A stretch of 35,837 bases of DNA, from assembly GCA_947594925.1 (NCBI GenBank), contig CANQEJ010000006.1, forward strand, positions 1 through 35,837. Direction: 5' to 3'. Positions 1 through 35,837 of the stretch are shown piece after piece. The stretch is from an uncultured Bacilli bacterium. Its GTDB lineage: Bacteria; Bacillota_I; Bacilli_A; RF39; UBA660. Below the pieces are notes generated by a model. It did no database searches, was not told the origin of the DNA, and saw only the letters and a list, made by a program, of their open reading frames with translations. The first letter of the stretch is position 1, and the number at the start of each line of letters is the position of its first letter. The translations under genes and the position numbers were made by a program.

Positions 1-2
1 AC

Positions 3-1250
3 ATAATAGGTTCTGGAGTAGTAGGACCAAATCAAACTAAGATAGTCCAAATAAGAAGTTGGATGGATAAAGATACAACAGAAATCGAAGGAGAAAATAA
101 AAGTTTTACTTTTAAAATAACTATTGAAGCAGTAGCAGGTGATAGTAACTTACTAACAGGGAAGATATTAGCAGCTAATAAACTACATGAAGAAGCACCA
201 GACTTTAGTAAAGGTTTTCCCAACTCGTCTACAAGAGAAGAAGATGTAACATCAAAATCAGGCTTGTATAAAACCCAAGATGATGATGGAGATAGCTATT
301 ATTTTAGAGGTAAAGTAGAAAATAATTATGTTCAATTGGGAGAATATAAAGAAAATGTATATGCCTATATTGTCGACCCTAATAATAAAAAAGATACATA
401 CTATACGCACTCGCTTGCTGAACACTTTTGTAGTGAAGGGTTTAATATAGATTATAATTATTCTTCAGCAGAAGAGTGTAAGGAAAATATAAAACAAGTT
501 GAAGTGGCTAAAGCTGGTCAGCGAATACTATGGCGAATAGTACGAATAAATGGGGATGGAACAATAAGATTAGTAACAGATAACCCAATTGGTGATGGTT
601 ATACGAATAATTTAGGAATTACTTATAATAATAGTACACCATGTACAAAATCTTCACCATGTAAAAGTGAATATAATGGAAATGGATTTACAAATGCTAC
701 TGGAGTGGGAACAAATAGTACAATAAAAGGAAAATTAGAAGAGTGGTATCAAAAAACTTTAAATGATTATAACAATAAAATTACTTTAACAACTTTCTGT
801 AATGACACATCAACTGGTCATACTCAAGGGAACGCTACTTATTTTGGTGCCAATGATAGGTTGGAGGAAAATAAGCCAAGTCTTATATGCCCAGATACGG
901 ATAAAAATTATGGTGGTGTATATAAACTTAAAATAGGACTTTTAAATGTTGATGAAAGTATATATGCAGGAGTTTCTTCTAATAGTCAAAGCCCTGCCTT
1001 AATAAACAATTATTTGATTAGTTACAAACTTCCAACTTACGAAATTCCATATTCTGGGGAAATTATCAGTTTATCACCGGGCTGGTTTGATAATTCTCTA
1101 AACATGAACTATAACATTTCGTCATCAAGTTATGCAGAAGACCTCAATTTTCACAATATAGATTTAACAATACGTCCCGTCATCAACCTAAAATCCGATG
1201 TAACCGTAACCGGAACTGGAACACAAGAGGACCCATATGTAGTAGAGTAA
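3..1250 (+). CDS. Large secreted/surface protein, C-terminal part (5' truncated by window edge)
   Basis: The reading frame is open from the first complete codon (position 3) with no ribosome site before the first ATG at 63, so the gene begins upstream of the window. The visible part starts with a beta-rich stretch (IGSGVV...IRSWMDKD...FTFKITIEAV) like the end of a camelysin/TasA-type fold. Next come a Cys-containing linker (HFCSEGF, SAEEC) and a C-terminal module with LWRIVRINGDGTIRLVTDN, a KLEEWYQK helix, paired Cys (TPCTKSSPC; FCND; LICPD), SLSPGWFDN and the ending RPVINL...VTGTGTQEDPYVV. This end module is familiar from large extracellular proteins of uncultured gut Firmicutes. The Cys and Asn/Thr/Ser richness fits export. 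Function is unknown; adhesion or matrix is a guess. A strong terminator follows. Confidence 0.75.
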   Translation: MIGSGVVGPNQTKIVQIRSWMDKDTTEIEGENKSFTFKITIEAVAGDSNLLTGKILAANKLHEEAPDFSKGFPNSSTREEDVTSKSGLYKTQDDDGDSYYFRGKVENNYVQLGEYKENVYAYIVDPNNKKDTYYTHSLAEHFCSEGFNIDYNYSSAEECKENIKQVEVAKAGQRILWRIVRINGDGTIRLVTDNPIGDGYTNNLGITYNNSTPCTKSSPCKSEYNGNGFTNATGVGTNSTIKGKLEEWYQKTLNDYNNKITLTTFCNDTSTGHTQGNATYFGANDRLEENKPSLICPDTDKNYGGVYKLKIGLLNVDESIYAGVSSNSQSPALINNYLISYKLPTYEIPYSGEIISLSPGWFDNSLNMNYNISSSSYAEDLNFHNIDLTIRPVINLKSDVTVTGTGTQEDPYVVE

Positions 1251-1285
1251 TAAGTTATAAACGTGTAAGCGTTTATATAAATAAT

Positions 1286-1347
1286 AAAGATAAAGAGTAA
1301 ACTATAATCTTCGTTATAAGTATTCCTTAACTCTTTGTCTTTTTTTT
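1286..1347 (+). terminator. Intrinsic terminator of the surface-protein gene
   Basis: The left arm at 1286-1300 (aaagataaagagtaa) pairs with the right arm at 1327-1343, with one wobble, followed by a T tract to 1347. Confidence 0.8.
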
Positions 1348-1368
1348 AACTTTTATTACTCATAAGTA

Positions 1369-1397
1369 TTGCAATAATTAAAAAAATAATATATAAT
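1369..1397 (+). promoter_or_regulatory. Sigma-A-type promoter for the 1404-1516 RNA
   Basis: TTGCAA (1369-1374), a 17-bp spacer and TATAAT (1392-1397). No open frame with a ribosome site follows for about 170 bases, so the expected transcript (start near 1404) is non-coding. Confidence 0.6.
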
Positions 1398-1403
1398 TTA
1401 TGG

Positions 1404-1516
1404 TATAAGTGTTACCACAGATAGATTTATTAGATTTTTTCATAACACATTTACTCCTTAAACTAACTAAGAAGTTGTAAATGCTAAAAATCTAAAGTGG
1501 TAACATTTTAATTTTT
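1404..1516 (+). ncRNA. Candidate structured small RNA, rod-like hairpin
   Basis: Between the surface-protein terminator and nusB lies a segment with nested inverted repeats. TGTTACCAC (1410-1418) pairs with GTGGTAACA (1497-1505), TAGATTTTT (1431-1439) with AAAAATCTA (1486-1494), CATTTAC (1448-1454) with GTAAATG (1477-1483), and CTTA (1457-1460) with TAAG (1468-1471). Together they form one long interrupted rod of about 96 nt. It starts a few bases after a good promoter and ends in a U-rich stretch (TTTTAATTTTT). The left arm also carries a second match (AGATTT, 1423-1428) for the right arm, so two pairings compete. I do not recognise it as SRP RNA (no GGAA-tetraloop core) or a known riboswitch. 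A small inverted-repeat element is the main alternative. Confidence 0.45.
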
Positions 1517-1537
1517 CATAATAACCTAAAATAAATA

Positions 1538-1556
1538 GACCTTAAAGGTCTTTTTT
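1538..1556 (+). terminator. Small hairpin terminator upstream of nusB
   Basis: GACCT/AGGTC stem (1538-1550) with a three-base loop, followed by six T. It would stop read-through from the upstream RNA before nusB. Confidence 0.5.
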
Positions 1557-1575
1557 GATATAATAAATTTGGTGA
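1556..1575 (+). promoter_or_regulatory. nusB promoter with extended -10 and adjacent ribosome site
   Basis: TGA-TATAAT (TG at 1556-1557, -10 at 1559-1564) is an extended -10 box. The GGTGA ribosome site sits at 1571-1575, so the leader is only about ten bases. No good -35 is seen. Confidence 0.5.
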
Positions 1576-1580
1576 TTTAA

Positions 1581-1982
1581 ATGGCTCTAACAAGAAGTGA
1601 ATTAAGAGAAAAAATAATGATTATTTTGTATCAAATTGAAATATTAAAAAAGTATAGTGCTCAATATGATATTGAAGAAATTATTAAAGATAATATTGAA
1701 ATAGATAATGATTTTGTAAGAGAAGTTGTTTATGGAGTTACAACCCATATTGAAAATATTGATGAGCTTGCTAATAAATATATGGGAAGTTGGAAAATAG
1801 ATAGAATAGATAAGACAGGAGCTTCTATTTTAAGGATGGCCTTATATGAGTTATATTATACTAATACTCCAGGAATAGTCGTAATAAATGAAGCAATTGA
1901 GTTAGCTAAAAAATATAGTGATGATGCTGTTCGTAAAATAATCAATGCTGTTTTAGATAAAGCATATAAAGATAAGGAATAG
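1581..1982 (+). CDS. nusB: Transcription antitermination protein NusB
   Basis: This 133-residue protein has the NusB layout: an N-terminal ALTRSELREKIMIILYQ helix, the mid-protein IDELANKYMGSWKIDRIDKTGASILRMALYEL core and the C-terminal VINEAIELAKKYSDDAVRKIINAVLDK signature. NusB binds boxA RNA with NusE (S10) and supports processive rRNA transcription. Length matches the family. It is the first gene of an operon with xseA (3-base gap), xseB and a hypothetical gene. The nusB-xseA-xseB order is common in Firmicutes, though folD, often found here, is missing. Confidence 0.96.
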   Translation: MALTRSELREKIMIILYQIEILKKYSAQYDIEEIIKDNIEIDNDFVREVVYGVTTHIENIDELANKYMGSWKIDRIDKTGASILRMALYELYYTNTPGIVVINEAIELAKKYSDDAVRKIINAVLDKAYKDKE

Positions 1983-1985
1983 CAT

Positions 1986-3254
1986 ATGGAGCCAAAGTAT
2001 ATATCTATCAGCCTTATAAATAAGGCAATTAAAAATGTTATTGATGTTCAACCTTTTTTACAGAAAGTATATTTAAAAGGGGAGATATCAAATTATAAAG
2101 GTCATACTAGAGGCCATTTATATTTTTCTTTAAAAGACGAGAGTAGTAAAATAAATGCAGTGATGTTTGCCTCAGCAGCATCAAAGCTTACTTTTGTGCC
2201 TGAAGATGGGATGAACGTTTTAGTCGAGGGACGTATTAGTGTTTATGAAGCTAGTGGTGCTTATCAAGTTTACGTGGAGAAAATGAGCCCTGATGGTATT
2301 GGTAATCTTTATCAAGAATATGAAAAGTTAAAGAAAAAATTAGAAGCAGAAGGCTTGTTTGCAGAAGAACATAAAAAAGTAATTCCTAAATATCCTAAAA
2401 CTATTGGCATAATTACAGCTCCAACCGGCGCCGCAGTACGAGATATTATCAGTACCATAAAAAGACGTTACCCTCTTGCCCAGACGATTTTATTTCCAAC
2501 TTTAGTGCAAGGAGAACTTGCTAAGGATAATATTGTGGAACAAATAAAGAAAGCTCAAGATTTTGACTTAGATTTAATTATCTGCGGCCGGGGTGGTGGT
2601 TCTATAGAAGACTTATGGGCCTTTAATGAAGAGTGTGTAGCAAGAGCTATATATAATTCTGAAATTCCTATTATAAGTGCTGTTGGCCATGAGCCGGATT
2701 TTACGATTGCGGATTTCGTCGCAGACTTACGAGCACCGACCCCAACAGGAGCGGCGGAGATGGCTGTTCCTAATTTAGTTGATTTGCAGACATTTATTAG
2801 GCAATTTGAAATTAGATTAAATGAAAATATTGTTCATAAAATTAAGAATTATACTAAACAGTTAGATGCTTTAAAAAATACCTATGTTATTAAAAACCCT
2901 TTAGCTATGTATGAAATTAAAGAACAAAAATTAGATAATTTACTAACTAATTTAAATAGTTATATTAAAAATTTAATTAAAAGTAAAACAGTAGCTTATG
3001 AAAATATCTTAAATAAATATATCTTTCAAAATCCGCATAGTATTTACGAAAAAAAGAAACATCAATTTGAAATACTTTTAAATAAAGTAAACTTATTAAA
3101 TCCTTTAAATATATTAGAACAAGGCTATTCGGTAGTTAAAAAAGATGATTTAATTATTAAAGATATTAAAGATTTAGCTATTAATGATATCATAAATGTT
3201 AAAATGATGAAAGGTAGTATTTCTGCTCAAGTTATAAAAAAGAAGGAGGACTAA
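1986..3254 (+). CDS. xseA: Exodeoxyribonuclease VII large subunit
   Basis: The protein has 422 residues, normal for XseA. An N-terminal OB-fold (KGEISNYKGHTRGHLYFSLKD, about residues 30-50) binds DNA. The catalytic part carries GIITAPTGAAVRDI, CGRGGGSIEDLWAFNEE and SAVGHEPDFTIADFVADLRAPTP, typical of Exo VII. A long helical, coiled-coil-like C-terminal region (about 270-380) ends in a small beta segment starting at EQGYSVV. With XseB it degrades single-stranded DNA from both ends to short oligonucleotides. It starts three bases after nusB and is followed two bases later by xseB, so the three are co-transcribed. Confidence 0.97.
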   Translation: MEPKYISISLINKAIKNVIDVQPFLQKVYLKGEISNYKGHTRGHLYFSLKDESSKINAVMFASAASKLTFVPEDGMNVLVEGRISVYEASGAYQVYVEKMSPDGIGNLYQEYEKLKKKLEAEGLFAEEHKKVIPKYPKTIGIITAPTGAAVRDIISTIKRRYPLAQTILFPTLVQGELAKDNIVEQIKKAQDFDLDLIICGRGGGSIEDLWAFNEECVARAIYNSEIPIISAVGHEPDFTIADFVADLRAPTPTGAAEMAVPNLVDLQTFIRQFEIRLNENIVHKIKNYTKQLDALKNTYVIKNPLAMYEIKEQKLDNLLTNLNSYIKNLIKSKTVAYENILNKYIFQNPHSIYEKKKHQFEILLNKVNLLNPLNILEQGYSVVKKDDLIIKDIKDLAINDIINVKMMKGSISAQVIKKKED

Positions 3255-3256
3255 AA

Positions 3257-3478
3257 ATGAAAGAAGAAAAATCATTTGAAGAATCTTTAACAGAATTAGA
3301 AAATATCGTTAAAGAATTAGAACAAGGAAATATTGATTTAGAAAAATCAATAGATAAATATACTGAAGCAATGAAATTAGTAAAAGATTGTAGTGATAAA
3401 TTAAATAGTGCTACAACTAAAGTAAATAAAATCTTAGCTGAAAATGGTCAATTAGAAGATTTTGAAATTTCTGAGTAA
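3257..3478 (+). CDS. xseB: Exodeoxyribonuclease VII small subunit
   Basis: A 73-residue protein of typical XseB length, with the family pattern SFEESLTELENIVKELEQGNIDLEKSIDKYTEAMKL and two predicted helices. It assembles along the XseA coiled coil in the Exo VII holoenzyme. The AAGGAGG ribosome site (3242-3248) lies in the end of xseA, and the start codon follows the xseA stop by two bases, which suggests translational coupling. Confidence 0.95.
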   Translation: MKEEKSFEESLTELENIVKELEQGNIDLEKSIDKYTEAMKLVKDCSDKLNSATTKVNKILAENGQLEDFEISE

Positions 3479-3504
3479 AATTTTAATAAGGGAGGTTTTA
3501 GAAA

Positions 3505-4443
3505 ATGGAAATAATTAATATTGAAACATTATTGGCACTATGTAGTATATTAGATGATTACCCTAAATTAAAAAAAGATTTAGATAATTTACAAAGGTCT
3601 AGAATTAGTGGTAATTGGTTGTATAATTTATATGCTTTGTCTAAAGGAAAATTTACTTTATGTTCCAAAGCGGAAAGAAAGTTTTATAAAGAAAATAAAG
3701 ATATTTTTGATAAGATATATGCAAATAGTCCTATCCTTGAATTTATTATAGATGCTTCATCAAGAGATTATTTCTATCATTATATTGTTGCCCATCAAGA
3801 GGATATAGAAAGTATTCAGGCAGTTTTAAAAACTTTAAAACATTTAGGATTTAGGAGAATAAATTTTGATGCTAGTAAAAACTTTAGTGACCAAACATAT
3901 ACTGTAAATCGTACTTTTATGGATAATTTTAAAGTAAATTATTTAGATAATATTGAAATTATTCCTAACTATAATAGTTCTGTTATTAAATATACTAGTA
4001 AAGGTTCCCCTTATTTAATTGAGGGTAATGTCTTTTTAGGTAAAAGAATTAATTATGGAACAATTACTTTAAATACTTTAGTTTTTGATGAAGAGAGTTT
4101 ACCAAAAGCTATTAGTAAAGAAGAACTTTTCGACCACATTGAATATTTATATAACCAAAATGAAACAAAACATAATATTGTGTATAATGCTTTAAATTTA
4201 TTTAATGATGTTGAAGTTTTAGAAAAAAATTGTAATGCGGCGTTAGCAAGTGTAAGTAATTTACCAGAAGATTATCGCCCACAGGTTGATAATTCTTTAA
4301 TAGCTATCAAAGACCAACTTAAACTAGTAAGTGATAAGTTAGTAGAATATCATGAATATATAACAACAACTAATCCTTTAATAACTAAAGAACAATTTAG
4401 TGATGAAAAAAAGGTAGCTTCAAGAGTTCGCCGTTCTAATTAA
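3505..4443 (+). CDS. Hypothetical protein, last gene of the nusB operon
   Basis: A 312-residue soluble protein with no signal peptide or membrane segment. It begins MEIINIETLLALCSILDDYP and has a mixed alpha/beta middle (LKHLGFRRINFDASKNF, GSPYLIEGNVFLGKRINYGT). The C-terminal third is helical (roughly 200-295) and ends in a basic tail (KKVASRVRRSN). I do not recognise a family. The start is set by the GGGAGG ribosome site at 3490-3495. It follows xseB by 26 bases without an intervening terminator, so it probably shares the nusB transcript. A terminator follows at once. Confidence 0.75.
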   Translation: MEIINIETLLALCSILDDYPKLKKDLDNLQRSRISGNWLYNLYALSKGKFTLCSKAERKFYKENKDIFDKIYANSPILEFIIDASSRDYFYHYIVAHQEDIESIQAVLKTLKHLGFRRINFDASKNFSDQTYTVNRTFMDNFKVNYLDNIEIIPNYNSSVIKYTSKGSPYLIEGNVFLGKRINYGTITLNTLVFDEESLPKAISKEELFDHIEYLYNQNETKHNIVYNALNLFNDVEVLEKNCNAALASVSNLPEDYRPQVDNSLIAIKDQLKLVSDKLVEYHEYITTTNPLITKEQFSDEKKVASRVRRSN

Positions 4444-4466
4444 GATACAATTATGTATCTTTTTTA
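4442..4466 (+). terminator. Intrinsic terminator of the nusB operon
   Basis: AAGATAC (4442-4448) pairs with GTATCTT (4455-4461) around a six-base loop, running into a T tract. Confidence 0.85.
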
Positions 4467-4528
4467 TTGCCATTAATTGGTTAAATAAAGGCCCTTTAAA
4501 AGGAAATAATAATTATGGAAGTGATAGT

Positions 4529-5512
4529 ATGCAAAAAAATATATCAAAAATTGTATTTTTATTTATTACTTTACTAATGTTTCCTTTAAGTGTTTTAGGT
4601 TATTCTGATTATATAATTCCCGGTGGGGAAAATGTTGGGATTGAAATAAATAGTAAAGGAATTATGATTATTGGTTTTTATAAAGTTAATGGTAAATTAA
4701 ATAAAGGAAATCCTAATATTAAAGTAGGAGACCAGATAATTAAAGTTGGAAGTCAAAAAGTAACAACAACTCAAGAATTAATTACAGCAATTGAAAAAGA
4801 ACGTCAAGATGGGAAAGTTAATCTAACAGTATTAAGAGATGATAAAGAAAAAGAAATTAGTTTAGATTTAATAGAAACGGATGGTATTTATAAAACAGGG
4901 TTATATGTTAAAGATAATATTACCGGGATTGGTACTTTAACTTATATTGACCCAAAGACAAATATTTATGGGGCTTTAGGTCATCAAGTGGCTGAAAGTA
5001 ACTCTAATATGACTGTGGAAGTAAAAAGTGGTTTAATTTTTCGTAGTTTTGTCACGAGTATAGATAAAAGTGCAAGTGGTAATCCTGGTGGCAAAAATGC
5101 AAAATTAGATTACAGTACAAAATATGGAACTATCCTGCAAAATACCGAATATGGTATCTTTGGAAAATATACTAGTACCTTACCAAATAAAGAGTTACTG
5201 GAAGTAGCTAAACCTGAAGAAATAGAGACTGGTGAAGCTTATATCTATACAGTTTTAAATGATGAGACCATTGAAAAATTTGCTATAAATATTAATAAAA
5301 TAGATAAAAGTAATGAAATTAAAAATATTTATTTTGAAGTAACTGACCCTAATTTACTTGCTAAAACAGGAGGCGTAGTGCAAGGGATGAGTGGTTCACC
5401 AATTATTCAAAATAATAAAATCATTGGTGGAGTAACCCATGTAATAGTCTCTAATCCGACAACAGGTATAGGTATATTTATTACAAAAATGTTAGAAGAG
5501 GGCGAAAGTTAG
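4529..5512 (+). CDS. spoIVB: SpoIVB signalling serine protease (S55)
   Basis: A 327-residue protein, shorter than the roughly 426 of B. subtilis. An N-terminal hydrophobic segment (about 8-24) exports it from the forespore into the intermembrane space. A PDZ domain (about 40-115; NPNIKVGDQIIKVGSQKV) precedes the S55 peptidase domain. By comparison with B. subtilis the likely catalytic residues are His152 (GALGHQV), Asp273 (VTDP) and Ser288 (GMSGSP), with the expected spacings. In the family, SpoIVB cleaves SpoIVFA and so releases SpoIVFB to process pro-sigma-K. It stands alone here, without the recN or spo0A neighbours of Bacillus. I found no convincing sigma-F/G promoter in the 85-base gap upstream. 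Confidence 0.95.
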   Translation: MQKNISKIVFLFITLLMFPLSVLGYSDYIIPGGENVGIEINSKGIMIIGFYKVNGKLNKGNPNIKVGDQIIKVGSQKVTTTQELITAIEKERQDGKVNLTVLRDDKEKEISLDLIETDGIYKTGLYVKDNITGIGTLTYIDPKTNIYGALGHQVAESNSNMTVEVKSGLIFRSFVTSIDKSASGNPGGKNAKLDYSTKYGTILQNTEYGIFGKYTSTLPNKELLEVAKPEEIETGEAYIYTVLNDETIEKFAININKIDKSNEIKNIYFEVTDPNLLAKTGGVVQGMSGSPIIQNNKIIGGVTHVIVSNPTTGIGIFITKMLEEGES

Positions 5513-5520
5513 CTCTTTTT
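5496..5520 (+). terminator. Weak terminator overlapping the spoIVB stop
   Basis: AAGAG (5496-5500) and CTCTT (5513-5517) form a short stem around the stop codon, followed by T residues. Confidence 0.4.
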
Positions 5521-5582
5521 TAATATATGTAGAAAAAAGTAAGTATTAGTGCTATTATTAATACTGGGAACTAGGAGTTAAT

Positions 5583-6776
5583 ATGATTAAAGGGTTATAT
5601 TATATATTAGTAATATTTACAATTATCTATGGTCTTTATTTTTTTATAACAACTTTAATAGGCTTGTTTAAAAAAAGTAAAGTTCATTTTCTTCATGCTT
5701 CCAAAGAAGAACATATGGCTATTTTAATTCCCGCCCGTAATGAAGAAAAAGTTATTAAACCTTTAATTGAAAGTTTAAAAAGTCAAAATTATCGTAATTA
5801 TGATATTTATGTTATTCCTAATAATTGTACAGATAATACCGAAAAAATTGCTAAGAGTTTAGGGTGTAAAATATTAAAATGTCAAATAGCTCCTAAAACT
5901 AAAGGGGATGTTTTAAAATATGCTTTTAAAAAATTAGAGAATAATAAAAAAATAGCAGCTTATGTAATTTTTGATGCTGATAATGTTGTTCATCCTAACT
6001 TTTTAAAAGAGATGAATAATTGTTTAGCTAGTGGCTATAAAGTCGCCCAAGGTAATAGAGAAGCTAAAAATCCTACTGATAACTGGCTTAGTAGTAGTTA
6101 TACTTTATTTTATCTTTTCCAAAATGTTTTCTTTAATCAAACCCGTATGACTTTTAAAAGTTCTTGTTCTATTAACGGAACTGGTTTTATGATTGCTAAA
6201 TCTTTAATTGATGAAAAGGGTTTTCCAACTTATACTTTAACCGAAGATATGGAATACACCGGTATTTGTGCTTTAAATAATGAGCCGATTGTCTATGTTT
6301 CTAATGCTATTACTTATGATGAATATCCCACTAGTTTTAAAGCTTCTTGGAAACAAAGAAAAAGATGGTCTGCGGGAATTATTTCTTGTTTTAAATTATA
6401 TTTTATTAAATTATTAAAATGTTTTAAAGAAAAAAGAAACTTTGCTTCTTTAGATATGGCTTTAGTTTATTTGGGACCAATTATGCAAGTTGTCTCTTTT
6501 TTAGAAGTAATTATTTTCTTAAGTTTTAAATTTGCCCAAATAAATGAAATCATTATCTGGTTTTTAATCTCTTATTTAATTGGCGTATTAATAATATTCT
6601 TTATTTTAAAATTAAAAAAGAAAAAACCAAAATCTGTCTTTTTAGGAATTTGGCTTTTCTGTTTCTTTATTCTTACTTGGGTTCCTATTAATATTATTTG
6701 TTTAGTCAAAAAACAAACAAAATGGGAAGAAATAAAGCATGATAAATTAATTAATATTCATGATGTTATGAAATAG
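5583..6776 (+). CDS. Membrane-bound family 2 glycosyltransferase
   Basis: A 397-residue membrane protein: an N-terminal hydrophobic segment (4-28), a GT-A domain (about 45-265) and three or four C-terminal membrane segments (about 285-390). The GT2 motifs are visible: IPARNEE (49-55), NCTDNT, the metal-binding DAD (131-133), TEDMEY (220-225) and QRKRW (258-262). The last is the Q..RW signature of processive or semi-processive GT2 enzymes that make polysaccharides across the membrane. The product is unknown; an exopolysaccharide or glycolipid is likely. AGGAG at 5573-5577 sets the start. Its 3' end overlaps the convergent phosphohexomutase gene by 11 bases. Confidence 0.9.
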   Translation: MIKGLYYILVIFTIIYGLYFFITTLIGLFKKSKVHFLHASKEEHMAILIPARNEEKVIKPLIESLKSQNYRNYDIYVIPNNCTDNTEKIAKSLGCKILKCQIAPKTKGDVLKYAFKKLENNKKIAAYVIFDADNVVHPNFLKEMNNCLASGYKVAQGNREAKNPTDNWLSSSYTLFYLFQNVFFNQTRMTFKSSCSINGTGFMIAKSLIDEKGFPTYTLTEDMEYTGICALNNEPIVYVSNAITYDEYPTSFKASWKQRKRWSAGIISCFKLYFIKLLKCFKEKRNFASLDMALVYLGPIMQVVSFLEVIIFLSFKFAQINEIIIWFLISYLIGVLIIFFILKLKKKKPKSVFLGIWLFCFFILTWVPINIICLVKKQTKWEEIKHDKLINIHDVMK

Positions 6777-8142
6777 TTTTTTTAATAATAAAATTTTGTA
6801 GAATACTCATAAAATGATTATTAATAGCATTTTGGTCTTCTTTAGTTAAAGCTTCAATGCGATAGGTTAAACATGGGGTTGTATTACTAGCTCTAAGTAA
6901 AACCCAACCATTAGGATAAAAGACTTTAATGCCATCAATATCTAATAATTGATAATTTAATTTTTCATACTCAACTTTAACGGCATTGACGATAGAAAAT
7001 TTTTCATTATCTGCCACTTTAATTTTAATTTCGGGCGTTATTAAATATTTAGGGACATCATTAAACATGTCACTTAGATTAGTAGTATTATTACTTAATA
7101 TTTCTAAAACTCTTAAACCATTGTATAAACCAGAATCAATTCCCGGCCAACGGTCGGTAAAAAATAAGTGTCCTGAATATTCGCCTCCAAAAGGGAGCCT
7201 ATCTTCGTTAACTTTAGCTCTTGTATAAGAAGCACCTGTTCGGTAAACAACTGGAGTTCCTTGGAGTTTAGTTATTTCTTCTTCGACTATTTTCGAACAT
7301 TTAACATCAAATAAGAAAGTTTTATTTTGACAAGTATTAATTAAACTACGAATAAACATAATCATTAAATATTCCGTTGTTACAATTTCCCCTAAATTAT
7401 TAACTACCCCTAAACGGTCGCCATCTCCATCATAAGCAAGTCCCACATCAGCTTTAACTTCCTTAACTTTTTCTTGAAGCATTACTAAATTTTCTGCGAC
7501 ATTAGGGTCAGGGTGATGATTAGGAAAAGTAGGGTCACTTATATCATTAATCATCACAATATCTAAATTAGGAAATAAAGAATAAATATCTTTAGCAAAT
7601 AAAGATGTTGTTCCATTACCAGGGTCGATAACAACTTTTAAAGGACGTGAACCCATTTTAATACTATTTTGAATTAAAGAAGTATAATAAGGAAGAATAT
7701 TTAGTTTAGTAACTTGACCTTGGCCTTTAAAAAAATCACCAGCTAGTGTAAAATCGCGAAAATCATAAATTTGCTTGCCGCGGGCCATCCCTAAATTATC
7801 AAAAGTCATTTTTAAACCATTATATTCTTTAGGATTATGACTTGCTGTTACCATTAAACCAAAGATAGTATTAGTTTTAAGACAAGCATAAGCAAACATT
7901 GGTGTTGTACATACTCCTAAATCAATAACATCAGTACCACTAGCAATCAAACCATTAATTAAATTAGTAGCTAAGCTAGGACTTGATAAACGATTATCTT
8001 GACCTACTATACAAACTTTTTTATTATATTGTTTTTGAATAAAACTGCCATAACTTAAACCTAAAGTATAAGCATCATCATCAGCTAACTCTTCGGGATA
8101 GATGCCTCTAATATCATATTCCCTAAATATTTCTTTTTTCAT
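6766..8142 (-). CDS. Phosphoglucomutase/phosphomannomutase
   Basis: A 458-residue alpha-D-phosphohexomutase with all four family sites: REYDIRG at the start, TASHNP with phosphoserine Ser101, metal-binding DGDGDR (238-243), the sugar-recognition GEYSGH (320-325), and phosphate-binding RASNTTP (417-423). The GEYSGH form is typical of bifunctional PMM/PGM enzymes. It converts hexose-6-phosphate to hexose-1-phosphate, feeding UDP-glucose or GDP-mannose synthesis. A GGTGAAG ribosome site precedes the start. It is divergent from the GT28 gene and convergent with the GT2 gene, which places it in an envelope-sugar neighbourhood. Glucose or mannose preference cannot be read from the sequence. Confidence 0.95.
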   Translation of the reverse strand: MKKEIFREYDIRGIYPEELADDDAYTLGLSYGSFIQKQYNKKVCIVGQDNRLSSPSLATNLINGLIASGTDVIDLGVCTTPMFAYACLKTNTIFGLMVTASHNPKEYNGLKMTFDNLGMARGKQIYDFRDFTLAGDFFKGQGQVTKLNILPYYTSLIQNSIKMGSRPLKVVIDPGNGTTSLFAKDIYSLFPNLDIVMINDISDPTFPNHHPDPNVAENLVMLQEKVKEVKADVGLAYDGDGDRLGVVNNLGEIVTTEYLMIMFIRSLINTCQNKTFLFDVKCSKIVEEEITKLQGTPVVYRTGASYTRAKVNEDRLPFGGEYSGHLFFTDRWPGIDSGLYNGLRVLEILSNNTTNLSDMFNDVPKYLITPEIKIKVADNEKFSIVNAVKVEYEKLNYQLLDIDGIKVFYPNGWVLLRASNTTPCLTYRIEALTKEDQNAINNHFMSILQNFIIKKTIS

Positions 8143-8245
8143 TTATCTTCACCATCCTAACTATATCATGTTTAAAATCAAACTTGCTATCCTTTCTTTT
8201 TATTTTGACATAAAAATTAAAAAAATAGACATTTCCCTTAAGACT

Positions 8246-8273
8246 TTGCAAAACTTAAAAAAAAGGGTATAAT
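8246..8273 (+). promoter_or_regulatory. Promoter of the GT28 glycosyltransferase gene
   Basis: TTGCAA (8246-8251), a 16-bp spacer and TATAAT (8268-8273). Transcription would begin near 8280, just ahead of the GGTGTGA ribosome site (8282-8288). Confidence 0.65.
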
Positions 8274-8293
8274 TAGAAATGGGTGTGATACTT

Positions 8294-9463
8294 ATGATTA
8301 AAAAAATTTTAGTCCCATATGCTACTTATGGTAATGGTCATAAAGTAGTTGCCTATTATATAAAAGAAAAATTTGCGACGAAAAATCCTGATATAGAAAT
8401 TGAAACCTTAGATATTTTAGATTATGCGACCCCTTTCATGCGTAAAGTAAGCAAAGGTATTTTTGAAAAAACTATGTTTGCTAAACATCCTTTTGCTTGG
8501 GAGTGGATATATCGTTTTTACAATCATAAATTTCGTTCTTTAGGAATACGTAATTTATGTTATCATTTATTTGATAACGATAAATTACGAAAGAAAGTTC
8601 AAGAATTTAATCCTGATATTATTATTTCTACGCATTTTTTTGCTAGTATTTTAGCTTCTCGATATATAAGATATGGTCTTATTGATAGTAAGCTTTATAC
8701 AATTATTACAGATTATGAAGTTCATGAAGTTTGGACTAAAGCTAAAAATGTTGAAGAAGCAATTATTGTTAGTAATAAAGAAATGCGTCATGATTTAATT
8801 GAGAAGGGTGTTCCTAAAAATAAAATTAAAGTTTTTGGTATTCCTTTATCTGATGCTTTTTGTGAAGATTTAGATATCAAAGCTTGTAAAAAGAAATTAA
8901 AACTAGATAATGGTAAGAAAACGATATTATTCTTCGGAGGTGGAAATAATTCCAGTGTTTCGCTACCTTTTTTAGAAAAATTAATAACGGGTGATTATGA
9001 TTTTAATATAGTTTTCATCTCTGGTAAAAATACCGAGTTAAAGAAAAAAGTATCAGAATTAGTTAAAAGACATGCTTCTTCTAATGTTCAAGTTTTAGGC
9101 TTTGTAGATGGAGTAAAAGAGTATATGGCTGCTAGTGATTTAGTTATCACTAAACCAGGTGGTCTTACAGTAACAGAGTGTCTATTTTTACAAAAACCAA
9201 TGCTTTTAATTAATAAAAGTGCTGGGCAAGAAAAAGCTAATTATAAATTTTTAGTTAAAAATAAATATGCTTTAAAAGCTAGTAATCCTAAAGAATTTGG
9301 TATTTATTTAGATAAAATAAGCAATAATCCGCATATCTTAGAAGTTATGAGTGAAAATATGGGTAAAGAAAAAAAGAAAAAATCTATTGATGAATTATAT
9401 AATTTAGTAATGAAAGAACATAAATTTAAAGTTAATGATATAAATAATAAAAAGAAGGATTAG
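8294..9463 (+). CDS. Processive diacylglycerol glycosyltransferase (GT28, UgtP/MGDG-synthase type)
   Basis: A 389-residue GT-B enzyme. The N-terminal domain begins with KKILVPYATYGNGHK, the MGDG-synthase/UgtP signature, and the C-terminal domain carries the UDP-sugar site TKPGGLTVTE (286-295) followed by QKPMLLINKSAGQE. The family transfers glucose (or galactose) from UDP-sugar to diacylglycerol on the inner membrane face, making glycolipids that may anchor lipoteichoic acid. I chose the ATG at 8294, not the in-frame ATG at 8279, because the latter lies at the transcription start and before the ribosome site. The nearby phosphohexomutase could supply the UDP-glucose precursor. Confidence 0.93.
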   Translation: MIKKILVPYATYGNGHKVVAYYIKEKFATKNPDIEIETLDILDYATPFMRKVSKGIFEKTMFAKHPFAWEWIYRFYNHKFRSLGIRNLCYHLFDNDKLRKKVQEFNPDIIISTHFFASILASRYIRYGLIDSKLYTIITDYEVHEVWTKAKNVEEAIIVSNKEMRHDLIEKGVPKNKIKVFGIPLSDAFCEDLDIKACKKKLKLDNGKKTILFFGGGNNSSVSLPFLEKLITGDYDFNIVFISGKNTELKKKVSELVKRHASSNVQVLGFVDGVKEYMAASDLVITKPGGLTVTECLFLQKPMLLINKSAGQEKANYKFLVKNKYALKASNPKEFGIYLDKISNNPHILEVMSENMGKEKKKKSIDELYNLVMKEHKFKVNDINNKKKD

Positions 9464-9465
9464 TT

Positions 9466-9660
9466 ATGAAAAATAATTTAAATAAACCTTGGGATATTAA
9501 AGATTTAGAACCTTGGCTTACCGATGAAAATAAAAAAGAGATATTAAAAACTACTTCAAATAAGCCAGAAGAAATCCCCGAAAATAATCTAGATGCTTGG
9601 ATTGATGATAAAAGTTGTCTAGAACCAGAAATTAAAAGAGTTTTACAAAAGATAATTTGA
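9466..9660 (+). CDS. Small acidic hypothetical protein
   Basis: A 64-residue protein rich in Glu, Asp, Lys and Asn, with Trp in two similar motifs (KPWDIKDLEPWLTDENK and LDAWIDDKSCLEPEIK), perhaps a short internal repeat. No signal peptide or membrane segment. It starts two bases after the GT28 stop with an AGAAGGA ribosome site in the end of that gene, so it is co-translated with the glycosyltransferase. Function unknown. Confidence 0.7.
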   Translation: MKNNLNKPWDIKDLEPWLTDENKKEILKTTSNKPEEIPENNLDAWIDDKSCLEPEIKRVLQKII

Positions 9661-9689
9661 CAATTAAACTATTAAATAATATAATAAAA

Positions 9690-9915
9690 ATCGTTAAAAG
9701 CAAATGACAAAGACGTTAATATATTAAGTTTTAAGAGAACTGATGGTTGGTGCAAATCAGGAAATAAAATATATTAAAAATCACTTTGGATGCGTTATAT
9801 TGAAAATAGTAAATATAAACGGGTTACTTACGTTACAAGTATTAAGTGTATGATTAAAATCATAAATTAAGGTGGTACCACGGGTTTAACTCGTCCTTTA
9901 GTTTATGATTTTTTT
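9690..9915 (+). promoter_or_regulatory. T-box riboswitch (tRNA-Ile) controlling ileS
   Basis: The leader has the canonical T-box sequence AAGGTGGTACCACGG at 9869-9883. In stem I, TTAATATATT (9718-9727) pairs with AATATATTAA around an arm containing CTGATGGTTGGTGCAAATCAG. The specifier codon is ATC (9780-9782) in the context AAAA-ATC-ACTTTGGA, which is Ile and matches the downstream gene. The terminator arms are 9858-9872 and 9895-9910, followed by a T run; the T-box forms the competing antiterminator. Uncharged tRNA-Ile should therefore switch on ileS. This accounts for nearly all of the gap 9661-9941. Confidence 0.95.
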
Positions 9916-9941
9916 ATTTAAAGAAAGGTTAGGGAAGAAAA

Positions 9942-12900
9942 ATGAAAAATTTTAAAGAATTAGACAAAAGACCAGTTAGTGAAGTCGAAGAAAGTATTTT
10001 AGCTTCTTGGAAAAGTGTTAATGCCATGCATGATGAACAAGTGCGTATTCATGAAAAGGATAAAACATTTGTCTTTTATGATGGTCCAGCTTTTGCCAAT
10101 GGTTTTCCAGGTCTTCATCATATGGTTTCAAAAAACTTAAAAGATACAATAACTAAATATCATGTTATGAACGGTCATAAAGTTATTAGAAAAATTGGTT
10201 GGGATACGCATGGTCTGCCTATTGAAAATCATGTTGAGAAAAAATTAGGTATTTCTTCTAAAAAGGAAATAGAAGCTTTAGGGGTTGATAAATTTAACGA
10301 AGAGTGTCGTAAATCTGTCCGTGAAAATGAAAGTGCATTTTCTGATTTAACAAGTAAGATGGGACAATTTTTTGATATTGAACACCCTTATTTAACTTAT
10401 AAAAATGATTATATTGAAACCGAGTGGTGGATTTTAAAAGAAATGTTTGAAAAGGGTCTATTTTATGAAGGAACCCGTGTTGTTCCATATTGCCCGCATT
10501 GTGGAACAGGTTTGGCAACTCATGAAGTGGCTCAAAACTATCAAACAGATACTGCTATTACAGTTTATGTTCCATTTAAGAAAAAAGATGAAGATGTTTA
10601 CTTTTTAGTTTGGACAACAACACCTTGGACTTTAATTGCTAATGTAGCATTATGTGTTAATCCTGATGAAGAGTATGCTTTAGTAGAATCCAAAGAAACA
10701 AAATTCATTTTAGCTTCTAAACTTGTTTCTAAAGTTTTAGGAGATGAAGCCAAAGTACTAAAAACTTTTAAAGGTAAAACTTTAGAATACCAAGAATACG
10801 AACAATTAATTCCTTCTTTTGAGGTTGATAAAAAAGCGTTTTATGTAACTTGTGATGATTATGTAACTATGGAAGATGGTACAGGTATAGTTCATATTGC
10901 TCCGGCTTTTGGTGAAGATGATGCCAATGTTGGTAAAGCTTATGATTTACCATATTTAAATCCTGTCGGTAAAGATGGTTGTTATGTTGGAGGTTTATGG
11001 GATAAAAGGTTTGTCCATGATGTTAATGAAGAAATAGTTAATTATTTAAAAGAAAATGGTAAATTATTTAAACGTCAAAAACTTGCCCATGAATATCCAC
11101 ATTGCTGGCGTTGTGATACTCCTTTAATTTATTATTCAATGCCAAGTTATTATATTAAAGTATCTGAAATGCGTGATGATTTAGTAGCTTCTAATGCCAA
11201 AGTAAATTGGTATCCTTCTTATGTCGGAGAAAAAAGATTTGCTAATTGGTTAGCTAATGCTCGTGATTGGAACGTTTCGCGCAGTCGTTATTGGGGTAGT
11301 CCTATTCCTTACTTTAAATGTGAGTGCGGTCATGTGGAAATGATTGGTTCTGTTGCTGAATTAAAAGAAAAATCTATCGAAAAATTAGACGATAATCTAG
11401 ATTTACATAAACCTTATATCGATAATGTCTTCCTTAAATGTCCAAAATGTGGAGGCAAGATGACCCGTATTCCTGATGTTTTAGATTGTTGGTTTGATTC
11501 TGGTTCTATGCCATTTGCCCAATATCATTATCCTTTTGAAAATAAAGAATTATGGGAAAGTCAATTTCCAGCTGATTTCATTTGTGAAGGAATTGACCAA
11601 ACAAGAGGTTGGTTTTATACCTTAATGGTTATATCTACTTTTGTTAAAGGATGTTCTCCCTTTAAAAATGTTTTAGTTAACGATTTACTTTTAGATAGTG
11701 AAGGTAAAAAAATGAGTAAATCGCGTGGTAATATTGTAGAACCATTTACCACAATTAAAGAATATGGTGCGGATACGGTAAGATTTTATCTTCCTTATGT
11801 CTCTCCAGTATGGACCCCTTTAAAATTTGATATATCTGGTTTAAAAGAAGTTTATTCTAAATTCTTTAATCCTTTAAAAAACTCTTATAGTTTCTTTGCT
11901 ACTTATGCTAATATTGATAAAATAGATACCGATAAATGTAATGTTCCTTATGAAAAAAGAGAAGAAATAGATAAATGGTTATTATCTAAATATAATAAAC
12001 TAGTCAAAAATGTTCGCGCATCTTTTGATGAATATGATTTAAATAAAGCGGTCCATTACTTAGCCTTATTTGTTTCTGAAGATTTATCTAATTGGTATAT
12101 AAGACGTAATCGTAATCGTTTCTGGGGTAGTGAGTTTAATGAAAATAAAAAGAGTGTATATATTACCACTTATGAAGTATTAGTTGGTCTTTCTAAGTTA
12201 ATTGCTCCTTTTACACCATTTATATCTGAAGAATTATATCGTAACTTAACTAATGAAAAATCAGTACACTTAAGCACCTATCCGCAAGTTAATGAAAAAT
12301 TAATAAATCCGGAAATTGAAGAAAAAATGGATTTAGTTCGTGAACTAATTAGTATTGGACGTATGGCAAGAGAAGAAGCTAAAATTAAAGTTCGTCAACC
12401 AATTAGTGAAGTTATCTTAGATGGTAAACATGAAAGTATTTTAAAAGATTTAGTTAATTTAATTAAAGAAGAATTAAATGTTAAAGAAGTTATCTTTGAA
12501 AGTGACTTATCTAAATATATGAACTTTACTATAAAACCTAACTTTAAAGTAGCTGGACCAATTTTTGGTGGTAATATTAAAGAATTTGCTAATGTTTTAA
12601 ATAACTATAAGGAAGAAGATATTAAAAACTTACAAAATGGTCAAAAAGTCTCTTTAAAAATTGGTGATAATGAATATGATATAACTTTAGACTTAGTTGA
12701 TATTCGTATTAATTCTAAAGAAGGTTTTGATGTTGGTATGCAAAATAATAACTTTATTATCTTAAATACTAACTTAACTAAAGAATTAATTGAAGAGGGT
12801 ATTGCTAGAGAATTTGTTTCTAAAATTCAAAACTTACGTAAAACCAAAGAATTTGATATTGAAAATCGTATTTCTACCCAATTTAATGCTAGTCCGGAAA

Positions 12901-13040
12901 TTAAAGAAGCTATTTTAAATAATCTAGATTATATTAAAGGGGAAACTTTATCAACTACATTAGAATTTGTAGATAAGACCTGTGCTGAAGAAATTGATAT
13001 TAATGGTAATAAGGCTAGTGTAACAATTGAGAAAATGTAA
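9942..13040 (+). CDS. ileS: Isoleucyl-tRNA synthetase, type-2-like, with GLHH in place of HIGH
   Basis: A 1032-residue class Ia synthetase that charges tRNA-Ile. The N-terminal YDGPAFANGFPGLHH segment and the overall pattern (WDTHGLPIENHVEKKLG) match the eukaryote-like type 2 IleRS. The HIGH signature is replaced by Gly57-Leu58-His59-His60, so its first and third positions are swapped. KMSKS is intact (about 590-594). The CP1 editing domain is present (WTTTPWTL; EDGTGIVHIAPAFGEDD), as are CxxC pairs (CPHCG, CPKCG), the WFDSGSMPF motif and a full anticodon-binding and C-terminal region. Expression is under the T-box. The gap to the next gene is 11 bases, so at least one more gene is likely co-transcribed. 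Confidence 0.97.
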   Translation: MKNFKELDKRPVSEVEESILASWKSVNAMHDEQVRIHEKDKTFVFYDGPAFANGFPGLHHMVSKNLKDTITKYHVMNGHKVIRKIGWDTHGLPIENHVEKKLGISSKKEIEALGVDKFNEECRKSVRENESAFSDLTSKMGQFFDIEHPYLTYKNDYIETEWWILKEMFEKGLFYEGTRVVPYCPHCGTGLATHEVAQNYQTDTAITVYVPFKKKDEDVYFLVWTTTPWTLIANVALCVNPDEEYALVESKETKFILASKLVSKVLGDEAKVLKTFKGKTLEYQEYEQLIPSFEVDKKAFYVTCDDYVTMEDGTGIVHIAPAFGEDDANVGKAYDLPYLNPVGKDGCYVGGLWDKRFVHDVNEEIVNYLKENGKLFKRQKLAHEYPHCWRCDTPLIYYSMPSYYIKVSEMRDDLVASNAKVNWYPSYVGEKRFANWLANARDWNVSRSRYWGSPIPYFKCECGHVEMIGSVAELKEKSIEKLDDNLDLHKPYIDNVFLKCPKCGGKMTRIPDVLDCWFDSGSMPFAQYHYPFENKELWESQFPADFICEGIDQTRGWFYTLMVISTFVKGCSPFKNVLVNDLLLDSEGKKMSKSRGNIVEPFTTIKEYGADTVRFYLPYVSPVWTPLKFDISGLKEVYSKFFNPLKNSYSFFATYANIDKIDTDKCNVPYEKREEIDKWLLSKYNKLVKNVRASFDEYDLNKAVHYLALFVSEDLSNWYIRRNRNRFWGSEFNENKKSVYITTYEVLVGLSKLIAPFTPFISEELYRNLTNEKSVHLSTYPQVNEKLINPEIEEKMDLVRELISIGRMAREEAKIKVRQPISEVILDGKHESILKDLVNLIKEELNVKEVIFESDLSKYMNFTIKPNFKVAGPIFGGNIKEFANVLNNYKEEDIKNLQNGQKVSLKIGDNEYDITLDLVDIRINSKEGFDVGMQNNNFIILNTNLTKELIEEGIAREFVSKIQNLRKTKEFDIENRISTQFNASPEIKEAILNNLDYIKGETLSTTLEFVDKTCAEEIDINGNKASVTIEKM

Positions 13041-13051
13041 GGAGAACGCTT

Positions 13052-14266
13052 ATGTTAGAGGGTTTTAGTTATTCTAGATTGCATAATAACTGCAATGAAG
13101 AAAATTATGGTTATCTTGCTAAACTAATAGAAGAATACTTAAAATCTATTGGGCAAGAAAAATATAAAAGATTAGCTATTCGTCTTTTAAAAATTGATAT
13201 TTATAAAAAAGAAGAACGTTACTATCGTTATTATAATTTTCTAGAAAGAATAAATGAAAAAGATAGTTTTGACTTTTTAGTTAATAAATATAAAAAGAAA
13301 TTTTATGCTAAAAGAGTAAATCATGAAGAAAAATATGCTAATCTATGCTTAGATGTTTTATTAGAACTAGCTAATTTAGGCTATATTAACTTTAATGAAA
13401 TTAAACATCTAAAAGAATATAATGACCATATTGAAGAACTTAAAAAGGAAATGGCTTATGCTAAAGATATAAAAAAAAGTTTAAATAATATGCCTTGTGT
13501 TTTAACTAGAGAGTTAAATCCCCAAAGGGTTGAATTATTAAAACAATGTCTTTTAGAAGAAGAGGCTTTATCTGTTTTTCCAATTACAACTGAATTAGGA
13601 CCAAGACTAGTAGTAAGAAATCTAACCTCAATGTATCTTGATATGGCAGCTTTAAACCAAAATGCTAAAAAAGCTAGAGCCAATAATGATTATAAAAAAG
13701 CTTTAGATAATTATTTTCAAATACTAACAGCAACCGGAGTATTACATTATGTTACTTATGCTGATATAGGTTCAATATATTTAAAAATGAAAAATCCAAA
13801 ACAAGCTATCCAATATTTTACTATTGCTGTTTATCATCCTGATAATCAAAAAAGAGAATTTCAAAAACAATTAGATTTTCTTTTAAACAGTGAAGATATA
13901 GAGTATGAAAGAAAACCGCAACCTAAAGTAAAAGAAACAGAATTCCTAAATTATGATACTTTAACGGCCCGTTATGGTAAAATTATTGACCTACTTATAA
14001 AGGAAAATATGAGTTTAACTGCTGCTAGTCAAAGGTTTAGTTTAAATAATAAAGATATTTTAAAAGTTAAAATATTAATTGCCAGAATCTATTTTGCTAA
14101 TGGTTTTGCCGATTATGCAATTAAAATGTTAAAACAAGTAGAACAAGATATGGCTAATGATGCTAAAATCACGAAATTATTACAAACAACAAGAGCTAAT
14201 AAAAATTTATATAAAAATAAAGAAGAATATCAAAAAGGATTACGTTTAAGTTTATGGAAAGATTAA
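13052..14266 (+). CDS. TPR-like hypothetical protein
   Basis: A 404-residue soluble, mostly helical protein. Residues about 200-270 look like TPR units (KKARANNDYKKALDNYFQIL; YADIGSIYLKMKNPKQAIQYF), and about 340-385 carries another helical pair (ARIYFANGFADYAIKML). The middle has a conserved-looking segment (FPITTELGPRLVVRNLTSMYLD). No catalytic motif is seen; a scaffold or interaction role is an inference from the TPRs. An AAGGAG site (13039-13044) overlaps the ileS stop. Its end overlaps the next gene by 13 bases. Confidence 0.75.
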   Translation: MLEGFSYSRLHNNCNEENYGYLAKLIEEYLKSIGQEKYKRLAIRLLKIDIYKKEERYYRYYNFLERINEKDSFDFLVNKYKKKFYAKRVNHEEKYANLCLDVLLELANLGYINFNEIKHLKEYNDHIEELKKEMAYAKDIKKSLNNMPCVLTRELNPQRVELLKQCLLEEEALSVFPITTELGPRLVVRNLTSMYLDMAALNQNAKKARANNDYKKALDNYFQILTATGVLHYVTYADIGSIYLKMKNPKQAIQYFTIAVYHPDNQKREFQKQLDFLLNSEDIEYERKPQPKVKETEFLNYDTLTARYGKIIDLLIKENMSLTAASQRFSLNNKDILKVKILIARIYFANGFADYAIKMLKQVEQDMANDAKITKLLQTTRANKNLYKNKEEYQKGLRLSLWKD

Positions 14267-14739
14267 TCCATCCTTTAAAACCCATTTATGATGAAGAATC
14301 TAAAATCTTAATTTTAGGTTCTTTTCCTTCGGTTTATTCTCGTCAAAATAATTTTTATTACGCTCATCCCCAAAATCGTTTTTGGAACATGTTAGAAAAT
14401 ATTTTTGCTGATAAAATAGATGATAAAATAAAATTTTTACAAAGGCATCATTTAGCTTTATGGGACGTAATTGCTTCTTGTGAAATTATTGGTTCTTCAG
14501 ATGCTAGTATTAAAAATGTCGAAGTAAATGATATTCCTAAATTATTAAAAGAAACAAATATTACAAAAATATTATTAAATGGCCAAAAAGCTTATAATTT
14601 ATATTGTAAATATTTAAAAGATAAGATAGCTATTGAAGCTATTTGTATGCCCTCAACATCTCCTGCAAATGCAACATATTCTTTAGATGATTTAATTAAA
14701 ATATATAAATTGCAAATAAATAATATTGACAAAAAGTAA
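14254..14739 (+). CDS. Hypoxanthine (deoxyinosine) DNA glycosylase, UDG superfamily family 6
   Basis: A 161-residue protein with the motifs of the HDG family of uracil-DNA-glycosylase-like enzymes: LILGSFPS near the N-terminus, YYAHPQNRFW around 38-47, LLNGQKAY and the C-terminal PSTSPAN motif. Family members remove deaminated adenine (hypoxanthine) from DNA in base excision repair, and some lack uracil activity. Length matches. It overlaps the TPR gene by 13 bases and is likely translationally coupled. The last codons contain the -35 box of the downstream RNA gene. Confidence 0.88.
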   Translation: MERLIHPLKPIYDEESKILILGSFPSVYSRQNNFYYAHPQNRFWNMLENIFADKIDDKIKFLQRHHLALWDVIASCEIIGSSDASIKNVEVNDIPKLLKETNITKILLNGQKAYNLYCKYLKDKIAIEAICMPSTSPANATYSLDDLIKIYKLQINNIDKK

Positions 14740-14754
14740 ATATAATTGTAATAT
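14726..14754 (+). promoter_or_regulatory. Consensus promoter of the 36-nt repeat RNA
   Basis: TTGACA (14726-14731), exactly 17 bp, then TAATAT (14749-14754). Predicted start is near 14761, immediately before the repeats. The -35 lies inside the end of the glycosylase gene. Confidence 0.75.
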
Positions 14755-14772
14755 GAAGATGAATTAAAAGTC

Positions 14773-14880
14773 GGAATTTCCTTGCCAAAGTAGGAAGCTA
14801 AAAAAGTTGGAATTTCCTTGCCAAAGTAGGAAGTTAAAAAAGTTGGAATTTCCTTGCCAGAGTAGGAAGCTAAAAAAGTA
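14773..14880 (+). repeat. Three tandem 36-bp direct repeats
   Basis: The copies are 14773-14808, 14809-14844 and 14845-14880. Copy 2 differs from copy 1 by one base (C to T) and copy 3 from copy 1 by two (A to G in the loop, T to A at the end). A degenerate partial copy (AAAAGTC) precedes them. There are no spacers. Confidence 0.97.
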
Positions 14881-14908
14881 ACTAGAGAAGACTAACTCTA
14901 GTTTTTTT
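14881..14908 (+). terminator. Intrinsic terminator of the repeat RNA
   Basis: ACTAGAG (14881-14887) pairs with CTCTAGT (14896-14902), followed by seven T. Confidence 0.92.
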
Positions 14909-14921
14909 ATAAATGCTATAG

Positions 14922-14950
14922 TTGACAAAACGTAAAATGATTATTATCAT
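14922..14950 (+). promoter_or_regulatory. Distal promoter of ysxC
   Basis: TTGACA (14922-14927), 17 bp, TATCAT (14945-14950). It would give ysxC a leader of about 75 bases. Confidence 0.55.
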
Positions 14951-14976
14951 AAATATAAATAAACATTTTTTGTTAT

Positions 14977-15005
14977 TTGCAATTTGTTGAAATATTTAAT
15001 ATAAT
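14977..15005 (+). promoter_or_regulatory. Proximal promoter of ysxC
   Basis: TTGCAA (14977-14982), 17 bp, TATAAT (15000-15005), with the AGGTGA ribosome site following closely. Confidence 0.65.
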
Positions 15006-15029
15006 GTATTATACGTAGGTGATTTTTAT

Positions 15030-15623
15030 ATGAAAATTGAAACTGCTGAATTAAGTACTACTGCTGTACGAGTAAGTCAGTATCCCACTGATAATAAATG
15101 TGAATTTTTGTTAGTAGGGCGCAGTAATGTTGGTAAAAGTAGTTTTATCAATGCTTTAATTAATCGCAAGAACTATGCGCGAACTAGTGCTAAACCGGGA
15201 AAAACTCAAACTCTAAATTTTTATTTAGTCAATGATACTTTTTATTTAGTTGATGTTCCTGGTTATGGTTTTGCTTCTGTTAGTAAAGAAAAACAAAAAA
15301 AGTTTGGTTTAATGATAGAAGAATACTTAAAAACAAGAGAAAATTTAAAACAGGTATTTATGTTAATTGACTATCGTCATAAACCTACTGAAGATGATTA
15401 TTTAATGTATAATTATTTAAAATATTATAATGTTCCTGTTACAATAATAGCTACTAAATATGATAAAGTAAATAAAACAGCACGTCCTAAACAAGATAAA
15501 CTTATAACTGAACTCATGAATTTAAAAGATGATGATAAATTAATTTTCTTCTCAGCTATAAGCAAAAAGGGCCGTGATGAAGTATATAAAATCATCGATA
15601 CATTTATTGAAGAAAGTGTCTAA
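15030..15623 (+). CDS. ysxC: Ribosome biogenesis GTPase YsxC/EngB
   Basis: A 197-residue TrmE-Era-type GTPase of normal family length. G motifs: GRSNVGKS (30-37), a threonine-containing switch (TSAKPGKTQ), DVPG (75-78), TKYD (142-145) and SAI (175-177). YsxC works in late 50S subunit assembly and is essential in B. subtilis. It is a stand-alone gene with two promoters. It occupies the place where a type III toxin gene would be expected after the repeat RNA, but it is clearly a GTPase. The terminator stem overlaps its stop codon. Confidence 0.96.
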   Translation: MKIETAELSTTAVRVSQYPTDNKCEFLLVGRSNVGKSSFINALINRKNYARTSAKPGKTQTLNFYLVNDTFYLVDVPGYGFASVSKEKQKKFGLMIEEYLKTRENLKQVFMLIDYRHKPTEDDYLMYNYLKYYNVPVTIIATKYDKVNKTARPKQDKLITELMNLKDDDKLIFFSAISKKGRDEVYKIIDTFIEESV

Positions 15624-15636
15624 TTCTTTCTTTTTT
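15610..15636 (+). terminator. ysxC terminator
   Basis: AAGAAAG (15610-15616) pairs with CTTTCTT (15626-15632) around the stop codon, followed by T residues. Confidence 0.7.
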
Positions 15637-15638
15637 CT

Positions 15639-15667
15639 TTGTAAAAAAACATATTCTAGTTTATACT
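15639..15667 (+). promoter_or_regulatory. Promoter of the prepilin pair
   Basis: TTGTAA (15639-15644), 17 bp, TATACT (15662-15667), then AGGTGAG just before the start codon. Confidence 0.55.
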
Positions 15668-15683
15668 AATAATAGGTGAGAAT

Positions 15684-16733
15684 ATGAAAAATAAAAAGGG
15701 ATTTACTTTAGTTGAATTATTAGCAGTAATAATCTTACTTGGTATCTTAATGGCTATAGCAGTTCCTAGTTATTTAGGAATATCTAAAAAAATTAAAACT
15801 GATATGTATACATCTAAAATTAAAACTATTGAGGTAGCTGCTATAAGTTGGGCCGATGAAAATAAACAAAGTTGTAATGCCACTGCTTATAATAATTTAA
15901 CTTTAAATGATTTAATAAATGGTAAATATTTAAGAGATGATGAAGATAGTAATATAGTAAATCCTAATACGAACGAACCGATAAAAAAAGGAGATAAAGT
16001 TAGTAAGTATGTTTTATTAGAAACAGCTTGTGATGGTAAATTTGTTACCTTAAGAGATGTAGTATTTAAAAATCCAACAACAGAAAATAGTACTAATCCT
16101 AATACGGGAGAGCAAGCTTTAGATAATGAGTGGTTTTCTAATCCCGAACCAAATTCTAATTTACAATATGGACCTAATGCTAGTTATGATATACCTGTAA
16201 GTGATAAAGTTAAAAATGTAGAAGTTCCTGATGATTGTGAAGATTTCTATGTTTCGGGAAACAAGTTATATGGCTCTTTAATAGACACCCATCCTGAAGG
16301 TTGTACAGTAACCTTTGAAATGGAAGATGGTTCCAAAAAAGATATTACAATGTATAACTATATTAAAGATTTTACTTGTGAAATTACAAGGAGAGACAGA
16401 AGTAGTTGGTATGAATTATACGATTACGAAATAAGTTATACAAGTTCGTATATCAATTTTAATGCTTTTCAACCGGAAGTCAAAATTTATGAAGATATAG
16501 AAGGAAATCATGATATAACGCAATATTATAAAATAGGTAAGTTTATGGGTACTGGGCCCCGTAATAGTGGAAGTGTTACCCTAAGAGATATTACTCCAGA
16601 TGGGCAGGATAGTACTTCTCCTCAACCATCGCGAATTGAAATAAATATGAGTATTGATTTTTATGTGACCAAGGTATTATATAATAATCGTTGGATGGAT
16701 TATTCTGAATATGCACGTTTAAGTGGGAGGTAA
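15684..16733 (+). CDS. Type IV prepilin-like protein, first of a tandem pair
   Basis: A 349-residue protein with a class III signal: basic MKNKKG, cleavage after Gly6 before Phe7, Glu11 (FTLVE) and a hydrophobic helix through about residue 27. The first 100 residues follow the pseudopilin plan (SYLGISKKIKTDMYTSKIKTIEVAAISWADEN). The rest is a large, Cys-containing extracellular part (Cys at VPDDCEDF, PEGCTVTF, DFTCEITR) with beta-rich, Ig-like character. Minor pilin, ComGC-like DNA-uptake or adhesin roles are possible. No pilus ATPase, platform or prepilin peptidase gene lies in the window. It is followed two bases later by a paralogue with an identical 5' end. Confidence 0.88.
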   Translation: MKNKKGFTLVELLAVIILLGILMAIAVPSYLGISKKIKTDMYTSKIKTIEVAAISWADENKQSCNATAYNNLTLNDLINGKYLRDDEDSNIVNPNTNEPIKKGDKVSKYVLLETACDGKFVTLRDVVFKNPTTENSTNPNTGEQALDNEWFSNPEPNSNLQYGPNASYDIPVSDKVKNVEVPDDCEDFYVSGNKLYGSLIDTHPEGCTVTFEMEDGSKKDITMYNYIKDFTCEITRRDRSSWYELYDYEISYTSSYINFNAFQPEVKIYEDIEGNHDITQYYKIGKFMGTGPRNSGSVTLRDITPDGQDSTSPQPSRIEINMSIDFYVTKVLYNNRWMDYSEYARLSGR

Positions 16734-16735
16734 AA

Positions 16736-17926
16736 ATGAAAAATAAAAAGGGATTTACTTTAGTTGAATTATTAGCAGTAATTGTTTTATTAGGAATTCT
16801 AATAGGAATAGCTGTTCCTAGTGTTTTAGGAGTATCAAATAAAATCAAAAAAAATATGTATGATACAAAACTAAAAAATGTTAAAGTAGCTTTAGAAAAT
16901 TGGGCCGATGATAATCGAAGTAATTGTAATAGTCTAATTGGGGGTTTAAATGTAGAAAATTTAATTAGTGAAAATTATTTAAAACCTGATGATAGTAGCA
17001 ATACTATTAAAGATAATGAAGGAAATTCTATTAATAGTCAAAAATTAGGTGATTTAAAATATACTGATGGTAATCCAGTTTTTAACAATTTAACAAGTAT
17101 TTGTCCAGAAACTACATATTTAGCTGGTAATTATGGAGTAGATAGTGAATTAGTAACCAGAACTCAACAATCGATTAGAGATTGGATAAATGATAATCAT
17201 TTAAATAGTTCAGTTTTTGAAAGTATGGAAAGAGATACTTCTTCTGTTTGTAGTCGTGATGGTCATGGTGGGTATACTATTGATTGTTTAGCTAAACATA
17301 GTGGCGTTACTAAAAGCGAATTTAGTGGTCTTTTAGAAGACGGAACTACTGCCGAAGATTATCGTGTAAAAAAAGATTATAGTGGTAATTTTACAATTAC
17401 GCGTTATCGCTATGAAGTTACTATTCATTTATTAAAAGAAAATAGAGAATATGATGTAAAAAAATATCACATTGATAGCGATAATGGTGAAAGCTCAATT
17501 GATGTTGTTGTTCCTGAAGGTTACGAATATAGCTCTAGTTCTACATGTAATTACTATTTAATGTTTGATGATGATGAAAGAACCCAGTTTTTAATAAATG
17601 AATCTGTATCATACGAAAAAAATGTTGATTGTAATATTAATTTTGTCCCTAAAACTTATGAATATAATATCTGGGTTGAAGGCAATGGAACTTTAGGTGA
17701 AAGTAAAAATTCCCAAGGTTGGTATGTTATTAAAGTTAAAACGGGTGAAGATTATTATATGGATGCCAATCCAGAAAGTGGTTATAAACTAGCTTCTGCT
17801 TCTTGTGGTAGTAGTAGTGGAACATCTGCTAAGGTAGAAATATTCCCGGATGATAATCCTCCAAGCATTAAGATATCAAGTCCTAAATTTAGTAGTGATT
17901 GTGTTGTTACTTTTGAGCCTAAATAA
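16736..17926 (+). CDS. Type IV prepilin-like protein, second of a tandem pair
   Basis: A 396-residue prepilin with the same leader, MKNKKG before FTLVELLAVI, followed by VLGVSNKIKKNMYDTKLKNVKVALENWADDN, homologous to its neighbour. After about residue 130 the two diverge. This one has two repeat-like beta modules (about 225-310 and 315-395; ESGYKLASASCG, KYHIDSDNG) resembling MucBP/InlB-type extracellular repeats, with several Cys (SSTCNYY, NVDCNINF, ASCGSS, SSDCVV) that could form disulfides. GGGAGG in the end of the upstream gene drives translation. Likely a surface adhesin or minor pilin; the exact role is unknown. Confidence 0.88.
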   Translation: MKNKKGFTLVELLAVIVLLGILIGIAVPSVLGVSNKIKKNMYDTKLKNVKVALENWADDNRSNCNSLIGGLNVENLISENYLKPDDSSNTIKDNEGNSINSQKLGDLKYTDGNPVFNNLTSICPETTYLAGNYGVDSELVTRTQQSIRDWINDNHLNSSVFESMERDTSSVCSRDGHGGYTIDCLAKHSGVTKSEFSGLLEDGTTAEDYRVKKDYSGNFTITRYRYEVTIHLLKENREYDVKKYHIDSDNGESSIDVVVPEGYEYSSSSTCNYYLMFDDDERTQFLINESVSYEKNVDCNINFVPKTYEYNIWVEGNGTLGESKNSQGWYVIKVKTGEDYYMDANPESGYKLASASCGSSSGTSAKVEIFPDDNPPSIKISSPKFSSDCVVTFEPK

Positions 17927-17927
17927 T

Positions 17928-17956
17928 TTGCTATTTTAAGATAATTCTGTTAAAAT
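17928..17956 (+). promoter_or_regulatory. der promoter
   Basis: TTGCTA (17928-17933), 17 bp, TAAAAT (17951-17956). The GGAGGTG ribosome site follows. Confidence 0.55.
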
Positions 17957-17980
17957 ACAACCTTAGTTTGGAGGTGCTTT

Positions 17981-19291
17981 ATGAAAAAGACTGTTTGTTT
18001 AATTGGTCGACCTAATGTCGGAAAAAGTACAATTTTTAACCGTTTAATTGGGGAAAAGAAATCAATTATTGATGATGCGCCGGGAATTACTCGTGACCGT
18101 ATTTATGGTAATGTTACCTATAATGATAAAACATTTTTATTAATTGATACCGGTGGTATTGATATGGGTAGTGGTAATTTTAATGAAGATATTAAAGCTC
18201 AAGCCATGATTGCCATCGATGAATCTGATGTTATTGTCTTTATTGTTGATGGTAAAGAAGAACTAACGAGCAATGATTATTTAGTACGTGATATGCTTAT
18301 TAAGACTAATAAAAAAGTTATTGTAGTCGTTAATAAATTAGATAATGCTAAAAAAGAAGAGTTAATTTATAATTACTATGAATTAGGTTTTGAAACAGTC
18401 TTACCAATGAGTGCTATTCATAATGTTGGTTTTGATAATTTATTAAAAGAAATTACCAAAGATTTTAATATAAATGAAAAAGAAGAAGATAGTATTTTAA
18501 AATTTTGTATTATCGGTCGTCCTAATGTCGGAAAGAGTAGTTTAATTAATGCTTTATTAAAAGAAGAACGTTCTATTGTTTCTTCGGTTGCTGGAACAAC
18601 CCGTGATGCAATTGATACTCGTTTTCGTTATGATAATGAAGATTATATTGTTATCGATACTGCCGGCCTGCGCAAGAAGGGACGTATATATGAAAACATT
18701 GAAAAATATAGTTTAATTCGTTCTTTAAAAGCTATCGAACGTAGTGATGTGTGTGTTGTGGTCATAAGTGCTGAAGAAGGCATTATTGAACATGATAAAC
18801 ATATCGTCTCTTATGCTATTGAATCGGGAAAAGCTTTAGTTTTAGTAGTAAATAAATGGGATACAGTGGAAAATCAAAATGAGTCTATTAAAAAATGGAA
18901 ACAAAAAATAGCTAATGAATTTCAATTTATTCCTTATGTTAATGTGGTCTTTTTATCAGCTAAGACTAATAAAAGAGTACATACTTTAATGCCAGAAGTT
19001 ATTAAAGCTTATCAAAATTCTTGTCAAGAAATTAAAACATCAGTTTTAAATAATGTTATTATAGATGCGGTTAGTTTGCATAATCCTCCATCATATAAAG
19101 GAAAAAGATTAAAAATATATTTTGTTTCCCAAACTGATACCAAACCGCCAAAATTTACTTTCCAAGTTAATAGTAAAAAATTAATTCATTTTAGTTATGA
19201 AAGATATCTAGAAAATAAAATAAGAGAGAATTTTGATTTGACGGGGACCCCAATTATCTTGCAATATAAAAATAAAGGTGAAGAAAAATAA
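17981..19291 (+). CDS. der: Ribosome biogenesis GTPase Der (EngA)
   Basis: A 436-residue protein with the diagnostic tandem G domains: GRPNVGKS at 9-16 and again at 179-186, NKLD (118-121) and NKWD (291-294), switch regions GITRDR and GTTRDA, and a C-terminal KH-like domain (about 350-436). Der binds the 50S precursor and is essential for its maturation. Length is normal. It stands alone between the prepilin pair and a strong terminator. It forms a functional pair with ysxC, 2.4 kb away. Confidence 0.97.
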   Translation: MKKTVCLIGRPNVGKSTIFNRLIGEKKSIIDDAPGITRDRIYGNVTYNDKTFLLIDTGGIDMGSGNFNEDIKAQAMIAIDESDVIVFIVDGKEELTSNDYLVRDMLIKTNKKVIVVVNKLDNAKKEELIYNYYELGFETVLPMSAIHNVGFDNLLKEITKDFNINEKEEDSILKFCIIGRPNVGKSSLINALLKEERSIVSSVAGTTRDAIDTRFRYDNEDYIVIDTAGLRKKGRIYENIEKYSLIRSLKAIERSDVCVVVISAEEGIIEHDKHIVSYAIESGKALVLVVNKWDTVENQNESIKKWKQKIANEFQFIPYVNVVFLSAKTNKRVHTLMPEVIKAYQNSCQEIKTSVLNNVIIDAVSLHNPPSYKGKRLKIYFVSQTDTKPPKFTFQVNSKKLIHFSYERYLENKIRENFDLTGTPIILQYKNKGEEK

Positions 19292-19324
19292 AAATAAGCG
19301 TTTCAAAAATGCTTATTTTTTTAC
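19290..19324 (+). terminator. der terminator, shared with the convergent gene
   Basis: AAAAATAAGC (19290-19299) pairs with GCTTATTTTT (19311-19320), followed by T. The A-rich left flank gives U residues on the other strand too, so it can serve the minus-strand regulator. Confidence 0.88.
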
Positions 19325-19573
19325 TTTTTCATCAATACGTTTTTTGGAAATAATTCGATTTTCATCATATGTTAATAAATCAGCAGAGCTAATATTAATT
19401 GCTTTACTTATTCTTTCAACACAATCTAAAGTGACATTTTCTTTGCCACGTTCAATATTAGCTAGATGTTTAATACTTAACTTATATTTAGAATAATATT
19501 TTTCTTGTGATAAGTTTTCTGTATAACGATAATAACGCAAATTAATCCCTAATACTTTATTTAATGATGGCAC
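19313..19573 (-). CDS. XRE-family HTH regulator
   Basis: An 86-residue protein with a Cro/cI-type HTH: LRYYRYTENLSQEKYYSKYKLSIKHLANIERGKENVTLDCVERISKAINIS, then a short basic tail. The family binds operator DNA as dimers. The start is GTG at 19573, with an AGAGGA site some 11 bases before it, slightly long. It is divergent from another small XRE gene across a 127-bp gap that contains the palindrome AGTTATAACT. Autoregulation or control of the neighbour is an inference. The sporulation genes nearby suggest, but do not show, a developmental role. Confidence 0.85.
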   Translation of the reverse strand: MPSLNKVLGINLRYYRYTENLSQEKYYSKYKLSIKHLANIERGKENVTLDCVERISKAINISSADLLTYDENRIISKKRIDEKVKK

Positions 19574-19631
19574 TACTAATCACGTCCTCTTACTCTTAAT
19601 TATTAGCAATTAAAGATAAGAAAGTCCACCT

Positions 19632-19641
19632 AGTTATAACT
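19632..19641. promoter_or_regulatory. Candidate operator palindrome between divergent XRE genes
   Basis: AGTTATAACT is a perfect 10-bp palindrome ten bases upstream of the plus-strand -35 box. AT-rich palindromes arise easily by chance here. Confidence 0.3.
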
Positions 19642-19650
19642 TGATAAAAG

Positions 19651-19679
19651 TTGACTTACTTATAATTATCCTTTATTAT
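19651..19679 (+). promoter_or_regulatory. Promoter of the plus-strand XRE gene
   Basis: TTGACT (19651-19656), 17 bp, TATTAT (19674-19679). Confidence 0.6.
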
Positions 19680-19700
19680 TAAGACAAGAAAGAGGCATAT

Positions 19701-19904
19701 ATGAAAAAAAATAAGGACTATGAAAAATTAAAAATTTTGCGTAAAAATAAGAACTTGTCTTATAGTCAAATGGCCAAGGAATTAAATTTAAGTACTAGTT
19801 ATTATTGGCAAATAGAAAATAAAAAGAAAAAGTTATATTATGGACTAGCAATAAAAATTGCTAACTATTTTCATTTAAAACCTGATGATATTTTTTATGA
19901 CTAA
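19701..19904 (+). CDS. Small XRE-family HTH regulator
   Basis: A 67-residue protein that is little more than one HTH domain: LKILRKNKNLSYSQMAKELNLSTSYYWQIENKKKKLYYGLAIKIANYFHLKPDDIF. The size and ending resemble small phage- or element-type regulators, but no mobile genes surround it. AGAGG at 19690-19694 supports the start. Its stop region (GACTAA) overlaps the -35 element of the spoVIF promoter. Target unknown; the divergent XRE gene is the obvious partner. Confidence 0.85.
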   Translation: MKKNKDYEKLKILRKNKNLSYSQMAKELNLSTSYYWQIENKKKKLYYGLAIKIANYFHLKPDDIFYD

Positions 19905-19926
19905 AAAAATCCTTTTGCATATATTA
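19900..19926 (+). promoter_or_regulatory. Sigma-K-type promoter of spoVIF
   Basis: The pair AC (19900-19901), 16 bp, then CATATATTA (19918-19926) fits the sigma-K pattern AC...CATANNNTA fully. It lies 19 bases before the spoVIF start codon, with GGAGG in between. As I recall, the gene is sigma-K dependent in B. subtilis, which agrees. Confidence 0.6.
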
Positions 19927-19945
19927 GATGTAGGAGGAGTAAGAC

Positions 19946-20188
19946 ATGAAATTTGGTGATGATTTTTTTAAAAAAGTCGAAAAGAAAACGAAAGTAGATA
20001 AAGATACAATAATTGGTCTTGCCCAGAAATTACAAAATGGCAACATGAAAGATGAAAAAACTTTAAGAGAAGTAATTAGAACATTAAGTACCATGACTAA
20101 TAAAAAAGTTAGTAAAGAAAAAGAAGATAAGATTATCGATACTATCTTAAAAGATAATGTTCCTAAAGACGTGGATAAATTATTTTAA
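19946..20188 (+). CDS. spoVIF: Stage VI sporulation protein F (SpoVIF/YjcC-like)
   Basis: An 80-residue protein with the family pattern: FFKKVEKKTKVDKDTIIGLAQKLQNGNMKDEKTLREVIRTLS near the start and the C-terminal VSKEKEDKIIDTILKDNVPKD. In B. subtilis SpoVIF acts late in the mother cell, under sigma-K, in spore coat assembly together with GerE. Length fits. AGGAGGAG just upstream and a sigma-K-like promoter define the start. It is followed by its own terminator and then by spoIVA, a second coat gene. Confidence 0.88.
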   Translation: MKFGDDFFKKVEKKTKVDKDTIIGLAQKLQNGNMKDEKTLREVIRTLSTMTNKKVSKEKEDKIIDTILKDNVPKDVDKLF

Positions 20189-20189
20189 T

Positions 20190-20219
20190 AATACCTAAAA
20201 ATAAGGTATTCTTTTTTTT
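20190..20219 (+). terminator. spoVIF terminator
   Basis: AATACCT (20190-20196) pairs with AGGTATT (20204-20210), then C and a run of T. Confidence 0.85.
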
Positions 20220-20233
20220 ATTTTGCATAGATA
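20203..20233 (+). promoter_or_regulatory. Possible sigma-E promoter of spoIVA
   Basis: GGTATT (20205-20210), about 15 bp, CATAGATA (20226-20233). This approximates the sigma-E pattern ATATT...CATACA-T but is imperfect, and the -35 overlaps the upstream terminator. Confidence 0.35.
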
Positions 20234-20263
20234 TTTACTAAGAAAGAAAAATGAGGTGGAGAT

Positions 20264-21742
20264 ATGAACAAAGATGAAATAATTTCTTCCATAGCTAAAA
20301 GAGGTAATGGAGAGATATATATTGGCATAGTCGGAGCAGTTCGTACTGGTAAATCTACATTTATTAAAAGATTTATTGAAAATTTAGTTGTCCCTAATAT
20401 TGATGATGAGTATGAGAAAAAAAGATGTTTAGATGAAATTCCTCAAAGTGCTCAAGGTAAAACAATTATGACTACTGAGCCTAAATTTGTTCCTAGTAAT
20501 GGAGCTAATATTAAAATCAATGAATTTTCAGCTAATATTCGTTTAATTGATTGTGTAGGTTATGTTATTCCTAATGCTAGTGGTTATTTAGATGATAATG
20601 GTAATCCTCGTATGGTTAAAACTCCTTGGTTTTCGGACCCTGTACCATTTGTAGAAGCTGCTGAGATTGGAACCCAAAAAGTTATTCAAGACCACTCTAC
20701 AATAGGTATTGTTGTAACTAGTGATGGTTCATATGGGGAACTTAATCGCAGTGACTATCTAGAGGCTGAAGAAAAAGTTATTACGGAACTTAAAAGTTTA
20801 GGCAAACCGTTTATCGTTATTTTAAATACAATTCATCCAACCAATAGTGAAACAATGAGTTTAGCAAGAGAAATTAGTGAAAATTATGATGTTGAAGTTA
20901 TGCCTGTTAGTGTGGAAACTATGAACGAACAAGAAATATACGAAATATTAAAGAAAGCTTTATATGAATTTCCTGTGTTAGATATAAAAGTAAATATTCC
21001 GGAATGGGTCCATGTATTAAGTAATACTCATGACCTTAAAAAACATTATTTAGAAAAAATAACTCAAAGTGTTATAAGTGTCGATAAAATTAAAGATATT
21101 GATAATATTATTGCTAATTTTGAAGATAGCGAATATATAAGTAAAGCATATATCAGTGAAGTTGATGCCTCAACAGGAATTGTTACTTTAAATTTAGAAA
21201 GTCCGGATAATTTATATAATGAAATATTAAATGATATGATGGGTAAAACTGTTACTACTAAAGCGGGTTTACTAAAAATGTTTGCTGATTATAAAGAAGG
21301 TAAGAGTGAATATGAACAAATAAAAGGAGCTTTAAAAATGGCTCGCAATACTGGTTATGGTATTGTTTATCCATCATTAAAAGATATGAAATTAGATACT
21401 CCGGAAATTATCAAACAAGGTTCGCGTTATGGGGTGAAATTAAAGGCAGTAGCCTCTTCTATCCATTTAATGCGGGTTGATGTTGAAAGTACATTTGAAC
21501 CAATCATTGGTAGTGAACTACAAAGTAAAGAATTAATCAATTATATTATGAAAGATTTTGAAACTGACCCTGCTAGTATTTGGAAAAGTGAAATCTTTGG
21601 GCGTAGTTTAGATGATATAGTAAAAGAAGGAATTCAAGCCAAATTATCAATAATGCCTGAAAATACTCGTTATAAACTATCGCAGACAGTTACTAAAATC
21701 GTTAATAAGGGCGCAAGTAATTTAATTGCTATTGTTATTTAA
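20264..21742 (+). CDS. spoIVA: Stage IV sporulation protein A (spore coat ATPase)
   Basis: A 492-residue protein, exactly the size of B. subtilis SpoIVA. The N-terminal TRAFAC-type domain has a Walker A GAVRTGKST (24-32), a switch-like segment (IPQSAQGKTIMTTEPKFVPS) and LIDCVGYVIP. The C-terminal half carries the conserved middle and tail regions; the extreme end (NKGASNLIAIVI) matches the family's C-terminal polymerisation tail. SpoIVA hydrolyses ATP to polymerise on the outer forespore membrane, forming the coat basement layer. GAGGTGG precedes the start. The gene is expected in the mother cell under sigma-E, and a plausible though imperfect promoter is visible. Confidence 0.97.
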   Translation: MNKDEIISSIAKRGNGEIYIGIVGAVRTGKSTFIKRFIENLVVPNIDDEYEKKRCLDEIPQSAQGKTIMTTEPKFVPSNGANIKINEFSANIRLIDCVGYVIPNASGYLDDNGNPRMVKTPWFSDPVPFVEAAEIGTQKVIQDHSTIGIVVTSDGSYGELNRSDYLEAEEKVITELKSLGKPFIVILNTIHPTNSETMSLAREISENYDVEVMPVSVETMNEQEIYEILKKALYEFPVLDIKVNIPEWVHVLSNTHDLKKHYLEKITQSVISVDKIKDIDNIIANFEDSEYISKAYISEVDASTGIVTLNLESPDNLYNEILNDMMGKTVTTKAGLLKMFADYKEGKSEYEQIKGALKMARNTGYGIVYPSLKDMKLDTPEIIKQGSRYGVKLKAVASSIHLMRVDVESTFEPIIGSELQSKELINYIMKDFETDPASIWKSEIFGRSLDDIVKEGIQAKLSIMPENTRYKLSQTVTKIVNKGASNLIAIVI

Positions 21743-21766
21743 TCTATCTAATCGATAGATTTTTTC
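21741..21766 (+). terminator. spoIVA terminator
   Basis: AATCTATC (21741-21748) pairs with GATAGATT (21754-21761), overlapping the stop codon and followed by T. Confidence 0.9.
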
Positions 21767-21795
21767 TTGGTCTTTAAAATTATCCATAGTATAAT
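21767..21795 (+). promoter_or_regulatory. Promoter of the CapA-like gene
   Basis: TTGGTC (21767-21772), 17 bp, TATAAT (21790-21795). Its start point falls just before the AGGTGA ribosome site. Confidence 0.55.
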
Positions 21796-21815
21796 TGTTT
21801 TAATAGGTGATAGTA

Positions 21816-22949
21816 GTGAGTGATTATTTAAGAAGATTTTTATATGTTCTTATTATTGTAATGGCTTTTGCTTGTTTTACTTTAGCAGGAATAAAGTTTT
21901 ATGATTTGGCAGAGCAAAAAAAGCAAGAAACAAAAATTTCTAAACCTGCAAAAAAGATAATTAAAAAAGAAGAGGAAGAAAAGAAACTATCTTTGCTTAT
22001 GGTCGGAGATGCTTTAATTCACGAAGCCGTTTATAACGCAGCGAAAATTGATAGTAATAATTATGATTTTAAACCCAAGATTGCTCGCATTAGACCAATT
22101 GTTCAAAATTATGATTTAGCTTTTTATAATCAAGAAAGTATCATTGGCGGTAAAAGTATAGGCCTTTCGACCTATCCGCGTTTTAATTCCCCTGAAGAAG
22201 TAGGAGATGCCTTTTTAGATGCCGGTTTTAATTTAGTAAGCCTTGCTAATAATCATACCTTAGATAGAAACGAAGAAGCTATTGTTAATTCACTTAATTA
22301 TTGGCAAGATAAAGAGGTTTATACTGCGGGTAGTTATAATTCCTTTTCAGAAAGAGATAACATTAAGATTGCCACAAAAAATGGTATTACTTATGCCTTA
22401 CTAGCTTATACGACAGGAACTAATGGTTTAACAAGACCGAGTGGCAAAGAATACTATTTAAATGTTTATGATGAAGAACAAGCGAGAAGAGATATTGAAA
22501 GTATTAGAGATAAAGTTGATTTACTAATGGTTAGTATGCATTTTGGTAATGAATATACTCTTAAACAAACACCTGTCCAAGAAGAAATTGCTAATTATCT
22601 TGCTTCATTAGGAGTAAATATTGTTATTGGTCATCACCCACACGTTATTGAACCCATTACTTATATTAATGATACTTTAGTTATTTATTCTTTAGGAAAC
22701 TTTATTTCCGGCCAAAGAACTATTGACCAACTAACGGGCATGATGGTTGGGGTAGATATTAAAAAGACTAAAGATAATAAAGTTAAACTCGAAAATGTAA
22801 CTGCTACTTTAATTTATACTAATACCAAAGGTTATGAAGTAATTCCGTATAATGAATTAGATGAAAGTATCTTACCAAATTTTAATGAACATAAAGAAAA
22901 ATATAGTGAAGTTATAAATTCTTTAGGGGCAAATGTTTTAATAAAGTGA
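21816..22949 (+). CDS. CapA/PgsA-type metallophosphoesterase-fold membrane protein
   Basis: A 377-residue protein with an N-terminal membrane anchor (about 6-27), a Lys/Glu-rich linker, and a CapA (poly-gamma-glutamate-type) domain facing outside. Motifs of the metallophosphatase fold: VGDALIH (63-69), NQES, SLANNHTLD (142-150), HFGNEY (242-247), GHHPH (272-276) and SLGNFI. CapA proteins take part in polyglutamate capsule attachment or export; no capB/capC is present here, so the substrate is uncertain. I place the start at GTG 21816 because AGGTGA (21805-21810) is the ribosome site. The in-frame GTG at 21807 lies inside that site. Confidence 0.9.
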   Translation: MSDYLRRFLYVLIIVMAFACFTLAGIKFYDLAEQKKQETKISKPAKKIIKKEEEEKKLSLLMVGDALIHEAVYNAAKIDSNNYDFKPKIARIRPIVQNYDLAFYNQESIIGGKSIGLSTYPRFNSPEEVGDAFLDAGFNLVSLANNHTLDRNEEAIVNSLNYWQDKEVYTAGSYNSFSERDNIKIATKNGITYALLAYTTGTNGLTRPSGKEYYLNVYDEEQARRDIESIRDKVDLLMVSMHFGNEYTLKQTPVQEEIANYLASLGVNIVIGHHPHVIEPITYINDTLVIYSLGNFISGQRTIDQLTGMMVGVDIKKTKDNKVKLENVTATLIYTNTKGYEVIPYNELDESILPNFNEHKEKYSEVINSLGANVLIK

Positions 22950-22955
22950 AAATTA

Positions 22956-22969
22956 CACGAAAATTCGTG
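22956..22969. repeat. Inverted repeat upstream of the HU gene
   Basis: CACGAA and TTCGTG, separated by AA. It has no T tract on the plus strand, so it is not a normal terminator; a protein-binding site is possible. Confidence 0.4.
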
Positions 22970-23023
22970 AAAAATCGTACTTTAGTCTTGATTTTAAAAA
23001 GATTATTTGATAGATTTAGTATG

Positions 23024-23039
23024 TAAGGTATGGACCTTA
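23024..23039 (+). other. Leader hairpin before HU
   Basis: TAAGGT and ACCTTA pair around ATGG, ending 17 bases before the GGGAGG ribosome site. It could stabilise or regulate the HU mRNA. Confidence 0.35.
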
Positions 23040-23070
23040 TAACAAATATAATATGTGGGAGGTAGACATT

Positions 23071-23343
23071 ATGTCAAAAAACGAATTAGTAGTTTATGTT
23101 GCTGAAACAGCAAACATGTCAAAAGCTGAAGCTGGACGTGCTGTAGATGCTGTTATGGCTGGAATTACTGAAGGACTTAAAAAAGATGGAAAGGTAACTT
23201 TAGTTGGATTTGGAACTTTCAGTTCTAAAAAAAGAGCTGCAAGAGATGGAATTAATCCACTTACTAAAGAACCACTTCATATTCCTGCTAAAAATGTTGT
23301 TTCATTTAAAGCTGGAAGCAAATTAAAAGATTCAGTTAACTAA
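23071..23343 (+). CDS. hup: DNA-binding protein HU
   Basis: A 90-residue histone-like protein: MSKNELVVYVAETANMSKAEAGRAVDAV, the TLVGFGTFSSKKRAARDGINPLTKEPLHIPAKNVVSFKAGSKLKD beta-arm region and the usual length. HU dimers bind and bend DNA without sequence preference and compact the nucleoid. The start is ATG 23071, after GGGAGG at 23057-23062; the in-frame ATG at 23053 precedes that site and is rejected. It is a monocistronic gene between the CapA-like gene and a strong terminator. Codon usage looks optimised, as expected for high expression. Confidence 0.97.
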   Translation: MSKNELVVYVAETANMSKAEAGRAVDAVMAGITEGLKKDGKVTLVGFGTFSSKKRAARDGINPLTKEPLHIPAKNVVSFKAGSKLKDSVN

Positions 23344-23363
23344 TTATAAAGTTAGTACAAATT

Positions 23364-23394
23364 AAAGAAAGCCCATTTAGGTTTTCTTTTTTTC
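23364..23394 (+). terminator. HU terminator
   Basis: AAAGAAAGCC (23364-23373) pairs with GGTTTTCTTT (23380-23389), one wobble, with a T tract. Confidence 0.9.
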
Positions 23395-23473
23395 TAAATA
23401 AAAAGGGGTCAAACAAAAGACAATTAGAAGTTAAATTTACATTTTTTTCCTTTTAATGTCTAGTATTCTTTGC

Positions 23474-23479
23474 TATAAT
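23474..23479 (+). promoter_or_regulatory. -10 box of the membrane/camelysin gene pair
   Basis: TATAAT with TGC before it; no clear -35. The GGGAG ribosome site (23490-23494) follows. Confidence 0.4.
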
Positions 23480-23504
23480 TATTATAGACGGGAGATGGTA
23501 TTAA

Positions 23505-24629
23505 ATGAGCAAAAGCAAAAAATCCTTAATTGTGGTTTTAGTTGGACTTATTTTAATCGGCGTCGGCTTTTTTATCCATCTTACTAATAGATACCGTCTT
23601 ATCTTTATAATAGTAGGTTTTATTACCCAAATAGTTGGGATGGTAATGTATCGTAAACATAAACTTATTTTAATTCCCATTTTAACGATAATATTTGCGG
23701 GAAGTTTAGTAGCTATCGATTATTTATTAGTTGCTAATTTTGAAAAATTACCCCTTTTAGCAATTCGTAATACCATATCTTCTAATACCAAAATCTATAA
23801 TGGTTTATTCTATCGCGTTTGGAAATGTAATATAAGTGATAAAGAAATGTATATAGATAAATATTATAAATCGAACTTTTATTGTGATAGTAAAGAATTA
23901 GAAACAATAGATATCAATGAATTCTTACTCCATTTTGAGAAAAAATATAAAGAGTATCGTAATGATTTTGTCAAAATAGAAGGTAAGATAAGTGAAATTC
24001 AAGGTTTAAAATCTTTAGAAATGAAAGCTTATGAATTAGAAGTTGATAAACTAAATGGTTATGTTACTTTTGATGATAATGTTAAATTAAGATTTGTCTT
24101 TAATGGCGACTACGAGAAACTTTCAAATTACAGTGTGTATGATAATGTTAAAGTAATTGGTCGAGTTACTAAGATGGAACATGATGAAAATGATATTTAT
24201 ACGATAACCTTAGTAGATTCGAAAATAGTTTCCTCTGGATTATATAATGACTTTGAAGTTTTAGTTACCGAAGATAAAAAATGTGAAACTGGCAATCGCA
24301 TTTATTATGAAAATAAAGACCAAAAATATTATTTTAATTGTTTAAATGATATTGATATTAAATATAGTGAAGAAGATATTTATGAATTAAATTATTTATT
24401 ACAAGATAATAAAATTAAGTTAGAGGATTTATATAAAAAGGCGAATAGTCAAGATACTTATGATGATGGTGGTAGTACAATATATCGCTATGATAACTTT
24501 AGTATTTTAAAATGTAATACTATAGAAGGTAATAAAGATATTATATTTGGAGATACTAATTTAACAAAGACTAGTGAAATGTGTTATACTGATATTACAA
24601 TACCTGATGCCAAGGAGATAGAGGAGTGA
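23505..24629 (+). CDS. Membrane protein with extracytoplasmic beta domain, unknown function
   Basis: A 374-residue protein. Three hydrophobic segments lie near the N-terminus (about 7-24, 30-48 and 54-76). A soluble part follows with a segment like an OB-fold (VKIEGKISEIQ, about 153-163; YDNVKVIGRVTKM and IYTITLVDSKIVSSG, about 210-245) and several Cys (WKCNIS, YCDS, CETG, NCLND, KCNT, MCYT) consistent with an oxidising outside location. No known family comes to mind. GGGAG and a TATAAT box support the start. The next gene, a camelysin-like secreted protein, begins four bases after its stop, so both are probably made together. Confidence 0.75.
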   Translation: MSKSKKSLIVVLVGLILIGVGFFIHLTNRYRLIFIIVGFITQIVGMVMYRKHKLILIPILTIIFAGSLVAIDYLLVANFEKLPLLAIRNTISSNTKIYNGLFYRVWKCNISDKEMYIDKYYKSNFYCDSKELETIDINEFLLHFEKKYKEYRNDFVKIEGKISEIQGLKSLEMKAYELEVDKLNGYVTFDDNVKLRFVFNGDYEKLSNYSVYDNVKVIGRVTKMEHDENDIYTITLVDSKIVSSGLYNDFEVLVTEDKKCETGNRIYYENKDQKYYFNCLNDIDIKYSEEDIYELNYLLQDNKIKLEDLYKKANSQDTYDDGGSTIYRYDNFSILKCNTIEGNKDIIFGDTNLTKTSEMCYTDITIPDAKEIEE

Positions 24630-24633
24630 TTTT

Positions 24634-25245
24634 ATGAAAATTAAAAAGGAACTATACATTGTTGTTGCTGTAATAACTTTAGTGCTTAGTATTGGGGCCG
24701 TTAGTTATGCCGCTTGGAATAATATTTTTGTGCAAAAAGGAGAAAATGTTATTCAAACAGGAACCTTTAGTGTAAAATATGCGGCGACAAATAATATTAA
24801 TTTAGATAATGCTTATCCGATTGTTGATGCGGCCGGAGAAGCAACAGAAGGTTATACTTTTACTGTTCAGAATACCGGAACTACAATGGCTTCATTTGAT
24901 GTTTCTATTAATCGTGTAGCTTCATCTACTTTAGCTGATGACCAATTACGTCTTGCTGTAGATGGGGATAAAGAGGTAGCTCCTACTACAGTTAGTGACT
25001 TACCGCAAACTGATGTAGTGGTATCAGAAGGAGATACTAATAGTTATAGTAATGCTCGTTATATTTTAACTGATACCTTAGCTCCAGCATCTAAAGAAAA
25101 TGGTAAAGATGGGGAAAAGAAAACTTATACGATTAAATTATGGTTAAAAGAAGATGCTAGTATTTCTCCAAGTCAAAAATCTGAATATGATAGCAAAATT
25201 GTTGTTAATGCCGTAGCAACGATGCCAACTAGTAGCCAAAGTTAA
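24634..25245 (+). CDS. Camelysin/TasA-like secreted protein
   Basis: A 203-residue protein with a signal peptide (KIKKELYIVVAVITLVLSIGAVSYA, cleavage likely near residue 26) followed by AAWNNIFVQKGENVIQTGTFSVKY, the start typical of the CalY/TasA family of SipW-processed proteins. The body has the beta-sandwich pattern YTFTVQNTGTTMASFDVSI and TYTIKLWLKEDAS. TasA forms biofilm fibres in Bacillus; camelysin has been reported as a surface metalloprotease. No metal motif (HExxH) is seen, so a structural role is favoured. A signal peptidase gene lies 0.5 kb downstream, separated by rplS. Confidence 0.82.
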   Translation: MKIKKELYIVVAVITLVLSIGAVSYAAWNNIFVQKGENVIQTGTFSVKYAATNNINLDNAYPIVDAAGEATEGYTFTVQNTGTTMASFDVSINRVASSTLADDQLRLAVDGDKEVAPTTVSDLPQTDVVVSEGDTNSYSNARYILTDTLAPASKENGKDGEKKTYTIKLWLKEDASISPSQKSEYDSKIVVNAVATMPTSSQS

Positions 25246-25251
25246 ATAGAC

Positions 25252-25280
25252 TTTACAAACATTAAAATAATTGTTATAAT
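25252..25280 (+). promoter_or_regulatory. rplS promoter
   Basis: TTTACA (25252-25257), 17 bp, TATAAT (25275-25280). Confidence 0.75.
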
Positions 25281-25286
25281 CTTAAG

Positions 25287-25352
25287 TGCTTTGAGCATAT
25301 TTAATCCGCTGTAATGTATAAATTATATGATTAAGTATTAATATATTATAGA
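25287..25352 (+). promoter_or_regulatory. Structured rplS leader
   Basis: The 80-base leader holds a small hairpin (TGCT-TTG-AGCA, 25287-25297) and a longer one closed by TTAATC (25301-25306) and GATTAA (25329-25334). L19 leaders with regulatory roles are known in Firmicutes, but I cannot match this one to the known model by eye. Confidence 0.35.
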
Positions 25353-25366
25353 AAGGACATGATAAT

Positions 25367-25711
25367 ATGAGTAAATTAATTGAACAAATTAATAAAAAAC
25401 ATATTAAACCTGATGTTCCTGAATTTAGAGTTGGCGATACTGTTAAAGTAGATGTTTGGGTAAAAGAAGGTAAAAAAGAAAGAATCCAAGCATTTCAAGG
25501 CCTAGTAGTTAATATTACTGGTGGCGGTGTTTCTAAGACTTTTACAGTACGTAAGAAAAGCGGTAATGTTGGTGTTGTCAGAATATTTCCTGTAAATAGT
25601 CCAACTATTGACAAAATTACTGTTATTAAAAAAGGCGTTGCAAGACGTAGTAAACTTAACAATATTCTAAAAGGAATGAAAAAGGAATTTAAAATTAAAG
25701 AAAGAAATTAG
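25367..25711 (+). CDS. rplS: 50S ribosomal protein L19
   Basis: A 114-residue protein with typical L19 features: PEFRVGDTVKVDVWVKEGKKERIQAFQGLVV, SKTFTVRKKSGNVGVVRIFP and the basic GVARRSKLNN region near the end. It lies at the 30S-50S interface. Usual partners (rpsP, rimM, trmD) are missing; the gene has its own promoter and leader, and lepB follows, an arrangement also seen in Bacilli. AAAGGA precedes the start. Confidence 0.97.
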   Translation: MSKLIEQINKKHIKPDVPEFRVGDTVKVDVWVKEGKKERIQAFQGLVVNITGGGVSKTFTVRKKSGNVGVVRIFPVNSPTIDKITVIKKGVARRSKLNNILKGMKKEFKIKERN

Positions 25712-25730
25712 AGTATTGCTCTAATTTTTT
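25707..25730 (+). terminator. rplS terminator
   Basis: TTAGAG (25707-25712) pairs with CTCTAA (25718-25723), overlapping the stop, then seven T. Read-through to lepB remains possible because lepB starts only 17 bases on. Confidence 0.85.
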
Positions 25731-25746
25731 TATTAAAGGTGATTAG

Positions 25747-26229
25747 ATGAAAAGAGTAATTAAAGAAATATATCCCTATGTTATTATCTTAGCAGTAGTC
25801 GTTTTAATTAGAACATTTATAGCTACTCCAGTTAAAGTAGATGGTACTTCTATGTATCCTACTTTAAAAGGTAATGAATTTTTGATTTTAAATAAATTAG
25901 GACACCCTAAAAGATTTAGTATTGTAGTCGTTGATGAAAAAGAAGATGACTTAATTAAAAGAGTTATAGGATTACCTAATGAAACAATTGAAATTAAAAA
26001 TAGTGTTATTTATATTAATGGTAAAAAATTAGAAGATAAATATGGTTCAGGAGAAACTAGTGGCTATGATAAAATTAAATTAAAAAGCGATGAGTATTTT
26101 GTTTTAGGTGATAATAGAGAAAACTCTCGTGATAGCCGGGTTATTGGTCCTGTTAAAGAAAAAGAACTTAAAGGAACAACTAATTTTATTCTATTCCCAT
26201 TTAATAAAATAGGTAAAATAGATAAATAG
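25747..26229 (+). CDS. lepB: Type I signal peptidase
   Basis: A 160-residue enzyme of the bacterial (SipS-like) type. One N-terminal membrane segment (about 8-26), then SMYPTL with the nucleophile Ser35, KRVIG with the general base Lys71, and box E GDNRENSRDSR (Gly-Asp-Asn-Arg). It cleaves signal peptides of secreted proteins at the outer membrane face. Its shortness matches small Firmicutes forms. The catalytic Lys indicates the bacterial (P-type) class, not the Ser-His SipW class normally used for TasA-like proteins, although a camelysin-like protein is encoded nearby. AAAGGTGA precedes the start. Confidence 0.95.
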   Translation: MKRVIKEIYPYVIILAVVVLIRTFIATPVKVDGTSMYPTLKGNEFLILNKLGHPKRFSIVVVDEKEDDLIKRVIGLPNETIEIKNSVIYINGKKLEDKYGSGETSGYDKIKLKSDEYFVLGDNRENSRDSRVIGPVKEKELKGTTNFILFPFNKIGKIDK

Positions 26230-26258
26230 TTATAATTATTAATAAGAGATAATTATAA
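26230..26258. repeat. Perfect inverted repeat after lepB
   Basis: TTATAATTAT (26230-26239) and ATAATTATAA (26249-26258) form a ten-pair A/U hairpin. There is no T tract after it, so it may stabilise the lepB mRNA end rather than terminate. Confidence 0.55.
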
Positions 26259-26269
26259 AATTATAACAG

Positions 26270-26382
26270 CGAAAATACCTATACAGGCAAATATGAATTT
26301 AAAAGTTAAAGATAAATGTGTCTTAAAATCATCTCAAGAATTAACTTGTGAATTTTATGCAGAAAGCTTTCTAAAAAAATAA
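26270..26382 (+). pseudogene. Possible coding remnant in the lepB-rpsB gap
   Basis: Two short in-register pieces abut: one frame reads SENTYTGKYEFKS then stop, and the frame starting at ATG 26293 reads MNLKVKDKCVLKSSQELTC... for 29 codons to TAA 26380-26382. Together they look like one gene end broken by a frameshift. There is no good ribosome site. A 29-residue gene or chance are both possible. A strong terminator follows directly. Confidence 0.2.
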
Positions 26383-26393
26383 AAATTCTTCTT

Positions 26394-26433
26394 AAAATAT
26401 GTATAAAATGACTTGTTTATGCATATTTTTTTT
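26394..26433 (+). terminator. Strong terminator upstream of rpsB
   Basis: AAAATATGTATAAA (26394-26407) pairs with TTTATGCATATTTT (26416-26429), one wobble, then T to 26433. Confidence 0.9.
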
Positions 26434-26441
26434 GATAGAAT
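26413..26441 (+). promoter_or_regulatory. rpsB promoter embedded in the upstream terminator
   Basis: TTGTTT (26413-26418), 17 bp, TAGAAT (26436-26441). The -35 sits in the terminator loop and right arm. Confidence 0.5.
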
Positions 26442-26447
26442 AGATTT

Positions 26448-26545
26448 GGCTTGTTAGTCAAATAGACATGTTTAGGGATTTATATTGCGAGTGCCGAAGA
26501 GGTGTGATATAAAGTTGAACTAAGCAGATGTAATAACGAAGGAGG
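26448..26545 (+). promoter_or_regulatory. Structured rpsB leader
   Basis: A leader of about 100 bases with a long nested hairpin: ACATGTTTAG (26466-26475) pairs with CTAAGC-AG-ATGT (26520-26531), enclosing TTATAT (26480-26485) with ATATAA (26507-26512). AAGGAGG (26539-26545) follows at once. Autogenous control by S2 is a reasonable inference. Confidence 0.45.
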
Positions 26546-26552
26546 AATGATT

Positions 26553-27491
26553 ATGGAAGCCGTAGTTTCTATGAGTTACTTATTAGAAGCTGGAGTTCAT
26601 TTTGGTCATCAAACTAAAAGATGGAACCCAAAAATGAAAGAATATATTTTTACAACAAGAGATGATATTTATATTATCGACTTACAAAAAACTGTAGAGT
26701 GTATTGAAAAAGCATACGCTGCTATTAAAGAGATTGCTTTAAATGGTGGTACTTTCTTATTTGTTGGTACTAAAAAGCAAGCAAGTGAAGCAAGCAGAGA
26801 TGAAGCTTTACGTTCTAAATCTTTTTACGTAACAGAAAGATGGTTAGGTGGAACTTTAACTAACTTTAGAACTATTAGAAGAAGAGTTAAAAGATTAGAA
26901 GAAATTGAAAAAATGGAAGCTGATGGAACTTTTGATGTTTTACCTAAAAAAGAAGTCATTGGTCTTAAAAAAGAATATGAAAAATTAAATAGGGTATTAT
27001 GTGGTATTCGTGATATGAATAAATTACCACAAGCTATGATAATTGTTGACCCTAAAAAAGAAATTAATGCCATAAGAGAAGCGAGAAAATTAAATATACC
27101 TGTATTTGGTATTGTCGATACAAACTGTGACCCAGATGATGTTGATTATGTTATTCCGGGTAATGATGATGCTGTTCGTTCTGTTAAATTAGTATTAGGT
27201 GTTTTAAATAATGCTATTTGTGAAGCTAATGGCTTAGAAATGGTTGATTATGTAACTGAAGAAGATAAAAAAGGTAAAAGTGAAACTAAAATGCCTGATA
27301 TGACTGAAACCGTTAAAGAAGAAAAGAAAGCTCCTAAAGAGGAAGTAAAGGAAGAAAAAAAACAAGAAGAACCTCAAGAAGATTTAGCTAGTAAAACTTT
27401 AGCTGAACTTAAAGCCGTAGCTAAAGAACAAGGAATTAAAGGTTATTCTACAATGAAAAAAGATGAATTAATTAAAGTATTAAGTAAATAA
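26553..27491 (+). CDS. rpsB: 30S ribosomal protein S2 with C-terminal Rho-N/SAP-like extension
   Basis: A 312-residue S2. The family core is complete ([59 protein letters not shown]), ending near residue 230. A charged linker of Glu/Lys (about 238-278) leads to a terminal helical module, [29 protein letters not shown], with the Rho N-terminal/SAP-like pattern. Typical S2 is about 240-260 residues, so the addition is substantial. I start at ATG 26553, seven bases after AAGGAGG; ATG 26547 is one base from that site. rpsB and tsf form an operon. The extension may bind nucleic acid, which is inference. Confidence 0.96.
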
Positions 27492-27507
27492 GAAAGAAGG
27501 GTTAATA

Positions 27508-28383
27508 ATGATTAGTGCAAAAGATGTAAAAGAACTTCGTGAAGCAACAGGAGCAGGCATGATGGACTGTAAAAAAGCTTTAAGTGAGTGTAATGGTGAC
27601 ATGGCTGCTGCAACTGATTGGTTAAGAGAAAAAGGTTTTGCTAAAGCTAGCAAAAAAAGTTCTCGTATAGCTGCTGAAGGTCTTGCTAATATATTTGTTG
27701 ATGGTAACAAAGCCGTAGTTGTGGAAGTAAATTCCGAAACTGATTTCGTTTCTAAAAATGCCGAATTTGTTGAAATGATTAATACAATTGGTAATGCTAT
27801 TTTAAAAAGCGAGGCAACTACAGTTGAAGAAGCTTTAGAATTAAAAGTTGAAGATGGAACAATTAATGATTTAATTGTTGCCAAAACTGCTAAGATTGGT
27901 GAAAAACTATCTTTAAGAAGAATTGCTGTCGTAACTAAAGAAGATACTGATAATTTTGGAGCCTACCTACATATGGGCGGCAAGATTGCTGTTTTAACTG
28001 TAATCAAAGGTGGTAGTGAAGAAATTGCTAAAGATGTAGCAATGCAAGCTGCCGCTATGAAACCACAATATGTTTTTAAAGAAGATGTTCCAGAAGAAGT
28101 AGTTAATAAAGAAAAAGAAGTATTAAAAGCGCAAGCTATGGAAGAAGGAAAACCTGCTGATATAGCTGAAAAAATGGTTGCTGGTCGTATTAATAAATTC
28201 TTTAAAGAAATTTGCTTAGCTATGCAAGCATTTATTAAAGATGGTGACATCGATGTTACTACTTATTTAAAAAATAATAATAGTGAACTAAAAAGTATGG
28301 TACGTTTCGAAGTAGGCGAAGGTATGGAAAAAAGAGAAGAAAACTTTGCTGAAGAAGTAATGAACCAAATTAAAGGCAAATAA
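27508..28383 (+). CDS. tsf: Elongation factor Ts
   Basis: A 291-residue EF-Ts. The N-terminal UBA-like domain (SAKDVKELREATGAGMMDCKKAL) is followed by the EF-Tu contact motif NSETDFVSKN, the core (GAYLHMGGKIAVLTVIKGG; AMQAAAMKPQYV) and the C-terminal module. It exchanges GDP for GTP on EF-Tu. It follows rpsB by 16 bases with GAAGG as ribosome site. The classic rpsB-tsf operon ends here with a strong terminator; pyrH and frr do not follow. Confidence 0.97.
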   Translation: MISAKDVKELREATGAGMMDCKKALSECNGDMAAATDWLREKGFAKASKKSSRIAAEGLANIFVDGNKAVVVEVNSETDFVSKNAEFVEMINTIGNAILKSEATTVEEALELKVEDGTINDLIVAKTAKIGEKLSLRRIAVVTKEDTDNFGAYLHMGGKIAVLTVIKGGSEEIAKDVAMQAAAMKPQYVFKEDVPEEVVNKEKEVLKAQAMEEGKPADIAEKMVAGRINKFFKEICLAMQAFIKDGDIDVTTYLKNNNSELKSMVRFEVGEGMEKREENFAEEVMNQIKGK

Positions 28384-28388
28384 AAATT

Positions 28389-28417
28389 ACTGGGTAAAAA
28401 TTTACTCAGTTTTTTTA
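28389..28417 (+). terminator. rpsB-tsf terminator
   Basis: ACTGGGTAAA (28389-28398) pairs with TTTACTCAGT (28401-28410), one wobble, with a T tract. Confidence 0.92.
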
Positions 28418-28494
28418 TTAGAAGAATTATTTTTAAGAATTTTATAAGAAGTTAAATCATATAATAATCCGCAAGGAAAATATGTCAACTAAAA

Positions 28495-28523
28495 TTGCTT
28501 ATTCTAAAATTTTATGATATTCT
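28495..28523 (+). promoter_or_regulatory. Promoter of the small hypothetical at 28546
   Basis: TTGCTT (28495-28500), 17 bp, TATTCT (28518-28523). Confidence 0.45.
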
Positions 28524-28545
28524 ATTTTTAGAAAGGAAATTTTTT

Positions 28546-28803
28546 ATGAGTGATGAATTTATTTTAAATTGGCTAGCTAATTGGACTTATGATGATAGTC
28601 ATTATGGTCAACCTGTAACAGAAGAAGAAATGGCAACATTAAATGAACTTCAAAATAAGTATAAAAATGAAATGGAGCAAACTAAATTAGAGCTTCGTAA
28701 AATTCCTAACTTTGATAATTTACCTTATGCAGAAAAAAATAAAGTAGCTAGTGAAATTTTAGCAGATTTAATTAAAGCTAAAGAAGAACAAAAAACAAGA
28801 TAA
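28546..28803 (+). CDS. Small hypothetical protein
   Basis: An 85-residue, charged, largely helical protein: MSDEFILNWLANWTYDDSHYG, then EEEMATLNELQNKYKNEMEQTKLELRK and a C-terminal helix ending KAKEEQKTR. No membrane segment or known motif. ATG 28546 is chosen because AAAGGA lies at 28533-28538; an upstream TTG (28495) coincides with the promoter. It has its own promoter and terminator. Function unknown. Confidence 0.7.
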   Translation: MSDEFILNWLANWTYDDSHYGQPVTEEEMATLNELQNKYKNEMEQTKLELRKIPNFDNLPYAEKNKVASEILADLIKAKEEQKTR

Positions 28804-28819
28804 AAATATAATAAAAAAG

Positions 28820-28865
28820 TAAGGTTGTTTATTGTACTAATTAAACTTACAAACCTTATTTTTTT
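28820..28865 (+). terminator. Terminator of the small hypothetical
   Basis: TAAGGTT (28820-28826) pairs with AACCTTA (28852-28858), with a possible inner GTTTA/TAAAC stem, followed by T. Confidence 0.75.
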
Positions 28866-28904
28866 ATTCAAAATGATACAATTAATATTTCTTTTAATAA
28901 GATA

Positions 28905-28942
28905 TAAAAAAAGACAAACAAGTAAATTTATACCTATTTGTC
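28905..28942 (-). terminator. Terminator of the ger operon
   Basis: On the minus strand GACAAATAG (plus 28942-28934) pairs with CTTGTTTGTC (28922-28913), then a T run (plus A's, 28906-28912). An additional stem (AATATAGCTAA / TTAGCTATATT, about 28952-28976) overlaps the last codons of the gerAB-like gene. Confidence 0.75.
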
Positions 28943-28958
28943 AATAATTTGAATATAG

Positions 28959-30017
28959 CTAAGATTTAGCTATATTTTTTGTATGTTTTAAAATTAAACA
29001 ACAAAGTAAAATAACAACAATAAAGCCACCTAAAATATAACACTCTAAATTATATAAATCTAAAGCTAAATAATAGTGCTTATTAAAAACATAAACTCCA
29101 ATTAACATGATAATAATTAACCAGATTGCATATATAAATTTGGATAATCCTTGTTTTTTAGGTATACTCATTTTAATTATTTTCTTAATATTATAAGCAC
29201 TAACAAAACCTAAAATAATTAAATCAAATAACCAAGTGAAAGTTAAAATATTTTCAATGTTTTCTACAAAATTATAAATACTTAATTTTTTTAAAGTCAT
29301 ATATTCTGGAAAACGTAAAATGTTAGCAAGAGTAGGACCTAGAACGCCATTAATAGAAAGTAGAGTTAATATAATAGTAAAACTACCCATTAAATAACCA
29401 AGAATAAAATCTTTATATTTTAAATCTGTTTTATCTACATTAATTAAAAGTAAAGAAGGAACAGTACTTAATAAAGCATAAATGATACTAGCTTTAAGTA
29501 TTCCTAATTTATGTCCATAAAAGAAAGGTAAAAAATTATTATAATCAGTAATAATTAAACTTGAAACTACTTTAAAAGCAAAAATAATGACACTTATGGG
29601 TAATAATATCTCTGCTACTTTAGCAAAAGAAGAAACTCCCTTATAATTACCATATACAATAGTAATTATAACGGTAATAGCAATAATAATAGAAGGTGTT
29701 TGAGGAAGAAGGAAAGAAGAAGTCATTGTTGTTAAAGATAAAACTACATCATGAATACAAAAAGATGCTAGTAATAAGATAATTATTTTGGTACTAAAAC
29801 CCATTATACCTTTATTTAATAATTTACTAAAACTAGGATTATTCTTTTTTATATAGTAAAGAATACTCATAACTCCTAACCCGATAAAAGTACCTAAAAT
29901 ACCACTCATCCAAGCATCATTTTTACTTAAATTAAATATTTTTGTAATACCTAAACCAAAGAATAAAGCTCTAGTTAAAAAGAAACTTAAGATTTGATAT
30001 TGTTTTTTTGTTATCAA
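28959..30017 (-). CDS. gerAB: Spore germinant receptor subunit B (GerAB-type permease)
   Basis: A 352-residue, very hydrophobic protein with about ten membrane segments, of the amino-acid/polyamine transporter-like GerAB family. The start MITKKQYQILSFFLTRALFFGLGI and the middle GNYKGVSSFAKVAEILLPISVIIF match the family's usual pattern. It is thought to bind the germinant (amino acid or sugar) in the spore inner membrane. It begins at a TTG that overlaps the upstream stop (TTGA), with GAGGTGAT as ribosome site, so translation is coupled. Ligand cannot be told from the sequence. Confidence 0.92.
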   Translation of the reverse strand: MITKKQYQILSFFLTRALFFGLGITKIFNLSKNDAWMSGILGTFIGLGVMSILYYIKKNNPSFSKLLNKGIMGFSTKIIILLLASFCIHDVVLSLTTMTSSFLLPQTPSIIIAITVIITIVYGNYKGVSSFAKVAEILLPISVIIFAFKVVSSLIITDYNNFLPFFYGHKLGILKASIIYALLSTVPSLLLINVDKTDLKYKDFILGYLMGSFTIILTLLSINGVLGPTLANILRFPEYMTLKKLSIYNFVENIENILTFTWLFDLIILGFVSAYNIKKIIKMSIPKKQGLSKFIYAIWLIIIMLIGVYVFNKHYYLALDLYNLECYILGGFIVVILLCCLILKHTKNIAKS

Positions 30018-31084
30018 TTTATCACCTCAAATGCTTGACCATTACGATTTACTTCTAAGTTAACATCTATTTTATAATCTAAACTACGCCATATATCTTT
30101 TTGATATTTAGCAGGATAAGTACGATAATATAAATTTCTAATTCCTAAGAAATCACTATTTGTTTCTAAAGATTTTTCAATTAATTCTTTTATATCTTTC
30201 TTAATAACTTTAGCAAAATCTTTAGATAATTTTTTATTAATTTTACTAGTTCTTAAAACATAATCTTTATTTAAACAACGAATTAATCCCTCAGCATTAA
30301 CTTTAATATGAACTGTATTATCTTTAAGAGACATTTTCGCATTATTCCTATAAACGGAGATAGCTATATTTTGTTTACTATATAAAGCATTTTCCACTTT
30401 TTCATTTAATAAATTAACGGTTTGAGATTCTGTTTTTGATAAGTAATCTTTTAATTTATCTTTAATAAATATTCCCGAATTTGCTAAAGCAATTTTTTCA
30501 TTTTTTAAAGTAACAGAAGGAATTATAATATCTTTTTTACCATCTTTCATATGGGCGTAGAGATAATCAAATTCATTATGTAAATCAAATACTTCGGCAT
30601 CATTTTGATTTTTAAATAAACCAATTAAAGCATTAGATACAACTGGTTCATTTTTAATTTTAGTAGCTAAAATCTTTTTCGCACTAACATCTTTAGCAAT
30701 AATATAATAAAAATTATTGGAAATATGAATATCTCTAAATAAATAATTTGATAAATGTTTTATTCCTTCTTTTTTAGCTAAAGATTCATCTAATAAAACT
30801 ACTTGTAAATGGTCAAAGATTACTTTTTTATCTACTTTACCAATAGTATTATTAAAAGCTTTAGCAGGATTTTGGCCTTTTCCCGTTACTAACATAGTTT
30901 TAGATTGTTTTTGACTACCAGAATCATCTTTTTGTAAAATAATTATTTCTAAAGTTATTTCATAATTATCATCTTTATAACTTGCAGCAATACCCGATAT
31001 AATTGCAGTATTATTTAATTCAGTATAGTCATAACAACCTGTAAAAAAAAGAAGAGTTATAATTAAAATAATCAATTTTTTCAT
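30014..31084 (-). CDS. gerAC: Spore germinant receptor subunit C (GerAC-type lipoprotein)
   Basis: A 356-residue lipoprotein: a signal peptide with lipobox FFTGC and the acylated Cys17, followed by YDYTELNNTAIISGIAAS, the standard Ger(x)C start. The body (HLQVVLLDESLAKKEGIKHLSNYLFRD; IIPSV) and C-terminal region (GIRNLYYRTYPAKYQKDIW) fit the family. It acts with the A and B subunits at the inner spore membrane and depends on Lgt acylation. It overlaps the gerAA stop by four bases (ATGA), with AGGGAGA upstream. Confidence 0.93.
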   Translation of the reverse strand: MKKLIILIITLLFFTGCYDYTELNNTAIISGIAASYKDDNYEITLEIIILQKDDSGSQKQSKTMLVTGKGQNPAKAFNNTIGKVDKKVIFDHLQVVLLDESLAKKEGIKHLSNYLFRDIHISNNFYYIIAKDVSAKKILATKIKNEPVVSNALIGLFKNQNDAEVFDLHNEFDYLYAHMKDGKKDIIIPSVTLKNEKIALANSGIFIKDKLKDYLSKTESQTVNLLNEKVENALYSKQNIAISVYRNNAKMSLKDNTVHIKVNAEGLIRCLNKDYVLRTSKINKKLSKDFAKVIKKDIKELIEKSLETNSDFLGIRNLYYRTYPAKYQKDIWRSLDYKIDVNLEVNRNGQAFEVIN

Positions 31085-32490
31085 AGTTTATTTTCTCCCT
31101 GAGAGACATAATTTTTATCGGTTAGCATTTTACTACGCAAACGGTCTTTAATTTTTGGCTTTTGAAATAATTCTTTGCGGAAGTAATTTAAATCAAAAGG
31201 AGCAAGGGGATATGAAAAAGGTTTATCATAAGAAGATGTATTACATAAATGAGTTAAGAAGATTACACCGGCAATTACTAAACCAAATAAACCAAAAAAA
31301 GAAGCTGCTAGTAAAAATAAAAAACGAAAATGTCTAATTGAATTAATAAATTCTAGTTCTGTAAAAATTAAACTTGTAATAAAAGTAAGAGCTACAACAA
31401 TAATCATGATAGGGGAAACTATGCCCGCTGTAACAGCAGATTCTCCCAAAATTAAAGCTCCTAAAATAGAAATAGAACTACCATAAGAAGAGGGAAAGCG
31501 AATATCACTTTCTCTTAAAACTTCACAAATTAGAAGCATGATAATAGCTTCCACGGCAGCAGGAAAGGGAACTCCATCTCTTTGGGTCGCAAAATTAACT
31601 AATAAATTTAGGGGAATAACCTCCGGATTATAATTAATAATAGCTATATATAAAGCTGGGACTAAAATAGTTAAGATAAGACAAACTAAACGAATTATTT
31701 TTAAAAAATTTATATTAATACTTTTACTATATTGGTCAACTTGCGGATTAATATAATCGACAAAAAAGACTGGTAAAATTAAAGCAAAAGGGGAAGTATC
31801 AACTAAAATAACTATTCTTCCTTCCAATAAATTAGCAGCAGCATAGTCTGGTCTTTCTGTGGACCTAATGGTCGGAAAAGGAGACTTATTATCTTTTTCT
31901 AATAATTGATTAATATTACCAGAATCTATAATGCCATCGATATCAATTTTTTGAAGTTGCTTTTTAACCTTGTCGACTGTAGCCATCTCTGCTATATCAT
32001 TAAGATACAAAATACTTACTTTAGTCTTTGTCTTACGGCCGATAATAAAATCATCATTAACTAAAGTATTTGATTTAATTCTTCTTTTAATTAAACCAAG
32101 ATTATTTTGAATATTTTCATTAAAAGCATCTTTGGGTCCATATATCGCTGGTTGCGTTTCGGGAGTAGTAATACTTCGGTTAATATCTGCTTTAACTTCA
32201 ACGGCATAAGCAGTTTCATGATAAATAATTAAAACAAAACCATTACCGAGATAAAATTCTAATTCATCATAATTTTTAACTTTAATAGTATTAGGTCCGG
32301 CGATTAAAGATGCTAAATTATGACCAGTTTTTTTATTAGTTAAAGATAATTCTTTTAAAACATAATCATTAATTCTATCACTACTGGCCACACTTTCTAA
32401 ATAGACAATATATATATCATTAACAGTTTTTACAATTAAATCTGAAGTATTAAAAAATTCTTTTTGCAAACGCATCACAATTTTGTTCAT
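31081..32490 (-). CDS. gerAA: Spore germinant receptor subunit A (GerAA-type)
   Basis: A 469-residue protein with a soluble N-terminal region (about 1-230) and about five membrane segments (about 235-430). Family hallmarks: RRIKSNTLVNDDFIIGRKTKTKV, LEGRIVILVDTSPFALILPVFFVDY, RDGVPFPAAVEAIIMLLICEVLRESDIRFP and GSSISILGALILGESAV. It forms the germinant receptor with B and C subunits. I start at ATG 32490 because GGTGAAG lies just before it; ATG 32517 lies upstream of that site. Order here is A-C-B, unlike gerAA-AB-AC of B. subtilis. No clear sigma-G promoter was found upstream. Confidence 0.95.
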   Translation of the reverse strand: MNKIVMRLQKEFFNTSDLIVKTVNDIYIVYLESVASSDRINDYVLKELSLTNKKTGHNLASLIAGPNTIKVKNYDELEFYLGNGFVLIIYHETAYAVEVKADINRSITTPETQPAIYGPKDAFNENIQNNLGLIKRRIKSNTLVNDDFIIGRKTKTKVSILYLNDIAEMATVDKVKKQLQKIDIDGIIDSGNINQLLEKDNKSPFPTIRSTERPDYAAANLLEGRIVILVDTSPFALILPVFFVDYINPQVDQYSKSININFLKIIRLVCLILTILVPALYIAIINYNPEVIPLNLLVNFATQRDGVPFPAAVEAIIMLLICEVLRESDIRFPSSYGSSISILGALILGESAVTAGIVSPIMIIVVALTFITSLIFTELEFINSIRHFRFLFLLAASFFGLFGLVIAGVIFLTHLCNTSSYDKPFSYPLAPFDLNYFRKELFQKPKIKDRLRSKMLTDKNYVSQGENKL

Positions 32491-32565
32491 AGGCTTCACC
32501 ATTTTTATTTTTAGCAAAATATATACTTATATGCGTTTTATCTCGAGTTTTTCCTTAAAATATAT

Positions 32566-32571
32566 TATAAT
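32566..32571 (+). promoter_or_regulatory. -10 box of the HipA-like gene
   Basis: TATAAT at 32566-32571; no recognisable -35. AGGTGAG lies at 32581-32587. Confidence 0.45.
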
Positions 32572-32590
32572 ATTAGCTACAGGTGAGAGT

Positions 32591-33763
32591 ATGGAAAATT
32601 TATTTAACGTGCAGAATTTAGATATTAAAGATAAAGTAGGTAACTTAACTAGTGAAGCGAAAGGAAAGGTTAAAAGTACGAAACATTTTCCAATTTTTAA
32701 GATTGGTAAAAAAGATTATATCTTTAAACCTCTTTCTAAAACAAAGCCTTATACAACTCCTTTATTTGCTTTTAGTGAAGTATACTGGTCTTATATTGTT
32801 AAAAATTATTTTAATCCCCAAACTCCCTTATATAAATTAGCTATTTATGAGAATATGAGTAATGAGCAGGAAAAATATTATAATAAAGGAACGATTGTAC
32901 CCAGTTTAGTAAATGAAAAACAAAAATTAGTTAATATTTATGAATACTTTTTAAAACACCCCGAAGACAATTTAAATATTGCCAATTATGTTAATTATTG
33001 TGAAATGTTTTATGATTATAAAGCTATTTTAGAAACTAAATTTTTAAAAGAAAATCCTCAGTTGGGACGAGCTATTGCTGAACAAATTTTATTATCTATC
33101 TTAAGAGCTGACCAAAATTATCATTATGAAAATATTAATCTAATTTGTGAAGATGGACGTATTACTTCCGTTGCTCCTCCTATTGATTATGAATTTTCAA
33201 CAATGTTTTTCTGCCCTGATTTTTTAGATAAACATATTTCAGCTATTGATAATTTCTATAGTTCTTTAGTACCAATTACCCAAGCATTTTTGGATATTGT
33301 TCCCCAAGAATTAAAAAATAATATAGCGCAAATTCAATCAGCTAATTATAAAAATCTAATAACAATATGTAAATTATATCCGGATTTAGTATCAGATTTC
33401 ATAACCAAATTAGAACATTTAAAACAAGATATTTTGCATTTAGAGATTCAAGATAAAGATAACTTTATTACAAAACTTAATAGTTATTACTTTCAAGTTG
33501 GGCAATTTAGATATAAGCAAAATAATGAACCTGCTGCTAGAAAAGCCGAACAAGAATTAAAACTAGAAACAATTGATAAAGAAAAATGTTTTCAAGAGGT
33601 TATTAAAGAAACCTATTATATAACAAATTATTTAATTTATTTATTACCAAAATATCAAAAGTTAGTAGCTTTAGATATTCCTGATTTAGAAAGCTTAACT
33701 TATGAAGAAGTAGAAAAAATTATAAATGAAAAAACAAACTTTAAAAAAGTATTATTTAAATAA
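32591..33763 (+). CDS. HipA/CtkA-like kinase-fold protein
   Basis: A 390-residue soluble protein. Residues 33-48 (FPIFKIGKKDYIFKPL) resemble the HipA nucleotide-binding strand, with Lys46. At 168-181 LSILRADQNYHYEN supplies the catalytic-loop Asp174 and Asn181, and VAPPIDYEFSTMF (194-206) gives the metal-binding Asp199, like HipA's LAP..D. These match the order and spacing of the HipA/PI3-like kinase fold. HipA phosphorylates glutamyl-tRNA synthetase in E. coli. No HipB-type antitoxin gene adjoins. The start is ATG 32591 after AGGTGAG. It is divergent from the ger operon. Substrate and activity are unknown. Confidence 0.6.
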   Translation: MENLFNVQNLDIKDKVGNLTSEAKGKVKSTKHFPIFKIGKKDYIFKPLSKTKPYTTPLFAFSEVYWSYIVKNYFNPQTPLYKLAIYENMSNEQEKYYNKGTIVPSLVNEKQKLVNIYEYFLKHPEDNLNIANYVNYCEMFYDYKAILETKFLKENPQLGRAIAEQILLSILRADQNYHYENINLICEDGRITSVAPPIDYEFSTMFFCPDFLDKHISAIDNFYSSLVPITQAFLDIVPQELKNNIAQIQSANYKNLITICKLYPDLVSDFITKLEHLKQDILHLEIQDKDNFITKLNSYYFQVGQFRYKQNNEPAARKAEQELKLETIDKEKCFQEVIKETYYITNYLIYLLPKYQKLVALDIPDLESLTYEEVEKIINEKTNFKKVLFK

Positions 33764-33779
33764 AGTTTGTTTCTTTTTT
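33732..33779. terminator. Bidirectional terminator
   Basis: AAACAAACTTT (33732-33742) and AAAGTTTGTTT (33762-33772) form a perfect 11-pair stem that spans the stop codons of both convergent genes. Both strands have a U-rich tail. Confidence 0.85.
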
Positions 33780-34190
33780 TAGTTTTAATAAATTTTCATC
33801 TTCTAAATTTTTAAAATCTTCTAATAAAGTATTATTAAGCATAGTTTGATTGGCAAAGGTCGCAAAATAATAATTGGCATTTAAAATAAAGATATTATAT
33901 ATAATAGTATTTTGAATAATAAAAGTATTTTTTAAATCATTAAATTCATAACTTATTTCATAATTTGTTATCTCTTCATCTATTACGCCGGGAATATAAG
34001 CGTCTTTGGTTACTTGTGGTTTAATTTGCACTTTAAGATGATAAGAACTAATAATTTCTAAATAACAAATATCTTTTTCATACCAAATTGAACCAATAAT
34101 ATTATTTTGGTTATCCAATAAAAGATGATTAAAAGCTAAATTAGCTTTAATATTAAAGTGTTTTAATAAATAATTAATAATATCAATCAT
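33756..34190 (-). CDS. Hypothetical protein
   Basis: A 144-residue soluble protein, beta-rich in the middle (LLLDNQNNIIGSIWYEKDICYLEIISSYHLKVQI; YEISYEFNDLKNTFIIQNTIIYNIFIL) with a helical, Lys/Glu-rich C-terminus. No family recognised. I choose ATG 34190 because AAAGGGG lies ten bases before it. The longer form starting at 34259 would begin upstream of that site and extend into the divergent promoter region. Convergent with the HipA-like gene, sharing its terminator. Confidence 0.65.
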   Translation of the reverse strand: MIDIINYLLKHFNIKANLAFNHLLLDNQNNIIGSIWYEKDICYLEIISSYHLKVQIKPQVTKDAYIPGVIDEEITNYEISYEFNDLKNTFIIQNTIIYNIFILNANYYFATFANQTMLNNTLLEDFKNLEDENLLKLKKETNFI

Positions 34191-34254
34191 TTTAAAGCCC
34201 CTTTCATTGGTTAGTATCCTATCATAATTTTCGCTATTTAACAACAAAAAGTTG

Positions 34255-34274
34255 CACAAGCTCTTTTTCTTGTG
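34255..34274. repeat. Inverted repeat in the divergent promoter region
   Basis: CACAAG (34255-34260) and CTTGTG (34269-34274) flank the expected -35 area of the methyltransferase gene. A possible operator, but T-rich sequence in between makes chance plausible. Confidence 0.3.
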
Positions 34275-34283
34275 TATTATAAT
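34275..34283 (+). promoter_or_regulatory. -10 region of the rRNA methyltransferase gene
   Basis: Overlapping TATTAT (34275-34280) and TATAAT (34278-34283), only a few bases before AGGTGA (34287-34292). Confidence 0.5.
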
Positions 34284-34297
34284 TTTAGGTGAAATTT

Positions 34298-35500
34298 ATG
34301 GCAAAAGTGGAAAAACTTGACCATTTTGGTCGAGGTATTGTTTTTGATAATAAGATAACTTTTATTAATTATGCTTTACCTAATGAAGAAGTTGAATATC
34401 ACATTATTAAACAAACAAAAAAATATAATGTTGCAAATATAGATAAAATAGTTAGACCAAGTGAAGACCGAATTAATTATCCTTGTCCTTATTTTTTAAA
34501 GTGTGGGGGCTGCTCTTTACAACATTTAAAATATGCTAAAACTTTAGAATTTAAAAAAGCTAAAGTCGAAGAAATCTTAAATAAATACGCGAATATTAAA
34601 ACTAATATAGAAGTTATTTCTAATTCTAGTCCTTACCATTATCGTAATAAATTATCTTTAAAAATAAAAGATAACCATATTGGTTTTTATGAAGAAAAAA
34701 CTCATGAATTAGTAGAGATTAAAGAGTGCTTACTCGCTAAAGAAGCTATTAATAAGTTAATTTTAGATTTAAAATATTTTCATTTAACAAATGCCAATGT
34801 TACTATCCGTGCTAGTTATAATGATGAATTAATGATTATTATTACGACAAACGATGAACCTAAGATAGATTTAGATTATCTAACACACAATCATAAAATA
34901 GTGGGAATTATTATTAATTACCAAATATATTATGGGGAAGATAAATTTATCGAAATTATTAATAAGCAATTATTTCAAGTAAGTTATAACTCTTTTTTTC
35001 AAGTTAATCCTTTTATTAATGCAAAGATATTAAAAATAGTCCAAGATAATATTAAAAAGAATAGTATCGTCGCTGATTTATTTTGTGGAGTAGGTTCATT
35101 GGGAATAACAGCATCTTTATATGCTCAAAAAGTTTATGGGATTGAAATTGTTCCTAATGCCATTAAAAATGCTTTAATCAATAAGAAAATAAATCATCGG
35201 GAAAATATTGATTTTTGTTTAGGTGATGCTAATAAGGTTCTAATGGAAATAAAAGATAATATTGATACAATAATTTTGGACCCACCTCGTAGTGGTTTAA
35301 AAAAAGAGGGAAAAGATACTTTATTAAAAATCAAACCAGATGTTATAATTTATATATCTTGTGACCCAATGACTCTGGCTCGAGACTTAAAAGAATTAAC
35401 TAAAGTTTATGAAGTAAAAAAATTTTATATAGCTGATATGTTTAGTAATACTTATCATGTTGAAAGTATTTGTATTTTAAACATCCTAAAGGAGAAATAG
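34298..35500 (+). CDS. rlmD: 23S rRNA (uracil-5-)-methyltransferase, RlmD/RlmCD (RumA) type
   Basis: A 400-residue member of the m5U methyltransferase family. An N-terminal TRAM domain (about 1-50; AKVEKLDHFGRGIV) precedes the iron-sulfur Cys set (CPYFLKCGGC, Cys63/69/72, with Cys143 in IKECLL). The Rossmann domain has DLFCGVGSLG (SAM binding, about 259-268), LDPPRSG (about 326-332) and the catalytic YISCDPMT with nucleophile Cys354. It methylates U in 23S rRNA; in Firmicutes one RlmCD enzyme often modifies two sites. The start is ATG 34298; the in-frame GTG at 34289 lies within the AGGTGA ribosome site. Confidence 0.93.
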   Translation: MAKVEKLDHFGRGIVFDNKITFINYALPNEEVEYHIIKQTKKYNVANIDKIVRPSEDRINYPCPYFLKCGGCSLQHLKYAKTLEFKKAKVEEILNKYANIKTNIEVISNSSPYHYRNKLSLKIKDNHIGFYEEKTHELVEIKECLLAKEAINKLILDLKYFHLTNANVTIRASYNDELMIIITTNDEPKIDLDYLTHNHKIVGIIINYQIYYGEDKFIEIINKQLFQVSYNSFFQVNPFINAKILKIVQDNIKKNSIVADLFCGVGSLGITASLYAQKVYGIEIVPNAIKNALINKKINHRENIDFCLGDANKVLMEIKDNIDTIILDPPRSGLKKEGKDTLLKIKPDVIIYISCDPMTLARDLKELTKVYEVKKFYIADMFSNTYHVESICILNILKEK

Positions 35501-35502
35501 TT

Positions 35503-35769
35503 ATGGAAGTTAAAAATTATTATGTAAGTGATTTAATAAATTTTAAAGAACAATTAATAAGAGAATTAATATTAAATAATATTTCTTATGTTTGTGTCGG
35601 TAATGAAATTCATTATGAAGATAAAATTATTAGATTATTTGGTTCGGGAAAGTTTAAAGAAAATAAACCATTAAAAATAAAAGAAGGAAAACCAAAAGAA
35701 AAAATTAATGATTATTATGAAAGACAACCTCAGATACGTCAAATAAGAAAGTATCAAAGATTTGACTGA
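35503..35769 (+). CDS. Small basic hypothetical protein
   Basis: An 88-residue protein starting MEVKNYYVSDLINFKEQLIREL, with a central beta-like part (ISYVCVGNEIHYEDKIIRLFGSG) and a Lys/Arg-rich C-terminus (KIKEGKPKEKINDYYERQPQIRQIRKYQRF). The basic tail suggests nucleic-acid contact, which is inference. AAAGGAG sits in the end of the methyltransferase gene, and the start follows its stop by two bases, so the two are co-expressed. After it the last 68 bases of the window show no gene. Confidence 0.65.
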   Translation: MEVKNYYVSDLINFKEQLIRELILNNISYVCVGNEIHYEDKIIRLFGSGKFKENKPLKIKEGKPKEKINDYYERQPQIRQIRKYQRFD

Positions 35770-35837
35770 ATTAAATTCAAAAAGCCCAGTAATAAATTAA
35801 AGAATAATATATAAGACTAAAGTACCATAAAATTAAA

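Follow-up and report, generated by a model that had tools for sequence, protein, structure and literature searches.

A ToxI-Type Antitoxin RNA Array Upstream of ysxC in an Uncultured Gut Bacilli Genome, Probably Orphaned by Loss of toxN

RESULTS AND DISCUSSION

A tandem array of 36-nt repeats directly precedes ysxC in the 35,837-nt stretch of DNA analyzed here (the window). From sequence comparison, we assign a probability of about 0.88 to its being a ToxI-type (type III) antitoxin RNA whose neighboring toxN gene has been lost, leaving it an orphan. This assignment is made because homologous arrays at the ysxC site in congeners directly precede ToxN genes that are either intact (PF13958) or broken, and the window has the same locus without toxN. 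Tandem units of about 34 to 37 nt, a promoter and a terminator, and homology to arrays directly preceding toxN are all found, as in ToxI; what would make it a complete ToxIN system, a ToxN gene 3′ of the terminator, is absent, and the next gene is ysxC. An earlier note on this DNA had suggested an orphan type III antitoxin, and the congener loci bear this out. They also lend support, as a series of states at one site, to the suggestion that the array is a relic. The note's alternative of a different RNA family can be rejected on the basis of homology to toxN-linked arrays.

Layout of the array and its flanks

The array (positions 14770 to 14877, plus strand) outscores every other tandem repeat in the window by a wide margin (TRF score, 207), with a period of 36, 3.2 copies, 94% matches, and no indels. 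The three nearly identical repeats described previously are thus confirmed, at 14770 to 14805, 14806 to 14841, and 14842 to 14877. The promoter-like sequence TTGACA-17-TAATAT is also present (14726 to 14754, plus strand; 10 of 12 matches), although such sites are no more common around the array than in shuffled sequence. Its −35 element lies inside the 3′ end of a uracil-DNA glycosylase (UDG) superfamily gene (14254 to 14739, plus strand), which is the left neighbor here and in three congeners (G003, G004, and G005). TTGAC-type sites are found at the equivalent position in relatives, for example, G002.

Downstream, the array ends in a Rho-independent terminator, AACTAGAG...CTCTAGTT plus a T run (14880 to 14909, plus strand; hairpin at 14880 to 14903), of the same sequence type as those located before toxN in relatives. 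Where a strong terminator had been noted earlier, two terminator-like hairpins (the same hairpin, one per strand) were found, versus 0.2 expected. The ACTAGAG/CTCTAGT arms are conserved in the array alignment and shared with toxN-linked arrays. The interval that corresponds to the toxN site of relatives (14910 to 15029, plus strand) holds only the leader and promoter region of ysxC, and a search between the terminator and ysxC detected no ToxN remnant; neither did a six-frame search of the whole window yield a ToxN match. The conserved right-hand neighbor is the ysxC-type GTPase gene (15030 to 15623, plus strand; 197 amino acids [aa]).

A second promoter-like site, TTGACA-17-TATCAT (14922 to 14950; 11 of 12 matches), lies between the array terminator and ysxC. 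This site is similar to the array promoter; it could be left over from an earlier duplicate, or it could just be the promoter of ysxC. Elsewhere in the window, a canonical T-box leader (9695 to 9901; 122 bits) lies directly 5′ of a 1,032-aa open reading frame (9942 to 13040), which is the size of an aminoacyl-tRNA synthetase. Apart from the T-box, Rfam searches of the window at gathering and permissive thresholds gave only chance-level matches, and Rfam returned no matches for four toxN-linked arrays of relatives.

The array is predicted to yield an RNA of about 145 nt, initiated at its own promoter and ended at its own terminator, in which every 36-nt unit would fold into a ToxI pseudoknot. 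Should a cognate ToxN enter the cell, cleavage of the RNA at its A-rich junctions would be expected, and the units would trap the enzyme, much as they do in ToxIN.

The same locus in congeners

At the DNA level, a search of the window's own genome and 59 relatives (60 genomes in all) places the closest arrays at ysxC within the genus. In G002, an array 86% identical to that of the window is followed by an intact ToxN (158 aa) and then ysxC, and in G006 an array 85% identical lies after ysxC and before an intact ToxN (166 aa). These toxins match PF13958 at 139.9 and 135 bits, respectively, and the toxins of the sister loci match the solved ToxN/AbiQ structures 4ato, 2xd0, 7d8o, and 4glk. Two other congeners retain a single repeat between the UDG gene and ysxC; ToxN is frameshifted into pieces of 74 and 98 aa in G004 and is deleted down to 64 aa in G003. 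G005 resembles the window in having the array and then ysxC, with no ToxN between them. With intact toxins in two genomes, broken toxins in two, and none in one, these loci amount to a decay series within a single chromosomal neighborhood. Dating the loss of toxN by a ysxC tree gave a star-like topology (third positions about 60 to 65% identical; supports of 46 to 55); the genus is too divergent for shared and independent losses in the window lineage and G005 to be told apart.

Four of the array-bearing congener genomes are rabbit gut metagenome assemblies of uncultured Bacilli. An exact-pattern search of genome contigs likewise matched only rabbit gut metagenome-assembled genomes of uncultured Bacilli, and the same kind of search of viral contigs gave zero matches.

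The pseudoknot of the repeat unit

An alignment of 31 distinct repeats from toxN-linked arrays of the family reveals two helices: the 5′ strand of S2 lies between the two strands of S1, and the 3′ strand of S2 is downstream. These repeats covary, with 19 double-change cells versus 3.8 ± 1.6 when shuffled, and when the partner is shifted by one to three columns, the fraction of paired cells and the covariation score both fall. S2 is UUCCU/AGGAA in all three copies of the window (14778 to 14782 with 14792 to 14796, 14814 to 14818 with 14828 to 14832, and 14850 to 14854 with 14864 to 14868) versus CCCU/AGGG in toxin-bearing relatives. Two S2 pairs in the window group are changed on both sides, from C-G to U-A, and the stem holds as the earlier note had drawn it in copy 1. 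S1 is UUGG/CCAA in copy 2 (14807 to 14810 with 14821 to 14824), UUGG/CCAG with one G-U pair in copy 3 (14843 to 14846 with 14857 to 14860), and GG/CC alone in copy 1, which has the variant UCGG. It is short in the window group as a whole (GG/CC core), with 63.6% of cells paired.

The other helix proposed earlier, between CCAA (14785 to 14788) and UUGG of the next copy (14807 to 14810), has its positions right but not its pairing across copies. In arrays of relatives, 104 of 105 pairs of the equivalent stem form within the copy, whereas pairing to the next copy gives 58 of 69, so the inter-copy version was rejected and S1 is to be redrawn within the copy, with S2 left as it was. On sequence, each unit can form an H-type pseudoknot, with a weak S1 (GG/CC) in copy 1, and each also retains the A-rich junction. 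Thermodynamic folding did not place the array above shuffles (z = −0.81), which is expected because the program cannot represent pseudoknots.

Arrays across the family

The search of relatives by covariance that had been suggested as a check used a model covering the terminator and the two repeats before it, run on 291 family genomes with arrays counted at E ≤ 5e−7. It found 83 arrays, 50 with an intact ToxN, 15 with an interrupted or partial one, and 18 with none; this count is contingent on the model, whose training set consisted of such arrays, those of the window and G005 among them. Two of the 18 toxin-less arrays are at contig ends, leaving 16 with enough sequence to judge. For 14 toxin-less arrays, a second search using a profile made from ToxN proteins of the family itself gave no significant match. 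The window array, which was among the building sequences, scores 78.5 bits against this model of ToxI array plus terminator, and arrays of a single repeat are still detected (48.8 bits in G004 and 45.9 bits in G330). ToxN occurs in 58 of an equal-size draw of 291 genomes from the same family.

Family-wide, the terminator downstream of ToxI arrays has a conserved sequence (ACTAGAG...CTCTAGT or ATTAGAG...CTCTAAT), even where the repeats differ (L024 to L051 and L116 to L135), and this conservation appears to go beyond what termination requires. Two toxin-less arrays (L124 and L127) have an unrelated, longer hairpin in its place. Another toxin-less array, L126 (G128:C36:8400-11000), has at least four copies of a unit, GGAGAACCCAAGCCAAAGUGGGAAUUAAAAAAG, that is nearer to the ysxC-type repeat of the window than to the common type of the family. 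At an orthologous ToxIN locus in G334 and G320 (L136/L140), the toxin is intact in one species and frameshifted in the other, which is another snapshot of toxin-first decay. The arrays of G012 were not shared by the five other species of its genus that were searched.

Other readings of the repeats

The window array could instead be a second antitoxin that cross-neutralizes a resident toxin. A ToxN search of the rest of the genome, as the earlier note had advised, gave one match (contig C11; 165.8 bits), and the two arrays share a genome, their general knot, and an A-rich junction. However, the C11 ToxN already has its own three-copy 36-nt array, CGGUGUACCCAGCC..., which differs from that of the window; it is only 46 to 48% identical to the ysxC-type ToxN of G002 and G006; and G002 carries both lineages, each with a separate array. 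Because characterized ToxI RNAs do not cross-inhibit (PMC5086642), the C11 toxin is an unlikely partner, and we regard cross-neutralization as very improbable. No toxN of the window array's lineage was found in this draft genome, which is 89% complete, such that a matching toxN could sit in the missing part. Two readings outside type III systems are less probable still. The two GGA motifs per copy had suggested a protein-sponge RNA (CsrA-like) or some other unrelated repeat RNA, but these motifs are the paired S1 and S2 strands, not exposed loops, of the covarying knot common to toxN-linked arrays, and the array matches no Rfam family, Csr/Rsm included; the sponge is left without support, and we consider this reading highly implausible. 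A coding tandem repeat is the least credible of all. The unit is open in one plus-strand frame, LEFPCQSRKLKK, and a TTG-initiated 24-aa open reading frame spans copies 2 and 3, but it has no ATG start, and homologous copies of 35 or 37 nt in G002, G005, and G006 break the frame.

The C11 ToxIN (G000:C11:24758-28225) is complete and of another lineage than the ysxC type. The product of the gene directly upstream of it presumably resembles the C terminus of valyl-tRNA synthetase; in G007, a similar gene end directly precedes ysxC.

Constraint or erosion after toxin loss

Given an orphaned ToxI array, the window array would be a remnant that is slowly eroding but could still neutralize a cognate ToxN, or else a sequence kept as an antidote. 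The latter, in which selection maintains it against ToxIN circulating in the family (as anti-addiction or as a counter to ToxIN-carrying mobile elements), is possible but doubtful. In its favor, ToxN is carried by a fifth of the genomes drawn, and the knots of toxin-less arrays are as intact as those of toxin-bearing arrays (43 of 44 versus 61 of 61 copies complete; mean scores of 18.8 versus 18.5), whereas the mean score falls to 16.6 when intact copies are mutated at random by 5% and to 11.5 on shuffling. Among 25 repeats from toxin-less loci, 93% of cells are paired, with 33 double-change cells versus 10.0 in shuffles. However, part of this covariation must predate toxin loss, and detection by covariance model is biased toward intact arrays.

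Two toxin-less loci in genus g156 are orthologous across species. For the locus shared by G328 and G166, array plus terminator are 95% identical (96 of 101), versus 42% (56 of 133) and 69% (66 of 96) at fourfold sites of the flanking genes and 40 of 55 positions in the spacer 3′ of the terminator. The locus shared by G329, G166, and G330, beside what we take to be a thiI-like gene, keeps a last repeat identical at 31 to 33 of 34 to 35 positions, but copy numbers are 1, 2, and 3 among the three species and two of three terminators are eroded. The toxin losses in these ortholog groups could also have been independent and recent. Altogether, there is evidence in these sequences that some solitary arrays are constrained and that others are eroding.

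The window array itself is accelerated relative to toxin-bearing arrays: it differs by 10 to 11% from those of G002 and G006, which differ from each other by 4%, although this is far below the divergence at third codon positions of ysxC (about 35 to 40%). It thus shows relaxed yet pairing-preserving change, and given the faster divergence, activity against today's ToxN proteins would not be guaranteed. Most likely, it is at present a partnerless, slowly eroding remnant with latent antitoxin capacity. We offer only tentatively the broader idea that this gut Bacilli family maintains solitary ToxI arrays as a class of chromosomal RNA antidotes, kept under selection after toxN loss. If so, lineages losing toxN would keep the RNA as protection against the circulating ToxIN elements of relatives.

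Comparison with known systems

In one bacterial family, about one-fifth of the arrays detected are toxin-less, with the knot intact in nearly all and two of them common to related species. Type III systems therefore cannot be cataloged from toxin genes alone, and whether such arrays are relics or antidotes can be put to a direct test using a small RNA and defined toxins. In the searchable literature, outside which most subscription papers lie, no description of orphan type III RNA antitoxins on a chromosome came to light.

The window array is like the ToxI of known ToxIN systems (Pectobacterium, Bacillus thuringiensis, lactococcal AbiQ/antiQ, and Escherichia coli) in its units (34 to 37 nt there), about three copies, a knot per unit, its own promoter, and a Rho-independent terminator, a likeness of plan drawn without base-by-base comparison to characterized ToxI RNAs. 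Unlike in those systems, there is no toxin gene, and ysxC comes next. The pseudo-ToxI of phage Phi-TE also consists of toxin-less ToxI-like repeats, which suppress ToxN when expanded (PMC3475682). However, it is phage borne and evolved as a counter-defense, whereas the window array is chromosomal, lies in a housekeeping neighborhood, and was probably left by toxin loss. Among protein systems, orphan antitoxins are familiar and often suspected of acting in anti-addiction. Those of types II and IV persist after toxin loss, and a relic state or anti-addiction has been proposed for them (Klebsiella survey, PMC7192599; review, PMC7354431); those are proteins, whereas the window array is a type III RNA. 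It is of an ordinary kind, a ToxI RNA, in an unusual state, with the toxin lost and the knot kept.
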